Assembly: GCF_023806465.1 (NCBI RefSeq)
Contig: NZ_JAMSLS010000003.1
Span: 124,001 to 188,000, forward strand
From: Thermomicrobium sp. CFH 73360
GTDB taxonomy: Bacteria > Chloroflexota > Chloroflexia > Thermomicrobiales > Thermomicrobiaceae
Length of the DNA: 64,000 bases
Direction of reading: 5' to 3'
Made by a program: the position numbers and the translations under genes. The notes under the pieces are model-generated. The model worked only from the letters and a program-made list of their open reading frames with translations, did not search any database and was not told where the DNA came from. Of this stretch, positions 1 to 64,000 are shown in pieces (the stretch's first letter is position 1; every line of letters starts with the position of its first letter).

Positions 1-489
1 ATCACGTCGGATAAGCGGATAGGTCACGGCTAAGACAATGGCAATCTTCACGAGCGCCTTGGCGGTCTCAAAGAGACCGCGGCGCGAGAAGAGCCGTTGG
101 AAGCCAGCGATCGGGTCGATCCGCCGGAGATCCGGTTTGAGGACTGCTGGCGCAAACACCACTCCAGCCTGAAGCAGGGTGCTCGCTACGCCGATCAAGA
201 GGAACAGACCGAGGATCGGCAGCGTGAGCTGGAGGAACGTCGTGCCGCTTACCCAGGCGAGTTCCAGGACTTGCGGACTGGTCAGATCGTGTGGGAGTGG
301 TTCGCGGAACGTGCGTTCCAGATAGCCCCAGAGCTTCGTTGCAGCCGAGTTCGCGTACCAGGGCAAGAAGAAGGTGCCCGCAAGGAGTGCGAGTGCCGAG
401 GTGAGTTCGGCACTCCGCGGTACCTGGCCACGTTTACGCGCTTCCTCACGTCGTCGCGGTGTCGCTCGTTCCGTCCGCTCGGTTGCCAT
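1..489 (-). CDS. flhB: Flagellar export switch protein FlhB (C-terminus cut off)
   Basis: Membrane component of the flagellar type III export apparatus that sits beside the FliPQR gate and controls the switch from rod/hook to filament substrates. The 163 visible residues start MATERTERATPRRREEARKR, the usual FlhB opening with its charged TERATPRRxxEARKRGQV stretch, followed by hydrophobic segments and the conserved SRRGLFETAKALVKI region near residues 134-148. The window edge removes the rest, including the cytoplasmic domain with the NPTH self-cleavage site. It starts 3 bases after the fliR stop, so it is the last visible gene of the leftward fliP-fliQ-fliR-flhB operon. The identification rests on N-terminal motif and context and is secure. 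Confidence 0.93.
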   Translation of the reverse strand, partial: MATERTERATPRRREEARKRGQVPRSAELTSALALLAGTFFLPWYANSAATKLWGYLERTFREPLPHDLTSPQVLELAWVSGTTFLQLTLPILGLFLLIGVASTLLQAGVVFAPAVLKPDLRRIDPIAGFQRLFSRRGLFETAKALVKIAIVLAVTYPLIRRD

Positions 490-492
490 CAC

Positions 493-1275
493 TCACCTCG
501 CCGCCAGAAGGACCCGCGTGACGACGCCAAGGAGTCCGTCCGTTGTTGCCTGTGCCAGGAGCTGCAGCAAGAAGGGAATCGAGAGAAGCAGAACAAGAAA
601 GCCGAGGAGGATTTTGGCCGGGAGTCCGACGAAGAAGACGCTCATCTGCGGCACCATGCGGTTGAGAAGACCGAGCCCGATATCCGCAACGAGAAGCGAT
701 CCAGCAACTGGTAGGCCGATGCGCAGCGCATCGCTGAACATCGCTCCGGTGAGGGCGATGACTGCGGCCGGTGTCTCACTATCCGGGAGTGCAGTTCCTG
801 GCGGAAGCAGCACCAAGCTTCGTGCAAGGGCAGCAATGAGCAAGTGATGACCATTCGCACCGAAGAACACCAGCGCGGCCAGCACAAGGTACAGCGTGTT
901 GAGCGCCGTACCGTGCGTGCCGAGTGCCGGATTGAAGGTGGCAGCCAGACCGAAACCAAGCTGATAGCCGATCAGTGAGGCAGCCATCTCGATTGCAGCG
1001 AAGACGGCCGCGACGGCGAGCCCAAGCGCGAGTCCCGTCACGAGTTCACGGGCGAGCGCCACTGCAAACACGGTCGGTTGGCTGAGCGCGGTTGCCTCGA
1101 CGCGCACGAACGGCGTGAGGGCAAGTGTGAGGACGACAGCAAGTGCCACGCGTGCCGGCAGCGGCACCGCGCTCCCGCTGAATCCGGGCAACAGGGAGAG
1201 AACGAGGCCAATCCTCGTCACCACGAGAACAAACAACGCAACCGAACTTGGGATGAGCGGCGTGGAGACCTCCAT
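493..1275 (-). CDS. fliR: Flagellar biosynthesis protein FliR
   Basis: Integral membrane subunit of the flagellar export gate (FliP5-FliQ4-FliR1 in studied systems). The 260-residue protein is almost entirely hydrophobic with about six membrane segments and has the family pattern of a first helix (VALFVLVVTRIGLVLSLLPG), a RVALAVVLTLALTP stretch and a GYQLGFGLAATFNPALGT motif near residues 103-120. Length matches the family (about 250-265). The ATG lies 9 bases after the fliQ stop and the stop is 3 bases before flhB, which indicates tight translational linkage. Nothing is missing or odd. Confidence 0.95.
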   Translation of the reverse strand: MEVSTPLIPSSVALFVLVVTRIGLVLSLLPGFSGSAVPLPARVALAVVLTLALTPFVRVEATALSQPTVFAVALARELVTGLALGLAVAAVFAAIEMAASLIGYQLGFGLAATFNPALGTHGTALNTLYLVLAALVFFGANGHHLLIAALARSLVLLPPGTALPDSETPAAVIALTGAMFSDALRIGLPVAGSLLVADIGLGLLNRMVPQMSVFFVGLPAKILLGFLVLLLSIPFLLQLLAQATTDGLLGVVTRVLLAAR

Positions 1276-1284
1276 CGCGACCTC

Positions 1285-1554
1285 TCATCGTCGTAAGACT
1301 GGGAGCAACAGGAAGAGTTCCGTTGCGAGCGTTGCCAGCTGCCGTCCCATCCAGGATCCCGCGAAAAGGAGAATGAGGAACGTAATGACGATCTTCGGAA
1401 TGAAGACGAGCGTCTGCTCGTTGACTTGGGTAACGGCTTGGAGAACGCTAACCAGAAGGCCTACCACGAGAATTGTCAACAGGATCGGCGCCGAGACCAG
1501 GAGCGTCGTGGTGATCGCAGCGCGGCCCAGTTCGAGGAGTAACGCCTCGTTCAT
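1285..1554 (-). CDS. fliQ: Flagellar biosynthesis protein FliQ
   Basis: Small export-gate subunit of 89 residues with two membrane helices, the normal size. The first helix region (GRAAITTTLLVSAPILLTIL) and the linking VGLLVSVLQAVTQVNEQTL segment are characteristic: FliQ/SctS proteins carry a conserved G-x-hydrophobic-x-Q-A-x-T-Q-hydrophobic-x-E-x-T motif, seen here at about residues 35-48. The ribosome-binding site TAGGAGATCGGC precedes the ATG and overlaps the end of fliP. Neighbours fliP and fliR are in standard order. Confidence 0.95.
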   Translation of the reverse strand: MNEALLLELGRAAITTTLLVSAPILLTILVVGLLVSVLQAVTQVNEQTLVFIPKIVITFLILLFAGSWMGRQLATLATELFLLLPVLRR

Positions 1555-1563
1555 GCCGATCTC

Positions 1564-2361
1564 CTATCCAGCACCGAAACTCGTCACGAGCGATCGCACC
1601 AGAAGATCCCAACCGTCGACCATGACAAAGAGCAGGAGCTTGAACGGGAGCGAGATGACGACCGGCGGAACCATGATCATCCCCATCGCCATGAGCGTGC
1701 TGGAAACGATGAGGTCGATAACCAGGAAGGGGATGAACAGAACGAACCCCATCGTGAAAGCGGTCTTCAGCTCGCTGAGAATGAAGGCTGGCACCAGCAC
1801 CCACGTCGGAACGTCGTCGGGGTTACGCGGGCGCGGTAAGTTGCCGAGATTCATGAACAGGGCGATGTCACGCTCACGTGTCTGGCGGAACATGAAGTCG
1901 CGTAGTGGCTTCAGGCCACGCTCGAGGGCCGTCCGCTGGTCGATCTCGCCCTGCAGGTAGGGCTGGAGTGCATCGCGGTTGATGGCCTGCCAAGTTGGGG
2001 CCATGACGAAGACGGTCAGGAAAAGCGAGAGACCGATGAGCACCTGGTTCGGTGGCAACTGGGGCACGCCGATCGCTGTCCGCACGAAGGACAGGACGAT
2101 CACGATCCGCGTGAACGAGGTCATGACGACAAGGATCGTCGGAAGCAGGCTGATCAACGTCAACAACAAAACGAGCTCCAGCCCAGCGGCAATCGAACTA
2201 CTGGTCCCGCTTGTCCCACCGCTTTGCACCTGGATCTGGGTGGAACCCATGCTCGCGCTCATCGCGCAAGCGCTACTCACGAGTCCGCCGAGTGCCGCGC
2301 CGAGCGGGTGTAACCAGCGGTGCCCGCATTTCCTGCCGTCAGCCGTCCGTTCCTCCGTCAT
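1564..2361 (-). CDS. fliP: Flagellar biosynthesis protein FliP
   Basis: Export-gate subunit, 265 residues from the chosen ATG at 2361. An open frame continues upstream, but this ATG has a GGCGGAGC purine stretch before it and gives the expected N-terminal signal sequence (hydrophobic [19 protein letters not shown]). Family hallmarks are clear: [32 protein letters not shown], a charged [14 protein letters not shown] segment and the C-terminal membrane pair. It is the first gene of the leftward operon and is transcribed away from flbD. In most bacteria fliP follows fliO in the same direction; here the fliPQR-flhB block is inverted relative to fliO. Confidence 0.94.
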
Positions 2362-2616
2362 GGCTCGCTCCGCCCGTCGCACGTTCGTCCGCTTCACAAC
2401 CGCACCGTACCGGCATGACACAACGAAGCGCATCGGGAGCCTGTCAGGATTTCCGGCGGGACGCTCGTCTCTCCCGCCTAGGGCGAAGGAGCCTCTGTCC
2501 GAACGGCCCCGGCGACCCGGCCCACTAGGACCTTTTGGCAGGGTCCCCGGAGCGAGATGCTGGCCGAAATTCACCATGTGGCGGTCAAACGCTGCACCGC
2601 TGCGCTGGAGTAACCG
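2362..2616. promoter_or_regulatory. Divergent intergenic region of the two flagellar operons
   Basis: This 255-bp gap separates fliP (leftward) from flbD (rightward) and must hold the promoters of both operons. I could not recognise a clear sigma-28, sigma-54 or sigma-70 box by eye, so the start sites are unassigned. The placement is inferred from gene orientation alone. Confidence 0.5.
2557..2613 (+). other. Possible 18-codon leader ORF upstream of flbD
   Basis: A short frame starts with ATG at 2557 behind a CCCCGGAGCGAG purine stretch and ends at TAA 2611-2613, three bases before the flbD ATG. The encoded peptide is [18 protein letters not shown]. Its close coupling to flbD suggests a leader peptide or the tail of a lost upstream flagellar gene. 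There is no homology evidence, so this is only a candidate. Confidence 0.25.
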
Positions 2617-2847
2617 ATGATCGCAGTGACACGACTCGATGGGACGCGTGTTGTTGTCAATGCGGAACTGATCGAGACGATCGAAGCGGTGCCGGAGACA
2701 GTTATCGTCCTCGTCACTCGCCGGCGCATCATGGTCCGTGAGCCAGTCAATGAAGTGGTGGAGCGTGTGCTGGCTTACCGCCGTGGCCTCGTCATGCCGG
2801 TCGATGCGGTCCGTGGTGCGTTACCGGCTCGTGACACGCCGGAGTAA
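2617..2847 (+). CDS. flbD: FlbD-family flagellar protein
   Basis: Small protein of 76 residues of the FlbD (swarming motility protein SwrD-like) family, commonly encoded just before motA or fliL in Gram-positive and Chloroflexota flagellar clusters. It begins [20 protein letters not shown], with the family pattern I-x-hydrophobic-TRLDGxxVxVNxELIExIE, followed by a [24 protein letters not shown] segment split across the middle. Its role is thought to be in stator function or power. A GGAG box lies before the ATG. It heads the rightward flagellar operon and is followed by motA after 20 bases. Confidence 0.9.
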
Positions 2848-2867
2848 GCGTCGGGAGGGAGCCTGCC

Positions 2868-3671
2868 ATGGATCTTGCCACCGTCCTCGGGATCGTGCTC
2901 GGGTTTGGTGCCTTGATTGTGGCCTTCGTTTTGGAGGGAGGCCACCTCTCGTCGTTGATCGGTATCACCGCTTATATGATCATCTTCGGCGGCACATTCG
3001 GCGCAACGATGACAAGCTACAGCTTGAAAGACATGCTGGGACTGCCGAAATTGATCATGAAGGCAATTAAGACGCCTCCAGATCGTCGTGCCGTCCTCGT
3101 TGAGGAAATCGTCAAGCTCGCTGAGATCGCGCGACGCGATGGGCTACTCGCCCTCGAGAATCATCCGATCGAAGACCCCTTCCTCAAGAAGGGTGTCATG
3201 CTCGTCGTCGACGGGACCGACGCTGAGCTCACTGAGCAGATCCTGCATGCCGATGTTGAGGCGATGGAACAGCGGCATGCTCGTGGCTATAGCATCTTCC
3301 AGACCATGGGTGGATTCGCCCCGACCATGGGCATCATCGGCACGGTCATGGGACTTGTCCACGTCTTGAGTTCGCTCAAAGATCCCGAGTCGCTTGGCCC
3401 AGCTATCGCTGTCGCGTTCCTCGCCACACTCTACGGAGTGGTGACCGCTAATCTCCTTTGGCTCCCGCTTCACAACAAGCTCAAGCTGCGCAGTAAAGAG
3501 GAAGTTGCCGAAAAGCAGCTGATCATCGAGGGGGTGCTCGGTATCCAAGCCGGTGAGAATCCGCGCATGCTGCGTGAGAAGCTCTTGGTGCATCTACCAC
3601 CACAGGCGCGTGCGACTGAGCAGAAAGCCGCCGCTGTTGGTGCTCGAGCCATGGCTCCGGGAGGGGAGTAA
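2868..3671 (+). CDS. motA: Flagellar motor stator protein MotA
   Basis: Stator membrane subunit that with MotB conducts ions and drives rotor rotation. The 267-residue length is typical for the MotA/PomA family. Visible features are an N-terminal helix pair (TVLGIVLGFGALIVAFVLEG), a long cytoplasmic part with a charged stretch around residues 65-105, and the diagnostic GGFAPTMGIIGTVMGLVHVL region near residues 147-166 that contains the conserved proline of the channel. The ATG at 2868 has GGGAGGGAG upstream. motB starts 6 bases after the stop. Confidence 0.95.
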   Translation: MDLATVLGIVLGFGALIVAFVLEGGHLSSLIGITAYMIIFGGTFGATMTSYSLKDMLGLPKLIMKAIKTPPDRRAVLVEEIVKLAEIARRDGLLALENHPIEDPFLKKGVMLVVDGTDAELTEQILHADVEAMEQRHARGYSIFQTMGGFAPTMGIIGTVMGLVHVLSSLKDPESLGPAIAVAFLATLYGVVTANLLWLPLHNKLKLRSKEEVAEKQLIIEGVLGIQAGENPRMLREKLLVHLPPQARATEQKAAAVGARAMAPGGE

Positions 3672-3677
3672 GTTACG

Positions 3678-4394
3678 GTGCGGCGCCGCTCTCGTCATCA
3701 CGAAGGCGAGCATGAGAATCTGGAGCGTTGGCTTATCACCTACGCTGATCTCATTACGTTGCTCCTCATCTTCTTCGTCGTCATGTACTCAATCTCTCAG
3801 GCCGATCTTGCCAAGTTCCGTCAGGTGGCAAGCTCCCTACGCGCCGCCTTCAACCTCGACGTGCTCCAGGCTCCTCCTCCCGGCCAGTCGGTAATGACAC
3901 CGATTGAACAGGACCCGCGCTTCACTACGTACCTGAGTGTCCGTGCGCAGGTTGCCTCCCTCTTCACGCGGCTCGGGTTGGATCGCCAGAGCGTGGAGGT
4001 GGAGTTGACCAGCGAAGGCATCGTCATCCACCTTTCGGACGCGGTCCTCTTCCCACCTGGGCAGGCGGAGCTCCGTCCGGAGGCGCAGCGCGTTCTCGAT
4101 GGAATCGCCGCAATCGTCGAGCCACTCCCAAATCCAGTCCGAGTCGAAGGGCACACTGACAATACATCACCACCATCCGGTACGTACCCGGACAATTGGG
4201 AGCTTTCGGCTATGCGGGCAGTCAACACTGTGCGGTATCTCACCGATGTAGCCGGACTCTCGCCCCAGCGTCTGAGCGCTGCTGGCTACGGCGAGTTCCG
4301 CCCTCGTGCCTCGAATGACACGCTCGAAGGGCGGCGAAAAAACCGACGAGTTGACATCGTCCTTCTTCATCCGGCGGTCGGTAACGCGCCGTGA
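3678..4394 (+). CDS. motB: Flagellar motor stator protein MotB
   Basis: Stator partner of MotA that anchors the complex to peptidoglycan. It starts with GTG at 3678. Residues 18-36 form the single membrane helix with the WLITYADLITLLLIFFVVM motif; Asp24 is the expected proton-binding residue. The C-terminal OmpA/MotB domain (from about residue 115) has VEGHTDN near residue 155 and AAGYGEFRPRASN and GRRKNRRVDI near the end. The length of 238 residues is normal. The Asp-channel type points to a proton-driven stator, but ion choice cannot be settled by sequence reading alone. Confidence 0.94.
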   Translation: MRRRSRHHEGEHENLERWLITYADLITLLLIFFVVMYSISQADLAKFRQVASSLRAAFNLDVLQAPPPGQSVMTPIEQDPRFTTYLSVRAQVASLFTRLGLDRQSVEVELTSEGIVIHLSDAVLFPPGQAELRPEAQRVLDGIAAIVEPLPNPVRVEGHTDNTSPPSGTYPDNWELSAMRAVNTVRYLTDVAGLSPQRLSAAGYGEFRPRASNDTLEGRRKNRRVDIVLLHPAVGNAP

Positions 4395-4405
4395 AAGGGT
4401 AGCTG

Positions 4406-4942
4406 ATGGTGAAGCGATTGTTGCGCAAGCGTGTACTGTTCCTCGCTATTCCTGTCGTTCTTGTCCTTGCCGGCGGAGGCTTCTTCCTGCTTGGTGGTGC
4501 TGGCGCGGCGCCCTTTGTGCTCAACATCGTCATCAACCAGCCGGCAAACGATGCAAGTCAAGCAAAAGAACAGCATCTCACCGTCTCGCTCGGTGAGCGC
4601 GTTGTCAACCTCGCTGATCCTGGTGGATATCGCTATCTAAAGGTCGAGGTGGTTGTTGAAGTCGCAGTTGACCAGAAAACCTATGAGCGCCTTACCGCCG
4701 GTGGTGGAGGAGGGCATGGCAGCGGGGGCAGTGGCACCGATCCCCTCCGCGCTGAGCTGGACCACTCCTGGCCGAAGATCCAGGATACTTTGACGTTGGT
4801 TCTAACCTCGAAGACGGTAGACGAGCTTTCTACTTCGGAGGGGAAGGAACGCCTGAAGGCTGAACTTGCCGAAAAGCTGCAGCCAGCCTTTGGCGAGTAT
4901 CAGATCACCGAGGTCTATCTCACCCAGTTCGTCATTCAGTGA
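4406..4942 (+). CDS. fliL: Flagellar basal body-associated protein FliL
   Basis: Single-pass inner-membrane protein of 178 residues that associates with the stator at the basal body. It has a short basic start (MVKRLLRKRVLF), one membrane helix at about residues 9-30, and the periplasmic FliL domain with the LTVSLGERVVNLADPGGYRYLKVEV segment and the terminal ITEVYLTQFVIQ, a strand pattern shared by FliL proteins. A glycine/histidine/serine-rich insert near residues 98-112 is unusual for the family and probably a flexible loop. fliM begins 10 bases after its stop. Confidence 0.9.
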   Translation: MVKRLLRKRVLFLAIPVVLVLAGGGFFLLGGAGAAPFVLNIVINQPANDASQAKEQHLTVSLGERVVNLADPGGYRYLKVEVVVEVAVDQKTYERLTAGGGGGHGSGGSGTDPLRAELDHSWPKIQDTLTLVLTSKTVDELSTSEGKERLKAELAEKLQPAFGEYQITEVYLTQFVIQ

Positions 4943-4952
4943 GGAGGCGGCG

Positions 4953-5960
4953 ATGTCGCTCAGCCGCGTCCGATCCGCGACAACGCGCACGGCGCGCCGC
5001 GAGCGTGGGAAACCCGTTCCCTATGATTTCCGCCGTCCCGACAAGTTCTCAAAGGACCATATCCGCTCCATTCAGAGCATCCACGAGGCGTTCGACCGCT
5101 TCGCGTCCAACTACCTCTCGGCACACGTCCGCACCGCCGTCCACAGCGAACTTGGCCCCATCGAGCAGACGACACTCGGTGACTATCTTGATCGTCGTCC
5201 TCCACAGGTTGTCCTCTGCCTCGCCGAACTCGAGCCGCTCGTCGGCCGGGTCCTGTTAGAACTCGACTTCACGACTGCCTCGCGTCTTGTCGACCGTATG
5301 CTTGGTGGCGCGGGTGAGGAGCGCCCTCCCTTTACCGCAACCACGATCACCGAGATCGAGTTGCTCTTGCTCCGCGAACTCGGCAACGGGCTCTTCCACG
5401 AACTTGCCAACGCCTGGGAGCAGGTAGTCCGGTTGCAGCCCCAACCCTGCGAGGTGGTTCTTTCCGGCCAGCAGATCCAAGGCTTGATGCCGAGTGAGAT
5501 CGTGCTGCTCATCCAACACAACGTTCGCCTCTTCGACAGCGAGGGCCAGTTTACCGTTGTTCTCCCCGCTTCGACGCTTGAGCCGATACTGCCGCGCCTC
5601 AACGCGCGTGTTCTCTTTGCGAATCCCCGACGTGGTACGAATCCTGAGGTTCTCGCTCATCTCAGTTGCCAACTCGAAGAAGTTCCTCTTCAGCTCCGAG
5701 TGGAACTCGGGCGCGCGCGTCTCACAGTTCAGGATCTTCTCGCGCTCGAGGTTGGTGACGTTCTCGTTCTCGATCAGGACGTCTCGTTTCCGCTCACTGT
5801 CTATGTGGAAAATGAGCCTCGCTTCTATGCATTTCCCGGCCGACGCGGCCGATCACTCGCCGTACGGATCGGTGGTACGGTCACCGAGGAATGGCCGCGT
5901 ACCAACGAACTCGACCTGGAAGGAGGGACAACGCTATGGCCGACCGTCCAGACCCCGTGA
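4953..5960 (+). CDS. fliM: Flagellar motor switch protein FliM
   Basis: C-ring switch component of 335 residues. The ATG at 4953 is preceded by GAGGAGG right after the fliL stop and is preferred over an upstream in-frame ATG inside fliL. The middle domain starts with PYDFRRPDKFSKDHIRSIQS, the family-defining motif, and runs through FASNYLSAHVRT and LVDRMLGG; the last 80 or so residues form the SpoA-type domain shared with FliN (VELGRARLTVQDLLALEVGD). A canonical LSQxEIDALL CheY-binding peptide is not visible at the N-terminus, so CheY contact may differ. The gene overlaps fliN by 25 bases. Confidence 0.93.
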   Translation: MSLSRVRSATTRTARRERGKPVPYDFRRPDKFSKDHIRSIQSIHEAFDRFASNYLSAHVRTAVHSELGPIEQTTLGDYLDRRPPQVVLCLAELEPLVGRVLLELDFTTASRLVDRMLGGAGEERPPFTATTITEIELLLLRELGNGLFHELANAWEQVVRLQPQPCEVVLSGQQIQGLMPSEIVLLIQHNVRLFDSEGQFTVVLPASTLEPILPRLNARVLFANPRRGTNPEVLAHLSCQLEEVPLQLRVELGRARLTVQDLLALEVGDVLVLDQDVSFPLTVYVENEPRFYAFPGRRGRSLAVRIGGTVTEEWPRTNELDLEGGTTLWPTVQTP

Positions 5961-6313
5961 ATCCCGGAAGTGAATCGGGCTCGGTCCGCCCACCCGAGAC
6001 ACCCGTCCAAGAGGCGCGCTTTGTCGAGTTCCGGGACCAGCCTGTCACGAGCGGGCGCCAAAGTATCGACTTCTTGCGCGATGTCGAAGTGGAACTGACT
6101 GCGGAACTCGGCTCGGCCCGAATGCGGATCAAGCACATCCTTGGGCTCCGACCCGGCTCGGTCGTCGAGCTCGATCGTCTCGCTGGTGAGCCGGTTGATT
6201 TGACGATCAATAAGACGCTCATCGCGCGAGGTGAAGTAGTTGTCGTCGACGAAAAGTTTGCCGTCCGCATTACCGAGATCGTGGCACCAGAGAAGCGGCT
6301 CGGTGAGGGTTGA
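5936..6313 (+). CDS. fliN: Flagellar motor switch protein FliN
   Basis: Second C-ring protein, 125 residues, made of a disordered acidic/proline-rich leader (about residues 1-45) and one SpoA domain. The domain reads DVEVELTAELGSARMRIKHI, then LGLRPGSVVELDRLAGEPVD and a final VVDEKFAVRITEIV, matching FliN closely. The start ATG at 5936 has AAGGAGGGA upstream and lies within the end of fliM. There is no CheC-like extension, so this is FliN rather than FliY. Confidence 0.93.
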   Translation: MADRPDPVNPGSESGSVRPPETPVQEARFVEFRDQPVTSGRQSIDFLRDVEVELTAELGSARMRIKHILGLRPGSVVELDRLAGEPVDLTINKTLIARGEVVVVDEKFAVRITEIVAPEKRLGEG

Positions 6314-6990
6314 GAAGAGTGAGCAATCGGTTACCGCAGTTGCCGCGTCGGTGGTTCCTGCCAGTGGGGGTCTTTGCCCTTGCAGCGCTCGTGGGCCTTC
6401 TGTGGGCAAGTACCCGGACCTCGCCTTCCCCGCTCCCCACCCCGACCCCCCAGTCAGGGGAGTTCCTGGCGCGTGGTTATGCCGAGCTGGCCAGCCAGCC
6501 ATCGCCGGCGATGGCAGAGGGGACATCCCTTTGGGGCCTCTTCTCGGCCATGCTGGTGCCGACCCTCATCGTCATTGTCGCGGCGTACCTGACAATCCGC
6601 GTACTCCGATCGCTCAACAGGCGTGTGGCGGCTACGGTCTCGCAGACCAAGCTGCTCGAACTGGTCGATACGCTTTCGCTCGCCGGGAGTGGCGTCGTGC
6701 ACATCGTGCGCGTCGGGGAGCGCTACCTCCTTGTCGGTGCTGGAAGCGCAGGGCTCATCCTCCTCGGCGAGTTACGTCCGGAAGAGGTCGCCCTGCTCGA
6801 GTCGCAGCGTCGGGGAGGCCCATTGATCCACGCGGTCGCGCCTTCCTTCGGCCAAATACTGCGCACCCGCATGCCGTGGGCCTGGCGTGTACTGGAGACG
6901 GGTGACCAGCTGGCTCACCCCGCGACCGCAGCAACGCCCGGGATGCCAAACAGCGGAGCCACGGAGCAGGACCTCTCTTCTGGGCCGTGA
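6310..6990 (+). CDS. fliO: FliO/MopB-family flagellar export protein
   Basis: Likely FliO, the assembly helper of the FliPQR gate. Of the 226 residues, an N-terminal hydrophobic segment (residues 16-34) acts as a signal or first helix, a second helix lies near 78-97, and the FliO domain follows with SQTKLLELVDTLSLAGSGVV, VRVGERYLLVGAGSAGLILLGEL. That KxxLVDxxxLxxxxxVxVVRVGxRxxLVG pattern is the FliO hallmark. Start is uncertain: TTG at 6310 overlaps the fliN stop, GTG at 6319 is also possible. The C-terminal 60 residues are poorly conserved. It ends the operon. Confidence 0.85.
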   Translation: MRRVSNRLPQLPRRWFLPVGVFALAALVGLLWASTRTSPSPLPTPTPQSGEFLARGYAELASQPSPAMAEGTSLWGLFSAMLVPTLIVIVAAYLTIRVLRSLNRRVAATVSQTKLLELVDTLSLAGSGVVHIVRVGERYLLVGAGSAGLILLGELRPEEVALLESQRRGGPLIHAVAPSFGQILRTRMPWAWRVLETGDQLAHPATAATPGMPNSGATEQDLSSGP

Positions 6991-7115
6991 AGGACTCATG
7001 TCCCAGTCAGAGAGCTGCGACGTTCTTCGATATGCGGCGACCGCCTTCCCTGCTCAGTGTCCCCAGTCTGGTGTCGAGACAGCCGTCTCTGCCTCAGGGC
7101 GGCACTGGACTAAAG

Positions 7116-7150
7116 GAATGCGCCTGCCCTTCTCGGCCGGCGCATTCTTT
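7116..7150 (+). terminator. Hairpin after the flagellar operon
   Basis: GAATGCGCC at 7116-7124 pairs perfectly with GGCGCATTC at 7139-7147 (9 bp, 14-base loop) and is followed by TTT. It lies 125 bp after fliO and about 70 bp before the converging ABC operon end, so it can serve as a terminator for the rightward operon and perhaps for both. Confidence 0.55.
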
Positions 7151-7217
7151 GAGCATGTTGCTACAGCAAACACGTAACCTGAGGGTGCGATTCGTTGCAC
7201 GAGCAGCTGCAGCTCGC

Positions 7218-8096
7218 TCAGTTCTCACGCTGATAGGCCAGCCCAAGCGCTTCCGGTTTTGTCGCACCCCAGCGCAGGCGGAACCAGCGTGTCGAGAGCA
7301 CAATGAAGACGATGATCGTGATGACAAAGGGCATCGCTCGCCAGATGTAACGCGAAAAGACGTTCGGGAACAGGAGTTCCGGATAGAGCGAGAGCTGCCA
7401 CAACACGCCGAAAAATACCGCTCCTGCCACGACGAGGAAAGGATTCCACAAGGAGAAAAAGACCAGTGCTAACGCGATAAATCCCCACCCCTGGAGATAG
7501 TTGTAGTTCCAGACCGGGTTATAGACCAGAGAATAGACGGCGCCGCCCAAACCGACCAGCATCCCCGCCAGGATTGCAGCGAGGTACCGTAGTCCGGTCA
7601 CCGAGATGCCCGATGCCTCCGCAACGGAGGGGTTCTCACCAACAGAGCGAAGCTTGAGCCCCAAGTGCGTCTTGAAGAGTAGGAACCAGATCGCAATCGC
7701 GAGGGCGAGCGCTACCAGGAAGAACGTCGGGAGACCTGCCACGGTGGGGAACGGTTTCAGTCCGAGTGGCCCGGTGTAGGGGTAGCCGATATACGTCGTC
7801 AGCCCAAAGCCCAGGATCCAGATTGCCATCCCGTTCACGACTTGATTACTGCCGAGAGTAATCGAAAAGAAGCCATGCAGAAGGCCGACAAGAGCACCGG
7901 TGAGGATTGCGACAGTGAACCCCTGGAGGTAACTTCCGCTCGTTTTGGCCGCGATGAACCCAAAGGTGCCGCTCAGCAGCATCACTCCCTCGAGCCCGAC
8001 GTTCAGGATCCCTGCCCGTTGTTCCAAAAGTTCCCCCAGCGCCGCGATGGCGAAGACAGCGGCGGCAGCAAGACTAATGACGAGGAGACTCGACAC
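7218..8096 (-). CDS. ABC importer permease, BMP/nucleoside type (second permease)
   Basis: Inner-membrane permease of 292 residues in the family of NupQ/YufQ and BmpC-type simple-sugar/nucleoside permeases. It shows the family opening ALGELLEQRAGILNVGLEGV at about residues 19-38, and the EAA-like SVGENPSVAEASGISV loop near residues 157-172 that contacts the ATPase. Eight or more hydrophobic segments are visible. It starts with GTG and overlaps the upstream permease gene by 23 bases, which indicates translational coupling. Substrate is inferred from the BMP-family binding protein of the same operon: nucleosides or related purine compounds are likely. Confidence 0.87.
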   Translation of the reverse strand: MSSLLVISLAAAAVFAIAALGELLEQRAGILNVGLEGVMLLSGTFGFIAAKTSGSYLQGFTVAILTGALVGLLHGFFSITLGSNQVVNGMAIWILGFGLTTYIGYPYTGPLGLKPFPTVAGLPTFFLVALALAIAIWFLLFKTHLGLKLRSVGENPSVAEASGISVTGLRYLAAILAGMLVGLGGAVYSLVYNPVWNYNYLQGWGFIALALVFFSLWNPFLVVAGAVFFGVLWQLSLYPELLFPNVFSRYIWRAMPFVITIIVFIVLSTRWFRLRWGATKPEALGLAYQREN

Positions 8097-9246
8097 GGCT
8101 CTCGCCCCTCTCCAGTTCGAGCTGTGGCCTCGGCACCGCGGCTTGTCGCTCGACCTGTACCGAGTAGTGCGCCAATGCCTGGAACGCGACCATCATGATC
8201 ATCAGCACGCCGAGCAACGCATAGTCGATCCCGAAGGCGAGCCGGAGCTTCCCTTGCATGAACCGCGCTCCACCCGAGACACCACCAAAGAGAACGGCAA
8301 CTGGTATTGCTGCAATCGGGTTATTCCGCGCGATGAGCCCCGTGATGAGCCCATAGAAGCTGAAGTCACCGAAGTCGGCGTAGTTTTTCGGGATCTTGAA
8401 GACCCCCGGCACAGCCGCAAAGTAGTGATAACCGGCCAGACCGGCGAACAGACCGCCCAGCGCGAAGACAAGTGTGCTGATACGCGTCGCATTGATCCCC
8501 GCGTATTCTGCCGCCCGTGGACTCTCGCCGTATGTCCGAATCCGGTAGCCCAGTGTTGTCTTGGCAAGGAACCACGTCAGTACCACTGCCAGGGCGACGG
8601 CAATGTAGACGGTCAGCGGGAGTCCAAGGATCTGTGGGAGACGGAGCGATGTCGGGAGCGTGAACCCTTCCCCTTCTGCCGTCCGCCCCATGAACGGGCC
8701 ACCTTCACGGATCATGTGGGCGACAATCCACAGCATCGCCCAGTTCAGCATCATCGTCGTCACAATCTCGTTGACCTGGAAGCGTCCCCGCAGAAAGCCA
8801 GCGATCGCTCCGTACACTGCGCTTGCTGCTAAGGCTGCCAGGAACATGAGCGGGATAATGAGCTCGCCCGGCAATTGGACATTTACCGACCGCTTTGCTC
8901 CAAACGCATAGGCAATGCCAAATGCGGCGAGTGTCGCTGCGTAGATCTGCCCCGGCATCCCGATGTTCCACAGCCCTGCGCGAAGCGGGACGATCAGGGC
9001 AAAAGCCGCCAGGAGCACAAACGTCGCTCGGTTAATCGTTTGCGGCAAACCGAACTCGCTGAGGAAGGCGTATCTCACGATCTCGCTGTACACCTCCAAT
9101 GGGTCGGCGCCCACGCGGAGGAAGGCAAAGCCCACCAAGAACAATGAGAAGACAATCGCCAAGACGGAGGCTAGCGTCGTGTGCCACCAGCGTAGGTCAG
9201 CGCGCCGCTCGATCCGAATGAGGTAACCGCCGATGACCGCCCTCAT
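8074..9246 (-). CDS. ABC importer permease, BMP/nucleoside type (first permease)
   Basis: Larger partner permease (390 residues) of the NupP/YufP type. After an N-terminal cytoplasmic stretch, hydrophobic segments begin near residue 25; the motif ALIVPLRAGLWNIGMPGQIY at about 82-101 is the counterpart of the GILNVG motif in the second permease, and YGESPRAAEYAGINATRIS at about 240-258 is the coupling loop. Its ATG overlaps the ATPase stop in an ATGA arrangement. Together with the other permease it forms the asymmetric membrane channel of the importer. Confidence 0.88.
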   Translation of the reverse strand: MRAVIGGYLIRIERRADLRWWHTTLASVLAIVFSLFLVGFAFLRVGADPLEVYSEIVRYAFLSEFGLPQTINRATFVLLAAFALIVPLRAGLWNIGMPGQIYAATLAAFGIAYAFGAKRSVNVQLPGELIIPLMFLAALAASAVYGAIAGFLRGRFQVNEIVTTMMLNWAMLWIVAHMIREGGPFMGRTAEGEGFTLPTSLRLPQILGLPLTVYIAVALAVVLTWFLAKTTLGYRIRTYGESPRAAEYAGINATRISTLVFALGGLFAGLAGYHYFAAVPGVFKIPKNYADFGDFSFYGLITGLIARNNPIAAIPVAVLFGGVSGGARFMQGKLRLAFGIDYALLGVLMIMMVAFQALAHYSVQVERQAAVPRPQLELERGESRVESPRH

Positions 9247-10871
9247 ACGCGCTCCCGTCGCAGTCCAGCCATCAGCTCACCGACAAGCTCCTTGCTCGCC
9301 TCGCTCACCGGAACAATTCCGGTAAATTGCCCCTCGTAGATCGCCGCAATCCGGTCGCTCAGCGCCAAGATCTCGTCGAGATCTTCGGAGATCAAGAGCA
9401 CAGCCGTTCCGCTCTGCTTGGCTTCAAGGAGCTTCCGTTGCACAAATTCTGCCGCGCCAACATCAAGCCCGTGCGTTGGTAAGCACGCAATGAGAAATCG
9501 TGGCTTTCGCGCGAGAACCCGGCCTAAGATCACCTTCTGGAGGTTACCGCCCGAGAGCGATCGTGCCGGCGCATTCGGTCCAGCCGCCACCACGCTGTAC
9601 TCGCGGAGGATCCGTTCAGTCAGTTCACGAGCCTGGCCACTCGCCAGAATTCCCCACCGCGAGAACTCCGACTCAAAGTGATAGTTCAGCAGCACGTTGT
9701 CGACCAGTGAAAAGGTGGGGATCGATCCCACCTCGCGTCGTTCGGTTGGGATGTATCCCAGCCCACGCCGCCAGCGTTCCAAGACAGGTGCATGCGTGAT
9801 GTCAATGCTATCCAGCGTGATTGTCCCCCGCTCCACCGGCCGAAGTCCAGCGAGGGCTTCGGCAAGAGGTTCTTGTCCGTTTCCTGCTACCCCCGCGATC
9901 CCGAGGATCTCCCCGGCTCGAATTTCGAACGAGAGGCCTTGGACCGCGAAAAGCCCTCGGTCGTCACGCACCCAGAGATCCTGCACCCGCACAATCGGGT
10001 CGCCGAGCGGAACCTGGACACGTTCCAGCTGCAGGACCACCTCGCGCCCAACCATTGCCGCAGCGAGGGTCTGTTCAGTCGCGTGTTGGGTCTCCATCTC
10101 AGCAACCACGCGACCTCGCCGGAGGATCGTTACCCGGTCGCAGTGCTCCAATACTACGGGCAGCTTGTGCGTGATGAAGGGAATAACCGCCAGATCTTCC
10201 TTGGCCATCCGTGTTAACGATTCGAGCAACTTCACAATCTCTGGCGGCGAAAGGACCGATGTTGGTTCGTCGAGGATTAGGATCCGCGCCCCGTGATAGA
10301 GTTCCTTCAGAATCTCAACGATCTGCTTCTCGCCTTCCGAGAGCTGCCAGACCTTGGCGTGGAGTGGGACGCGAAATCCATAGCGTTCGCAGAGTGTACT
10401 GACTTCCCGCTCCGCCTCCCGGAGATTCAGGATCGCTCCGGTCTTCGGATGTCCGAGAATAATATTCTCAAGCGCGGTATGGGCCGGGATGAGCTTCCGC
10501 TCCTGGTGCACCATCCCAATGCCGTGGCGCAAGGCATCGCGTGGGCTCCGGAAGCGCACCCGCTGTCCATCAAGGTAGATCTCGCCCTCGTCCGGTTGGA
10601 GTTCCCCGAACAAAATTCGCATCAATGTCGTCTTGCCGGCTCCATTCTCCCCAAGAACAGCGTGGAGTTCACCAGCCCGTACCGTGAGATCGATGCGATC
10701 GTTCGCCACAACCGTCCCAAAGCGCTTGGTGATCCCGCGTGCTTCGAGGACGACTCGTCCAGCGGATCTCGCTCGTGCTGCTCCCACGGATCGCTCGTCG
10801 CTTTCTTCTTGGGCGGACAGCGGCACTTGCTCGCCGCCTTCTACCCGTGCCGCTGCCCACCGTGCGTCCAC
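9243..10871 (-). CDS. ABC importer ATPase with two nucleotide-binding domains
   Basis: A 542-residue tandem ATPase of the sugar/nucleoside class (NupO/YufO, RbsA-like). NBD1 has Walker A GENGAGKT (residues 74-81), signature LSEGEKQIVEI and Walker B with ILILDEPTSVLSP. NBD2 has the degenerate Walker A GVAGNGQE usual for this class, signature LSGGNLQKVILGR and Walker B region FLIACLPTHGLDVGA. The annotated start is GTG 10871; an internal GTG at 10826 has a better AAGGCGGCGA ribosome-binding site, so the protein may be 15 residues shorter. It lies 26 bases after the binding-protein gene in the same operon. Confidence 0.9.
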   Translation of the reverse strand: MDARWAAARVEGGEQVPLSAQEESDERSVGAARARSAGRVVLEARGITKRFGTVVANDRIDLTVRAGELHAVLGENGAGKTTLMRILFGELQPDEGEIYLDGQRVRFRSPRDALRHGIGMVHQERKLIPAHTALENIILGHPKTGAILNLREAEREVSTLCERYGFRVPLHAKVWQLSEGEKQIVEILKELYHGARILILDEPTSVLSPPEIVKLLESLTRMAKEDLAVIPFITHKLPVVLEHCDRVTILRRGRVVAEMETQHATEQTLAAAMVGREVVLQLERVQVPLGDPIVRVQDLWVRDDRGLFAVQGLSFEIRAGEILGIAGVAGNGQEPLAEALAGLRPVERGTITLDSIDITHAPVLERWRRGLGYIPTERREVGSIPTFSLVDNVLLNYHFESEFSRWGILASGQARELTERILREYSVVAAGPNAPARSLSGGNLQKVILGRVLARKPRFLIACLPTHGLDVGAAEFVQRKLLEAKQSGTAVLLISEDLDEILALSDRIAAIYEGQFTGIVPVSEASKELVGELMAGLRRERV

Positions 10872-10897
10872 TCTATCGAAAAAGCTCAGCGTCCCGC

Positions 10898-12253
10898 TTA
10901 CGGCAAAATGTTCACACCCTCGAGATCGAAGTTGATCTTCTGCAACAGGAACTCATCGGTCGGCTTCTCCCCGGCTGGCTTAACCACCGTGCCCTTCGGC
11001 GGGATCGGTAGTCCTTCCACTTCGAGCCCGGTCCCATTGCTGACTAGTGCATGCTCAGTAAACGGATCCCACTCGCCCTTGCGCATCGCCTCTCGTCGTT
11101 GCGCGACGAGATCGATGATCTCCTGTGGTAGTTCAGCCTTCGCCTTCGGGCTAATTGCCTCAATGCCCACCTTGCAGTCGTTCATGATGTCAGTTGTCGT
11201 GACCTCTGTACCATCCTTCAAGGTGATCTTCGACTCCATGCCCGGGAAGATAATCTCCGGCGGCTTCTCCCCCTTCATATATGCCTGGATGATCTTGTCG
11301 TAGATCACCTCCCAGCGCGTGTCGAACGAGATTGCCACGGTGTCGGTCGTGGCCCACTTGTAGAAGCACACCGTATCCATGTCTTTCCCGACAAACCACA
11401 GACCCCTTGCCTTGCAGACGTCAAGTGTCGACCCGGAGTCGGTTTGCTGTGTCAAAACGTCGCAGTTGTACTGCGTCGCCAGTGTCTCAGCGACTGCACG
11501 TTCCTCGGCCGGGAGGTACCAGTCACCAACGTACTTAATGTGGACCTTGACATCTTTGTTCAACTTCTTGGCCGCTTCCTGGACGCCAAGGACAAAACCT
11601 GCTTGCCGCCGGAGCACCTGCAGGTTCGGATAGGCGGAAACGATCCCCACGTTGCCAGTCTTTGTCAACGCCGCGGCAATCAGCCCCTCCAAATACAGCG
11701 ACTGGTACTGCCGCGGGAAGATGCGGATGAAATTCGGCTTATGTGTCAGATCGCTCGTCGTCACCGCCACGAAGATCTTGTCCGGATACTTGTCCACGAT
11801 GTCAAGGAGCGGCATGCCGATGAACTCGGCATTTCCAACGATGATGTCCGCTCCTTCCTTCGCGATCATCTCTTCAGCGAAGGGGACTGTCTGGTCGGGG
11901 CCAACCTGTTCGCGGTAGATGTACTTCACATTTGGATACTTCTCCGCCAGGCGCTTCCCTGCGCGATCATGTGCCCCCGACCAGGTGGTTCCCTCGATGA
12001 CGCTGAAGTGCAAGATCGCCAGAACAACCTCCTTCGCGGCGGGTGTCGCTCCAGCAGCGGGAGTCTGGGCGGGAGCCGTCGTCGGTTGAGCTGCTGGCGT
12101 CTGCCCAGCCGGAGCGGTGGTCGGTGTTGCTTGCCCACCTGCACAGGCAGCCAACAGCGCACTGGCAACCGGAACCGCCAGTCCAGCGGCAGCACCCCGC
12201 AAGAGCCCACGCCGCGAAAGTTTCTGCCCCAACATCCGAGACTGCTCGGTCAT
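10898..12253 (-). CDS. BMP-family substrate-binding lipoprotein of the ABC importer
   Basis: Extracytoplasmic binding protein of 451 residues related to PnrA/BmpA-type basic membrane proteins, which bind nucleosides or related ligands. The leader has a twin-arginine stretch (SRRGLLRG), a hydrophobic core and a lipobox LLAAC with Cys37 as the lipid-modified residue, followed by a Thr/Pro/Ala-rich linker to about residue 75. The mature part has the family's WSGAHDRAGKRLAEKYPNV and TQQTDSGSTLDV segments. The start at 12253 is fixed by GAGGAGGAGAGGCA upstream. As first gene of the operon it is likely the most expressed. Confidence 0.9.
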   Translation of the reverse strand: MTEQSRMLGQKLSRRGLLRGAAAGLAVPVASALLAACAGGQATPTTAPAGQTPAAQPTTAPAQTPAAGATPAAKEVVLAILHFSVIEGTTWSGAHDRAGKRLAEKYPNVKYIYREQVGPDQTVPFAEEMIAKEGADIIVGNAEFIGMPLLDIVDKYPDKIFVAVTTSDLTHKPNFIRIFPRQYQSLYLEGLIAAALTKTGNVGIVSAYPNLQVLRRQAGFVLGVQEAAKKLNKDVKVHIKYVGDWYLPAEERAVAETLATQYNCDVLTQQTDSGSTLDVCKARGLWFVGKDMDTVCFYKWATTDTVAISFDTRWEVIYDKIIQAYMKGEKPPEIIFPGMESKITLKDGTEVTTTDIMNDCKVGIEAISPKAKAELPQEIIDLVAQRREAMRKGEWDPFTEHALVSNGTGLEVEGLPIPPKGTVVKPAGEKPTDEFLLQKINFDLEGVNILP

Positions 12254-13243
12254 TGCCTCTCCTCCTCGGATACTCCCTCGGAAACCGGTCCGCACGGAAA
12301 CAAACTCTTTGCTCGATCAACCAACTCTCGCGCTCGGTAGCGCACGCGATCGAGCTCTCTGGTGAATCCACTCTCGTCAATTCCGCTCTGGTGCGGCGTC
12401 ACCTCCCTTCGCTCCGGTGGCTTCACCCTTTCGCTCCAATGCGACACCTGCTCGCTGTCCCTTTCCAGAGCCGGTTGGTTGCCTCACTGCGGCTGTTAGG
12501 GGCGATCGAAAAAAGAAATAACCAAGCGCGACGCCCTCCTCGACGTTGCGCGTGCCTACTATCCGCTTGCTCCCAAGACCTCCGGCTTCCCGCTCGAATC
12601 TACTCGCTGGTGCCGTCGGTCCCGTCCGGGAGCCACAGTACTAGCGTACGCAGGTTGTCTCCGGCCGTCAAGCGTCTTGCAGAATGCCGTTCGTGCCGAT
12701 TGCAGGGTCTCCCTTGTGCACGATGCCTACTCTCGCCCTTTTGGCCGGACATCCTATCGTGCGTGGGAGCACGGCCTCAACCCCCCCCGTCTATTGTGAC
12801 CTCCAGGCAGCTTACCTTCTGCCCCTATCGCCGGATCGGCTTCCTTGACCACTGAACGCTATTGTGTGGTCGCCTGCCTAGTCACCTACCGCTGCGTGCC
12901 TTCATTGAGGCTCCTCTCTGGCCACCATCGGGCCCACTGCACTCTCGCGGTCAACTGAATGTGCAGAGAAGCGTGGTTCTGTAGAGGGTGCTTCTGTCCA
13001 ACCGGGTGGCTCGCGGAGTTTGAGTACCGCATCCAGGACCCGCGACTCGCTGAAGCCTGCAGCAGGGAACTCCGGCGATGTTGAGTGATGGCAGGACCAC
13101 CCTTGGCTCATTCGCTTCTTCACTCGTCGTGAAACGCAAAATGTCCAAGCACATGACCGCTGTCGCCCACATTTCGGAAATTGAGTACGGTTGTGGCTGC
13201 CCCCCAGTTCACGCAGTGCAACAGTTTGCCAGAACAGAAAGGA
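12254..13243. other. Long intergenic region upstream of the ABC operon
   Basis: About 990 bp without a convincing gene. It must contain the promoter of the leftward ABC operon in its left part, but no clear -10/-35 pair was recognised. A homopolymer of C lies near 12781. Frames in this region have no family motifs, ribosome-binding sites or consistent codon use. Confidence 0.55.
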
Positions 13244-13276
13244 CCCCGGATGGAGGGTTCCATCCGGGGCCCAGGA
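13244..13276 (-). terminator. Rho-independent terminator of the hsp20-BON operon
   Basis: CCCCGGATGGA (13244-13254) pairs perfectly with TCCATCCGGGG (13259-13269) around a 4-base loop. Read leftwards the hairpin is followed by TCCTTTCTGTTC, a T-rich tail. It lies 21 bases after the stop of the BON-domain gene. Confidence 0.8.
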
Positions 13277-13290
13277 GCAGTGCGTTGCCG

Positions 13291-13965
13291 TCATGGCACC
13301 TGGACGCGAATCAGATTCGTCACCTTGGTGACACCGGGTGCACGCCAGGCTGCTTCCTCAGCCTCCTTGCGCTCTGCCCACGAGCGCACCGTACCGGAGA
13401 GAATGACGTGCCCACCTTCCTCAACGCGTACCTGAACGTTCTCCGCGTCGATCTCCGCGTGGCGCACGAACGCCTGCTCGATCTGTCGCTTGATGTCCTC
13501 CGGCGCGACCGTCGGCTGGCGCACAGTGATCAGGTTAATCACCGACTTCACACCAGCGATGCGCCGGGCGGTCTCTTCGGCCTCGCGCCGCTGGTAATGC
13601 CAGTCAACCTCACCCTCGAGTGTCACCCGGCCCTCTTCGACCCGGATCTTGATCCGGTCCTGAGGGACAGCCGGATTCTCTTCAAAGGCGGTCGCCACTG
13701 CTCGTGCGATGTCCTCGTCCGTGCGTACACCCAGACCACGTGGCACGATTTCGATGTGGTTGACAACCGCTCGCACACCCTCGACGCGGAGCGCCGCCCG
13801 TTCTGCTGCCCACTTCTTTAGGAAACTCTCTACCGTCCCCGTCAACGTCACCACGCCGTCGTGCACCGTGACGCCGACGTCGGTGACTTCCACCTCCGGG
13901 TCCCAGTCCAGTTCGTCCAGCACGTCCTGCTGGATCTCTTCGTCAGTGCGTACCCGAGGGGCCAT
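13291..13965 (-). CDS. Triple BON-domain protein
   Basis: A 224-residue soluble protein made of three BON domains in tandem, at about residues 8-75, 80-148 and 152-222. Each repeats the pattern charged helix, short strand V-x-V-x-x-GxVxLxGxV, helix with R-x-A-x-x-A-x-x-VxGVxxVxNxIxV, for example GVTVHDGVVTLTGTVES and GRVTLEGEVDWHYQRREAEE. There is no signal peptide, unlike OsmY, so it is probably cytoplasmic. BON domains bind membranes or ligands and often occur in stress proteins. The ATG at 13965 (GGGAGGGAG upstream) is preferred over the adjacent GTG. It follows hsp20 after 31 bases, which suggests co-expression under heat or envelope stress. Confidence 0.88.
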   Translation of the reverse strand: MAPRVRTDEEIQQDVLDELDWDPEVEVTDVGVTVHDGVVTLTGTVESFLKKWAAERAALRVEGVRAVVNHIEIVPRGLGVRTDEDIARAVATAFEENPAVPQDRIKIRVEEGRVTLEGEVDWHYQRREAEETARRIAGVKSVINLITVRQPTVAPEDIKRQIEQAFVRHAEIDAENVQVRVEEGGHVILSGTVRSWAERKEAEEAAWRAPGVTKVTNLIRVQVP

Positions 13966-13996
13966 CACAACTCCCTCCCTTCCACTGCCCAGGGCC

Positions 13997-14446
13997 TCAC
14001 CGTGCCACCTGGATCGGGATCCGCTTTACCCTCGCCTCTTCGGCCTTCGGGAAGGTCAGCGTGATGATCCCATGCTCCACGGTCGCCTTCGCTTCTTCAA
14101 TCTTCACCGGCACCGGCAACGTCACACTCTCGGCAAATTCCCCGCAGACGATCTCTCGCCGGTACCAGGTCGCCTGCTTCGCCTCTTCCTCGCTCAGCCG
14201 GTACCCATACTGACCGCGGATCGTTACGACGTTCTGCTCGGCCGTCACTTCGAGGTCCTCAGGCCGCGCCCCGGGGACCGCCAGCCGAATGACCAGCGCA
14301 TCACCTGTCTCGTAGACGTCTGTCGCTGGCCTCCAGGCCAATGCGCGTGCCCGCGCCAATGGCCGCTCAAACACCTCTGCCATCAAGCGGTTCATCTCGC
14401 TCAGCATCCGCTCTGCTTCCGCCACCGGATTCCACCGCTCGAGCAT
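13997..14446 (-). CDS. Small heat shock protein, Hsp20/alpha-crystallin family
   Basis: ATP-independent holdase of 149 residues that binds unfolding proteins. The alpha-crystallin domain spans about residues 40-138: it opens with WRPATDVYETGDALVIRLAV, contains PGARPEDLEVTAEQNVVTIRG, and ends with the family motif GIITLTFPKAEE (equivalent to GVLTVTLPK), then an IPIQV tail that can dock into the beta4-beta8 groove. The start at 14446 is chosen for its GGAAGGAGGGAGTC ribosome-binding site and the MLERWNPVAEAERM opening. It is first in a two-gene operon with the BON protein. Confidence 0.94.
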   Translation of the reverse strand: MLERWNPVAEAERMLSEMNRLMAEVFERPLARARALAWRPATDVYETGDALVIRLAVPGARPEDLEVTAEQNVVTIRGQYGYRLSEEEAKQATWYRREIVCGEFAESVTLPVPVKIEEAKATVEHGIITLTFPKAEEARVKRIPIQVAR

Positions 14447-14510
14447 GACTCCCTCCTTCCAACCTGGACCGATCAGTTCCGCCGATCGATCTCTCCATTC
14501 GTCTATCCTG

Positions 14511-14540
14511 TGTATACCAGAGTGATACATATCGTGTCAA
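14511..14540 (-). promoter_or_regulatory. hsp20 promoter: Sigma-70-type promoter of hsp20 with overlapping inverted repeat
   Basis: Read leftwards, TTGACA (14540-14535) and TATACA (14516-14511) are separated by 18 bases, a near-consensus vegetative promoter about 65 bases ahead of the hsp20 start codon. TGTAT (14511-14515) and ATACA (14525-14529) form a 5-bp inverted repeat with 9-base spacing across the -10 box, a possible repressor site. It does not match the CIRCE or HAIR consensus. Confidence 0.65.
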
Positions 14541-14546
14541 GGTCAT

Positions 14547-15046
14547 GGATATGATGTGTAGCGATTTTGTAACGTGTCGCGTTTCACCCTGTCGCGCACG
14601 ACGCTACTCCTGGGATCTCGTCCCCACTCTATGCTCCGCACCAGATTCCGTCAAGAGTCCGCGAACTTCTGCCCGGGTGACCGCGACCTTTTGCTGTACT
14701 CGTGCAAGGACAAGACCAACGTCTCAGCGATCCGCGTCCGCCATCTGTGCGGGCGGTGTGCCCCTGCCCTGTGACGTGCTTCGGCCGGGCGCAGGGCAGG
14801 GGAGTGGGCAGCCGTAAGCTGCGCGTCCAGAGGTTTAACCTTGCTTCCCACGCCTTTCCGGTGGTGGACCACAAGCCGTCGGACTACCTGGAGCGAATGC
14901 GCAGCGGGCGCTCACGCTCATATGGTTGTCGATCCTTGACCACCCGATCCCCTTCCTCCTGTCTGATCAGTCGGTTCCTCCTGCGCTCCAATCCCCATTA
15001 GAATGGGCGTGAGGTCGCCGCGCGTGCGCAAGAAAGGGTGAGGAGC
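14547..15046. other. Intergenic region between hsp20 and yifB
   Basis: About 500 bp with no supported gene. It contains an 11-bp perfect inverted repeat, CCCCTGCCCTG at 14761-14771 and CAGGGCAGGGG at 14792-14802 with a 20-base loop, not followed by a T run on either strand. The yifB promoter should lie in the right part but is not recognisable. Confidence 0.5.
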
Positions 15047-16564
15047 GTGCTGGCACGAGTACTGAGCTGTGCAGTGGTCGGGTTGGACGGCGTCCTAGTA
15101 CAGGTAGAGGTCGATATCGGGCAGGGAACGCCTGGGCTGACGATCGTCGGACTACCGGATACTGCTGTCCAAGAGGCGCGCGAGCGGGTACGCGCGGCCA
15201 TTCGCAACTCAGGTGCCCGGATGCCCCTCAACGGTCGTATCGTCGTCAATTTGGCCCCCGCCGACATCCGCAAGGAGGGACCCGCGTACGATTTGCCGAT
15301 TGCGTTAGGGATCCTCCTGGCGTCTGGCCAGGTAGCGGCTGACGTTGACGGCACCGTTGTGCTCGGTGAACTCTCGCTCGATGGATCACTCCGTCATACG
15401 GCTGGCGTTCTGCCGATGGTTGGGGTGGCGCGTGAGCATGGGCTACGCCGCGCAATCGTTCCGGCAGAGGATGCGGCGGAGGCTGCGCTGGTTGAGGGGA
15501 TTGAAGTGCTGCCGGTGCGGAATCTCCGCGAGCTCATCGCGCACCTCCAGGGGACCTCGCCGATTCGGCCCGTTGCTCCGACTCCGATCGCACTTGAGGA
15601 TGAGTCTGTTGCTGGCGTCGACTTTGCCGAGATCAAGGGACAGGAGCATGTCAAACGTGGTCTCGAGCTGGCTGCCGCGGGCGGTCATAATGTCATTGCT
15701 GTTGGCCCACCGGGGGCTGGGAAGACGCTCCTTGCCCGTGCGCTCCCTACCATCCTTCCACCACTGACGCGGGAGGAAGCGCTTGAGGTGACGCGCATCT
15801 ATTCAGTTGCCGGCCTCCTCCCTAAAGGCTCGCCGCTGGTCCGGCACCGTCCCTTTCGAGCGCCGCACCATACCGTCAGCTACGCTGGCATGATCGGCGG
15901 CGGTGCCTGGCCACGGCCTGGTGAGGTCACACTAGCACACCGTGGTGTCCTCTTTCTCGACGAGCTGCCGGAGTTTAGTCCGCGGGTGCTCGAAGTGCTT
16001 CGCCAGCCGCTGGAAGACCGCGTTGTCACGATCTCCCGGGCGAGCGGTGCCGTGACGTTTCCCGCGAACTTCCTCCTCGTCGCGGCGATGAATCCTTGCC
16101 CTTGCGGCTACCGTGGCGACCCTCTCCGCCCGTGCATCTGCAGCGCCCATGAGGTCACGCGCTACCAGAAGCGGATCTCTGGCCCTTTGCTCGATCGCAT
16201 CGATATCCACCTCCATGTCCCGCGCGTCGAGTATGACAAGCTCGCTGATCACCGTACTGGCGAGCCTTCGGCGGCGGTGCGAGCGCGAGTCGAGGCGGCG
16301 CGCGCCGTGCAACTCCGTCGCTTCGGCGATCCCCGCCGGTTAAACAGCGACATGACACCACCCGAGATTCGCCGCTTCTGCCGCCTCGATGAGGCTGGTG
16401 AACGGCTCCTGCGGACTGCTGTTGAGCGGCTTGGCCTTTCGGCACGCGCCTACCACCGAGTGCTGAAACTCGCACGCACCATTGCCGATCTTGCTGGTGA
16501 AGAACGCATTGCGGCGGTGCATGTGGCCGAGGCGCTCCAGTACCGCCCCCAGGAGATCGCCTGA
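15047..16564 (+). CDS. YifB/ComM-type Mg-chelatase-like AAA+ ATPase
   Basis: A 505-residue ATPase of the YifB/ComM family, whose best-studied member ComM is a helicase that aids branch migration during natural transformation. The N-terminal domain (1-180) starts MLARVLSCAVVGLDGVLVQV and includes the SIVGLPD-like TIVGLPDTAVQEARERVRAA; the AAA+ domain has Walker A GPPGAGKT (220-227), the histidine-rich RPFRAPHHTVSY loop, and a LFLDELPEF Walker B; the C-terminal Mg-chelatase domain ends near ADLAGEERI. GTG 15047 is chosen because homologues start there and GGTGAGGAG lies upstream. Whether it supports DNA uptake here is unknown. Confidence 0.92.
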   Translation: MLARVLSCAVVGLDGVLVQVEVDIGQGTPGLTIVGLPDTAVQEARERVRAAIRNSGARMPLNGRIVVNLAPADIRKEGPAYDLPIALGILLASGQVAADVDGTVVLGELSLDGSLRHTAGVLPMVGVAREHGLRRAIVPAEDAAEAALVEGIEVLPVRNLRELIAHLQGTSPIRPVAPTPIALEDESVAGVDFAEIKGQEHVKRGLELAAAGGHNVIAVGPPGAGKTLLARALPTILPPLTREEALEVTRIYSVAGLLPKGSPLVRHRPFRAPHHTVSYAGMIGGGAWPRPGEVTLAHRGVLFLDELPEFSPRVLEVLRQPLEDRVVTISRASGAVTFPANFLLVAAMNPCPCGYRGDPLRPCICSAHEVTRYQKRISGPLLDRIDIHLHVPRVEYDKLADHRTGEPSAAVRARVEAARAVQLRRFGDPRRLNSDMTPPEIRRFCRLDEAGERLLRTAVERLGLSARAYHRVLKLARTIADLAGEERIAAVHVAEALQYRPQEIA

Positions 16565-16892
16565 GTCCTGCGCACCTCTCAGAGTGGCGTGGTTGGTCGA
16601 GTGCGCGGCCAAGTCGAGCGATCGGGTGCGGAATGGCTCCGTCGACCGTGCAGGCTGGGCGACCTTGCGTGCGACGAAGCGCTCCTCTGTCGAGTTCCCG
16701 GCGGCTTCCCACTGCCGGTGTGCATCACTTTTGCGTTTCTGGTATTTCGTCCCAAGAGACGTCCTTTGCTGACACCGTCAGCAGAGACTGGTATCGCATC
16801 TCTCGCTGAACGCCGCCCCCCGCTTGCTCGCCAGCGATTCTGCAATCATTCTCGCTCAGGCAAATGGAGCAGTCACGAGAGGAACGCTCAGC
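16565..16892. other. Intergenic region with palindrome upstream of nitroreductase
   Basis: About 330 bp with no gene. TGCTGAC (16767-16773) and GTCAGCA (16777-16783) form a 7-bp inverted repeat around ACC, about 110 bp ahead of the nitroreductase start, with the look of a regulator-binding site. Confidence 0.35.
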
Positions 16893-17525
16893 GTGCTGGA
16901 GAAGACCAACGGTCGAGCAAACATCGTGCTCTCGACGATCCGCGAGCGACGGAGCGTCAAAGCACTTCTTCCTGATCCCGTCCCTCGTGAACTTGTGGAG
17001 CAGGTTCTGGAAGCCGCGGTCTGGGCCCCCAACCATCATCTGACCCAACCCTGGCGCTTCTTTGTCCTGACGGGTGACGCGCGTCATGCATTGGGCGAGG
17101 TGCTGGCGAGTGACCCGACGTTGTCTCCGGCCAAGCGCGAGGCAGCCCGGCAGAAGCCGCTTCGCGCACCAGTCGTGATCGCCGTCGCGGTCGAACCTGC
17201 TCCAGAGCGATCGCTCCTGGATGAACTCTGTGCTGGGGCAGCAGCAATCCAGAACATGCTCCTGGCTGCGCACGCGCTCGGCCTCGGCGCTATTTGGCGC
17301 ACTGGCCGGGCGGTTGAGGACCCGGCAGTCAAGCGCTTCTTCGGCCTCAGTGAACGTGCCCTGCTGTTGGGCTTTGTCTATCTGGGATACCCAGCTGCTC
17401 TTCCAGCACCACCTCCGCGACGTCCAGCAGCAGAATGCACGGTTTGGCTTGAGGATAGTCGAGGAGGACAAGAGGTGCGCTGGGTCTTACCGGAAAGTGA
17501 GAGAGCGCCGAAGGATCGCCCCTAA
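16893..17525 (+). CDS. Nitroreductase-family FMN oxidoreductase
   Basis: A 210-residue flavoprotein of the nitroreductase fold (NAD(P)H-dependent, FMN-binding). The opening IRERRSVKALLPDPVPRELVEQ provides the phosphate-binding RRS motif, and WAPNHHLTQPWRFFVLTG near residues 45-62 matches the family pattern APxxxNxQPWxFxV. The later DELCAGAAAIQNMLLAAHALGLGAIW is the usual helix that lines the flavin pocket. GTG at 16893 with GAGAGGA upstream is favoured over an in-frame ATG at 16824. Substrate is unknown; family members reduce nitroaromatics, quinones or act in cofactor metabolism. Confidence 0.88.
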   Translation: MLEKTNGRANIVLSTIRERRSVKALLPDPVPRELVEQVLEAAVWAPNHHLTQPWRFFVLTGDARHALGEVLASDPTLSPAKREAARQKPLRAPVVIAVAVEPAPERSLLDELCAGAAAIQNMLLAAHALGLGAIWRTGRAVEDPAVKRFFGLSERALLLGFVYLGYPAALPAPPPRRPAAECTVWLEDSRGGQEVRWVLPESERAPKDRP

Positions 17526-17749
17526 TCCTCGCAGAGGGAGAGCAACACCAACCTCCCCTTTTGCATTCGTACCCTGGTGGTTCGCACACCGTAGGATGGT
17601 CAGGTGGTGCGTTCTCCAGGGAGGGGCGCAAACGTGCCACGTCAGTGATCGTGCACCGTGCGCGGAGCCTTCGTACTCGCCAGAAACGCACCTGTCCGCT
17701 ACGCTCGTTCCCGTGTAGTGAGGTGTGTCAAGTGCTTGGAGGGTGGGCC

Positions 17750-18625
17750 ATGGACGTTGGATTCGTCGGACTCGGCAACATGGGGCGGGGTATGGTGCAG
17801 GCGCTGCTCCGCGCCGGTCATCGTGTCGTGGTGTGGAACCGCACGCCAGAACGGGTGGACGAGGTTGTCACACTCGGTGCGGTGCGCGCAGCCACACCCT
17901 TTGAAGCAGCCGAGGTCGGCGTGGTCTTTACCATGCTCGCCGATGACGCGGCTACTGAAGCGGTCATCGCCGGTCCCAACGGGATCCTTGCCGGTCTCCC
18001 GCGCGACGGTGTCCACGTGGCCTCGAGCACACTCAGCGTCCGCTATTCAGCGGAGCTCACGGAACGGCACCGCACGCGTGGCCAGCACTACGTCGCCGCG
18101 CCAGTGTTCGGTCGGCCAGACGCTGCCGCGCAAGGCGCATTGCGCTTGGTTGTCGCCGGGCCGCAGGTCGCCATCGAGCGGATCCGGCCGCTGCTCACGG
18201 CGCTCGGCCCGCAGCAGTTCATCATCGATGAGCACCCTCAGCGTGCCCACGCGGTGAAGCTTGCTGGTAACTTCCTGATTCTCTCGCTCGTCGAGCTCCT
18301 GAGCGAGGCAATGGTCCTCGCCGAGAAGGCCGGTGTTGCCCGTGATCGGTTCTTCGAGGTAGCAAGCGCGGTCTTCTCCTCACCTCTTGTCGACCGATAT
18401 GGCCGCACACTGCTCGAGCGGCGCTTCGACCCGCCGGGCTTCCGCCTTGCACTTGGCCTCAAGGACGTCCGTCTCGTGCTCGATCTCGCTGAGTCGACCC
18501 AGACGCCGCTCCCTATCGCTGATCTCGTGCGGCAGCATGCGCTCGAGGCGATGGCGCATGGTCAGGGCGAGCGCGATTTTGCGACGCTCCTCCGCGTCGT
18601 GGAGGCCCATGCAGGAGTGATCTGA
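17750..18625 (+). CDS. 3-hydroxyisobutyrate dehydrogenase-family oxidoreductase
   Basis: A 291-residue beta-hydroxyacid dehydrogenase. The N-terminal Rossmann fold starts MDVGFVGLGNMGRGMVQALL with the GxGxMGxxM motif, followed by WNRTPER, whose Arg favours NADP binding. The substrate-binding stretch is VAAPVFGRPDAA near residues 118-129; the GRP form occurs in the GLYR1/succinic-semialdehyde-reductase-like branch rather than in classical HibDH. The catalytic Lys lies in HAVKLAGNFLI (about residue 168). The start has GGAGGGTGGGCC before ATG. Reaction is oxidation of a hydroxyacid or reduction of a semialdehyde; the exact substrate is not visible. Confidence 0.9.
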   Translation: MDVGFVGLGNMGRGMVQALLRAGHRVVVWNRTPERVDEVVTLGAVRAATPFEAAEVGVVFTMLADDAATEAVIAGPNGILAGLPRDGVHVASSTLSVRYSAELTERHRTRGQHYVAAPVFGRPDAAAQGALRLVVAGPQVAIERIRPLLTALGPQQFIIDEHPQRAHAVKLAGNFLILSLVELLSEAMVLAEKAGVARDRFFEVASAVFSSPLVDRYGRTLLERRFDPPGFRLALGLKDVRLVLDLAESTQTPLPIADLVRQHALEAMAHGQGERDFATLLRVVEAHAGVI

Positions 18626-18951
18626 GGCCGTATCAACATCCTGTGGTCTCTAGCTGGACGCATCCGTCGCTTGGCGCCAGCTGAGGAAGCCGGCGCCAAT
18701 CGGCCTGCGTCGTCTCTTCGCCATGCAGGCGGGGCCTTGTCCTTCTGCACCGTGTTCAGCTGCTGCGAGTGAACTGGAAAAAGGACGAGTTTGTCGCTGT
18801 TCCTCGATGTGTGCCTTGCTCCTGCTGGTCTGTACTGGGGCCGATGCCACGTTCCCTGCCAGCACTGAGCTCCGATCGTCATGGCCTTCCGGCTGCGCCC
18901 AGTTGGCAGGCAGCCGCTGGCGTCGTTGCGTCACGAGTTCCCGATCTTCGG

Positions 18952-19048
18952 CCTAAAGACAGGACCCCGACGATCCTTGGTTCGGGTCTCTTACTCCCCT
19001 TTCGGGTTTCGGATTCCCGGCCTCGAATCGTCGGGGCCTAGCTTTAGG
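18952..19048. repeat. Long imperfect inverted repeat, possible structured RNA or mobile-element remnant
   Basis: CCTAAAG (18952-18958) pairs with CTTTAGG (19042-19048); AGG (18961-18963) with CCT (19037-19039); and CCCCGACGAT (18965-18974) with ATCGTCGGGG (19027-19036). That gives about 20 bp of stem around a 52-base apical part that can fold further, for example TCGGG with CCCGG. The pairing is directly seen; a role as RNA element or miniature mobile element is inference. Confidence 0.55.
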
Positions 19049-19411
19049 ATACTCGTCCAGGCCGGCAATGCAAGAGTGGGACGTTACAAAATCGCAACAG
19101 TTTTTGTCACCGGACATCCGACCTGGGCTGAGAAGCAGGCACTTGCTGCCTCGTGGCAGACTGGTGCTCTCGCTTTCTGGAGTCTCTGTCTCTGTCTCTT
19201 TTCTTCATGACAACGCTGTCCGCGTATCTTGTGCCATGATGACGACACGACACGCCGAGAAACAGAAGGCTGCTTCGGCCGTCGTACAGGAAGCCGGGCT
19301 GGTTGCCATGCCCCGCACGGTACACAGTAGCAGTGTGCAGGCTCGTTCGACTCCGCGGATGCCTCGAGACACCAGGGATGGTATTTGGAGCAGGCCCTGT
19401 GTGGGGGCCGC

Positions 19412-19437
19412 GTTTCCGGGGGACACTACCCGGAAAC
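19412..19437. promoter_or_regulatory. Inverted repeat upstream of the SDR gene
   Basis: GTTTCCGGG (19412-19420) and CCCGGAAAC (19429-19437) are perfect 9-bp arms around an 8-base spacer, 130 bp upstream of the SDR start. A third related half, CCGGGAAAC, follows at once. This could be an operator or a weak hairpin in the leader. Confidence 0.35.
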
Positions 19438-19568
19438 CGGGAAACTCCGTAGGGCTCGCTGAAGGTCGCTGCCTCTGCTCCCCGATATCGCCCCCTTCTC
19501 TTCCTCTTGTCAGTTCGGCGCTATTTCCACAGACTCATCTCGAGGGCGGGGACGTGGGGAGGTAGGCA

Positions 19569-20348
19569 ATGAGTGCACCGCAGGTGTGGCATGAAGTTCG
19601 CCTCGACGGCCGTGTAGCGCTGGTCACGGGTGCTTCGAGCGGCCTTGGGTATGCGAGCGCGCTTGCCCTTGCCGAAGCTGGTGCTGATCTGGTGGTGGCG
19701 AGTCGCTCGGTGGAACGTTTGGCCAACATCTGTCGTGCTATTGAAGCGCGCGGGAGACAGGCGTTCCCTCTGGCAGTCGATGTTCGCGATCTCGCTCAGG
19801 TTCGCCGCATGGCTGATGCAGCCGTCGAGCGCTTCGGGCGGATCGACATCCTGGTCAACAGTGCTGGGCTCAATATCCCGCAGCCGGCTCTAGAAGTCAC
19901 AGAAGAGGCTTGGGATACCATCATGGATACCAATGCCAAGGGACTCTTCTTCTGTTGCCAAGCGGTCGGCCGATACATGGTCGCCCAGCGCTATGGTCGC
20001 ATCGTCAATATCGGCTCCACGATGGGACTCGTCGGGATGGCCGATCGCGCCGCCTACTGTGCGAGCAAAGGGGCGGTTTCCCAGCTCACCAAAGTGCTCG
20101 CCATCGAGTGGGCCCCGTACAACGTGACCGTCAATGCCGTTGCGCCAACCTTCGTCGAGACACCACTCACCCGCCCCTATTTTGAGCGCATTCCTGGTTT
20201 TCGTGAGGAAGTGCTGCGCCGCATCCCCATGGGACGTCTGGGCTTCCCTGAGGAGGTCGCAGCAGCTGTCGTCTTCCTTGCCTCCGAGGCTGCCAGCATG
20301 ATTACCGGGGTAACGCTCCCTGTAGACGGTGGCTGGACGGCCTGGTAG
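19569..20348 (+). CDS. Short-chain dehydrogenase/reductase
   Basis: A 259-residue classical SDR that oxidises or reduces an alcohol/carbonyl with NAD(P). The cofactor motif TGASSGLG is at residues 20-27, NSAG at 97-100, and the catalytic Ser150, Tyr163 and Lys167 (YCASK). A C-terminal substrate loop follows and the end motif ITGVTLPVDGGWTAW is standard. The short N-terminal extension (VWHEVRLDGRVALV) is typical of gluconate 5-dehydrogenase-like members, but the substrate cannot be named. The ATG has GGGAGGTAGGCA in front. Confidence 0.9.
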   Translation: MSAPQVWHEVRLDGRVALVTGASSGLGYASALALAEAGADLVVASRSVERLANICRAIEARGRQAFPLAVDVRDLAQVRRMADAAVERFGRIDILVNSAGLNIPQPALEVTEEAWDTIMDTNAKGLFFCCQAVGRYMVAQRYGRIVNIGSTMGLVGMADRAAYCASKGAVSQLTKVLAIEWAPYNVTVNAVAPTFVETPLTRPYFERIPGFREEVLRRIPMGRLGFPEEVAAAVVFLASEAASMITGVTLPVDGGWTAW

Positions 20349-20519
20349 GCCTAGGACGTCGAGGCATACCTTGTACCATCGTTCCGCCATGAGCGGCATG
20401 GCGCAGTCTTGGCACACTCAAGGTGTGGTCGTTGCCGTTCATCAGCGCTCGGTTGGTCTCGTATCCCGCTCGCCTCACGCATGTCTTGCCAGGACATGTC
20501 CTCTGGCTGCTGTGCTCCC

Positions 20520-21872
20520 TCACCACTCCACGCGCTCTGCCAGTCGCCCAAACACACGAATCCAACGCGGTCGCTTGCCATCTCCGCCGAACACAAAGTC
20601 GACGCGATTCGGGACCACACGCGCTGGCCCCACGGTGAACACGCTCCGCCCAATTGGCCGAAGGAACAGCGGTGGGAGTTGTCGCTCGTGTCGTTCCCGA
20701 CTCAGCCCGCGTCGCTGGATCGTCTCCAGCCAGAGCCCACCCGCTGCGGGACGGACCGTCACGCGTGCCAATGGGTACTCGTATGTCCCAGCGAGACGTG
20801 CGAGTTCGGCCTCACCCACCGTGACGCTCCGTGGGTTTGGTACCCGTATCCCGAAGCGGTCCGCGAGGATCCAGGTCTCCAGTTCGGAGATTGCTACACT
20901 TCCTGACTCGTGATTGGTCAGGCTCGCGATCGCGACACGCTGCTCGGGCAAGAGACCCACATGTGCCTGGAAGCCATTCGTTGAGCCACCGTGCCCGATG
21001 AGTCGTGTGTCTCCCACTGACCAGATAGCCCAACCGAGTCCGTAGGCGTCGGCCCAGTTCCCAGCTGTTGCCTGTGGTGTCCGCATCAGCTCCACGCTTT
21101 CTGGTGAGAGTGGTGGATCTGAGATGCGAAGCAGCCCGAGATGGAAGGCGGCGAAGCTCAAGAGATCGTCGATCGTTGCCCAAATTCCACCTGCCGGATG
21201 CACGGTCCGCGGGAGTGCGAAGTCACGTACCACCTCGACCGTTCCGTTCTCACTTGTTCGGTGCCCGCAGGCGAACGGATACCCGAGAATGTCCTGCACA
21301 AAGAAGAAACTGCGCTCCAGCCCGAGGTGTCGGAACAGCCGCTCGCGCATCGCGGTCTCAAATGTCTGCCCCGTCTTAATCTCAATGAGACGTCCCGCGA
21401 CGGAAAAGCCGCTGTTGCAGTAGCTCCAGTGCTGCCCTGGCGCGTGGATCTGACGCGCGTTCGCCAGGCTCGCGACGTACCGGCTGAGCGCATCATCCCC
21501 GTACCCGTAGTCGTCAAAGCGATCCCCTTCGATACCACTCGTGTGGGTGAGCAGGTGCCGCAGCGTGATCGTTTCTCGTGCCAGTGGATCGGCCAGCTGA
21601 AACTCAGGCACAGAGGCGGCCACCGTTTCGTCCAGAGCGACCAGGCCCTGCTCCACCAGCTGCATGGCTACAGTGGCGAGGAATACTTTGGTGATCGAGC
21701 CGATCTGGAACAGCGTATCACGCCGCACCGGACAACGCGTCTCCACGCTCGCCACACCGTACGTGACGATTTCGCGACCGGCGTCGCTGAGTAGGCCAAT
21801 GACCATCCCCGGCACTCCACTCTGCGCGCAGATTGCTTCGACAGCCTCGCGCAAGGTCCGCTCGTTGCCCAC
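20520..21872 (-). CDS. Serine hydrolase, class C beta-lactamase/DD-peptidase-like
   Basis: A 450-residue member of the beta-lactamase-related serine hydrolases. Catalytic motifs are SITK (Ser59-Lys62), YCN with Tyr151, and GHGGSTNG near residue 310, where the His-Gly-Gly replaces the KTG of true beta-lactamases. This HxG form is common in esterases and D-aminopeptidases of the family. There is no signal peptide, so a cytoplasmic esterase or peptidase is more likely than an antibiotic-resistance enzyme. A C-terminal beta-rich domain follows from about residue 355. It starts with GTG behind AAGGGGGCACC and converges with the SDR gene. Confidence 0.87.
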   Translation of the reverse strand: MGNERTLREAVEAICAQSGVPGMVIGLLSDAGREIVTYGVASVETRCPVRRDTLFQIGSITKVFLATVAMQLVEQGLVALDETVAASVPEFQLADPLARETITLRHLLTHTSGIEGDRFDDYGYGDDALSRYVASLANARQIHAPGQHWSYCNSGFSVAGRLIEIKTGQTFETAMRERLFRHLGLERSFFFVQDILGYPFACGHRTSENGTVEVVRDFALPRTVHPAGGIWATIDDLLSFAAFHLGLLRISDPPLSPESVELMRTPQATAGNWADAYGLGWAIWSVGDTRLIGHGGSTNGFQAHVGLLPEQRVAIASLTNHESGSVAISELETWILADRFGIRVPNPRSVTVGEAELARLAGTYEYPLARVTVRPAAGGLWLETIQRRGLSRERHERQLPPLFLRPIGRSVFTVGPARVVPNRVDFVFGGDGKRPRWIRVFGRLAERVEW

Positions 21873-22945
21873 GGTGCCCCCTTCAGTCCCTGTTGCAGCA
21901 TCTCGGAGGAACCCCTGGGTGGCAAGAGGAGGAGTGTCTCTCAGATCGACCTGCGCACAGGTGAAGGATTGGCTGCAGTCTCATGTCACGGGCGCCTACC
22001 AACACGGGTTTACGTCGTACGGGGTCCCCCGCTGGTGTGACCTGTCTGCTGCCGTGGCCGCCAGTGCTTGGGGACTTCATCCTCGTGACAGGACGGTGCA
22101 CAAAGGAGGTGTGCCCACCGCTGCTGCACACACGTGATTCCCGTACAGGTACCGTGGGCCGAGGTACGGGTGGCGAAATCGCCGTTGCTCTGCAGCGAGA
22201 CCCTCGTCGCAGCACAACCCTGAAGACCGTACCGCTCCGTCGCACGCGTGGATACGGTGGCGTCACGGCGCGCAGGATGAGTCGTACCGATGTCGATTGT
22301 GGAAGTGTACGTTCCCATTGACGCCAGCCCTCAGTACTTGCCAACCCGAACTGCTTCACTTCCCTTGGTCCCTCTGCTCGGGGAAAAGCCGCGAACCACT
22401 GCGACAATCGCTCAGCATCTGCCAACGGGACCGTGCGCCAGCGGAGCATGCCGTGAGAGGAGAGCATTCGTTTTCGAGATCTGCCCAAGATCCTCACTGC
22501 CAACCATCTGCTCGTCTGCGCGCAGTTGCCGTTGACCTTTCGGCAGTAGACCTCAGTAGTATCCCACTAAAAGTGGGTGGAACTCGCCCGACTTGCGCGA
22601 ATGGGCGTTGCTGGCCACACCGTGGCGCAGACCGCAAGGAGTGCGCGAGATCGGCATTGTGCAAAAGATTGCCAATGCTGATGTCGTCCGAGCGAGCGGA
22701 CGCATCGGCAGGGAGCTCACCTGACTATGCAGAGCATTGACGCCTGTCGCATTATCGAGTCGTTGTATCGCCAGACGCCTGTAGCCTACCAACCACGGCA
22801 GAGTGCAATGGTGGCTGGCACTCGAAGCCTTCATCGCTTCGCGAATCGGCTAGGTGGTTGCCTGCGAGAAGCCCGGTGCTCCAAGGCATAGGAATGTTCC
22901 CTCATCCCTGTGTCTGCTGTGGGCATCTCGCGACCCTCAGGTGCT
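21873..22945. other. Long intergenic region, no supported gene
   Basis: About 1.07 kb. The right part must carry the terminator zone of the isochorismatase gene and the left part the promoter of the serine hydrolase. A small hairpin CCCACT-AAA-AGTGGG lies near 22563-22577, and an imperfect repeat, GATCGGCATTG against CAATGCTGAT, lies near 22650-22683. Frames here look random in composition. Confidence 0.5.
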
Positions 22946-23494
22946 CTAGCGCTCTGTTGCCCACTCTCGCCCAAGCTCCTCACTCGTTGTGATCTGCGCT
23001 CCATAGACGCGCTTGAGGTAGGCAATTCCCTCCTTGTGCTCCTCCTCGGTGAACGCGTTGACGCAGTCCTCCGGCACCACAATGCGGTACCCGTGGGTAA
23101 ATGCGTCGGCAGCGGTGTGCCGACAGCAGATGTTTGTGTGCAAGCCTGTGATAACCACCGTGTCAACGCCCAGCGAGCGGAGTAAGAGGTCAAGGCCGGT
23201 CTCATAGAAGGCGCTGTAGGTTCGCTTTTCGAGCACCACATCGCCCGGCTGTGGCGCGAGTTCCGGAATCGTCTCTGCCTCTTTGGTCCCCTTCATCGCA
23301 TGCGGACCCCAGACAGCCATCTCCGGATCACTCGGAAGATGTGCATCGCCGACGTAGATGACCGGTACACCGGCAGCGCGAGCTCGCTCGAGTAACCGCC
23401 GAATCGGCTCGATGACAGTGCGCACCCGTTCGTTCCCCAGCTTCCCTGTCACGAAGTCGTTCAGCATGTCGATGACGAGGACCGCTGACTTCAT
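22946..23494 (-). CDS. Isochorismatase-family cysteine hydrolase
   Basis: A 182-residue cysteine hydrolase of the nicotinamidase/isochorismatase fold. The catalytic triad is visible: Asp9 in VLVIDMLNDF, Lys90 in VLEKRTYSAF and Cys123 in HTNICCRHTAAD. The non-proline cis-peptide region precedes the Cys as in the family. The start at 23494 is chosen for GGAGGTGGGTG in front of ATG. The GLHTNICC form and Y-S-A-F after the Lys are common in nicotinamidase-like amidases. Deamidation of a small amide such as nicotinamide is plausible but not proven, and no NAD-salvage genes are adjacent. Confidence 0.88.
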   Translation of the reverse strand: MKSAVLVIDMLNDFVTGKLGNERVRTVIEPIRRLLERARAAGVPVIYVGDAHLPSDPEMAVWGPHAMKGTKEAETIPELAPQPGDVVLEKRTYSAFYETGLDLLLRSLGVDTVVITGLHTNICCRHTAADAFTHGYRIVVPEDCVNAFTEEEHKEGIAYLKRVYGAQITTSEELGREWATER

Positions 23495-23672
23495 CACCCA
23501 CCTCCACAACCTCGCCCATCGGTCTCCAGCGATCTCTTACCAATGGATCACTGTTCTGTCAAGAACTATTGACGCGATTGCTGCTCCCTGCTGCTCTCAC
23601 CGTCTGGCGAAAGAGGGAATCACGCCGGCAAGGGGAAGAACTCGGGAACGTTGCTCGCGTGAGTTCCCCAGA

Positions 23673-24134
23673 TCACTCGTTGGCGGAAGGAACGACTACC
23701 TCGTCCGTCCCGGAGATGAGATCCGCGAGTGCTGCCCGGATGCGGGTTGCCACCTCTTCCATCGCCTCGGTGCTCGGGTAGCGTTGCCGTGGCCAGAAAA
23801 ACCCCCGCAGACCATCGCCGCGGCGTCGTGGCACCACATGCACGTGGAGATGCGGCACGCTCTGGCTTACCCGGTTATTGATGCCCACAAAAGTTCCCTC
23901 TACCTCCAAGGCCTGCGGAATGGCGCGCGTGAGACGGCGCACCAGCGTGCAAACGGGCAGAAGGAGATCGTCGGGCAACTCAGCGAGCGTCGGCACGTGA
24001 GCCCGTGGGATAACCAGCGTATGGCCGGGGAAGAGAGGGCGATGGTCAAGAAAAGCGAGCACCTCCGCATCCTCGTAGACGCGGACGGCGGTGAGATCCC
24101 CACTGCTGATCCGGCAGAACGTGCACTCTTTCAC
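23673..24134 (-). CDS. HIT-family nucleotide hydrolase
   Basis: A 153-residue histidine-triad protein of the Hint/Fhit superfamily, which hydrolyse or transfer nucleotide phosphates. The catalytic triad is in VPHLHVHVVPR near residues 93-103. An N-terminal CTFC pair (residues 4-7) suggests the zinc site seen in Hint-like bacterial members. The FPGHTLVIPRAHV stretch is the usual substrate-loop strand. It starts 9 bases after the pdxH stop, so it is in an operon with pdxH. Confidence 0.92.
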   Translation of the reverse strand: MKECTFCRISSGDLTAVRVYEDAEVLAFLDHRPLFPGHTLVIPRAHVPTLAELPDDLLLPVCTLVRRLTRAIPQALEVEGTFVGINNRVSQSVPHLHVHVVPRRRGDGLRGFFWPRQRYPSTEAMEEVATRIRAALADLISGTDEVVVPSANE

Positions 24135-24143
24135 CAGCGTCCC

Positions 24144-24782
24144 TCATGGTTGCAGCCGCTCAATTGACCAACTGCCGTCTGGTTGTCGCTTGTACCGGAA
24201 ACGATCGTGGAGCCGATCGGGTCGGCCCTGCCAGAACTCGTACATCGCTGGCCGAACGCGAAAACCGCCCCAAAAAGGCGGTCGTGGAACGGCGCCCTCT
24301 GGAAACTGCTCGGCGAAGGCATGGTAGCGCTGCTCGAGTTCCTCGCGCGAGGCAATCGGCTGGCTTTGTGCAGATGCCCAGGCACTGATCTGTGAACCGT
24401 ATGGGCGTGTCGCGAAGTACTCATCCGCCTCGACGTCGCTCACGAGTTCGACATGGCCTTCGATGCGTACTTGTCGTTCCAGTGGTTCCCAGTAGAAGAG
24501 CAAGGCCGCGCGAGGATTCTTCGCGAGCTCTTGTCCCTTCCGACTCTCGAGATTGGTGTAGAAGACGAAGCCGTGCTCGTCGACCGCGCGCAACAGCACC
24601 ATCCGCACCGATGGCCAGCCGTCGCCTGTCGCCGTCGCCAGTGCCATCGCATTGGGGTATCGCAACCCTGTCTCTTCTGCTTCTCGGTACCAGCGCAAGA
24701 ACTGTTCGAGCGGGTCACCAGCCAAATCGCGGCGGTGCAGCGGGCGATCCTGATGTTCCCAGCGATGGAGTGGCCTCAGCAC
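24144..24782 (-). CDS. pdxH: Pyridoxamine 5'-phosphate oxidase
   Basis: FMN enzyme that oxidises pyridoxamine or pyridoxine phosphate to pyridoxal phosphate, the last step of PLP salvage and of the DXP-dependent route. It shows RRDLAGDPLEQFLRWY at the start, the substrate motif MALATATGDGWPSVRMVLLR, FYTNLESRKGQEL, and the end motifs FWGGFRVRP, MYEFWQGRPDRLHDRF and WSIERLQP, all diagnostic of PdxH. I chose GTG 24782 (212 residues) because GGAAGGAG sits five bases upstream; ATG starts at 24827 and 24839 would add 15 or 19 residues with weaker sites. It is followed by the HIT gene. Confidence 0.93.
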   Translation of the reverse strand: MLRPLHRWEHQDRPLHRRDLAGDPLEQFLRWYREAEETGLRYPNAMALATATGDGWPSVRMVLLRAVDEHGFVFYTNLESRKGQELAKNPRAALLFYWEPLERQVRIEGHVELVSDVEADEYFATRPYGSQISAWASAQSQPIASREELEQRYHAFAEQFPEGAVPRPPFWGGFRVRPAMYEFWQGRPDRLHDRFRYKRQPDGSWSIERLQP

Positions 24783-25448
24783 GTCTGCTCCTTCCACCAG
24801 GATTCTTCCGTGGCTGTACTTGAGCATAACTCCGGGCATTCCTTTGAGCGATGCCGGGAGAACGTGCTGCAGTGGCTAGACCCAGGTTTGGCTATTGGGT
24901 TCCCGGGTAGGCTGCCAATGTGTGACATGCCGTTCCTTCGAGGGGCACCGAACCCCAATCTGAAAGCGTATTATGCGCAGCAGGCGTGTGGTCCAGACGC
25001 GGTGAAGCTCCATGATTCCTTGTCTCCAGCACAAAGCGGTGGAGCGTTGAAGGAAAACCATCCTGGCCTGGTGCTGCCGCCCTGCGCTCCTGGTCTATGA
25101 TGCCTCTCGAAAGGTGGTTACTGCGCCTTTTCCCGTTTGGGCACGTGATGCCTTTCTCTGGCCTTCGGATTCCTGTGAGATGAGAAGCGAAGCGACGATC
25201 CTCGAAACATCCGGGATGCGCACTGTTCTCCGGAGGCTTCACTTTCCAGGACGGCCGTATTTCCCTCTCGGGTGACTGTTGACGCCCCGCCAATGGGATG
25301 CCGGTCGCTCTCTCGAAGTCGTCGCGGAAATCGTCTCCATGCTGTGCTTCCTCTGGCGAATGTGTGACGATCTCGTCTGACCAGTGAACGTGCGGTAGGA
25401 TGAGCCCGGAAGCGATCCGCGGATGGAGAGGCGGAGTCTTTCCCGATC
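24783..25448. other. Divergent intergenic region between pdxH and the MFS gene
   Basis: About 665 bp that must hold promoters for pdxH-HIT (leftward) and the MFS carrier (rightward). No clear promoter boxes, hairpins or family-like frames were seen. Confidence 0.5.
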
Positions 25449-26783
25449 ATGCCCAAGACAACGGCACCACAACCCGCTCTGCCCAATGAGCTCGCTATGC
25501 GACCACTCACTCCACGTGAGCAACGGCGGGTTCGTCAGAGCTTTCTCTTCGGTGTCGCCAACGGCGGGCTGCTCCTTTTCGGCGATGCGCTCATCCATCC
25601 GGTGCTGGTCCTCTCACTCTTCGTGGCTCGCTTGACCGATAACGCGGTCCTAATTGGTCTCGTTCCAGCACTCAGTGTCGGCCTTTGGTTTCTCCCGCAG
25701 GCGCTCGCCGCGGCCTTCGTGGAGGGACGCCGCCGACAGCTTCCATGGGCCACATGGGGTGGTGTAGCTCGCGCTCTAGCGATCGGGATCCTCGCCGCTG
25801 CTGTGCTTGCTGGGGGGATCGAGCCAAGTGGGCGTTTCCTCCTTGTCTTCTTCCTCTGCTATGCAGCTTACAACGTGGCTGCCGGTTTCGCTTTTGTCCC
25901 TCTCGTGGAGCTCTCCGCCCGCGCTATCCCCACTGATCGCCGCGGGTTCTTCTTCAGCCAGCGTAACCTGTGGGGCTCACTCCTCGCCTTGCTCGCCGGT
26001 CTCATCGTCCAACGTGCCCTCGCTGCCGACGTGAGCGGTTTTGCCGTCCTCTTTGCCGGTTCTTTCGCCGCCCTCGCTCTGGCTGCCTACACGACGCTCT
26101 GGATTGTGGAACGCCCGATGCCCCACCGCGCACGCCCCTTACGGGAGTGGCTTGAAGGACTCCCAAAGCTTCTCGTCCGTCGTCCCGTGCGCCGCTTCTT
26201 ACTCTTCCGCTCCCTGCTTGCTCTCTCGACCATCGCTGATCCCTTCTTTATCGTCTACGCTCAGGTCATCCTCGGTGTCCCGGCCGCGACGGTTGGCCTC
26301 TACCTCGCACTCTCAGCGATTGCGCGGGTGCTCACGAACCCCCTGTGGGGCTGGGTCGTCGAGCGCTGGGGTAACCGTCAACTCCTCCAGCTCGCTACCC
26401 TCGTTCGACTCTTGATGCCGCTCATTGCGCTCGGGGTGCACCCCTTGGCCACGTGGGAGCGCATCGCTTCCCTTGCGGGTAACTCCGAGCGGGTAATTTT
26501 CCTTGCTTTCGCCGTGGTCTTCGTCGCCTACGGCGCGACCCTCTCAGCGCAGATGCTCGCCAACTTCACCGCAGTCTTGGAGTTGGCTCGACCAGACGAA
26601 CGTCCGACTCTGGTCGGGACTACAAACTCCATCCTGGGAATTGTTGCGCTTGTCCCAATGCTCGGCGGTGTCGTGGTTGACCGCCTCGGTTTCCCTGCAG
26701 TGTTCCTACTCGCTCTTGTTCTCACGCTTCTTGCACTCGCGACGAGTGGTCTGTTGCCACGGCCGCGACCGGTTGCTCGGTAA
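25449..26783 (+). CDS. MFS transporter
   Basis: A 444-residue membrane carrier of the major facilitator superfamily with about twelve hydrophobic segments in two groups separated by a cytoplasmic stretch around residues 225-255 (RPLREWLEGLPKLLVRRPVR). The A-loop motif between helices 2 and 3 is weak, and the second-half counterpart GWVVERWGNRQLL near residues 297-309 is clearer. It resembles uncharacterised MFS proteins of Chloroflexota with the SFLFGVANGGLLLFGDALIHP start. Substrate and direction are unknown. The ATG at 25449 lacks a strong ribosome-binding site; ATG 25497 is an alternative. Confidence 0.83.
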   Translation: MPKTTAPQPALPNELAMRPLTPREQRRVRQSFLFGVANGGLLLFGDALIHPVLVLSLFVARLTDNAVLIGLVPALSVGLWFLPQALAAAFVEGRRRQLPWATWGGVARALAIGILAAAVLAGGIEPSGRFLLVFFLCYAAYNVAAGFAFVPLVELSARAIPTDRRGFFFSQRNLWGSLLALLAGLIVQRALAADVSGFAVLFAGSFAALALAAYTTLWIVERPMPHRARPLREWLEGLPKLLVRRPVRRFLLFRSLLALSTIADPFFIVYAQVILGVPAATVGLYLALSAIARVLTNPLWGWVVERWGNRQLLQLATLVRLLMPLIALGVHPLATWERIASLAGNSERVIFLAFAVVFVAYGATLSAQMLANFTAVLELARPDERPTLVGTTNSILGIVALVPMLGGVVVDRLGFPAVFLLALVLTLLALATSGLLPRPRPVAR

Positions 26784-26784
26784 G

Positions 26785-26822
26785 CAGGCACCGGCGTATT
26801 CCCTATCTCTGCCGCGTGCCTG
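26785..26822 (+). terminator. Hairpin after the MFS gene
   Basis: CAGGCAC (26785-26791) plus CGGC pairs with GCCG and GTGCCTG (26816-26822), with one bulged base and a 15-base loop, directly after the MFS stop. There is no T run, so this is a weak or factor-dependent terminator candidate. Confidence 0.35.
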
Positions 26823-27072
26823 ATTCGCACCCTGCTTCTCCGCAACGGTTCCGGTACGGTCAGATCGACCGAGGCGACACACGATGCCGTCTCTGGAACT
26901 CTCGGCGCTACGGCTGTGAACTCGTCTGCTGCGGTGTTGCCGATCCGCCGCCGATACGGAACGAGGGGGAAGAAGTACGCAAGGACTGGTAGAATCCTTC
27001 TCAAGAGCGGACTTCCGCGACCAGCGAGCGGATGGACGCAGCGCCACACGTGAACGGGGCAAGACGAACGGT

Positions 27073-28512
27073 ATGCATCTTCTCGATCGGATCCGTCAGT
27101 CCCGTGAGCTTCTTGTTCTGACTGCGCTTCTTGCGCTCCTATCAGGCTATACGCTGCTCCATCTCGCGCATATCCTCACCCCATTTATTGTCGCAGCTGT
27201 CTTTGCCTATCTTGTCTATCCCCTCGTCGACTGGGTTGAACGCCGGACGCACTTCCCGCGTGCCCTCGTCGTTCTGGCGCTCTATGTGTTCCTCGGAACT
27301 GCGCTTGTCGTCGGTGGGATGCTCATCGCTCCCTCACTTGGACAGCAACTGCGTGCCCTCGTCCGTACGATTCCCGAGGTCATTGAAGCGATTGATCGCC
27401 GACTGGCCAGCACGCCCGAACTCCGCATCGGTGAGTTCGTGATCGATACACGCGCACTTGTTTCTCGACTCGACACTCTCGCCCAGTCGCTAACTGATCG
27501 CTTTAGTCAAGAAGCAGTGCCACTTGTCCTCGCGACTTTCGAGGCACTGATCAAATCCTTTGTCTTTTTCCTCGTCAGCTTTTATGGACTCCTCCAGGGT
27601 CGCACCCTGGTCACACGACTACGCGCATTGGCGCCGCGTCGTCACCAACGAACGGTCGGCCGCATTCTCGGTCAGGTTGACGCAACCTTCCGCGCCTACG
27701 TCCGAGCCCAGCTGGTGCTGTTCCTCCTTATGGCTACAGCCACCTACATCGCCCTCAGCATCTTGCAGGTGAAATATCGGCTCGCTCTCGCCATCGCCAC
27801 CGGTCTCCTCGAGTTGATTCCCTTCGTGGGGCCTTGGACAGCAGGCTCCATTGCGGTCAGCGTGGCCCTCACCCAAGGAAGCGCACCGTTCGGGTGGTCG
27901 TCGCTCCAGCTTGCGGTCGTGGTGGCACTCGTCTATCTCGTCCTCCGCGTGCTGGAAGACCATTTTGTTATCCCTCAACTGGTCGGGCATTTCGTGCGGT
28001 TGCATCCGGTTGTCGTCCTCTTTGGGGTGCTGGCCGGTGCAAGCGTGGCCGGAATCCTGGGCTTGCTCCTTGCTGTGCCTGTTCTGGCAGCACTGAAGAT
28101 CATCTTTCTGACCGTTCTTGAAGAGCTGCGTCACCCGCCACCGCGGCAGATCGTCACCGTGCGCGACCGCACGCTCCTGCCTCAGCTTGCCGAGTGGATC
28201 ACAGCACCAGCGCGCCGCGACGTGTTGCTTCTCGTTCCGCACGCGACTCTCACTTGGGATGACCTACCGTATCTCCAAACGGTCAGCCGCAATGCGCTGG
28301 AGCACGATGTCGAAGTCCTTGTGGTCACTCCGGATCCGGTCGCCAGCAGCCTGGCCACGGCGGTCGGGCTGCCAGTGGTGACTCGGTTGCCCAGCGGCTG
28401 GGGTGCCGAGGCTGACCTCATTGAAGAGTTGGCACCTCCTGCGGCGGGTGGACATCAACGTCCTCTTCAAGAGAGCCTGTCGGCGGGGTCTGTGGAACAG
28501 CGATCAGGGTAA
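27073..28512 (+). CDS. AI-2E-family permease with extra C-terminal domain
   Basis: A 479-residue membrane protein of the AI-2E exporter/PerM/TqsA family. The permease part (residues 1-355) has eight or so helices with family marks: an N-terminal helix pair, VFAYLVYPLVDWVE, a periplasmic helical part around 80-150, and the C-terminal core LELIPFVGPWTAGSIAV and VLRVLEDHFVIPQLVGH. The remaining 120 residues are soluble and contain DVLLLVPHATLTWDDLPYLQ and VEVLVVTPDPVASSLATAVG, an alternating strand/helix pattern like a Rossmann-type domain. That tail is not part of usual family members. The gene ends 15 bases before the aldehyde dehydrogenase, indicating an operon. Transport substrate is unknown. 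Confidence 0.86.
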   Translation: MHLLDRIRQSRELLVLTALLALLSGYTLLHLAHILTPFIVAAVFAYLVYPLVDWVERRTHFPRALVVLALYVFLGTALVVGGMLIAPSLGQQLRALVRTIPEVIEAIDRRLASTPELRIGEFVIDTRALVSRLDTLAQSLTDRFSQEAVPLVLATFEALIKSFVFFLVSFYGLLQGRTLVTRLRALAPRRHQRTVGRILGQVDATFRAYVRAQLVLFLLMATATYIALSILQVKYRLALAIATGLLELIPFVGPWTAGSIAVSVALTQGSAPFGWSSLQLAVVVALVYLVLRVLEDHFVIPQLVGHFVRLHPVVVLFGVLAGASVAGILGLLLAVPVLAALKIIFLTVLEELRHPPPRQIVTVRDRTLLPQLAEWITAPARRDVLLLVPHATLTWDDLPYLQTVSRNALEHDVEVLVVTPDPVASSLATAVGLPVVTRLPSGWGAEADLIEELAPPAAGGHQRPLQESLSAGSVEQRSG

Positions 28513-28527
28513 GCGAGGAGGTGGTGG

Positions 28528-30000
28528 ATGTCGGCTGGTGCGGTCCGTCGCTACCGGAATTACATTGGCGGTGAGTGGGTTGAGCCAAGCAGCGGTGAGT
28601 ATCGCCCAGATATTGACCCAGCCGATTCGCGAGTGGTGCTTGGTGAGTTCCCGCGTTCCACCACGGCTGACGTCGATCGTGCCGTCCAGGCCGCAGCGGC
28701 TGCCTTCCCGACCTGGAGCCGTCTCTCTGGCCCCCAGCGTGCCGCAATCTTGCACAAAGCAGCCAATATCTTGGAGGCGCGTGCACAGGAGATCGGCGAA
28801 GCCCTCACTCGCGAGGAGGGGAAGACCATTAGCGAAGGTGTCGGCGAAGTCCTGCGCGGCGTCGCCATCCTTCGCTACTTCGCTGGCGAGCCACTCCGAG
28901 CTCTCGGTGAGGTCTACTCGGCCACGAATCCTGACACTTTCCTCTATACCGAGCGCGTTCCGCTCGGAGTCGTCGGTGTGATCACTCCCTGGAATTTTCC
29001 TGTCGCCATTCCACTGTGGAAGCTTGCCCCTTGCCTCGCCTTTGGGAATACCGCCGTCTTCAAGCCAGCTGAACTCACGCCGCTGACTGCTCACCTCATC
29101 GTCGAAGTCTTCATCGAGGCTGGATTACCGCCTGGCGTGCTCAACCTCGTCCACGGCCCCGGCTCGGTCGTCGGCGAGGCGATCGCCCGGCACCCCAAGG
29201 TGAACGCGATCACCTTCACCGGCTCGAACGCGGTTGGTCGACACCTCTATCAGATCGCCAGTGAGCGCGGTGCCAAGGTACAGCTGGAGCTCGGCGGCAA
29301 AAATCCGGTCATCGTCGCCGAGGATGCTGACCTCGACTTCGCTGTAGAGCTGACGACGTCGGGCGCTTTCCGGTCGACCGGTCAGAAATGTACTGCGACC
29401 TCGCGTGTGATTGTGCTCGAGCCCCTACTGCGTGACTTCACCCAGAAGCTGGTCGAGCGCGCTCGGTCACTGAAGGTTGGCCCCGGCATCGATCCCACGG
29501 TCTACATGGGGCCGCTAGTTTCAGAGGAGCAGCGCCAGCGTGTGCTCGGGTACATCGAGATTGGCGAGCAGGAAGGCGCTCGATTGCTCACCGGCGGCCA
29601 CGAGCTCGCCGAGGGTGACCTACGCTACGGCTATTTCGTGGCTCCCACGGTCTTCGCCGATGTCGAACCAGGAATGCGCATCGCCCAGGAGGAAATTTTC
29701 GGCCCCGTCGTCGGAATCATCCGGGCTCGCAGTCTCGACGAGGCGATCGAGATCGCCAATGGCGTCCCCTATGGTCTCTCCGCCTCTCTCGTGACGCGTG
29801 ATATCCGCAGAGCCTTCCAGTTCGCCCGAGCGATTCAGGCAGGCGTCGTCCATATCAACTCGGAAACGGCTGGTGCCGAGCCACACGTCCCCTTCGGGGG
29901 TATGAAGGCCTCAAGTTCCTACTCACGTGAGCAAGGGCGGGCCGCGCAGGAATTTTTCACGCAGACCAAGACGGTGTACTTTGACCTTCCACCCGCCTGA
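28528..30000 (+). CDS. Aldehyde dehydrogenase, probable 2,5-dioxovalerate (KGSA) type
   Basis: A 490-residue NAD(P)-dependent aldehyde dehydrogenase. Asn156 (PWNF), Glu254 (LELGGKNP) and catalytic Cys288 ([11 protein letters not shown]) are present. The stretch [16 protein letters not shown] and the late [17 protein letters not shown] are typical of alpha-ketoglutaric semialdehyde dehydrogenases that finish non-phosphorylating sugar-acid routes (arabinose, xylose or glucarate), rather than of betaine aldehyde dehydrogenases. No other genes of such a route are in the window, so the substrate is an inference from motif resemblance. A strong terminator follows. Confidence 0.88.
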
Positions 30001-30031
30001 ACACCCGTGCCGGACTTCCTCCGGCCCTGTC

Positions 30032-30069
30032 CATCCCGTCCCGCATGCGAAACGGGACGGGATGCTTTG
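30032..30069 (+). terminator. Strong terminator after the aldehyde dehydrogenase gene
   Basis: CATCCCGTCCCG (30032-30043) and CGGGACGGGATG (30053-30064) form a perfect 12-bp stem with a 9-base loop, followed by CTTTGT. It lies 31 bases after the stop and isolates the next gene. Confidence 0.82.
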
Positions 30070-30147
30070 TCCGTACAGTTGACAACTTGATGGCGAGTGA
30101 CAACACTCCGACCAACGACCTGAGATTCTATCCCCTGGGGGCGTGCC

Positions 30148-32322
30148 ATGTGCTCCGCGTACACGCTCGCAGCCTCGCAGACGTTCTTGAATTCCTTCAC
30201 CGTCCTCTCACGCGCAAATCAAGAACGCCTCATCCGGAAGCTCCCGGAACTCCGCGCTGATCCCCATCCCGATGGGACAGATCACAAGCGACGTCTCGAG
30301 AAGTACCACGACGTGTACCGTCTGCGGGTTGGCGATTATCGCGTCTTCTACCGCATTCGGAACGATTGCGTTGTTGTCCTCCTCGGTGTCGAGCACCGGA
30401 AAGATGCCTACCGGCAGGAGTCACTCACCTTTGACGATCCTCCAACCCTGATCATCGAACCGGATCCGGCAGATTCACTTCCCTCCGCAACTGGACAGAA
30501 CGAGCCCCTCACCTCGTTCGACCAAGGCTCACCCGAGATCTCTTCCACGCGCCCACTTGCCCGACTGCTGACTGAACCAGACCTCGCGCGCCTCAACGTG
30601 CCCCGCGAGCGATGGCCTGCACTCCTGTCTTGCCAGACCGAGGAGCAACTGCTGGAACTCCTGCAAACGTTCCCTCCCAGCTTGGCCGAACGACTGATCG
30701 ATCTCGCCTGTGGCAAGACACTCGACGACACACTGGACGACCCGGTCTATGTGCTAAAGTCAGAGCTATCCCTGCTTGATCTTTTGCAAGGTGACGCTCC
30801 GCTCCAGTATCTCCTCGACCAGAGCCAGGAAAAGGCGCTCGAGCGTATCCGCTCCAACCCGGGCCCGTACCTCATCACTGGAGCTCCTGGTACCGGGAAG
30901 ACAGTCCTTGCACTCCTCGCCGTCTCGGTCCTACGAGAACGTGCTCAAGCGAGCGGGAATGAAGACCCACGCGTGCTCTTCGTTACCTATACTCGCGCGC
31001 TCGCCCAGACATTGACGCGTCTCGCCGAGCGCCACCCTCCACTCGCCGATCGCCTCTCGCTCACCGTGGACACGCTCGACCGACTCGTCGCTGACCTGAC
31101 ACCGGACGTCGAGATGGCCCGCGATGAGCAAGTCCGCATCTTGCTCCAGCAAGCCCGATCCCGTGCCTTCGAGCGCCCGCTCTCTCCGGATCCGCGGCGT
31201 GACCGAGCGCTCGCTTCCTCTATTCAGCGTATCAAGGACCTCTATCTCCGCACAGAAATTGAGGAAGTGATTCTCGGCCGCGGGCTCGCTTCCCTCGAAG
31301 ACTATCTGAAGGCTGATCGCACCGGACGACAGGTCGGGTTGAATGCGAACCAACGTGAAGCGATCCGGCGTGTCTACGAAGCGCTCAGTGACCTGCTCCG
31401 TGAGCAAGACCTTTACCTCCGCGAGGAGCGCCGGCAGCTCGCATTGGATATCCTGCGCCAGAACCCGGACCATCAACGGTACGATGCTGTCATTGTTGAT
31501 GAAGTCCATGACCTGAGTCTGGTCGCGTTGCGTCTTGTGCGGGAGCTCTGCCGTGATCCGGGTGCTCTCGTTTTTGTCGGTGATGTCGGCCAGTCCGTCT
31601 ACCTCCGCGGATTTCGCTGGGAACTCCTGCGCGACGAGTTGCCCAACTGCCAACAGATCTCCCTCTCAACGAATCAACGGTCAACCCCAGAAATTTTCGC
31701 CGCAGCCCAGGTCTACCTCCAGGCTATTCCGATGCGTGGCACAGCTGACCATCATCCACCTCTCGACCACCGCAAGCAGGCCGCACGGAGGCAGCCGTTA
31801 GTTGTCCTTCTCCCCGTATGGGATGCTTGGGGTCAGGCCCTCCCAAAGGTGCTTGACGAACAGCTCGCCGCGCTGCGACTCACACCAGGCCATGCTGCGA
31901 TTCTTGTCCCGACGAACGACCTTGCGCAAGAGGTTGCTTCTGCCCTCGGTACCGCTGGGTTCCCCAGCGAGGTTGTCGCACGAGGACAATCGCTCTCTAC
32001 CAACCCCTCCGTCAAAGTCTTGACCTGGCACAACGCCAAAGGCCTGGAGTTTCCGCTCGTTGTTGTCTTGATGCCTGATTGGCAGCCGCCGCCAGTTGGC
32101 TGGTCTGACATTGAGACTGATGAGCTTCGCGAAGTCGTGGCCCTCTGGCGCCGCACTGCCTACGTCGCTATGACGCGTGCGATCCGTGCACTTGTGGTGC
32201 TCCGACCGGCTGAAGGAACGAGCCCGCTCCTGCCCGGGTTTGAGGCGCCGGAATGGCAGAAGACCACGTGGGAAAACGGTGCCGCTACGAGTGATCCAGC
32301 GGCGCCGGTGTTGGCGTCCTAA
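30148..32322 (+). CDS. RelE/ParE-like toxin domain fused to UvrD-type SF1 helicase
   Basis: A 724-residue two-part protein. Residues 1-90 look like a RelE/ParE mRNA-interferase fold: a helical pair (ASQTFLNSFTVLSRANQERL, KLPELRADP), then RLEKYHDVYRLRVGDYRVFY and a final VVLLGVEHRKDAYR, keeping the Arg and Tyr residues used by RelE-type nucleases. After a disordered linker (about 95-137) and a small helical segment (138-190), a full SF1 helicase core follows: Q-motif-like LDQSQEKA, Walker A GAPGTGKT (245-252), motif Ia FVTYTRALAQTL, motif II IVDEVHD (451-455), motif III FVGDVGQSVY, motif IV STNQRSTPEI, motif V TWHNAKGLEFPLV and motif VI YVAMTRAI. It stands alone with no antitoxin gene beside it. 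Related RelE-helicase fusions exist in databases, but their job is not established; a defence or RNA/DNA repair role is inference. Confidence 0.85.
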   Translation: MCSAYTLAASQTFLNSFTVLSRANQERLIRKLPELRADPHPDGTDHKRRLEKYHDVYRLRVGDYRVFYRIRNDCVVVLLGVEHRKDAYRQESLTFDDPPTLIIEPDPADSLPSATGQNEPLTSFDQGSPEISSTRPLARLLTEPDLARLNVPRERWPALLSCQTEEQLLELLQTFPPSLAERLIDLACGKTLDDTLDDPVYVLKSELSLLDLLQGDAPLQYLLDQSQEKALERIRSNPGPYLITGAPGTGKTVLALLAVSVLRERAQASGNEDPRVLFVTYTRALAQTLTRLAERHPPLADRLSLTVDTLDRLVADLTPDVEMARDEQVRILLQQARSRAFERPLSPDPRRDRALASSIQRIKDLYLRTEIEEVILGRGLASLEDYLKADRTGRQVGLNANQREAIRRVYEALSDLLREQDLYLREERRQLALDILRQNPDHQRYDAVIVDEVHDLSLVALRLVRELCRDPGALVFVGDVGQSVYLRGFRWELLRDELPNCQQISLSTNQRSTPEIFAAAQVYLQAIPMRGTADHHPPLDHRKQAARRQPLVVLLPVWDAWGQALPKVLDEQLAALRLTPGHAAILVPTNDLAQEVASALGTAGFPSEVVARGQSLSTNPSVKVLTWHNAKGLEFPLVVVLMPDWQPPPVGWSDIETDELREVVALWRRTAYVAMTRAIRALVVLRPAEGTSPLLPGFEAPEWQKTTWENGAATSDPAAPVLAS

Positions 32323-32341
32323 GGTGTGCCAGTGTGTTGCT

Positions 32342-32369
32342 CACCGAGTCCACCCAAAGGGGCTCGGTG
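32342..32369. terminator. Hairpin between converging helicase and esterase genes
   Basis: CACCGAG (32342-32348) pairs with CTCGGTG (32363-32369) around a 14-base loop, between the helicase stop and the esterase stop. No T run is seen on either strand; a bidirectional terminator role is suggested by its position. Confidence 0.4.
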
Positions 32370-32373
32370 CGGC

Positions 32374-33270
32374 TTACACCGCTGCCCAAACGTGCTGCCG
32401 CAAGAACTGCGCGATCGTCCGCAGTGACTCCTGTGCTTCTGGGCGTTCCAAGCTCAATTGCCAGACATGCCACATCCCAGGGTAGATCGCCAGCTCCACT
32501 GGAACACCTGCTGCCCGGGCCGCGGTTGCCAGCCGCTCGGCATCGTCCCGCAGCAGTTCCTCGCCGCCGGCGTGAATCACCAATGGTGGAAGTCCGCGGA
32601 GGTCCCCGTACACCGGAGAGATGAGTGGGTGACGCGGATCTTGGCCCTTCACGTAGGCCTCATGAAACAGTGTCACGACTTCTGGCCGGAGCCACCTATC
32701 ACGCCCCCTCCGGCTACGCTCCGCTGAATCAGCAAGATCGACAACTGGGGAGAGACACGCTGCTGCGGCGGGCAGCGGAGAACCGGCGTCGCGCAGGCGT
32801 AGCAGTGTCGCGAGTGTCAAATTGCCGCCGGCAGAATCTCCCGCTATGGTGATGCGGTGTGCTCCCCAACCGGCCGCAAGCAATGTTCGGTACACCAGTG
32901 TCACATCGTCCAGCGCTGCCGGAAATGGGTGTTCGGGCGCAAGTCGATAATCGATAAGCAGTACACGCGCTGCACAAAGATGCCCCAAGGTCGCAGCGAG
33001 CCCAACATGCAAGGCCGTCCGCCCAAGAACAAAGCCGCCACCATGGAGATACACGAGCACCCAGGAAGAATCGGCTTGATCGGGGATTAACCATTCGCAG
33101 CGGATACCCCCGACATGCCAGACCTCGCGCCGAGTTCCGGGAGGTAATCGGCTAATCCGCCGAGCTCGTTCAATCATGGAGCGTGCCTCTGGCAGCGAAA
33201 GTTCTGTGCCCAGGAGTTCGGTAATAGAACGAGGCCTTCGTGGAACAGTCAGCGAGGTATTACCCGTCAT
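32374..33270 (-). CDS. Alpha/beta hydrolase, HSL family esterase (paralogue 1)
   Basis: A 298-residue carboxylesterase/lipase-like enzyme of the hormone-sensitive-lipase family. The oxyanion motif HGGG is at residues 76-79, nucleophile Ser146 in GDSAGGN, the acidic region near GGEELLRDDAE, and the catalytic His in PGMWHVWQ. The start at 33270 has AGGAGGGCC upstream. The protein is cytoplasmic (no signal peptide) and likely hydrolyses short acyl esters; natural substrates are unknown. It is clearly related to the gene at 33765-34691, sharing IDYRLAPEHP/VDYRLAPRHP, QDPRHPLISP/HDPRHPLISP and the same C-terminal end pattern. Confidence 0.91.
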   Translation of the reverse strand: MTGNTSLTVPRRPRSITELLGTELSLPEARSMIERARRISRLPPGTRREVWHVGGIRCEWLIPDQADSSWVLVYLHGGGFVLGRTALHVGLAATLGHLCAARVLLIDYRLAPEHPFPAALDDVTLVYRTLLAAGWGAHRITIAGDSAGGNLTLATLLRLRDAGSPLPAAAACLSPVVDLADSAERSRRGRDRWLRPEVVTLFHEAYVKGQDPRHPLISPVYGDLRGLPPLVIHAGGEELLRDDAERLATAARAAGVPVELAIYPGMWHVWQLSLERPEAQESLRTIAQFLRQHVWAAV

Positions 33271-33764
33271 CGCGGCCCTCCTCTCACTCGAGGTCCCGGC
33301 ATGAGTCTGCACGACAGGCAGTATGAAATCGTGACAGTGGTGTGACACTGTCTGTGTGCACAGCTGCAGGGCTGCCTGAGTGATCAGCAGGCACAAGAAG
33401 AGCGATCACTCCCAATTCGCGGAAATGAGACAAAATATTTTCCGGCTCATGATATGGTATACTCTCGTGGAGACTGTTGCCCGTAGAACCGCTTTCGCTG
33501 CATGCTCTCCGCGTTGGAGCGGCAATGGTGAGGCGGCACGTCCGTCCCGATGTGTCTACGGTTGAGCGAGCTTTGTTGGCCTCGGCCTGGAGACGAGGCC
33601 ACCTCACGAGCTTAGCTGTCTGAGCGCGCAGGGTTGCACCCACGATCACCCTGCTTCATCACGAGGGGCACCGCATACTCAGGCATCGTCCGCGGTGATC
33701 TCTCGCCGCGTATTCGCCCAGACAAACCTGGCAGCGCAGTCGAACGTTGCCTCTGGGGCGGACG
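33271..33764. other. Intergenic region between the esterase paralogues
   Basis: About 490 bp. It contains an AT-rich patch near 33430-33463 with an extended -10-like TGGTATACT at 33455-33463 on the + strand, although no rightward gene follows. The promoter of the first esterase should lie near its left end. No gene-like frame is present. Confidence 0.45.
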
Positions 33765-34691
33765 TCAGCCTGTATGGTCGGTCGGCACTGTCCTCTGCTC
33801 GTTCGCGCTGTTCAGTTGCTCCACAAGCCAGCGGGCGATCGCGTGTAGCGACTCCTGTGCCTGCGGGAGCTCAACGTTGAGCTGCCAGACATGCCACATC
33901 CGGGGGAAAATCGCGAGTTCGACTTCCACCCCTGCTGCCCGCGCGGCTGCCGCGATTCGCTCGGCATCTTCCCGCAGAAGTTCTTCCTCACCAGCATGGA
34001 TGAGGAGCGGCGGCAGCCCATGCCAGTCTCCATACAGCGGCGAGATCAACGGATGGCGTGGGTCGTGGTCAGCAATGTACGACCGGTTGAACCGTCGGAT
34101 CGCCCGCGGATGCAACACCGCATCACCGGCCACCCGGCCCTCCTGGTTGCGCGGTGTCAGGTCGCCTACCGGAGACAGGCAAGCAAGAGCGGCGGGGAGC
34201 GGGATTCTGGCATCGCGGAGCGCCATCACCATCGTGATCGCAAGGTTTCCACCCGCTGAGTCTCCAGCCACCACAATGTGCTGCGGTGCAAGTCCTTGCT
34301 CAAGGAGCCAGCGATACACTGCCAGGCAGTCTTCCAGCGCGGCTGGCCATGGATGACGCGGAGCCAGCCGGTAATCAACGAGGAGAGTCCGGAGCTCGGA
34401 TCGTCGCGCGAGTTCCGCAACCATGCGAAGATGCTGCCCGCTTAACCCGAACACAAATCCCCCACCGTGGAGATACAGCAACATTCGATCGTTTCGGCTC
34501 CCCTCAGGGACGAGCCAAACACAACGGAGACTGTCAATGCGAAGGTCCTCTCGCTTGATGTCAGGAGGGAGGATGACGCGCCGCGTGCTCTGCTCGATGA
34601 GCCAGTTGGCAATCCCAAGCGGTAAGTATGCCGAGAGAAGCCGGGCAATGCGTAGCTGCCCCCGGATCTGACCTTCAGGTGCGCTGGCCAT
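33765..34691 (-). CDS. Alpha/beta hydrolase, HSL family esterase (paralogue 2)
   Basis: A 308-residue HSL-family esterase. HGGG is at residues 75-78, Ser145 in AGDSAGGN, the acidic site in HAGEEELLREDAE, and His in PRMWHVWQLN. ATG 34691 follows GGAAGGAGAGAGG. Compared with paralogue 1 it has a longer N-terminal cap region (residues 1-45), which in this family shapes the substrate pocket. The two genes run in the same direction but are 494 bp apart, so they are probably not one transcript. A local duplication followed by divergence is the simplest reading. Confidence 0.91.
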   Translation of the reverse strand: MASAPEGQIRGQLRIARLLSAYLPLGIANWLIEQSTRRVILPPDIKREDLRIDSLRCVWLVPEGSRNDRMLLYLHGGGFVFGLSGQHLRMVAELARRSELRTLLVDYRLAPRHPWPAALEDCLAVYRWLLEQGLAPQHIVVAGDSAGGNLAITMVMALRDARIPLPAALACLSPVGDLTPRNQEGRVAGDAVLHPRAIRRFNRSYIADHDPRHPLISPLYGDWHGLPPLLIHAGEEELLREDAERIAAAARAAGVEVELAIFPRMWHVWQLNVELPQAQESLHAIARWLVEQLNSANEQRTVPTDHTG

Positions 34692-35058
34692 CGTGCCTCT
34701 CTCCTTCCATCATTCCGATGCCCATATTGTGAGCTCTGAACCGTGTTGCCGTCGAGCCTACAGCACTCTCCCTCTCTGTGCCAGTGGAGGACACAACGGC
34801 CGAAACACCGTGCAGAGCCGTACCGTTTCAGTGGTGAGCCAGAAGGTGAGCGGGGCAGTGCTCTGTACTAGCCTGCTACGGCGGCGCGTGGCCCGGCGAT
34901 GAGTGCGGGGTAGGATCACGGACCCCCGTCTCTACGCAGCCCGCGTAGGCGCCCGACCGAGGGGGCTCATGGAGGTTGAGCCAGATCTCCTTGGACCGGA
35001 GAGAGAACAATCCTTTGCCCCCGTGCTACCACTCGCGCCGAGGGGCCAAACTTTTTAC
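34692..35058. other. Intergenic region between esterase 2 and gmd
   Basis: About 365 bp with no convincing gene. The left end carries the esterase 2 ribosome-binding site on the minus strand. A frame at 34903-35112 lacks a plausible start site and any recognised motif, and was not accepted. Confidence 0.5.
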
Positions 35059-36096
<1,038 letters not shown>

Positions 36097-36159
36097 CTAG
36101 GACCGCTCCGCGATTGTGCCTGCCCTTCGAGCGGTCGGCTGCCAGTGTACCGGAATCTT

Positions 36160-37080
36160 TCAATCCCCTCCCGTCGGGCGTGCCGCAAGCGCTGTTCCCG
36201 CAATGACCAGTGCGCCGGCGGCTATGGTTCTCAGCGTCGGCTGTTCTCCCAACAGCGGGATTGCGAGGAGGAGTACCGTGACCGGCTGCAAGTACAGGTA
36301 CGTACTTGCCGCAGCTGCAGGCACGAGGCTCAGGCCACGGTTCCAGAACGCATACCCCAGTCCAGTACACACTCCGCCAAGATAGAGCGTTACCAAGATC
36401 GTCTCAACCGTCCAATCGGGGCGTGCACCGCACAGGAATTCCACCCCAGCCCCCAGTGCGAGCAAAAGCGTCCCTGCGAGCATCATGTGGAATGTTGCGG
36501 TCAATGCCGAAAGGTGCGGCAAAATTCGCCGTCCAAGCAATGTGTAGATTGTCCATGCCACGGTAATCGAAAGAGCGAGCAGGTTGCCAAACCACGCGCC
36601 ACCAACCCCCTCCTGAGCTGTCGCCAACGTCAACCAGGTCGCACCAACTGCCGCCAGCCCAATTCCAGCGACCTGCGTGGGACGTAAGCGCTCCTTGAGG
36701 AACAGCCAACCGCCGAGAGCAGTCAGCGCCGGGTACGGTAAGCTCAGTAACGAAGCCGTCGTTGCCGTCGTCCATTGCAATGCCAGATTGAGCCCAAGGT
36801 AAAAGTACCCTACGCCGAGTGCACCCAGGCCTGCCAGGGCTACCCACGTGCGCCGTGGAACCCACAGGCGTTCACCGGCCCACCATGCCGCTGCTCCCAG
36901 TACCACAGTGGCCAGGAGCCCACGGAGCGTACCGAGCAGCAGTGGCGGCACCTCACCGACGACCAACCGCGTTGCCGTGTAGGATGAGCCCCACAGGATC
37001 GCCGTCGTCGCAAGCAGCACGTGCCCAACAACCTGCTGGCTCCCTTTCGTCCATGCGCGTGTGGCAGACTGTCGCACCAT
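36160..37080 (-). CDS. DMT-superfamily (EamA) transporter
   Basis: A 306-residue membrane protein with ten hydrophobic segments in two homologous halves of five, the EamA/drug-metabolite transporter arrangement. The first half shows ILWGSSYTATRLVVGEVPPLL and ALQWTTATTASLLSLPYPALTALGGWLFLKERL in pieces, and the second repeats the pattern with WNRGLSLVPAAAASTYLYLQPVTVLLLAIPLLGEQPT. The repeated LFLKERLRP / PLLGEQPT boundary is typical. Substrate is unknown; family members export amino acids or metabolites. It lies 93 bases upstream of gmd, possibly co-transcribed. Confidence 0.9.
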   Translation of the reverse strand: MVRQSATRAWTKGSQQVVGHVLLATTAILWGSSYTATRLVVGEVPPLLLGTLRGLLATVVLGAAAWWAGERLWVPRRTWVALAGLGALGVGYFYLGLNLALQWTTATTASLLSLPYPALTALGGWLFLKERLRPTQVAGIGLAAVGATWLTLATAQEGVGGAWFGNLLALSITVAWTIYTLLGRRILPHLSALTATFHMMLAGTLLLALGAGVEFLCGARPDWTVETILVTLYLGGVCTGLGYAFWNRGLSLVPAAAASTYLYLQPVTVLLLAIPLLGEQPTLRTIAAGALVIAGTALAARPTGGD

Positions 37081-37129
37081 TTGCCCCCCCGGGAGGGTAC
37101 GCCCGCCCGATGGTAAACTCTTTCTCGCC

Positions 37130-37166
37130 CAACGGCGAGTGTCTTTGCGTCAAGCACTCGCCGTTG
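37130..37166. promoter_or_regulatory. Perfect inverted repeat between divergent genes
   Basis: CAACGGCGAGTG (37130-37141) and CACTCGCCGTTG (37155-37166) form 12-bp perfect arms with a 13-base centre. It sits between the leftward EamA gene and the rightward DUF2203 gene and has no T run on either side, which fits a regulator-binding site or leader hairpin better than a terminator. Confidence 0.5.
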
Positions 37167-37251
37167 TCGTCCACGCTCTTCTCGGCCTAGCCTCGTCGCT
37201 CGGCTGGCGGTCTTTGGCAAGAGGCAGTAGGTCCGCTCAAGGTAGGTAGTC

Positions 37252-37665
37252 ATGGATCGTCCCCAGCGACGGTATTTCACGGTTCAAGAGGCTCGGCAGC
37301 TCGTCCCACGGCTCCGTGGACTCCTGACGGCGCTCCAAGCGGAAAAACGCGAGCTCGACCGCGAGCTCGCCGAACTCCGTCGACTTGCTCCCCTCGCTTT
37401 CCTCAATGGCCACGGCGCGCGATTTCAGACCCACGAGATGCGCGTCGCCGAACTGGCCCGAGCAATCCGCGAAAAGGTGCGTCAGATTCACGACCTCGGC
37501 GTCGAGGTCAAGGACCTCGAGATGGGTCTCGTCGACTTCCCAAGTCTCCGTGATGGCCGCGAAGTCTACCTCTGTTGGAAAGTGGACGAGCCCACTGTCG
37601 CCTTTTGGCATGAGCTGGACGCTGGTTTCCGCGGACGCCAGCCATTAGAAGACGAGGATCGGTAG
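37252..37665 (+). CDS. DUF2203 family protein
   Basis: A 137-residue soluble protein of the DUF2203 family, function unknown. It opens with RRYFTVQEARQLVPRLRGLL, the typical start, followed by a long charged coiled-coil stretch (residues 25-95, with repeating E/R/L heptads such as AEKRELDRELAELRRL) and ends with LVDFPSLRDGREVYLCWKVDE and the family motif VAFWHELDAGFRGRQPL. The FWHE-x-x-x-GFxGRxPL end is the best diagnostic. It stands alone, divergent from the EamA gene. Confidence 0.88.
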   Translation: MDRPQRRYFTVQEARQLVPRLRGLLTALQAEKRELDRELAELRRLAPLAFLNGHGARFQTHEMRVAELARAIREKVRQIHDLGVEVKDLEMGLVDFPSLRDGREVYLCWKVDEPTVAFWHELDAGFRGRQPLEDEDR

Positions 37666-38046
37666 GTAAGGTAAGTTCCAAGGGCTGCCATGTGATCCCC
37701 ACGGCACGGGAGTTGGCAGGACAAGTGACAGTACCTGTTCGTGCTCCAGTGACGTGCCCTGCCTGCGGACAGTTCCCCCAACCCTGATAGGCGATTACAT
37801 CCCTGGGTAGCTCGGCTCTCCTGCCATCTGGTTTCGACACAGAAGAGGTTCTCTTTGCGGGCCTCACCCAGTGATGCGCGGCGAGTTCGGGCACCTCGGC
37901 GGTACCATGGGAGCTGATCGCCAGATACTCGCCGGCAAAGCCAAGATCGGCGCTGCGTCCAACCATGTGCGTCGCAGGTCGATGCCACAGACACTCTCAA
38001 CTGCCAGCACGCGACGAGTACAGGCAGCCCCTGGCTACACCCCCAC
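37666..38046. other. Intergenic region between converging DUF2203 and membrane-protein genes
   Basis: About 380 bp with no supported gene and no clear terminator hairpin recognised by eye. Confidence 0.45.
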
Positions 38047-38325
38047 TCAAGCTGGTTGACGCGGTACAACGCGCGCGATGAGCCACAGCAAAAGAAGCGC
38101 ACCAATGATGGCGATAACCAGCGAGCCTACCCAGTTGACTGCTTGAAGCCCCAACCACTCGGTCAGCCATCCGCCAACTACACCGCCGAGGATCCCTACC
38201 GTGATTGCGCCGATGAGGCCCCACGGGCGTGCTGGTACCGAGCGGAAGAACGCAAGGTAAGCCACGACACCGGCGGTGCCTCCAATAATGAGAAACACCA
38301 CTGTCTCGACAAGCGCCTCCCGCAT
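38047..38325 (-). CDS. Small membrane protein, GlsB/YeaQ/YmgE-like
   Basis: A 92-residue hydrophobic protein with three membrane segments (about residues 8-27, 38-56, 65-85) and a glycine-rich middle, GLIGAITVGILGGVVGGWL, which is the pattern of the transglycosylase-associated/GlsB family of stress-related membrane proteins. ATG 38325 has GGAAGGGAGAGGG upstream; an in-frame upstream extension lacks such a site. Function is unknown; homologues respond to acid or general stress. The gene stands alone. Confidence 0.78.
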   Translation of the reverse strand: MREALVETVVFLIIGGTAGVVAYLAFFRSVPARPWGLIGAITVGILGGVVGGWLTEWLGLQAVNWVGSLVIAIIGALLLLWLIARVVPRQPA

Positions 38326-38556
38326 GTCCCTCTCCCTTCCTGCCTTGCCTGGCTTCAGAATGGCAAGTGGTCCCTGAGACGCTGCAATTGTATTAGCGAC
38401 CAAGGATATTAATGAACGTCTTTGTGCGAAGTAGACGGATCAGATACAGGAGGTGGTTCCAGCGGCGAGGGTGTAGAGAACCCGTTTGCTAACTCAAGAA
38501 CCCCCGACTTCGTACGCGCTAGTGCTACGACGCCAACCCCACGAAGACCCTTGCCA

Positions 38557-39156
38557 TCATTGCTCAGAGCCCTTTGCACGGGATATCGCTACGACGCCCG
38601 CACTTCCTGGTGCATCCGGATCATTGTCGTAAGGCCCGCGTGGCCCGCCGCGACGAGCCTTCGCGCTCCATTCTTCGATCTCGACCTCGACCAACAGCGT
38701 CACCGCAAGCTGCTGCGCTGTTGCTGGCGCGTAGTCTTCCCCGGGGGTTCGTCCCGGAAAGTAACGGGCGGTCATCTCCTCGAAATGTCTCCGTTGCTCC
38801 CTTTCGTCCTCGACGACCCGCGCCCGTCCAAAGCAGACGACACTCCGGTAGTTCATCGAGTGATTGAACGCAGTCCGGGAGTAAACGAGTCCATCGACAA
38901 GCGTCACGGCAACGCTCACTGCTGCCCCACGAGCCAGCAGCTGCATGAGCCTGCTGTCGCGCGATCCGTGCAGGTACAGCCGATCGGGTCTTGTCGGGCT
39001 GTAATGGTACGACATCGGGATGACGAATGGCTGTCCGTCTTCACAAAAGCCGACGTGAGCCACGAGCCCAGTAGCCAAGATCTCCTTCACTTCGTCTGGT
39101 ATCGCTCGCTCCGGATGCCGCCGGATGGTACTGCACGGGCCAGGTGTCGGTTCCAT
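38557..39156 (-). CDS. Pyridoxamine-5'-phosphate-oxidase-fold FMN protein
   Basis: A 199-residue split-barrel flavin-binding protein of the PNPOx-like/NimA group. Key parts are HPERAIPDEVKEILATGLVA at the start, HVGFCEDGQPFVIPMSYHY (the substrate/flavin strand pair), LYLHGSRDSRLMQLLARGA, and VCFGRARVVEDEREQRRHFE. It lacks PdxH substrate residues, so it is not a second PLP oxidase. Likely roles are flavin reductase or heme/nitroimidazole reduction. The start is ATG 39156 with GAGGAAGTGAGG in front; a long open extension upstream has no supporting features. A unique C-terminal proline/glycine tail follows residue 170. Confidence 0.85.
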   Translation of the reverse strand: MEPTPGPCSTIRRHPERAIPDEVKEILATGLVAHVGFCEDGQPFVIPMSYHYSPTRPDRLYLHGSRDSRLMQLLARGAAVSVAVTLVDGLVYSRTAFNHSMNYRSVVCFGRARVVEDEREQRRHFEEMTARYFPGRTPGEDYAPATAQQLAVTLLVEVEIEEWSAKARRGGPRGPYDNDPDAPGSAGVVAISRAKGSEQ

Positions 39157-39594
39157 CCTCACTTCCTCATTACTCCTCAGAGAATCAACAAGCAGGACAC
39201 GCCACTGTAGCACATTGCGCTCTTTCCGCATGCGAAATACCGTTCTGTTCACCAGTCTGCCCTCGCTCGCTTCTTTCTCAGTGAGCCAGTGTGAAGGGCG
39301 GTTGGAGGCCCATCGGTGCCCCGTGAAGTATCCCGTGGGTGCTGCAGCGCCCACGAAATGGGTTCTCACCTGACCCTCTGGCTCCCTCGCTGTTCTCGCG
39401 ACAGGTTCTCGGGATAGGTCAGGAGCTCCTGCTCGGAACGAGGAATGCGCTACCAGCGCGCGACTTGCCCTCAGGGTAGTCACGGATGCGTTGGCACTAA
39501 GCCTCTCCCATCGAGCCGGTTGCTACGCGACACTACCCTGCAAGAACATTGTGGGTCCCGGAGGGAACCGCTTGAGGAGTTCGGAAGAGTCTTC
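39157..39594. other. Intergenic region before the decayed PEBP gene
   Basis: About 440 bp with no supported gene; it carries the upstream region of the leftward FMN-protein gene and any remains of the promoter of the pseudogene that follows. Confidence 0.4.
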
Positions 39595-40154
39595 GTGCGT
39601 TTCGGCGGCTCTCTCCGCGAGCTGTGGCTCGCGTCGCTGTCGCTCCGTTGGGCATGTGGTGTCCCGACCTCCCCACCAAGCCCCAGCCCTCTCACTGTTC
39701 AGCTTGCATTGACCAGCTCCGCCTTCACCCAGGGGGCGACGATTCCGGTCGAGCACACCTGCGAAGGGGCTGACGTTCCCCACCGCTTGCCTCATGTGAG
39801 CCGCCTGGCACTGTGTCGCTCGCCCTGCTGGCTCAGGATCCCGACGCACCAGGAGGCACCTTCACCCACTGACTTGTGTACGAGCTTCCTGCGCACACAC
39901 GGTCGGCAGCGGCGGGTACTGCACCGTTGGACGTGCTCCCGAACAGTGCCTGGCAAGGTCGGAACGACTTCGGGGCACTCGGTTACCGCGCACCATGCCC
40001 ACCGCCCGGTCGCTCACATCGCGACGCCTTCTACCTCTCTGCACTTGACCAACCAACCAGCCTTGCGCTCGGTGTCACGCGTAACCGATTCCTGCGGGCC
40101 GTCGAAGGGCACATCCTCGCCAGCGGTGAGCTCGCCGGTCTCTACAGCCACTGA
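39595..40154 (+). pseudogene. Decayed YbhB/YbcL-type PEBP lipoprotein gene
   Basis: Three collinear pieces rebuild one phosphatidylethanolamine-binding-protein-like (Raf kinase inhibitor-like) protein. Frame 1 from 39595 gives a lipoprotein-like leader ending WACG and then LALTSSAFTQGATIPVEHTC, EGADV. A single-base loss near 39777 shifts the frame, after which PPLASCEPPGTVSLALLAQD, PDAPGGTFTH follow. An in-frame TGA at 39870-39872 replaces the expected Trp of the THW motif, and the same frame then continues to LVYELP, QGRNDFGALGYRAPCPPPG and VEGHILASGELAGLYSH with a normal stop at 40152-40154. One frameshift plus one nonsense change indicate recent loss. Both the PCPPPG and QGRNDFG motifs are family-diagnostic. 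Confidence 0.85.
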
Positions 40155-40192
40155 GCTCTGCGCTACGATTCCAGCCAGGGAAAGGAGCGATC

Positions 40193-40987
40193 ATGAGCGG
40201 CCGCGGTGCCCTTCGGCCACCCAGCGAGATCCGTCAAATGTTCGACCGTATCGCCCGCCGCTACGATCTCATGAACCGCGTGATGACCTTTGGCCGGGAC
40301 ATCGCCTGGCGTCGAGCTGCTGCCCGGGCTGCTCTCGAGGTCGCCCCGTCCGTCGTTCTCGATGTGGCCACCGGCACTGGTGATCTTGCGCTCGAGCTTG
40401 CTGCTCAGGGGGCTTGCCGTGTGCTCGCCCTGGATTTCAGCGTCGAGATGCTCCGCCTTGCCGCCCGCAAGCGTGCTGTGACACGTGCGCAGCGCGTTGC
40501 GCTCCTCTGCGGTGACGCCATGCGCCTGCCACTTCGCGATGGTTCGGTTGATGTCTGCACGATCGCCTTCGGCCTCCGTAACCTTCCCGACTATGCCGCA
40601 GCCATCGGTGAGTTCGCGCGGGTTTTGCGGCCCGGCGGACGTCTCGTCATCCTGGAGACAAGCCCTGCTCGTGGCCTGTTTGCCCCCCTCCTCCGGCTCT
40701 ACTTCGATGGCTTCGTCCCTTGGCTTGGTGGGCTCGTCAGCGGTGATCGCGAGGCTTACCGGTACCTACCCCGCTCGACCGCCGCGTTCCCGACGCCGCA
40801 CGAGCTCGCCGCGCTCCTGCGCAGCAGTGGCTTCCCCGCTGTCCGATACCGCATGTTCATGCTCGGTACTGTTGCTCTCCATATCGCCGAGCGTGCTTCT
40901 TCCTCACCGTGGCGAGAGCCCATGGCCGCTGTCCAGCACAGAACGTGTGCGGCCGCTCAGGGTGTACCCACGCTCCCCCTAACGTGA
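40193..40987 (+). CDS. ubiE: Demethylmenaquinone methyltransferase UbiE/MenG
   Basis: SAM-dependent C-methyltransferase of 264 residues for the last step of menaquinone synthesis (this lineage uses menaquinone). It begins with MFDRIARRYDLMNRVMTFGR, the defining UbiE/MenG motif 1, then the SAM-binding VLDVATGTGDLALELA near residues 54-69, and the family signature IAFGLRNLPDYAAAIGEFAR with RVLRPGGRLVILE. The start has AAAGGAG before ATG. The last 30 residues are low-complexity and non-conserved. No other men genes are nearby. Confidence 0.94.
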   Translation: MSGRGALRPPSEIRQMFDRIARRYDLMNRVMTFGRDIAWRRAAARAALEVAPSVVLDVATGTGDLALELAAQGACRVLALDFSVEMLRLAARKRAVTRAQRVALLCGDAMRLPLRDGSVDVCTIAFGLRNLPDYAAAIGEFARVLRPGGRLVILETSPARGLFAPLLRLYFDGFVPWLGGLVSGDREAYRYLPRSTAAFPTPHELAALLRSSGFPAVRYRMFMLGTVALHIAERASSSPWREPMAAVQHRTCAAAQGVPTLPLT

Positions 40988-41330
40988 GACTCTTCGTCTC
41001 TACCGTGCAAAGCACAGTTGCCGATGCGCGATTGGGTATCGTTGGGCTTCCATACGCTTCGATCAGCTAGTGACCAATATGTCCGAGCCTGCGAAGCTTA
41101 CGGTGTGCGTCCACATCGTAAGTCAGGAGCGCGATCCTTTCTGTTTGGGGCCACCGCAGAATGCTGCGGCCGAGAGTGTGCAGTTGATGGCGTGCCGTTC
41201 TCCGCGAGCATGAACCGGGTTATCCCCGCGGTGCCCGCGCGACCTAGGGGTCCATGTGCTCGACCCCTATCGGTTCTTCTGTTCTGTGGCAGAATCCGCT
41301 CCCGGGCTGCGCTGACGGTTGTCCCCTCAC
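40988..41330. other. Intergenic region between converging ubiE and pepF
   Basis: About 340 bp. A small hairpin, CCGCAG-AATG-CTGCGG at 41154-41169, may take part in termination; otherwise nothing is recognised. Confidence 0.4.
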
Positions 41331-43148
41331 TCACCTCACCATGCCAAGTTCCACGAGTGCCGACTCCAACGTCGCCAGATCCTGTTCCATCGTTGCGAAA
41401 GCTGCTCGATAGGGCTCCGCCGTCGTCAAGTCAACACCAGCATCCCGCAGGAGTTCCAACGAATCTTTAGAGGATCCTGCTGCGAGGAATGCCAGATAAC
41501 GCTGCCGTGCTACCTCGTCCCCTTCGAGCACAGCGCGAGCCAAGGCGGTCGCAGCCACCAGGCCGGTCGCGTACTGGTACACATAGAACGCCCGATAAAA
41601 GTGGGGTACCCGGCTCCACTCGTGACGTACTTCGTCGTCGAGTTCAAGATCCGGGCCGTAGTACTCGCTGATCAGGCGGCCATAGAGCGTGCACAGCCCA
41701 TCCGCGCTCAGCCCTTCCCCGCGCTCCACGGCTTGGTGCGTCAGGAGCTCGAACTCGGCGAAGAGCGTCTGGCGATACAACGCGATCCGGAACGTGTCGA
41801 GCGCGTCGTTGACCAGTGCGGCTCGCTCGCGCGGGTCAGTTGTCGTCTCAAGAAGAGCGTGTGTGAGCAGCCGCTCGTTGAAGGTCGAAGCCACTTCGGC
41901 CACAAAGATTGTGTACTCCGCGGTGGGATGTGGCTGGGTCCGGGAGCTGAAGTAGGAGTGCATCGCGTGCCCCAGTTCATGTGCCAACGTGAACACTTCG
42001 CGCAATGTTCCGTTCCAGTTCAGCAGGATATACGGGTGGACTCCATACACGCCGAGACTGTAGCCTCCAGATCGCTTCCCCACGGTTTCGTGCACATCCA
42101 CCCAACGGTTGGCGAGCCCGGCCCGCAGCGGCTCGACGTAGTCCGCACCAAGCGGACGCAGCGCTTCCAGCACGAGCTCGCGTGCTTCCTGGTACGTGTA
42201 CGAGCGTTCCGGTCGCTCCACCAGTGGCACGTAGAGATCGAATGTCCGTAGGCGTTCGAGGCCCAATACCCGCTTCCGCAACGCCAGATAGCGCTGGAGA
42301 AGATCAGCATGCTGGCGTACCAGCGCGATCAGCGTCGTATACACCTCGACCGGAATGTTGTCCGGGTGAAGGGCGGCGTGCAACGCGGAGTCATATCGTC
42401 GGGCTCGTGCATAGAAGGCGTCACGCTGGTTCGCAGCACTCAAGAGCGCCGCAAGCGTGTGCCGATGTGCAATATACGGCGCGTTGAAGACCTCATAGGC
42501 TTGCTGCCGCACGCGCCGGTCCCGTCGTTCTAAAAGCAGTTGATAACGACCTTTCGTCAGCTCAACCGTGCTGCCGTCCACATCGGTGACTGTGCCGTAC
42601 CGGATATCGGCGTTGTCGAGAAGTGTGAAGGCCGTGCTAGGTGCGTGCGCGAGCGGTGCCGTCTCGGCGAGGAGTTCCTCGACCTCGGCCGAACGCACAT
42701 GCGGCCGCTCCCGCACCAGTCGTTCGAGGAACCGCCGGAACGGAGCCAATCCTGGCTCATGCTTCACCATCTCGAGCAAAGCCGTGTCGTCGTACGTTGC
42801 CAAAAGTTCCGGAGCAATCCAGGCAGAAGCGCGTCCGGCAAGTGTCCCAACGTAAACCGCACGCTCATACCGCTCCGCTGCTGCGGTGTCACGTGTGTCC
42901 TGATCACGGGCCAAAAGTGCGTAGGCGTAGAGCTTGCTTACCCGCTGGTCCAACTCGTCCGCAAGCAGGAGAACCCGTAGTACCTGCGACACTCCTTGAC
43001 GAAGGGTCCCCCGCAACTGCTCGAGTGCTCCAAGGTCACGGAGGATTGACTCACGCTCCACCTCCCAGGCCTCAGGATTCGGAAAGAGGTCTTCCAAATT
43101 CCATGTCTCCTCAATCGGGACCTGCTCGCGTGTTAACTGTTGGACCAC
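41331..43148 (-). CDS. pepF: Oligoendopeptidase F (M3B family)
   Basis: Zinc metallopeptidase of 605 residues that cleaves short peptides in the cytoplasm. The active-site HELGH is at residues 390-394 within FTLAHELGHAMHSYF, and the third ligand Glu lies in the following helix near EVASTFNE. The N-terminal part (EETWNLEDLFPNPEAWEVE) matches the PepF opening, and LLNWNGTLREVFTLAHE is family-typical. Length agrees with PepF (about 600). GTG start at 43148 is backed by AAGGAGGTTCACG. It is a single gene convergent with ubiE. Confidence 0.94.
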   Translation of the reverse strand: MVQQLTREQVPIEETWNLEDLFPNPEAWEVERESILRDLGALEQLRGTLRQGVSQVLRVLLLADELDQRVSKLYAYALLARDQDTRDTAAAERYERAVYVGTLAGRASAWIAPELLATYDDTALLEMVKHEPGLAPFRRFLERLVRERPHVRSAEVEELLAETAPLAHAPSTAFTLLDNADIRYGTVTDVDGSTVELTKGRYQLLLERRDRRVRQQAYEVFNAPYIAHRHTLAALLSAANQRDAFYARARRYDSALHAALHPDNIPVEVYTTLIALVRQHADLLQRYLALRKRVLGLERLRTFDLYVPLVERPERSYTYQEARELVLEALRPLGADYVEPLRAGLANRWVDVHETVGKRSGGYSLGVYGVHPYILLNWNGTLREVFTLAHELGHAMHSYFSSRTQPHPTAEYTIFVAEVASTFNERLLTHALLETTTDPRERAALVNDALDTFRIALYRQTLFAEFELLTHQAVERGEGLSADGLCTLYGRLISEYYGPDLELDDEVRHEWSRVPHFYRAFYVYQYATGLVAATALARAVLEGDEVARQRYLAFLAAGSSKDSLELLRDAGVDLTTAEPYRAAFATMEQDLATLESALVELGMVR

Positions 43149-43709
43149 CGTGAACCTCCTTCACCGGCGTCGTTGCTACCGCAACATCCTAACCTTGGAG
43201 TGTTACCTAATGGACGCCTGCTCCGCCCCGTAAGTCGCAAGGCACGGCACGTGAGTACTCCTTAGTTATGAGACAGCAAGCAGCGACAGCGTCGGCGCTG
43301 AGGCCAAGTGTGTGTCATTCCTTGTACCCCTGTGGGTGGAGGACCCTCCACAAGGCAGGCCGCTGTGGACGTTTTTTGAAGCAAGGGGACTTCTGCTGCA
43401 AGAGCAAGCTAGCTGACAGAGCAGGCCGTACTTGCTCGAAGGATCGTGATGAGTACGAGCCACGAGCCGTATGGGCGGCTCCTGCGCTTGAGGACCGAGC
43501 ACACCTGCAGGTGACAACCAACACATCCTCAGGGTCTTGCCTCTGACACCCGTGGCTTTAGCCTTTGTCCTGCGCTCTTCTACCCCGGAGGTTGAGTGAT
43601 TTGTTGTTCGGTTGACACCTCTCGCCACCCTCCACTTGGGCTGATTGACACTTGATGCTAGGATCAGTGCGGCAGCGGACGGTCGACTCTGTACAGGGAC
43701 GGTGACTCG
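43149..43709. other. Divergent intergenic region between pepF and the M42 peptidase gene
   Basis: About 560 bp. The right part carries a candidate promoter for the rightward operon (43636-43664). No gene-like frame is seen. Confidence 0.5.
43636..43664 (+). promoter_or_regulatory. Candidate promoter of the M42-propeller-UROD operon
   Basis: TTGGGC (43636-43641) and TAGGAT (43659-43664) are 17 bases apart, each matching 4 of 6 consensus bases, about 46 bases before the ATG. Two separate TTGACA hexamers (43612 and 43645) lie nearby but lack a properly spaced -10. Confidence 0.4.
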
Positions 43710-44768
43710 ATGGAACTCGATTGGCAGCTGCTTGAGCGCTTGTGCGAAGCCCCTGGTGTACCAGGCCACGAGGAGCGCGTCGCGGCGATCGTTCACTCGG
43801 CCCTCCAGCCACTTGTTGATGAACTCCGTAGCGATGCCATGGGAAACCTCATCGGCATCCGCCGTGGCCGTGCTGATCGGCGGATCATGCTCGCCGCGCA
43901 TATGGACGAGATCGGCTTCTTGGTCCGCTACATCGACGATCAGGGCTTTCTCCGCCTCCAACCCGTCGGTGGCTTCGACCCCCGCGTCCTCGTTGCGCAG
44001 CGTGTCTCTGTCTGGCCGCGTCAGGGTGAGCCGCTGCTCGGTGCGCTGCAACTGGCGACGAAGCCAATCCATCTCTTGACGAGTGAGGAACGGAAGGCCC
44101 CAGCGCTCGAAGATCTCTATGTTGATCTGGGCCTGCCACCGGACGACGTGCGGGCACGCATCGAGTTGGGTGATATGGTGACTCTGGCGCGTGACTTCGT
44201 GCGACTCGGTCCGACTGTCCTGAGTAAGGCGCTCGATGATCGCGTCGGTGTCTTCGTCATGCTGGAAGCGCTCCGGCATCTCGAGCAACACGAGGTCGAG
44301 ATCCTTGCGGTCGCTACTGTCCAAGAGGAGGTCGGACTCCGTGGGGCGCAGACAGCTGCCTTTGGTCTTGAACCCGATGTCGGTATCGCCCTCGACGTCA
44401 CCATCGCAGGTGATGTCCCCGGGATTGACGCGGACGATCGCGTCACGCGCCTCGGTGAGGGAGTAGCGATAAAGGTCTTCGATACCTCCCACCTGCCCAG
44501 TCGTCCACTTGTTGAGCATCTGCGCGAGATTGCCGAGCGTCACGGCATTCGCTACCAGCTCGAACTCCTGCCTCGCGGAGGAACTGACGCCGGTGCCGTG
44601 CAGCGCACGCGTGCCGGTGTTCCGGCGGTCACGTTGTCGATCCCCACCCGGTATGTCCATACCGTGAACGAAATGGCCCACGTTGCGGATATCGCAGGGG
44701 CGGTCGAACTCCTCGTCCGTTATCTCGCCGAGGCTCATGAGCGTTCCTACCAGCCCTATTCGTGGTGA
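43710..44768 (+). CDS. M42-family aminopeptidase
   Basis: A 352-residue metallo-aminopeptidase of the M42 family (PepA/FrvX/TET-like). Metal and catalytic residues are in AAHMDEIG (His64, Asp66), the ALDDRVG stretch near residue 170, the VQEEVGLRGAQ motif (Glu-Glu pair), ALDVT and the terminal RYVHTVNEMAH with the last His ligand. The PDZ-like dimerisation insertion lies between about residues 80 and 160. These enzymes form tetrahedral dodecamers that trim peptides. It is the first gene of a rightward operon. Confidence 0.92.
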   Translation: MELDWQLLERLCEAPGVPGHEERVAAIVHSALQPLVDELRSDAMGNLIGIRRGRADRRIMLAAHMDEIGFLVRYIDDQGFLRLQPVGGFDPRVLVAQRVSVWPRQGEPLLGALQLATKPIHLLTSEERKAPALEDLYVDLGLPPDDVRARIELGDMVTLARDFVRLGPTVLSKALDDRVGVFVMLEALRHLEQHEVEILAVATVQEEVGLRGAQTAAFGLEPDVGIALDVTIAGDVPGIDADDRVTRLGEGVAIKVFDTSHLPSRPLVEHLREIAERHGIRYQLELLPRGGTDAGAVQRTRAGVPAVTLSIPTRYVHTVNEMAHVADIAGAVELLVRYLAEAHERSYQPYSW

Positions 44769-44807
44769 GGCACCAGCAAGGTGCCCTCGTCCTGCCGGGA
44801 CCTGCGC

Positions 44808-46484
44808 ATGCGACAGGCAGTGGTCATTCTCCTCGTCCTCGCCAGCTCATTCCTCGTACCGGTTCCTGCACCAGGTGCCGCGGAGGGACCAGCGTTGCGC
44901 ATCGCGCAGGTCACCGTCGAGCCGACCGCTCCCGTTGCAGGGGATGTCGTAACCGTCCGTTTCCAGGTCGTCGGCCTCCAGGAGACACCAGTAAGTGGGC
45001 TCCAAGGTCGTGTTCTGGTTCTCCCCGTCTTTGGGAGCCCTGACGGCGCAGTGACGCCCATCGCTGAGGTTCGTTCCGCACGCGAGGTTGCTCCTGGCAT
45101 ATACGAGTTGGCTGTTCCTTTGAATGAGCCCGGACGGTGGCGCCTCGATATCGAAGCAACTGACGGAATCGCTTCGGCCGTATCCAGTAGCCTTCTCGAA
45201 GTCGCTCCCCGCCTCGCAGCACCACTTCCCAGCGATGCCCCGGTTCTTTTCCGTGCGAGTTCCTGGGTCACAGCCCTCCGCTTCGATCCGAGCACCGGGA
45301 GCATGGTACGGTTGCTCGGGGAGACGGCCGTCAAGGCTGGTGGAGTGACCTACGTTGTCCGTCGTTCCTCTTTCCCAATCGGCACCATCAGTCGACTCTA
45401 TGGTGGCCTTTGGCAGCTGAGCCTTGTGCTCACTGATGTGCATTCTGGACAGGAACGGCGCATTGATCTCGAGCCTGTCCGTGCCTCGCTCCAGCCTGGT
45501 TCGACCTCCACTCCAGCGATGACCATGGCAGTGGCCGGCGTTTCGGATAAGCCGGTGATCCTTGTCTATCGCGCTGCTCGCCTAGGCCAGAGCTGGCTCG
45601 CAGAAATCATCGCGATCGACAGTCGTTCCGACGAAGTCAGAGCACGCCAAGTGCTGCCGGGTGCGTTGCGGGGAACACAGCTCCTGCCACGGGTTGCTGT
45701 GACATCCGGAAGCCAGCTGGTTGTGTTCGAACGCCTCCTCTCGCTGGACGCCTCCGGGGAGGCGCGAGTCTCGATCCTAGACGCCGAGACGCTCGAAGTC
45801 CGAATGTCCCGTCGCTGGTCGTTCGACGCTGCTGCATTCGCCGATACTGACTGCCTTGCGAACCCGACGATCGACGGTGGAGCTCTGAGCACAACTCAGC
45901 CAGGCTGGTTCTCCTGGTGTAGGGATTCGTCAAGCAGCTGGCTGGGGCTCTGGGATCTCGTTACAGGTCAGACGATTGCGCGGGTTGTCGCTGATCCCGC
46001 GACGACGGTGCTCCTGCCGTCGCATGACGGTCGCTGGCTGTTTCTCGTCGAGACACGCTTGCGCCGCGTGGTCGCTCTCGATGCTGACACCGGAGAGCGC
46101 CGCGAGGCAACTCGACCAGCTTCTGAAAAGGAGACGACTACCTTGTGGCGGCGCTTCTCAGGCCTGTTGTGGCCGGATGTGCAAGCCGCATCGCCGTTGT
46201 CACTCCACGCCGCACTTTCTCCAGATGGCCGTCTGCTCTATACCGTCTTCCCATCGACAGACGACCTCGGAGATGGCATCTGGGTTTACGAGACCGCGAC
46301 ACTGGATCCCGTCGAGCATCTCTTGCCAGGATGGCTCGTCCGCGGCGTTGTGGTTGCGTCCGACGGCACGGTTGTCGCTCTCGCCGAGGGGTCGAGGGGA
46401 GATCGCCTCGTCGTTCTTGACAACACTGAACCGAGGCTAATCGTCACCGTACCGGAACGGATCAGCGAAGTACTGCAGGACTGA
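44808..46484 (+). CDS. Secreted propeller-like protein of unknown function
   Basis: A 558-residue exported protein not assigned to a known family. A signal peptide is visible (MRQAVVILLVLASSFLVPVP, then cleavage after APGAA). The first domain (to about residue 125) is an Ig-like fold with VEPTAPVAGDVVTVRFQV and RWRLDIEA; the remainder has repeating strand patterns with SPDG and DG turns (LSPDGRLLYTVF, PSHDGRWLFLVE) that suggest a beta-propeller. GTG 44781 is an alternative start that would place nine residues before the signal. The M42 and URO-D genes flank it in one operon; extracellular sensing or binding is a guess. Confidence 0.75.
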   Translation: MRQAVVILLVLASSFLVPVPAPGAAEGPALRIAQVTVEPTAPVAGDVVTVRFQVVGLQETPVSGLQGRVLVLPVFGSPDGAVTPIAEVRSAREVAPGIYELAVPLNEPGRWRLDIEATDGIASAVSSSLLEVAPRLAAPLPSDAPVLFRASSWVTALRFDPSTGSMVRLLGETAVKAGGVTYVVRRSSFPIGTISRLYGGLWQLSLVLTDVHSGQERRIDLEPVRASLQPGSTSTPAMTMAVAGVSDKPVILVYRAARLGQSWLAEIIAIDSRSDEVRARQVLPGALRGTQLLPRVAVTSGSQLVVFERLLSLDASGEARVSILDAETLEVRMSRRWSFDAAAFADTDCLANPTIDGGALSTTQPGWFSWCRDSSSSWLGLWDLVTGQTIARVVADPATTVLLPSHDGRWLFLVETRLRRVVALDADTGERREATRPASEKETTTLWRRFSGLLWPDVQAASPLSLHAALSPDGRLLYTVFPSTDDLGDGIWVYETATLDPVEHLLPGWLVRGVVVASDGTVVALAEGSRGDRLVVLDNTEPRLIVTVPERISEVLQD

Positions 46485-46498
46485 GAGGAGGGAGACGC

Positions 46499-47449
46499 GT
46501 GGCAACATTGACGAAGCGCGAGCGTGTGCAGGCAGCGCTCCGCGGTGAGGTGGTCGACCGCCCACCGGTCTGTTTCTGGCATCATTTCCGTCCCCATGGC
46601 TCCGGACATCGGCTGGCGGAGCTGACGTACGACTTCTTTGTCCGCCGTTTCGATCTCGATATTGTGAAGCTGATGCCTGACCTGCGCTATCCCTTTCCCC
46701 GGCGTGCTGTGGTTGAGCTTGATGACTGGTACCTTATCGATGCGATCGACATGCGCCGCTCACGTTATGCGCAGGAGTGGGTTCGTGCAGTGCGTCATCT
46801 TCGTGAGCTCGTCGGCCCCGACGTCCCGATTGTCGTCACAGTCTTTAGCCCGCTGACGCAGGCCATGTACGCCGCCGCTCGTCCCGAGTTTGTGCTGGAG
46901 CTTGCAGCCGAGCACCCCGCACTGCTGCACCAGGTGCTGGCTCTACTGGCCGAGAATATTCGCGCCCACTTGGAACTTGTGTTGGCTGCTGGTGCGGACG
47001 GCGTCTTTTTCGCCCTCCAGGGCTGTACGGCAGCGACGATGCCAGTCGAGCGCTACCGCGAGTTCGGTCGGCCGTACGATCTTCTCGCGCTTGCTGGTGC
47101 CGCCGATGGCTGGCTCAACATTCTCCATGTGCACGGTGATCGCGAGCTGTTCTTCGACGACGTGCTCCACTATCCAGTTCAGGTCCTCAGTTGGAGCGAT
47201 CGGCGTGCTGGCCCCTCTCTGCGTGAGGCGCGTCAGCGCACCGAGAAGTGTCTTATGGGTGGCTGGGACGAGTTCGGCGCACTTACAAATGGACCTCTCG
47301 AGGCGATCCGGGACGAGGCACTCGATGCACTTCAGCAAACGGGCGGTCGGAAATTCATCCTCGCTAATGGCTGCTCCGTTCCCGATGAGACTGATGAGCG
47401 CTGGTTGACCGCGGCTCGTCAGATTGTTGAGGAACTGAGGACCGCCTGA
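46499..47449 (+). CDS. Uroporphyrinogen-decarboxylase (URO-D) superfamily protein
   Basis: A 316-residue TIM-barrel protein of the URO-D/MtaA superfamily. It begins TKRERVQAALRGEVVDRPPV, the standard start of these proteins, and has ILHVHGDRELF near residues 203-213, matching the HxxG loop of methylcobamide-type members rather than the arginine-rich site of true HemE. A role as heme enzyme is therefore unlikely; corrinoid or other methyl transfer is possible. GTG start with GAGAGGAGGGAG in front. Third gene of the operon with M42 and propeller genes. Confidence 0.8.
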   Translation: MATLTKRERVQAALRGEVVDRPPVCFWHHFRPHGSGHRLAELTYDFFVRRFDLDIVKLMPDLRYPFPRRAVVELDDWYLIDAIDMRRSRYAQEWVRAVRHLRELVGPDVPIVVTVFSPLTQAMYAAARPEFVLELAAEHPALLHQVLALLAENIRAHLELVLAAGADGVFFALQGCTAATMPVERYREFGRPYDLLALAGAADGWLNILHVHGDRELFFDDVLHYPVQVLSWSDRRAGPSLREARQRTEKCLMGGWDEFGALTNGPLEAIRDEALDALQQTGGRKFILANGCSVPDETDERWLTAARQIVEELRTA

Positions 47450-47551
47450 GAAGCGAGTTCGGTCCTGTGGTCCAGCAACCAGTGAGCTCTCTCAGTGTCG
47501 GAGGCTATAGAGCCACGCGGAATAAATCCTGCTTGTTTGCCCGTGATTCCT

Positions 47552-48742
47552 TCAGGAACTCGGATGAACGATGAACGTCGCCTCACCGGCTGGGTTCCCG
47601 TTGAGCCAGACCGTGACCTGATAGAGCACTGGTTCGGTCCCCTCCTCTGCTGGGATGTCGAATGGTACCGAGACCCAGTTAGCGGGATATGAGAGTCCAC
47701 TGAGCGGCTGCTGACTCATAAGGGTACCTGCGCGTTCCCAGATCACACGGAGTTCGTCTGCTGGCTGAAGATCACGCACCAGGATCGCCACGTAGACACG
47801 CGCCGGTGCCTGGATTTCCCTCACCCTGGCCCCGACCGGTAACCCGGTGCTCGGCTCAATAGTCCGTACGATCCGGACGTCCTCGACGACCGCCTGACGT
47901 GGCTCTGGTGTTGGCGTTGCGCCGGCAACCGTGAAACTCCCTTGCGCGATCTCTTGCTGATCGGCGAAGATCTGAACAGTGTAATTCCCGGGTGGCAGTG
48001 GCTCGTCGCGTTGCAGCGTGAAGGTCCGTACGAATGCGAGTGTGACATCGTCGGCGCCGATTTCCGTCAAGACTCGGCCGTCGACTGTCCAGCGGCTCCA
48101 GAAGTCACCAGTCAAGTCTGGTGGCATGTTTGCCAGGATAGCAACAACCCGCACCGTCCCGAGCGGAAACACGCTCTGTGCAGTGATCGGTCCACTGCTG
48201 CTCGGTCGATCACCCGCGAATACCAAGGTGATTTGTTCCTCGCTTGTCCCCCGTGCTCCGCCGACCGTGAAGACAAGCGAGTCGATGAAACGATCATTGA
48301 GATACAGGCGGACACTGTACTCCCCACCAACCAGTGGCGTGTCCGACTGGAGCAGGAGTGCGATCCAGCGCGGACCGGAGACTGCATCCGCCAGCTGTCG
48401 TTCCGAGTGTCCGATCTCACTCGTCCCTCGAAGCCAGACCGCACTCAACCGTGTCCCGGCTGGAAGGTCGGTCGCTCGCACAACAAGATAGATCTGACGC
48501 GTGTTTGCGGGAATCGCGCTCACCTCGTCCTTTGGGGCTTCATCTGGTCCGACTGTTGTGGCCAAAACAAGTTGCCCGATAATCGGCTCGGGACGATAGC
48601 GGACTTCTCCGATGTCTGGGGTTAACACAACCAGAAGCTGAGGTGTTGGGGTTGGCGAAACTGCTTGTCGTCGTGGTGCTGTTCCGCTGCAACCAATGAC
48701 GAGAAGACCGATGAGCAAAAGTGGCAGATATCGCACGCTCAT
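47552..48742 (-). CDS. Lipoprotein with three Ig-like repeats
   Basis: A 396-residue surface lipoprotein. The signal ends with lipobox VIGC (Cys18), followed by a Ser/Thr/Pro linker and three beta-sandwich repeats at roughly residues 35-160, 165-272 and 282-396. Each repeat ends with a similar strand pair: GEYSVRLYLNDRFIDSLVFTV, GNYTVQIFADQQEIAQGSFTV, and LYQVTVWLNGNPAGEATFIV (the first two given in parts here). The last two are joined by a Pro/Thr-rich linker. Its ATG overlaps the recombinase stop (ATGA), so the two are translationally coupled. No family is recognised; ligand binding or adhesion is a guess. Confidence 0.78.
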   Translation of the reverse strand: MSVRYLPLLLIGLLVIGCSGTAPRRQAVSPTPTPQLLVVLTPDIGEVRYRPEPIIGQLVLATTVGPDEAPKDEVSAIPANTRQIYLVVRATDLPAGTRLSAVWLRGTSEIGHSERQLADAVSGPRWIALLLQSDTPLVGGEYSVRLYLNDRFIDSLVFTVGGARGTSEEQITLVFAGDRPSSSGPITAQSVFPLGTVRVVAILANMPPDLTGDFWSRWTVDGRVLTEIGADDVTLAFVRTFTLQRDEPLPPGNYTVQIFADQQEIAQGSFTVAGATPTPEPRQAVVEDVRIVRTIEPSTGLPVGARVREIQAPARVYVAILVRDLQPADELRVIWERAGTLMSQQPLSGLSYPANWVSVPFDIPAEEGTEPVLYQVTVWLNGNPAGEATFIVHPSS

Positions 48743-49746
48743 CGGTCAACCACCTGTCGAGGCCCGGGACGGCGATACGGCCCAAAAGCCGCTTGATACT
48801 CCTCAGCCGCCTCTTGAGCCGTCAAGTGCACATAGATTCGCGTTGTCACCGGCGAAGCGTGCCCCAGGATCGCTTGGACGGTCGATTCGCGCACGCGACG
48901 ACGCACGAGTTCGGTGGCTAGACCATGTCGAAATGAGTGTGGGGTGACGGCATACTCTACACCTGCCTGCTCACAGAGACGACTGACAAGCGCCTGAACG
49001 GTCCGAGGCGAGATCGCTTTCCCGGGCTGGCCCGGACGATCACGCCCACTGAATGCGGGGTATAACCCGACCCCACGCCCACTGTCCCCGCGGGCTCTCC
49101 AGTATGCTGCCAGTGCTTCGGCAGTTTCGCTATCGAAGTGCACCGTGCGGCTCTTCCCTCCTTTTGCCCGGTAGATGCGTGCTGTTCCCGTCTCCAAATC
49201 GATGTCTTGCCGACGCAAGGCGCAGAGCTCAGAGACGCGTACGCCGGTCCGAAAAAGGAACAAAATCAACGCCCGGATCTTCAGACGACGCAGTTCTTGA
49301 GAAGGATCACTCGCTGCCGGCAAGCTCCGAACATGTGCAACAATCCGTTCCAGATCATCTGTCCGTACATCGGGCGGCGGCGGGGTGAACCGCGGGAGCA
49401 CAGTTGCCGCGCGAACACGCAACTTCTCAGTCGACAAGCCTGGATGCAAGTCAAACGAGACCAAATACCCGAAGAACTTCCGTACTGCTGCAAAGGTGGT
49501 CTGTGCAGTCCGCATCTGTGAGACTTCCTCCGGGGTCCGGATGTCCTCCGGCACGAGGTCGCGTAAGAACGCAATCGCATGCTCCTCGCGGAGTTGGTCG
49601 ATTGGAGCCGTTGGATCAACGCCCTGATTCTCTGTCAGGTGATGCAGGAACTTGCGCAGCGCGATTTTGTACGTTGCACGGCTCCGTGGTGACAGACGAA
49701 GATCCTCCAGAAAACGTGTGACCGCCTCTTCGATCGTCGCCTTCAC
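48739..49746 (-). CDS. Xer-type tyrosine recombinase
   Basis: A 335-residue site-specific recombinase/integrase. The N-terminal SAM-like DNA-binding domain covers residues 1-105; the catalytic domain has Arg170 (FRTGVRVSEL), Lys198 (AKGGKSR), His270 and Arg273 (TPHSFRHGLAT), His296 (LGHASPVTTRIYVH) and Tyr305, a complete set. It resembles XerC/XerD in size and motif spacing with about 35 extra residues, spread between a mid-insert (residues 118-152) and the C-terminus. A GTG start is used. It could resolve replicon dimers or act as an integrase; no phage genes, att site or dif-like core was recognised nearby. The downstream lipoprotein overlaps it by 4 bases. Confidence 0.9.
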   Translation of the reverse strand: MKATIEEAVTRFLEDLRLSPRSRATYKIALRKFLHHLTENQGVDPTAPIDQLREEHAIAFLRDLVPEDIRTPEEVSQMRTAQTTFAAVRKFFGYLVSFDLHPGLSTEKLRVRAATVLPRFTPPPPDVRTDDLERIVAHVRSLPAASDPSQELRRLKIRALILFLFRTGVRVSELCALRRQDIDLETGTARIYRAKGGKSRTVHFDSETAEALAAYWRARGDSGRGVGLYPAFSGRDRPGQPGKAISPRTVQALVSRLCEQAGVEYAVTPHSFRHGLATELVRRRVRESTVQAILGHASPVTTRIYVHLTAQEAAEEYQAAFGPYRRPGPRQVVDR

Positions 49747-49919
49747 GCTTCTGCCTCCCCGTCACACGGAGAGTATAGCGTACGAACGCGCTATCGTGAC
49801 GACTCCTGTTCGCGCCGGACTGGACGTCCGGCCCGCGACGATGGTAAGACTAGCCGCGAACCCGTGCCCCGTCCAGTGACCGGGTTCGCGAGTTCTCCGT
49901 GAGCGCGAAGGGGGTTGCG

Positions 49920-50714
49920 ATGCACCAGTGGCCCCAAAGCAGGTCGCTGGAAGCCGTGCAGCCTCGAATTCGAGTTGCGCTCTTGGAGTTCGGGCTCATG
50001 GCTAGCCTCTTTGGCTTGTACTATGTCACGCGGGGAATCGCCGCCGGTCGAGCCTATGACGCCTTCCAAAACGCCTTCTTGGTGATGCGGATCGAACAAG
50101 CGTTCGGCCTCGACGTCGAACAGGCAGTGCAAGCCTTCGTTCTTGCAAATCCCATCGTCACCACAGTGTTGAACACCGTCTACACGTATACGCACCTCTG
50201 GACTGTGGTTTTGTTCGGGGTTTGGACATTCTTCTTCGTGCCGGGTCGGTATCGTGAAGTCCGGGCGACGTTTCTTGCTATTCTCGGGGTCGGTCTGCTC
50301 TCGTACACATTGTTCCCTCTCGCTCCTCCCCGTTTCTTCCCGTGGCGCGGCTTCGTCGATACCCTTGCTCTCTCCCGGGGGGTCAACTATGACCATCCTG
50401 GTATTGCAACGCTCTACAACCCCTTCGCCGCCATGCCAAGTTTGCACGTCGCCTTCTCCGTCTTCGTCTGTGTCGGGCTGTTCCGGCTTTCACAGAGTTG
50501 GCTCTTGCGCTTGCTGGGGCTCGGACATGTGGTGCTGATGACCTTCGCGGTCATCGGCACCGGAAATCACTACGTGCTTGACTGCCTCGCCGGAACTGTG
50601 CTCGCTGTCTCCGCGTGGTACCTTGTCCCTCGTCTCCTCGCACGTGCTGGGGACAACCGTGTTCCTATACCTCTCCCTGCAGAAGTCCCGTCTCGTCATC
50701 GTCTCCTGGGATAG
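49920..50714 (+). CDS. PAP2-superfamily membrane phosphatase/transferase
   Basis: A 264-residue membrane enzyme of the PAP2 superfamily, near inositol-phosphorylceramide-synthase-like members. It has about six membrane helices and the PAP2 phosphatase motif pair AAMPSLHVAFS (about residues 175-185) and GTGNHYVLDCLAG (about 216-228), whose two His and Asp form the active site. The preceding PLAPPRFFPWRG motif is common in the PAP2_3 subgroup. ATG 49920 with AAGGGGG in front is favoured over an upstream GTG. It likely acts on lipid or polyprenyl phosphates. It diverges from the recombinase gene. Confidence 0.86.
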   Translation: MHQWPQSRSLEAVQPRIRVALLEFGLMASLFGLYYVTRGIAAGRAYDAFQNAFLVMRIEQAFGLDVEQAVQAFVLANPIVTTVLNTVYTYTHLWTVVLFGVWTFFFVPGRYREVRATFLAILGVGLLSYTLFPLAPPRFFPWRGFVDTLALSRGVNYDHPGIATLYNPFAAMPSLHVAFSVFVCVGLFRLSQSWLLRLLGLGHVVLMTFAVIGTGNHYVLDCLAGTVLAVSAWYLVPRLLARAGDNRVPIPLPAEVPSRHRLLG

Positions 50715-50766
50715 GATGCGGTCGTACTGCTCGTCTTCTCCGCTCTCACGCTCAGCTACTGCGATC

Positions 50767-51264
50767 CTAGCTCGCGTTCACGGTGCGCCTTGCGCTCCCC
50801 AAGAGCTTTCCATTCCCTATGAAGCGCACGGCGTCGCTCGAACCATCCGAACTTCGGCCATTGCCCCACGCTACTGGGGGTTGTGAGGCGTTCCCCGCTT
50901 CTGTGAACGCTTCCCGAATGCGTCGCTGGATGAAGAGACCGAGAACGCTCGCGGACCATTCGCGCGGCACATACACAACGGTATCGCTGCGATACGCCGG
51001 CGGGAAATCGGCGCGTCGGGAGAGGGAGCAGAAGATGATCCGCTGTCCTTCCCCTGCGATGCGGTAGAGGAGATCGATGCTGTCACCGGCACGGAGTACG
51101 GGATCAAGGATGACGGCGTGCGGTTGCCAGCTCGTGAGCAGGTTCCGCGCCGACTCGATGTCTTCAGCCACTCGCACGCTGGCCCAGTGTTCGAGCACAC
51201 AGGCCATGCTGAACCGAAACGAGTGGTCGTCGTCAATGATGAGGATTCGCCATCGCTTCTCCAC
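50767..51264 (-). CDS. Orphan response-regulator receiver protein, degenerate
   Basis: A 165-residue protein that starts with a receiver domain: acidic pair in ILIIDDDHS (residues 8-14) and phospho-acceptor position Asp54 in VILDPVLRAGDSIDLLYRIA. The usual switch Thr/Ser is in IIFCSLS, but the conserved Lys-Pro pair near residue 100 is replaced by PREW, so signal transfer may be altered. The last 45 residues are short and basic with no DNA-binding helix-turn-helix. GTG start with GAGGTGCGAC upstream. No histidine kinase is adjacent. Confidence 0.75.
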   Translation of the reverse strand: MEKRWRILIIDDDHSFRFSMACVLEHWASVRVAEDIESARNLLTSWQPHAVILDPVLRAGDSIDLLYRIAGEGQRIIFCSLSRRADFPPAYRSDTVVYVPREWSASVLGLFIQRRIREAFTEAGNASQPPVAWGNGRSSDGSSDAVRFIGNGKLLGSARRTVNAS

Positions 51265-51909
51265 GTCGCACCTCGAAAAGACACCGCCCTCGCACGCAGT
51301 GACACTTCGGCACGCTTGCCCCTTTCCCGGAGATCCCTTCGTCCCGGTTCTCCTGCGACTCCTATACCTCTTCCCGTCAGGCCCCTCGCCTAGCCAAGGC
51401 TAGGATGGGGGTCCTACGACTACTGGGAAGCCCATCGCACCGGAGTTCACCAACTTTTGATGGCGACTGATGCGCAATCGACGTATTCCCAGCCCCACTG
51501 CTCGTTGCGAGGCAGCAAGGCGACCACGCTCTCCTGTTGAATCAAGGGCAACCCTGATCAACCGGTCTGATATCCGTATGCCAGACGATGATCGGCTGGA
51601 ACCGCTTCCTGTCCCCATAGGATGTGTGCGTGCACACGGCTTACGGCATGGGGCCGGGAGAAAGAATCGCGCGGTGTTGGAAAAGGCAACGACGTACCCT
51701 GCTCGCTCGGGAATTGGTACGGCGGTGGGGAAAGGAGCAGAAGAGAAGCAGATGCACCACCAGAGATACCTCACAGGCCCAACTGTGACCGACACAGAGG
51801 AGTACTCGTCCTGGACGCGGCATCGATGTTGCTGTAACAGCGCCCTGCAAAGCACCTCCTCACACAGCGATCCAGCGTGCCCTGGGCCTTACCGATGCGA
51901 CGGAAACGG
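51265..51909. other. Intergenic region upstream of the receiver gene
   Basis: About 645 bp. It includes a perfect palindrome-like element CCTAGCC-AA-GGCTAGG at 51389-51404, about 125 bp upstream of the receiver gene, which could be a regulator-binding site. No gene-like frame was accepted. Confidence 0.45.
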
Positions 51910-52116
51910 TCACACGGCGACGGAGTAACCCGCCGCCTCAATCTCGCGACGAAGGAGCTCCTCCGGTACTCCGTCCTCGGTCACAACGCGCACTGTCTTG
52001 GTGGCGAGATCGACCTCAACCGCTTGTACGCCAGCGATCTTCCGCAACTCCTCGGTGATGGCTCGTACACAGTGTTGGCAGCTTATGTCCGGTACGGTGT
52101 AGACCCGCGTCACCAT
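51910..52116 (-). CDS. copZ: Heavy-metal-associated domain protein, CopZ-like copper chaperone
   Basis: A 68-residue single HMA domain. The metal-binding CxxC is Cys13 and Cys16 in VPDISCQHCVRAITEEL, and the fold ends with VTEDGVPEELLRREIEAAGYSV, as in CopZ/Atx1-type proteins that carry Cu(I). ATG 52116 has GAGGGGCACA in front. No copper ATPase or csoR gene lies in the window, so it is a lone chaperone here. A CsoR-like palindrome sits 35 bases upstream, which supports copper control. Another metal cannot be excluded. Confidence 0.88.
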   Translation of the reverse strand: MVTRVYTVPDISCQHCVRAITEELRKIAGVQAVEVDLATKTVRVVTEDGVPEELLRREIEAAGYSVAV

Positions 52117-52150
52117 TGTGCCCCTCACTTTCCATTCCTGTAGTGTCCTA

Positions 52151-52167
52151 ATACCCCTTAGGGGTAT
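52151..52167 (-). promoter_or_regulatory. CsoR-like copper operator upstream of copZ
   Basis: ATACCCC-TTA-GGGGTAT is a perfect 7+7 inverted repeat with a 3-base centre, 35 bases before the copZ start codon. It fits the published type of CsoR operator (ATACCC(C/T)...GGGTAT). It likely overlaps the copZ promoter so that CsoR represses without copper. Confidence 0.65.
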
Positions 52168-52319
52168 CCACCGAAGAAGGATACTCCGTCTTGCGGGAGG
52201 ACGGCAACATCGCGGTTCGGCCCTGGCAGGTCGGTGTGCTCTGTTCGCTTGTGAGTCCGTGTATCGTGCCCATTCGGCGGCTGGCAGTGTTGGGAGTGAA
52301 GGCATGCCTGAGGGGATAG

Positions 52320-52348
52320 TTGACAGCTAAGGGGTATATGATTAAAGT
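52320..52348 (+). promoter_or_regulatory. Promoter of the lone substrate-binding protein gene
   Basis: TTGACA (52320-52325) and TAAAGT (52343-52348) are separated by 17 bases, about 245 bp before the gene start. The spacer contains AAGGGGTAT, similar to a half of the CsoR-like operator upstream of copZ. A hairpin-forming stretch (CCCCATCAG with CTGGTGGGG, near 52376-52404) lies in the leader. Confidence 0.55.
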
Positions 52349-52591
52349 ACACGTGACATCGGGTTCGCGCCCTCCCCATCAGGCTAGACGATTCTGGTGG
52401 GGCATCGAGGCTAGCGTTCACGCAGTCCCGTTGAGAGTCGCCAGCATCAGACGAGTCTAAAAAGAACAAGAGAATGTAACGCCCCTTGCGAACTCGCTCT
52501 CTCGCCGGAGTTGGTAAGAGGTTGTCAAGTGTCTCGCTAGTGTCAGGTCGAGGATGGTCAGTCAAGTCCTTGGAGAAGGGGAGGAGAAGGT

Positions 52592-53902
52592 ATGAATCGT
52601 CGCCGGTTCCTCGTCATTTCCGCCTCGGCAGCCGCGAGCGCGCTCTTGGCTGCCTGCGGTGGCGGTGGTGCCACGCCAACGCCGGTGCCCGCACCAACAC
52701 CGACGTCGGCAGCAGCAACCTCACCAACACCAGCCCCAGCTGCCACGCCGACTCCGCAGGCCGCTGCCACGCCAACGGTTGCTCGGCCAGCAACGCCCTT
52801 TAAGATCGGGGTGGTGGTTGCGCAGACTGGCAACCTAGCGGCATCCGGTCGACGGCACATAGAGGGGATGCAACTTGCGCTAGAGGAACTCGCGAAAGGC
52901 GTGGCCGGGCGTCAGCTTCAACTCATCCCTGCAGATTCAGCAGGGAATCCGGAACAGGCGCTCACGCACGTCCGTCGTCTCGTGGAGAGTGAGAAGGTTG
53001 ACGTCGTTACTGGGTTTACCATTACTCCTGAGCTGACGGCTGTCCGTGACTATCTGCACGAGCAGAAGCAGGTCACAATCGTCTCGATCGCTGGTTGGCC
53101 ACCGCTTACTCGTGATCCCAAGGTCCGTAGCCCCTATATCTTCCGTTCCTCTTTCTGCCAGGGGCAATATGAATTCATCCAAGCTAAGTGGGCATATGAG
53201 AAAGGCGGCTATCGGAATGTCGCGCTCTTAGCTCCGGATTATCAGACCGGCCACACGGTTGCGGCTATATTTAAGAATTACTTCCAAAAGTCTGGGGGGC
53301 AGATTGCCGCGGAAGTCTATCCTCCACTCGACACACAGGATTTCGGTCCGTATCTCCAGCGAATTCTCCAGAGCGCTGCCAATGCTGACGCGGTCTGGGC
53401 GTGGTTTATCGGCGCCGCTGCCATCCGGTTCATGACGCAGTACCAGGAGTTTGGCCTCAAGGATCAGTTCCCGTTGCTGGGTGGCGCCGAGATCGGAGAC
53501 GATCCCTACCTACCCGAGGTCGGCGAGGCAGCGCTCGGTATCGTGAGCGCTATCAATTATGCTGCCCGCTACGAGCGGCCGCAGAATCGCGAGTTCGTCC
53601 GGAAGTTTCAGCAGAAGTTTAATCGACTGCCAGGCCACCTCGAGTATTGGGGCTACATCACGATCATGATTTTGGCTCAGGCACTGGAGGCGGTGAACGG
53701 CGATACCTCGAACAAGGAGGCATTCGTCCAGGCCATTAAGAACGTCCGATTCCAAGGCCCGATGAACGAAGTCCGGTTCCATCCCGAGGCCCAGGGTGTC
53801 ATCACAACAGTTCTGGTTCGACGGGTCGAAAAGCTCCCCGATGGAACGCTCGGCAATGTGGTTCTCGACGAGTATCCGAATATCGACGACCTCTCTTTCT
53901 GA
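52592..53902 (+). CDS. Branched-chain-type ABC substrate-binding lipoprotein
   Basis: A 436-residue periplasmic-binding-fold lipoprotein (peripla_BP_6/LivJ-like). The leader has MNRRRFLVISASA with a basic start, hydrophobic core and lipobox LLAAC (Cys22), then a Thr/Pro/Ala linker of about 40 residues. The ligand domain opens with PFKIGVVVAQTGNLAASGRR, then GMQLALEEL and LIPADSAGNPEQALTHVRRL, the pattern of amino-acid or amide binders. No permease or ATPase genes follow: a terminator comes 26 bases after the stop. It may serve a distant transporter or act in signalling. Confidence 0.88.
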   Translation: MNRRRFLVISASAAASALLAACGGGGATPTPVPAPTPTSAAATSPTPAPAATPTPQAAATPTVARPATPFKIGVVVAQTGNLAASGRRHIEGMQLALEELAKGVAGRQLQLIPADSAGNPEQALTHVRRLVESEKVDVVTGFTITPELTAVRDYLHEQKQVTIVSIAGWPPLTRDPKVRSPYIFRSSFCQGQYEFIQAKWAYEKGGYRNVALLAPDYQTGHTVAAIFKNYFQKSGGQIAAEVYPPLDTQDFGPYLQRILQSAANADAVWAWFIGAAAIRFMTQYQEFGLKDQFPLLGGAEIGDDPYLPEVGEAALGIVSAINYAARYERPQNREFVRKFQQKFNRLPGHLEYWGYITIMILAQALEAVNGDTSNKEAFVQAIKNVRFQGPMNEVRFHPEAQGVITTVLVRRVEKLPDGTLGNVVLDEYPNIDDLSF

Positions 53903-53927
53903 GATTCGTTTCTGATAGTGATCGCTC

Positions 53928-53967
53928 ATGTGCCCCGGGTTCTACGCCCGGGGCACATCGTTCTCTG
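53928..53967 (+). terminator. Terminator after the binding-protein gene
   Basis: ATGTGCCCCGGG (53928-53939) pairs perfectly with CCCGGGGCACAT (53947-53958), 12 bp with a 7-base loop, followed by CGTTCTCTG. It follows the gene by 25 bases. Confidence 0.72.
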
Positions 53968-54916
53968 CCTGGACAGCGCCGTTTGCCCGCCTTACTTCGT
54001 GAGTATTTACCTCCGCACGGTCGGACGCTCGTCGCGCGTCGAGGCCCTGCCCAAAACGATTTCTGTCCCTTCTGTGGCACCGGGCTCCTTCAAGCGTGCC
54101 CACTGCTGCCTTCAGTCGCTGGTTTGCTGTCCTCACTCCGGCTGTGATCCGAGCAGGTCGGCGAAAGGAGCCATCGTACCAGCACCAAATGTTGCGGTAA
54201 GTGCTTTGACTTGACATGTCCAGTTGGGCTCCAGATTTGGCACTGCAGCATGCCGGTTCTTGCCTTGCCAGGGTCTGGGTGGAGTCTCCTCGGGGGTGAT
54301 CGCGACTCGCAACGGGCTCCGAGATGCCCTCTTCCTTGGACGTGGCTTGGAGTTCATCACGCAGTGCACAAATCTCGTCGCGTGTGGAGGTTGCGCGCCC
54401 GGGACGGAAAAGTGTGTTGGTACAAGTCGCGTATCTTCTTCAGCGGAAGCGCATGCGGTCACAGTTGGCCGAGTTCGTCCCTGAGGGGGCACGCGAGCAC
54501 GGCTCCGCCACCTGCCGGTCCCTCGGCTGCTGCGAGTGCTTGGTCCGAGGAGCTGGCCGACCCAACAGGCGTTGTGCTGCTCGTCCTGGTGACGCAGCCG
54601 GCAGCGGTTCACGAGTAGCTGGTCGAGCGCATCGCACCGCTGCTACGCCCGTGGGGCCGACCGCTGTCCCTGTTTGGCCGGTGACGGATTGAAGTGACAA
54701 AGATTCTGTCTAGTCTCGTGATGACTTGTGAGTGTGCCGCGGCTGTTGCGGTGTTTGGGGGCTCTTGGCACTTGTGACAACTGCGGTAGTTGGTGCTCTA
54801 TGACAGCCTTCACCGATCGCTGATCGTGTTCCTGGTACAGTACAGGACTTCACGTCTAAGGTCCCTATGCGTGCGGTATTCTTGTTGGGTCGGGGATCCT
54901 GGGAAGGTCGGAACAC
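53968..54916. other. Intergenic region, possible decayed coding sequence
   Basis: About 950 bp. Between 54210 and 54690 one + frame reads LADPTGVVLLVLVTQPAAV, then an in-frame TAG, then LVERIAPLLRPWGRPLSLFG and TGA. Such a protein-like run interrupted by a stop suggests a remnant of an unidentified gene, but family and full extent are not clear. Confidence 0.35.
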
Positions 54917-55657
54917 GTGGAGCTCATAGTGGTCGCGGACCTCGAGGGAATGTCGAGTATCTCTCGTTGGGAAATCTGTTTCCCGGCCCACGCAGAGTAT
55001 TCGCAGGCGCTCGCAGCGTACCGCGCGGAAGTCGACGCTGTGGCGGAAGCAGCCCGAGCATGGGGCGTTGGCGCGGTGCGCATTCTTGATTGGCACCAGC
55101 GTCTCCTCCCGTTGGACCTGTTTCCTGAGGTGATGACGCCTGACGAGCTGCTGGCTGAGCAGCGGCCTCGTGTTGCGGTGCTTCTAGGTTTCCATGCCCG
55201 CGCAGGACAGCGGGAGGCGTTTGCACCCCGCACGTTGATACCTGGGCTTCAGCTGTTTTGGGAGGATCGTGAAGCAGGAGAGCTGGCGCTGGCGAGTCGC
55301 TGGCTCGGCGAACTCGGAATCCCGCTTCTTGTGGTGACGGGAGATCGGGGATTGACCTCAGAGGCCGAGGAGTGGACGGACCAGACGGCGACGGTCACAG
55401 TGAAGCGGGCGCTTACACTGGACCAGGCGGAATCACTGCCTCCTGAGCGAGCGCAGCGTGCTATTGCTGATGTACTACAGCGGGTGCTCGCCCGCCGCTC
55501 GTGGTGGTGGGTGTATCGTCCATCGTCGCCAATTCACGTACGGCTGGAGTTTCCGGACGGAAGCAGGAGTTTTTGCCAGGCGAATTCAATGCAGGAACTT
55601 TTCGGACATTTCTCGGAGATACTTCGCCCATTCGGATCTCCTGGCTTACCACAGTGA
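54917..55657 (+). CDS. M55-family D-aminopeptidase-like protein
   Basis: A 246-residue protein related to M55 zinc peptidases such as DppA of Bacillus. The first zinc motif is VVADLEGMSSI (Asp8-x-Glu10), followed by the family helix AAYRAEVDAVAEAARAWG and a GAVRILDWH strand that carries the metal-site region. Further parts, ELALASRWLGELGIPLLVVTGD and TVTVKRAL, match the DppA fold (VxVKxAL). It starts with GTG behind GGGAAGGTCGG. DppA forms a decameric ring; oligomer state here is unknown. It stands alone. Confidence 0.8.
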   Translation: MELIVVADLEGMSSISRWEICFPAHAEYSQALAAYRAEVDAVAEAARAWGVGAVRILDWHQRLLPLDLFPEVMTPDELLAEQRPRVAVLLGFHARAGQREAFAPRTLIPGLQLFWEDREAGELALASRWLGELGIPLLVVTGDRGLTSEAEEWTDQTATVTVKRALTLDQAESLPPERAQRAIADVLQRVLARRSWWWVYRPSSPIHVRLEFPDGSRSFCQANSMQELFGHFSEILRPFGSPGLPQ

Positions 55658-57507
55658 CTCTGCGTGAATGGGTGTTCCCTGCTACGTGCTGTCAGGAGTG
55701 GTGGGGATCGAAGCGATGTTTCGTTGAATTCGCCGCTATGCGGCGTTCATGAACGGGCAGTGGTATCGACGCTGCGAGCGCTTGCAGCTTCCGCGAAGGA
55801 GATCGGGGGAAGCCAACCATAGTCATGAATAGCCCACCCAGTGGAGCGATGTTGACGCTCTGAGGAGTAGAGTCTCTCTGTACCCAGCTCGAAGTTCTCT
55901 GTATCTCCTCCCTACCGAGAGACAATCTGAGCCTGTTCATGGGTGCAGGTCGGACGCGAGAGTTCGCGTGTGAGGTTTTCCGTCGAACCGTCGAGTTACA
56001 AGGAGGGCTGGAAATCGCGGATGGAGTCTCTGGTGCGTGATGACTGCGCACGAGGTCGCGTGCCGAAACCGCGCACCTGGTAACGTGCATCGTGTGGGCG
56101 GGTCAACGCCATGGACACGAACTGAAAACGGCTGCCCGGCATCCAGCCTTTTCGCCACTGACTGTTGCACCTGTTGAGCTGACCCCGCTTATGGCACAGC
56201 TCCTGGCGGTTGTAGAGAGAAGGATTTGACCTTCTCTTGAGGTACTCAAGGAATTCGCTTGTGCTTCCCGACTCCGTGGGGTTTCTCAAGATTCTCGCAG
56301 AGCGTACCAGGTTGGTAGCCTGTAGTGCAGCTTGGCGAACCCGTGGGCACGGCAGTATAGACGTGAGTAGCTCAGACGAGCGTCGCTCCTGTGGACAACA
56401 GAGGGCATTCCTGGGAGCTCATCTTTGGCCGATGCTTGTGGTCCGCATTGCTCAAGCTTCGGCAGCAACCATGGTCATGCTTCACCACGCCCGCTGGGGA
56501 GCGACAGCGGGCGGAAGGCTCCGCGCTTTGTCCCTGGTTCGGTCGTGCGCCATCGCGTCATTTACCGTGTCACGCGCTGGTGCCATGTGAGCTCCAGTTC
56601 TTGAGCGTCGATCTGTCCACCGGGGTGGAGTGTGAGAGTCCGGTGACGGGTGAGGGCCCAGACATCGTTCGCCGTGTTGTCCGTTGCCGTAGGCCACTCC
56701 GCCTGCTGCAGGATTCCGGGGAGGTACGTCACGGAATCCGCTTCTGCCGAGCGGCGGGAGTATCTGTCCCCGGACGCTCCCAATCGTTAAAGAAGACTGC
56801 TGTGGAGACCCCGGTTCGGACGGCACGGTCCTCCACGCGGTTTACACGTGCAGCGAGGTGGAGGCGTGAGGGTATCGATCTCTCGAGCACCACACGGAGG
56901 TCTCCTAGGCAACCATCTTTGGTGGCGAGGCTCGAGATCCTTTCGGTCAGCTGCTAACCGTGGCATCGGTGTGCAGTTTCTGAGAAGAAGACCCCGTACC
57001 CGCCTTATGTAATGACTTCTCCGGTTCCAGATCGGTCATTACCGGATGAGTCAACCGAGCCGTGCCTTGCACGTGGAGCGCTTCGTTGGTTGCCGGGAGG
57101 CGTACACCGCAACCAGAGAGACAAACCCGCTCTGAAGAGCGGCCCAGTTCGACTTTTCGAGGTGTCGACCGTTCGGATTCCCCATCTGGCTAGGGCGTGG
57201 CGTTTCATGGTTCAGCGGCACCCTGCCTGCTCGTCCGGCGAGCTCAACGGCGGGCCTGTTTTGCTCGCGAGAGAGGAAACCGCGGTCGCGCCGTTGTGCC
57301 TTGGCCCAATTGTCGCAAGTTTGGTTTGATCGGGAGGGGAAACCGCTACTCCCGCTGTCAAAACCTTCCAGACCACGAGGCCACACAACAGCCTCCCCGG
57401 TGGGGAAGGCACAGGAACGTAAGTCTTGGCAGTCTATTGGCCTCGAATCGTGGGCGATGTGGCACGGGTTTGTGCGTTCGACCATTCCCTGGGAGGTGCA
57501 GGTCGCC
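55658..57507. other. 1.85-kb gene-poor region with probable remnants
   Basis: No intact gene. A minus-strand remnant at 56562-56953 is listed separately. On the + strand, 56140-56229 reads LKTAARHPAFSPLTVAPVEL, TPLMAQLLAVVERRI then TGA, preceded by two stops, another protein-like but broken run. The region probably records lost genes between the M55 and DUF2851 loci. Confidence 0.45.
56562..56953 (-). pseudogene. Probable broken gene of unknown family
   Basis: Two collinear minus-strand frames look like one protein. From 56953 the frame reads QLTERISSLATKDGCLGDLR, VVLERSIPSRLHLAARVNRV, EDRAVRTGVSTAVFFNDWER with high GC at third positions, then ends in TGA near 56729. The neighbouring frame continues near 56765 as AEADSVTYLPGILQQAEWPT and DVWALTRHRTLTLHPGG to a stop at 56562. 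No ribosome-binding site or start is visible, and the upstream codon is TAG. A frameshifted and truncated gene is the likely reading; family is not recognised. Confidence 0.4.
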
Positions 57508-58821
57508 TTAGGCAGAAGGGGAGGAACTCCGAGATAGGACAAGGTGGGCGACAGGGCACTCCCAGCAGCGTCGTTCGCGACAACCCCGATGGTACAGGTG
57601 CAAGAGCCCCTGCTCAGCACGCGCACTGCGAAGACGGATCGGTGTTGGCCCGCAGACCTGCTCGAGTGTTGCCCGCACGAGCTGATTGCCACGTCCGGCT
57701 GGGAGTTCGAGCCAAAGTTGGGCGGCTGCCTCGCGGATCCTGTCATCGGCGATCCAATCGGCGTAGCCCAGCGAGAAGGGAATGATGACGTTGACAATGA
57801 TGTCGTGTGCCCGGTCTTGGCCAAGTGGTACAGGACCTGCCCTGAGCCATGCGAAGAGCTGCCGACGGGGTCGTGCCGTGACCAGCCGCTCGAGGACGTC
57901 AGCAAGGAGCCCGCTGTCAGTTGTGGCAAGGAGACCAGCGAGGTTCAGTAGGCGTCGTACTGGATGGTTCGTCGGGCGGACACCGCCAAGTCGCCAGAGT
58001 GTCCTTGCAGAACCAACTCGCATCTCTCGTGCATTCCAGATGGCCTCGATTTCTTGCCAGAGGCTCGTGGGAAGCTTGACAAGCTCCCGTTCAGCATCGG
58101 ATAGGGGAAGGAAGCCAGCGGTGCCGAGCAAGAGCGCGGCTGCCATCGGAAAGCGCTTTTCCGGCGCAAGCGCAGAGAGTCGAACCTCCAGATGCATGAG
58201 CGGGAGTTCTTCGGCGATGGCACGCATCCCTTGACGGTTCTGGTGGTAGCCGAGGGCATCGGCGAGAAGCCAAAACAGTGTCTGCGCCGGCGACTCACCG
58301 CTGAGGCGGGCCTGAATGCGAGCGACCTTCTCGCGCAATCGGCTGTCCCCTGCGTTTTCGAAAAGATGATGGAGGAGCTCCGGATGGGCAGCTGCGATCT
58401 CAGGGGCACAGTGGGCAAAGCCGAGGGCACCCAGTGGTCGCAGAGAGACGAATGGGAGTTGGTCAAATCTCGTTGCGAGGAAACGGGCGAGCTCAAGGGT
58501 TGGAACCGTTGTACCGTCGCGGCGGCGGACGGTTTTCTGGAGATCATCGTCCCAGACTGCATGGAGCACGACGTGATCGTAGGCCGGGTCCTCGTGATGT
58601 GCGTGTGCATACCAGTCGGAGGCTCGAACGTGGAGTTCGACGTCACCTGACACCAGCTCGCCATCCAGATCCAGGAGGGCGTTAGCAAAATCGGGCCCCC
58701 GACGATGTGTCCACACACCGCGATAGATCACCCTCAGTCGACGGCCGTCAGTCGTACGGAGATCAGTGGTGAGGGCCTGTTCTTGCCAGAGGTATGCGAG
58801 TGTTGTCTCGTTGGGTGTCAT
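57508..58821 (-). CDS. DUF2851 family protein
   Basis: A 437-residue protein of the DUF2851 family, function unknown. It begins near TLAYLWQEQALTTDLRTTDG, the family start, with GVWTHRRGPDFANALLDLDG and DVELHVRASDWYAHAHHEDP, AYDHVVLHAVWDDD following; these are strongly conserved in Chloroflexota and Bacteroidota homologues. The C-terminal part is helical and ends with CRERRCWECPVAHL, a cysteine cluster (CxxxxCxxC) that may bind metal or zinc. ATG 58821 is chosen because homologues start near here; 58902 would add 27 non-conserved residues. It is divergent from cofG. Confidence 0.87.
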   Translation of the reverse strand: MTPNETTLAYLWQEQALTTDLRTTDGRRLRVIYRGVWTHRRGPDFANALLDLDGELVSGDVELHVRASDWYAHAHHEDPAYDHVVLHAVWDDDLQKTVRRRDGTTVPTLELARFLATRFDQLPFVSLRPLGALGFAHCAPEIAAAHPELLHHLFENAGDSRLREKVARIQARLSGESPAQTLFWLLADALGYHQNRQGMRAIAEELPLMHLEVRLSALAPEKRFPMAAALLLGTAGFLPLSDAERELVKLPTSLWQEIEAIWNAREMRVGSARTLWRLGGVRPTNHPVRRLLNLAGLLATTDSGLLADVLERLVTARPRRQLFAWLRAGPVPLGQDRAHDIIVNVIIPFSLGYADWIADDRIREAAAQLWLELPAGRGNQLVRATLEQVCGPTPIRLRSARAEQGLLHLYHRGCRERRCWECPVAHLVLSRSSSPSA

Positions 58822-58945
58822 CCTTCCCCCAATGACCTGCCGGTAGGATAGCGGGTTCAGAGATGCACGGGGAAGCTGGCGAGGGATGACGATCTGCGCC
58901 ATACTCAGCTTCGTCCGAGAGGGGACGGAAGGGAGGCGACTCTCG

Positions 58946-60160
58946 GTGTCGATCGGGTTCCGCACTGCGACAACCGCCGACCCCGGGCTAGTGCGTGAGC
59001 TGGCCGATGCCGTGGACACGGGTGCCTTGGATCCGGCGGCAGCTGCGCGTCTCATTCGCGCCGATGGTACGCTCCTGCTCCACTTGCTTGAGGCAGCGAG
59101 CCTGGTGCGAGAGCGTCGGTCGGGCCGGACAGTGACCTACTCGCGAAAGGTGTTCATTCCACTCACCAACCTCTGCCGCGATCAGTGTGCGTACTGCACA
59201 TTTGTGCGTCGGCCGAGCGATCCGCTGGCCCACACGATGACACCAGAAGAGGTGCTGGCGGTCGCTGAGGCCGGGAGTGCTGCCGGCTGCAAGGAGGCAC
59301 TGTTCAGTCTTGGGGACAAGCCGGAGCTCCGCTATGCCGTATACCGCCGTTGGTTGGCGGAGCGGGGGTATGCGCGGACGATCGAGTACCTTCGTGACAT
59401 GTGTGCACTTGTGCTGGAACGTACGGGACTGCTGCCCCATGCGAATCCTGGAGTGATGAGTGAGGAGGATATCGCCCTCCTGCGGCCGGTCACGGCGAGT
59501 ATGGGATTGATGTTGGAGTCATCAAGCGAGCGTCTCCTTGAGCGCGGTGGTGCACATCGGGGTTGCCCGGACAAGGTGCCGGCTGTCCGACTGGCCACGC
59601 TGGAGGCGGCCGGGCGACTGCGTGTTCCCTTCACCACAGGGATTCTCATCGGAATCGGGGAAACGCCGGAAGAACGCGTTGATGCCCTCTATGTGATCCG
59701 CACACTGCAGGATCGGTACGGACACATCCAAGAGGTGATCGTGCAGAACTTCCGGCGTAAACCGGATATCCGGATGCGTGATTGGCCGGAACCGACGCTC
59801 TTGGAGATGTTGCGGACCATTGCGGTCGCTCGCCTCATCCTCGGGACGACGACCGCGGTGCAGGCGCCACCAAACCTCATGCCCGATGGCTATGAGGTCT
59901 ATCTGCTCGCTGGACTTGACGATTGGGGCGGCATCTCACCGGTGACGCGGGATTTCATTAATCCCGAGCGGGCCTGGCCGCACCTTCGGGAAGTGAAAGA
60001 GCGGACCGCACAACTCGGTTTCCAGCTGCGGGAGCGCCTCGCGGTGTATCCGGACTACATCCTGCGTGGTGACGAGTTTCTCGATCCAGCTGTGTTGGCG
60101 CGCGTGAGAGTGCTCGTCGACCCAGGTGGATTGGTACCTCCAGAAAAGGAGTTGTGGTAA
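58946..60160 (+). CDS. cofG: FO synthase subunit CofG
   Basis: Radical-SAM enzyme that with CofH makes 7,8-didemethyl-8-hydroxy-5-deazariboflavin (FO), the chromophore of F420. Of the 404 residues, Cys77, Cys81 and Cys84 in NLCRDQCAYCTF bind the 4Fe-4S cluster. Other hallmarks are KEALFSLGDKPE, GLMLESSSERLLE and VIVQNFRRKPDIRM, plus the GLDDWGGISPVT segment typical of CofG. GTG 58946 with GGAAGGGAGG in front is preferred over ATG 58886. Its stop overlaps the cofH start by one base, so the two subunits are made together. F420 supports redox enzymes in this lineage. Confidence 0.94.
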   Translation: MSIGFRTATTADPGLVRELADAVDTGALDPAAAARLIRADGTLLLHLLEAASLVRERRSGRTVTYSRKVFIPLTNLCRDQCAYCTFVRRPSDPLAHTMTPEEVLAVAEAGSAAGCKEALFSLGDKPELRYAVYRRWLAERGYARTIEYLRDMCALVLERTGLLPHANPGVMSEEDIALLRPVTASMGLMLESSSERLLERGGAHRGCPDKVPAVRLATLEAAGRLRVPFTTGILIGIGETPEERVDALYVIRTLQDRYGHIQEVIVQNFRRKPDIRMRDWPEPTLLEMLRTIAVARLILGTTTAVQAPPNLMPDGYEVYLLAGLDDWGGISPVTRDFINPERAWPHLREVKERTAQLGFQLRERLAVYPDYILRGDEFLDPAVLARVRVLVDPGGLVPPEKELW

Positions 60161-61500
60161 TGGAAGAAGTCGCAGCGCTCCGAGACACGCTTGATCGTGT
60201 GCTCGCGCTTGCCTCGCCGGATGTGGCTCGCATCCTCGATCGTGTTCTCGCCGGGCACGAAGTCACGGTCGACGAGGGTGAGCGGTTGTTTGAGACGCAC
60301 GGTCGGGATCTGTTCCTGGTTACAATCGTCGCGGACGAACTGCGACGGCGTGCCGTCGGTGATGTTGTCACCTACGTGGTAAACCGCAACATTAATTTCA
60401 CGAACGTCTGCATCAAGCGCTGCGGCTTCTGCGCCTTCTCTCGTGGCCACCGCGAAGAACAGGGATACTTCCTGCCGCTGGAGGAGATCGTCCGTCGCGC
60501 CCGAGAAGCCTGGGAGCTTGGCGCAACGGAGGTCTGTATCCAAGCTGGCTTGCCCCCAAAGATGGACCCCGACCTCTATCCGACGATTTGCCGCGCCATC
60601 AAGGCGGAACTCCCTGGTATCCACATCCACGGTTTCTCGCCCGAGGAAGTCGTCTATGGTGCCCTGCGGGCTCGCTGCTCGATCGCCGAGTATCTCGAGC
60701 GTCTCAGGGAGGCAGGGGTCGGTTCTCTTCCAGGGACGTCAGCAGAGATTCTTGACGACGAGGTGCGGCGACGGATCTCGCCGGGTCGTATCTCGACCGC
60801 GCAGTGGATCGAAGTGATTACCACCGCACATCGTCTTGGTATCCCGACGACGGCCACCATCATGTATGGGCATATCGAGACGAACCGTCATCGGGCAGCG
60901 CATCTGGCGCTCATTCGGGGTATTCAGAAGGAGACGGGCGGTTTCACCGAGTTCGTCCCACTGAGTCTTGTCCACAGCGAGGCACCAATGTATCGCAAGC
61001 GTCTTTTGCCCGACCTCCGGCCTGGTGCTACTGGCGAAGAAGTTGTGAAGATGCATGCCATTGCGCGGATCATGTTGCATCCGTATATCCGGAACATCCA
61101 AGTCTCGTGGGTGAAAGAGGGACCGAAGCTGGCGCAGTGGTGCCTCCATGCGGGGGCGAATGATCTCGGTGGAACGTTGATGAACGAAAGTATTTCTACC
61201 GCTGCTGGAGCGACATACGGGCAGCTTGTACCACCGCGCGAGCTCCGCCGGTGGATCCGCGATGCTGCTCGTATCCCAGCGGAGCGGACGACGTTGTACG
61301 AGCTGCGCACGCCCCTGACCGATGATGATCCACCGCATCCGCTTGACGAGGCGGCTGCGCACCCTGAGCGGTTCGGCTCCTACTTTGAGCTGATCCGGGA
61401 CGAGCGTTTCTCCTTCCGGAAGCACTATCGGATCGTGTTACAACAGGCGAGCGCAGCGTCGCGCATCGCGGAGGCAAGGCCGAGCTTCAGCGGTGAGTGA
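60160..61500 (+). CDS. cofH: FO synthase subunit CofH
   Basis: Second radical-SAM half of FO synthase, 446 residues, which uses tyrosine and 5-amino-6-ribitylaminouracil. The cluster cysteines are Cys84, Cys88 and Cys91 in VCIKRCGFCAF. Further motifs are ATEVCIQAGLPPKMDPDLY, HIHGFSPEEVVYGA, SLPGTSAEILDDEVRRRISP and TATIMYGHIE, which are specific to CofH. ATG 60160 overlaps the cofG TAA, with AAAAGGAG eight bases upstream. The stop overlaps the end of the convergent deacetylase gene by 14 bases. In actinobacteria both halves are fused as FbiC; here they are separate as in archaea. Confidence 0.94.
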   Translation: MEEVAALRDTLDRVLALASPDVARILDRVLAGHEVTVDEGERLFETHGRDLFLVTIVADELRRRAVGDVVTYVVNRNINFTNVCIKRCGFCAFSRGHREEQGYFLPLEEIVRRAREAWELGATEVCIQAGLPPKMDPDLYPTICRAIKAELPGIHIHGFSPEEVVYGALRARCSIAEYLERLREAGVGSLPGTSAEILDDEVRRRISPGRISTAQWIEVITTAHRLGIPTTATIMYGHIETNRHRAAHLALIRGIQKETGGFTEFVPLSLVHSEAPMYRKRLLPDLRPGATGEEVVKMHAIARIMLHPYIRNIQVSWVKEGPKLAQWCLHAGANDLGGTLMNESISTAAGATYGQLVPPRELRRWIRDAARIPAERTTLYELRTPLTDDDPPHPLDEAAAHPERFGSYFELIRDERFSFRKHYRIVLQQASAASRIAEARPSFSGE

Positions 61501-62344
61501 GCGGATCGTAGACGAGCCCTTGTCGCCATTCCTCTGGATTGGCGGCAATGTGTGCTGCCCAATAGTCCGCTACCTCAAGACCGGTTGCGATCCAGACGTG
61601 GGGGTATGACAGGATGTGCTCGATCAGCCGTTCCAACATGAGGATCCGCCCGGGACGGCCGATCAACTGCGGATGCATGGTCAGGTTGAAGAGCCCCCCG
61701 AAACGGTAGATGCCCTGAAACTCCTCGCCCCATGCTTGGAAGGCATGCTGGGCTGGCTGAATTGGCCGGGAGCCAGGGCCGGGCCGGAACAAGAAGAACG
61801 GTGCGTCGTCGAGCAGCCACTGCACCGGAAGCTCGATCAGGCGGGTATCTGGATGTTGCCAAGGGAGAAAATGGCTCATCAGGTTTGAGGAGTAACGGAA
61901 ACCATACTGCTCGAGAAGGCGAAGTGTCCGGCCGGTCAGTTCCCAGGACGGTGACCGGTACCCGAGCGGCGTACGGCCAGTCACTCGTTGCAGCGCTTCG
62001 ATGCCCCGCTCAAGCACTCGTCGTTCATCCTCCTCAGAGAGATCACTCATTGTTTCATGAAGGTACCCATGGTGACCGATTTCGTGCCCCTGGTCAACAA
62101 TGGCCGCAACAATGTCAGGATGATGCTCGGCAACCCATCCTGGGACGAAGAACGTTGCCCGGAGATCGAATCGTCGCAGGACGTGGAGCACAAGTGGCAC
62201 ACCGACCCGCGCACCGTATGTGCCCTGCGAGAGAAGCCCGATCCGGTCGCTGTGTTGTAAGGATCCGGCCAGCCAGAGTGTCTCTGCGTCGACATCAAAG
62301 GTCAACATGACGGCACACTGCGCTCCATCCTTCCACCGCCCCAT
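61487..62344 (-). CDS. Polysaccharide deacetylase-family protein
   Basis: A 285-residue cytoplasmic CE4/NodB-fold protein. It opens with CAVMLTFDVDAETLWL (catalytic Asp and metal-binding Asp in DVD), and has GHEIGHHGYLHETM with the metal-binding His pair (HxxxH). PLGYRSPSWEL and HPQLIGRPGRI complete the usual set. It lacks a signal peptide, so it fits the HpPgdA/PuuE-like branch, where some members deacetylate small amides or act on peptidoglycan precursors. Start ATG 62344 has AAGGGGGG upstream. It ends inside the last codons of cofH in opposite direction. Confidence 0.88.
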   Translation of the reverse strand: MGRWKDGAQCAVMLTFDVDAETLWLAGSLQHSDRIGLLSQGTYGARVGVPLVLHVLRRFDLRATFFVPGWVAEHHPDIVAAIVDQGHEIGHHGYLHETMSDLSEEDERRVLERGIEALQRVTGRTPLGYRSPSWELTGRTLRLLEQYGFRYSSNLMSHFLPWQHPDTRLIELPVQWLLDDAPFFLFRPGPGSRPIQPAQHAFQAWGEEFQGIYRFGGLFNLTMHPQLIGRPGRILMLERLIEHILSYPHVWIATGLEVADYWAAHIAANPEEWRQGLVYDPLTHR

Positions 62345-62906
62345 CGGTACCCCCCTTCGGATATCGGCGACCAGGGCAATCGTAGCAGGCATACCCTGAG
62401 ATGTCGCTCCATCCAGGTGGATCAGCTCGGAGAGGCACTCTGCAGCACCGAGCATGCCCGTTGCGAGTGTCGAGGTCAGTGCTCTGGCAGCAGATTCGAG
62501 CCTGCAGCGTGTTCCCCGCTTGGCGAAGAGGCTGCGGCTCACCCCGCACCTGGTGTTTCGCCGCGACAACAGGCACGGCGTCCTTGTGTGGGGCCAAGCC
62601 GGGTGGAGGGATACCGGGTTGTGTTCATTCCTCGATTGGCCGCGACGCCTGCGTCCGTGTCGTTCTTCATGAAACGTGCTGGTTGTGTCTATTCCTCGGT
62701 GAGCCGCGACATGGAGCTGCCTCTCGCGGAGGTGCCTGGGACGATGGTTGTACTTGTGTGGGGTGGAGGCCCAGTCTTTCCCCGCTAACACTAGGGGTTG
62801 AGGAGCACCGCGGAGCCCATGGGATTCTGGCGCACATTCTGGCAATCACGTACAACGCCTGTTGCACATCTGGCTGCCTAGCGGTAGGGTTGCCGCGGGG
62901 GACAGG
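62345..62906. other. Divergent intergenic region with direct repeat
   Basis: About 560 bp between the deacetylase and the MFS gene. It contains an imperfect 31-bp direct repeat (62616-62646 and 62680-62710, 64 bp apart), both copies reading GGTTGTGT...ATTCCTCG...GCCGCGAC. No gene-like frame is accepted. Confidence 0.45.
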
Positions 62907-64000
62907 ATGGGAGAGCATCAGACACCGAAGACACTCTCCCGACGGTCGGCACCGGTGATCGAGACAGCGACGGGGCCTCTTCTCGACGCTCTGCTCCGGT
63001 ATCGAGCCTATCGGCTCCTCTGGACATCGAGCGTTTTGACCCAGATCGGGCAGTGGATGCTGCAGGTTGCGACCGGCTGGGCAATGCTCCAGCTGACCGA
63101 CTCAGCGTTGTGGGTCGGGATGCTGGGATTCGCGGGTGGGCTCCCCTTCCTCATTGTCGCAGCACCGGCTGGGGCGCTGGCGGAGCGCTTCGACCGACGT
63201 GATGTCTTACTCGTCTGCCAGGCCGGTGCACTGCTCCTGAGCGCCGCATTGGCACTACTGGTGTTCTCGGGACTTGCCACCCCCTTCCTGTTGCTCATGG
63301 CAACGTTCCTGAACGGTTCACTCCTTGCCGCGAACAATGCGACGCGACAGGCACTCATCCCCGGTTATGTTCCGCGCTCAGCGCTCCAGAACGCCGTTGC
63401 GCTGCTCTCGGCTGGAATGAACACAACACGTATCCTTGGGCCTTCGCTTGCTGGGCCGCTCGTTGCTACTCTTGGAGCTGGGGGCACACTCCTTTTCCAG
63501 ACAGGCTGCCTGGCGCTGGCACTGGCAAATACCGGACGCCTGCCCTCGGCACCGCCCGCTGCACAGCTGAATCTCCCGTTTCTTCGTCTCATGGCGGAAG
63601 GTCTGGCGTACGTCCGACGTGTCCCGATCGTTCTGGGATTAATCCTCCTGGCGAGCGTTCCCACGATTCTCGTCTTCCCCTACTTGCACCTTCTCCCCGT
63701 TTTTGCGCGCGATGTGCTGCATCTCGGGCCCGGAGGGCTTGGACTGCTCTACACTGTTGGGGGTGCGGGAGCGCTCATCGGGTCGCTGTTCGTGGCAAGT
63801 TTGCGGCGGGTACGCTACCGTGGGGCACTCATGGTGGGAATCATTGTCGTCTACGGAGGCGTGATTGCCGTCTTTTCCCTCACTCGCTGGCTTCCTTTGG
63901 CACTTGGTTGTCTGTTTATGGGCGGTTTCCTTGGGGCGGCCTACATGGCATTGAATAACGCGCTCCTTCACCTCGCCGTCGGCGACGAGGTGCGAGGGCG
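62907..64000 (+). CDS. MFS transporter (3' end beyond window)
   Basis: A major-facilitator carrier truncated by the window edge; 364 residues are visible. It starts at ATG 62907 after GCGGGGGACAGG, with about 25 polar residues and then RYRAYRLLWTSSVLTQIGQW, the opening of the EntS/MFS_3 (enterobactin-exporter-like) group. The A-loop is APAGALAERFDRRDVLL near residues 88-104, and AANNATRQALIPGYVPRSAL is a group-specific loop between helices 4 and 5. About nine hydrophobic segments are seen so far. Export of a small organic compound is likely; the substrate is unknown. Confidence 0.88.
   Translation, partial: MGEHQTPKTLSRRSAPVIETATGPLLDALLRYRAYRLLWTSSVLTQIGQWMLQVATGWAMLQLTDSALWVGMLGFAGGLPFLIVAAPAGALAERFDRRDVLLVCQAGALLLSAALALLVFSGLATPFLLLMATFLNGSLLAANNATRQALIPGYVPRSALQNAVALLSAGMNTTRILGPSLAGPLVATLGAGGTLLFQTGCLALALANTGRLPSAPPAAQLNLPFLRLMAEGLAYVRRVPIVLGLILLASVPTILVFPYLHLLPVFARDVLHLGPGGLGLLYTVGGAGALIGSLFVASLRRVRYRGALMVGIIVVYGGVIAVFSLTRWLPLALGCLFMGGFLGAAYMALNNALLHLAVGDEVRG

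Follow-up and report, generated by a model that had tools for sequence, protein, structure and literature searches.

A RelE-like domain fused to an SF1 helicase in Thermomicrobium: a possible orphan relative of the anti-phage helicase ArmD

In this study, we describe a solitary gene of Thermomicrobium sp. CFH 73360, located on the forward strand at 30148..32322 of a 64,000-nucleotide stretch of genomic DNA (referred to below, at its full length, as the window), which encodes a 724-amino-acid fusion of a RelE-like domain with an SF1 helicase. Our preferred reading, put forward tentatively and with somewhat less than even confidence, is that this gene is an orphan member of the ArmD-like anti-phage helicase family, with an RNase domain controlled in cis. 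Several lines of evidence favour it: RelE matches in Pfam and PDB, with kept R65, R84 and Y88 and low dN/dS of the N-terminal domain; placement of members of the same clade inside DISARM, ARMADA-like and BREX operons; full-length homology to ArmD, which is required for phage defence together with its K266 (PMC12458937); and lack of an antitoxin-like conserved ORF. The same reading is weakened by the window copy having no defence neighbours, by the genome lacking DrmA and by the breakage of several solitary orthologues. It also counts against it that RelE normally needs the ribosome.

Results

Gene and domain architecture

An ORF artefact was ruled out, as the gene is present exactly at 30148-32322 (+), gives Pfam matches and has full-length relatives. 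Residues 1-92 (30148..30423, +) form the N-domain of the RelE/ParE superfamily, assigned by Pfam ParE_toxin and PDB RelE profile matches and by dN/dS. A conserved helical linker domain at about residues 137-200 (30556..30747, +) is marked by conserved L137, L146, T164, E165, L168 and P176 and is also recognisable in the alignment with ArmD; a linker domain had been predicted at residues 138-190, so that the domain itself stands and only its extent had to be corrected.

The UvrD/GajB-like SF1 helicase core occupies about residues 220-690 (30805..32217, +) and is supported by Pfam, NCBIfam and PADLOC matches, with UvrD-helicase, AAA_19 and UvrD_C each above the Pfam cut-off within residues 226-684. 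As predicted for residues 220-690, the SF1 motif set is complete, and in the alignment of relatives it is mostly invariant. Its N-terminal part comprises Q227, the family-invariant Walker A GAPGTGKT at residues 245-252 (30880..30903, +; K251), FVTYTRAL at 278-285 and, placed by family alignment, the Walker B/motif II DEVHD at 451-455 (31498..31512, +), which reads DEAQD in nearly all relatives; the C-terminal part comprises GDVGQSVY at 478-485, NQRST at 509-513, LTWHNAKGLEFP at 625-636 and RRTAYVAMTRA at 668-678. An ordinary PcrA/UvrD helicase was ruled out, the top NCBIfam match reaching 62 bits where 965 are required.

The N-terminal domain and its active site

Residues 25-88 matched Pfam ParE_toxin with 34.6 bits (E 3e-8), passing the curated gathering cut-off of 23 bits for the RelE/ParE toxin superfamily. 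A profile built from 19 N-domains matched PDB structures of archaeal, E. coli and M. tuberculosis RelE, as well as of YoeB, with the best E of 9e-12. For the active site, RelE counterparts were taken from the profile/PDB alignment and residues were counted over 57 window-type N-domains. The RelE-type catalytic set R61/R81/Y87 is matched by R65 (30340..30342, +; R in 57/57), R84 (30397..30399, +; R in 57/57) and Y88 (30409..30411, +; Y in 54/57, F in 3/57), while R58 (30319..30321, +) aligns with K52 and is R in 56/57 relatives, and R60 (30325..30327, +) aligns with K54 and is R in 50/57. In RelE, R61, R81 and Y87 are important for mRNA cleavage and K52/K54 less so (Neubauer et al., PMC2807027). 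The predicted RelE-type N-domain with nuclease-type residues was thus borne out at the sequence level, and judging by these residues the window N-domain may be an RNase.

The N-domain is under strong purifying selection. Among seven orthologue pairs, its dN/dS lay at 0.065-0.14 in six and at 0.29 in the remaining one (0.13 for the window protein against that of Bacterium HR28), and in most of the seven pairs it was no higher than that of the helicase. Such selection argues against a dead relic, and with the kept catalytic positions it rules out a degenerate N-domain.

The superfamily and catalytic positions are common to the N-domain and the RelE/YoeB mRNA interferases of type II toxin-antitoxin systems, whereas the window protein is fused to a helicase and has no antitoxin gene.

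Flanks of the gene

The upstream neighbour encodes an aldehyde dehydrogenase (28528..30000, +) and the convergent downstream one an alpha/beta hydrolase (32374..33396, -), both non-defence by Pfam; in all, Pfam identified around the gene an MFS transporter, an AI-2E transporter, the aldehyde dehydrogenase, two alpha/beta hydrolases and a GDP-mannose dehydratase. The hydrolase genes at 32374-33396 and 33765-34691 (-) are adjacent, of the Abhydrolase_3 type and on the same strand, probably as a result of tandem duplication. Between the aldehyde dehydrogenase gene and the fusion gene lies a perfect 12-bp hairpin with a loop of 9 and a weak T-tract (30032..30064, +), at which the terminator scan made no call; the hairpin of the original prediction is real, and calling it a strong terminator was an overstatement. 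The predicted downstream hairpin is present as well, as a 10-bp stem at 32342..32369 between the fusion gene and the convergent hydrolase gene, and it lacks a T-tract.

No small ORF conserved beside the solitary copies was found, close pairs apart, in agreement with the predicted absence of an antitoxin gene. A hidden antitoxin ORF was ruled out, because the matches either belong to pairs of close relatives or overlap with adjoining genes, and the adjacent antitoxin gene by which type II toxin-antitoxin systems are recognised was not found at the window locus.

The search for known defence partners was likewise negative: the flanks of the window gene gave no ArmA, ArmB or ArmC matches, its neighbours included no GajA-type nuclease (Pfam), and DrmA was not found in the window genome. 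The DruE profile does match that genome, but also 12 of 14 controls, including E. coli and B. subtilis, and was rejected as a non-diagnostic defence marker. Two DruE-like helicases of 1693 aa with identical scores and equal frames, at G000:C2:40366-45108 and G000:C35:120564-125306, look as if a stretch were duplicated in the window genome.

Relationship to ArmD and Gabija

Bell et al. (2025 preprint, PMC12458937) described ArmD of type II ARMADA, in which a GajB-like helicase is preceded by a RelE-like N-domain. Deletion of ArmD or its K266A substitution abolishes ARMADA defence in E. coli, all four genes of the system are needed, and ARMADA acts without killing or metabolic shutdown, the cells surviving (PMC12458937). 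In the ArmD encoded by the ARMADA operon of an E. coli plasmid (L156), K266 and D454 stand exactly at the substitution positions of Bell et al., and therefore we regard it as the same protein type as theirs. Homology between the window protein and ArmD extends over residues 7-695 (24.8% identity, E 1e-27), K251 being the aligned counterpart of K266; common to both are the RelE-like N-domain, a similar linker, the GajB/UvrD-like SF1 helicase and a length of about 700 aa.

In the maximum-likelihood tree, the window clade (Chloroflexota, Pseudanabaena, Deinococcus NW-56) is set apart, with support 100/99, from the ArmD-like clade, represented in the tree by ArmD-like plasmid copies next to ArmC. 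The window protein therefore does not group with ArmD orthologues, and while ArmD follows armA-armB-armC, the window gene stands alone, outside any armA-armB-armC-armD operon. The two also differ in the active site. The canonical RelE R/R/Y is present in the window protein; ArmD-like proteins carry H at the R84 position, within HDxAYxWA, and have lost the lysines, the R65 and Y88 positions being kept.

This difference bears on another explanation, in which the RelE-like domain is not a nuclease and serves as a nucleic-acid or ribosome docking module steering the helicase, its conserved residues binding RNA or DNA phosphate. Since the ArmD clade has this H and no lysines, ARMADA does not depend on the precise RelE set; moreover, ARMADA is non-abortive, and the ArmD substitutions in the main text of the preprint hit the helicase only, a test of the RelE domain not being described there (PMC12458937). 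On the other hand, the window clade keeps R65, R84 and Y88 almost without exception, and the RelE R81 position is the one at which RNase Sa2/T1 has its general-acid His (PMC2807027), so that proteins of the ArmD clade may be active RNases of a different kind. From the residues alone, both clades could be RNases of different chemistry, and a purely docking role appears doubtful to us.

As regards GajB of Gabija, likeness is limited to the UvrD-like helicase core. GajB gives the top PADLOC matches (80.9 bits), but they span the helicase only and leave residues 1-220 of the window protein outside, and no Gabija gene adjoins the window gene.

Operon context of relatives

Neighbours of the relatives were checked over a span of about 9 kb with PADLOC profiles and with tblastn using identified genes. 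In about 18 Chloroflexota loci, the window-clade gene lies between drmMI and drmA of DISARM, with drmD and drmB in most of them. The order drmD or drmMI, fusion gene, drmA, drmB was read directly in nine of the best loci, and in several the stop of the fusion gene overlaps or abuts the start of drmA. Class 1 DISARM (drmD, drmMI, drmA, drmB, drmC) is thus a host of window-clade members, although the fusion is not among the genes DrmA-D and DrmMI of the profile library used, and the window genome has no DrmA. Judged by counting, with no formal test and with loci of close relatives non-independent, the occurrence of the gene inside a single kind of operon across many genera goes far beyond what chance would give.

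Seven further loci are ARMADA-like, with a YprA helicase and a methylase beside the window-clade gene, and those read far enough also contained a DrmD/ArmA-like helicase. PADLOC had labelled this neighbour class Druantia-like; we re-read it as ARMADA-like because of the DrmD/ArmA-like helicase and methylase upstream, and because YprA proteins of ARMADA are similar to DruE (PMC12458937), with E. coli ArmC itself scoring as DruE in PADLOC. In one type 1 BREX operon of Deinococcus, the window-clade gene is located between brxC and pglX.

Two side observations concern these surroundings. GmrSD-N proteins (type IV restriction) recur beside the RelE-helicase in ARMADA-like and DISARM loci (L076:6856-8892, L079:3205-5283, L081:1996-4086, L097:7294-9390). 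In the operon at L071:5877-11136, the gene of a window-type RelE-helicase overlaps those of a PD-(D/E)XK nuclease and a UvrD helicase; DISARM or ARMADA genes were not found near this locus.

The anti-phage link of the original prediction is thereby supported, through relatives inside DISARM, ARMADA-like and BREX operons and through the related ArmD being needed for phage defence (PMC12458937). Clustering with defence genes holds for only part of the loci, as about half of those examined have no DISARM, ARMADA-like or BREX genes within roughly 9 kb; these include the window, other Thermomicrobia and Chloroflexus, with ordinary neighbours. The idea of a self-contained device is conjectural, many relatives belonging to multi-gene systems and only some being solitary.

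Distribution and decay

Among the named records found, the nearest is Bacterium HR28 (93% protein identity), which was the one relative given by a scan of genome contigs, whole-genome searches supplying the others; the copy of T. roseum DSM 5159 is 56% identical to the window protein. Within the class, 41 of the 158 genomes carry a full-length or nearly full-length fusion, at E values up to 1e-20, and a phylum-wide profile search gave matches in 72 of 400 genomes, some of them helicase-only. Among the plasmid records searched, the fusion is also present on plasmids of Pseudanabaena and Deinococcus, with ParE_toxin above cut-off. The Pseudanabaena plasmid copy is 46% identical over its full length to a Chloroflexus-type copy, and in a protein of 805 aa from a Pseudanabaena galeata plasmid (L050:5995-8412) the stretch that joins the RelE domain to the helicase is longer by ~90 residues. 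More distant helicases carry RelE-like N-domains of a third type, which match weakly.

In viral contigs and phages, matches were confined to the helicase part or to stand-alone RelE, which leaves a phage origin of the fusion unsupported. Gordonia phage JuJu (L058:2504-3006) and related phages carry a free-standing RelE-RelB pair by a serine integrase, the toxin being 33% identical to the N-domain.

In Chloroflexus the gene is near-universal and occupies one conserved chromosomal locus in at least six species, which is the sole housekeeping-like pattern that we observed; several Thermomicrobiaceae have window-type copies at a syntenic locus. Such synteny and the ordinary neighbour genes would be expected if the solitary gene of Thermomicrobia and Chloroflexus had been domesticated as a chromosomal maintenance helicase (for R-loops, stalled transcription or repair) and had lost its defence role. 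We find this unlikely, as presence within Thermomicrobiaceae is patchy and decaying (genus g5 lacks the gene and several members are pseudogenised), the share of class genomes given above is unlike that of a core gene, and the nearest relatives with informative context stand among defence genes. The original prediction had named as contrary outcomes an N-domain unlike RelE and a housekeeping helicase with a dead N-domain; the domain is RelE-like at the sequence-profile level and keeps its catalytic positions, and neither outcome was observed.

Lesions take several forms. The T. roseum orthologue (L059, plasmid NC_011961.1, about 468-471) has a frameshift near residue 40, inside the RelE domain, with the helicase frame fully open; the gene carries the annotation AAA family ATPase, and this record is a complete plasmid. 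The G008 orthologue combines a frameshift near residue 54, inside the N-domain, with a stop at 132, stops occur at 591 in G002 and at 708 in G018, and the G004 copy has several lesions; draft assemblies may be behind some of these. Breakage of several solitary orthologues indicates that the gene is dispensable, as defence genes are. Together with the absence of partner genes, the frameshifts and stops might also mean that the solitary copies have been left over from DISARM- or ARMADA-type operons, with partners lost and decay under way. This seems quite improbable, given that the window and HR28 copies are both intact, with dN/dS of 0.13-0.37 per domain, and that helicase motifs and catalytic positions are all intact despite divergence down to about 50% identity.

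Discussion

Under the preferred reading of an orphan ArmD-like helicase with an RNase controlled in cis, the SF1 motor would load on the single-stranded nucleic acid that an invading replicon exposes in intermediates of replication or transcription. Through substrate binding and movement driven by ATP, it would then free the N-terminal RelE-type RNase domain or bring it into position, and this domain would cut RNA on site, be it transcripts, R-loop RNA or primers. The linker and the helicase would tether and restrain the RNase in cis, and an antitoxin would consequently not be needed; the original proposal, in which the helicase or linker restrains the toxicity, is plausible. In many related loci the protein would be one component of a larger system with a YprA helicase or methylase (DISARM, ARMADA-like, BREX), whereas in Thermomicrobia the gene stands alone. 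We infer the RNase activity, the cis-control, RNA as the target and continued defence by the solitary copy.

Published data on ARMADA, namely the need for four genes and for the Walker A of ArmD and the survival of cells, support the motor part of this proposal and call for caution with the notion of a plain suicide toxin; an mRNA interferase that acts freely fits poorly with a system that acts without killing or metabolic shutdown (PMC12458937). A bolder version is a single-gene, antitoxin-free immune device, in which the RelE-type RNase is carried and cis-controlled by its own SF1 motor, requires no YprA helicase or methylase partner, and represents a module recruited separately by DISARM, ARMADA and BREX. 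We consider this rather unlikely, though conceivable.

Conclusions

The RelE-helicase architecture is already known from ArmD. Going by the open literature, in which a published report of the fusion gene in DISARM was not found, the novelty lies in a clade of its own that has the canonical RelE active site, its DISARM slot between drmMI and drmA, its BREX placement and its solitary form. The window clade offers natural single-gene versions for testing what a toxin-type RNase does when it is attached to a defence helicase, and it is equally suited for testing how such an RNase is restrained without an antitoxin. If the preferred reading is true, DISARM of Chloroflexota would have a further component.
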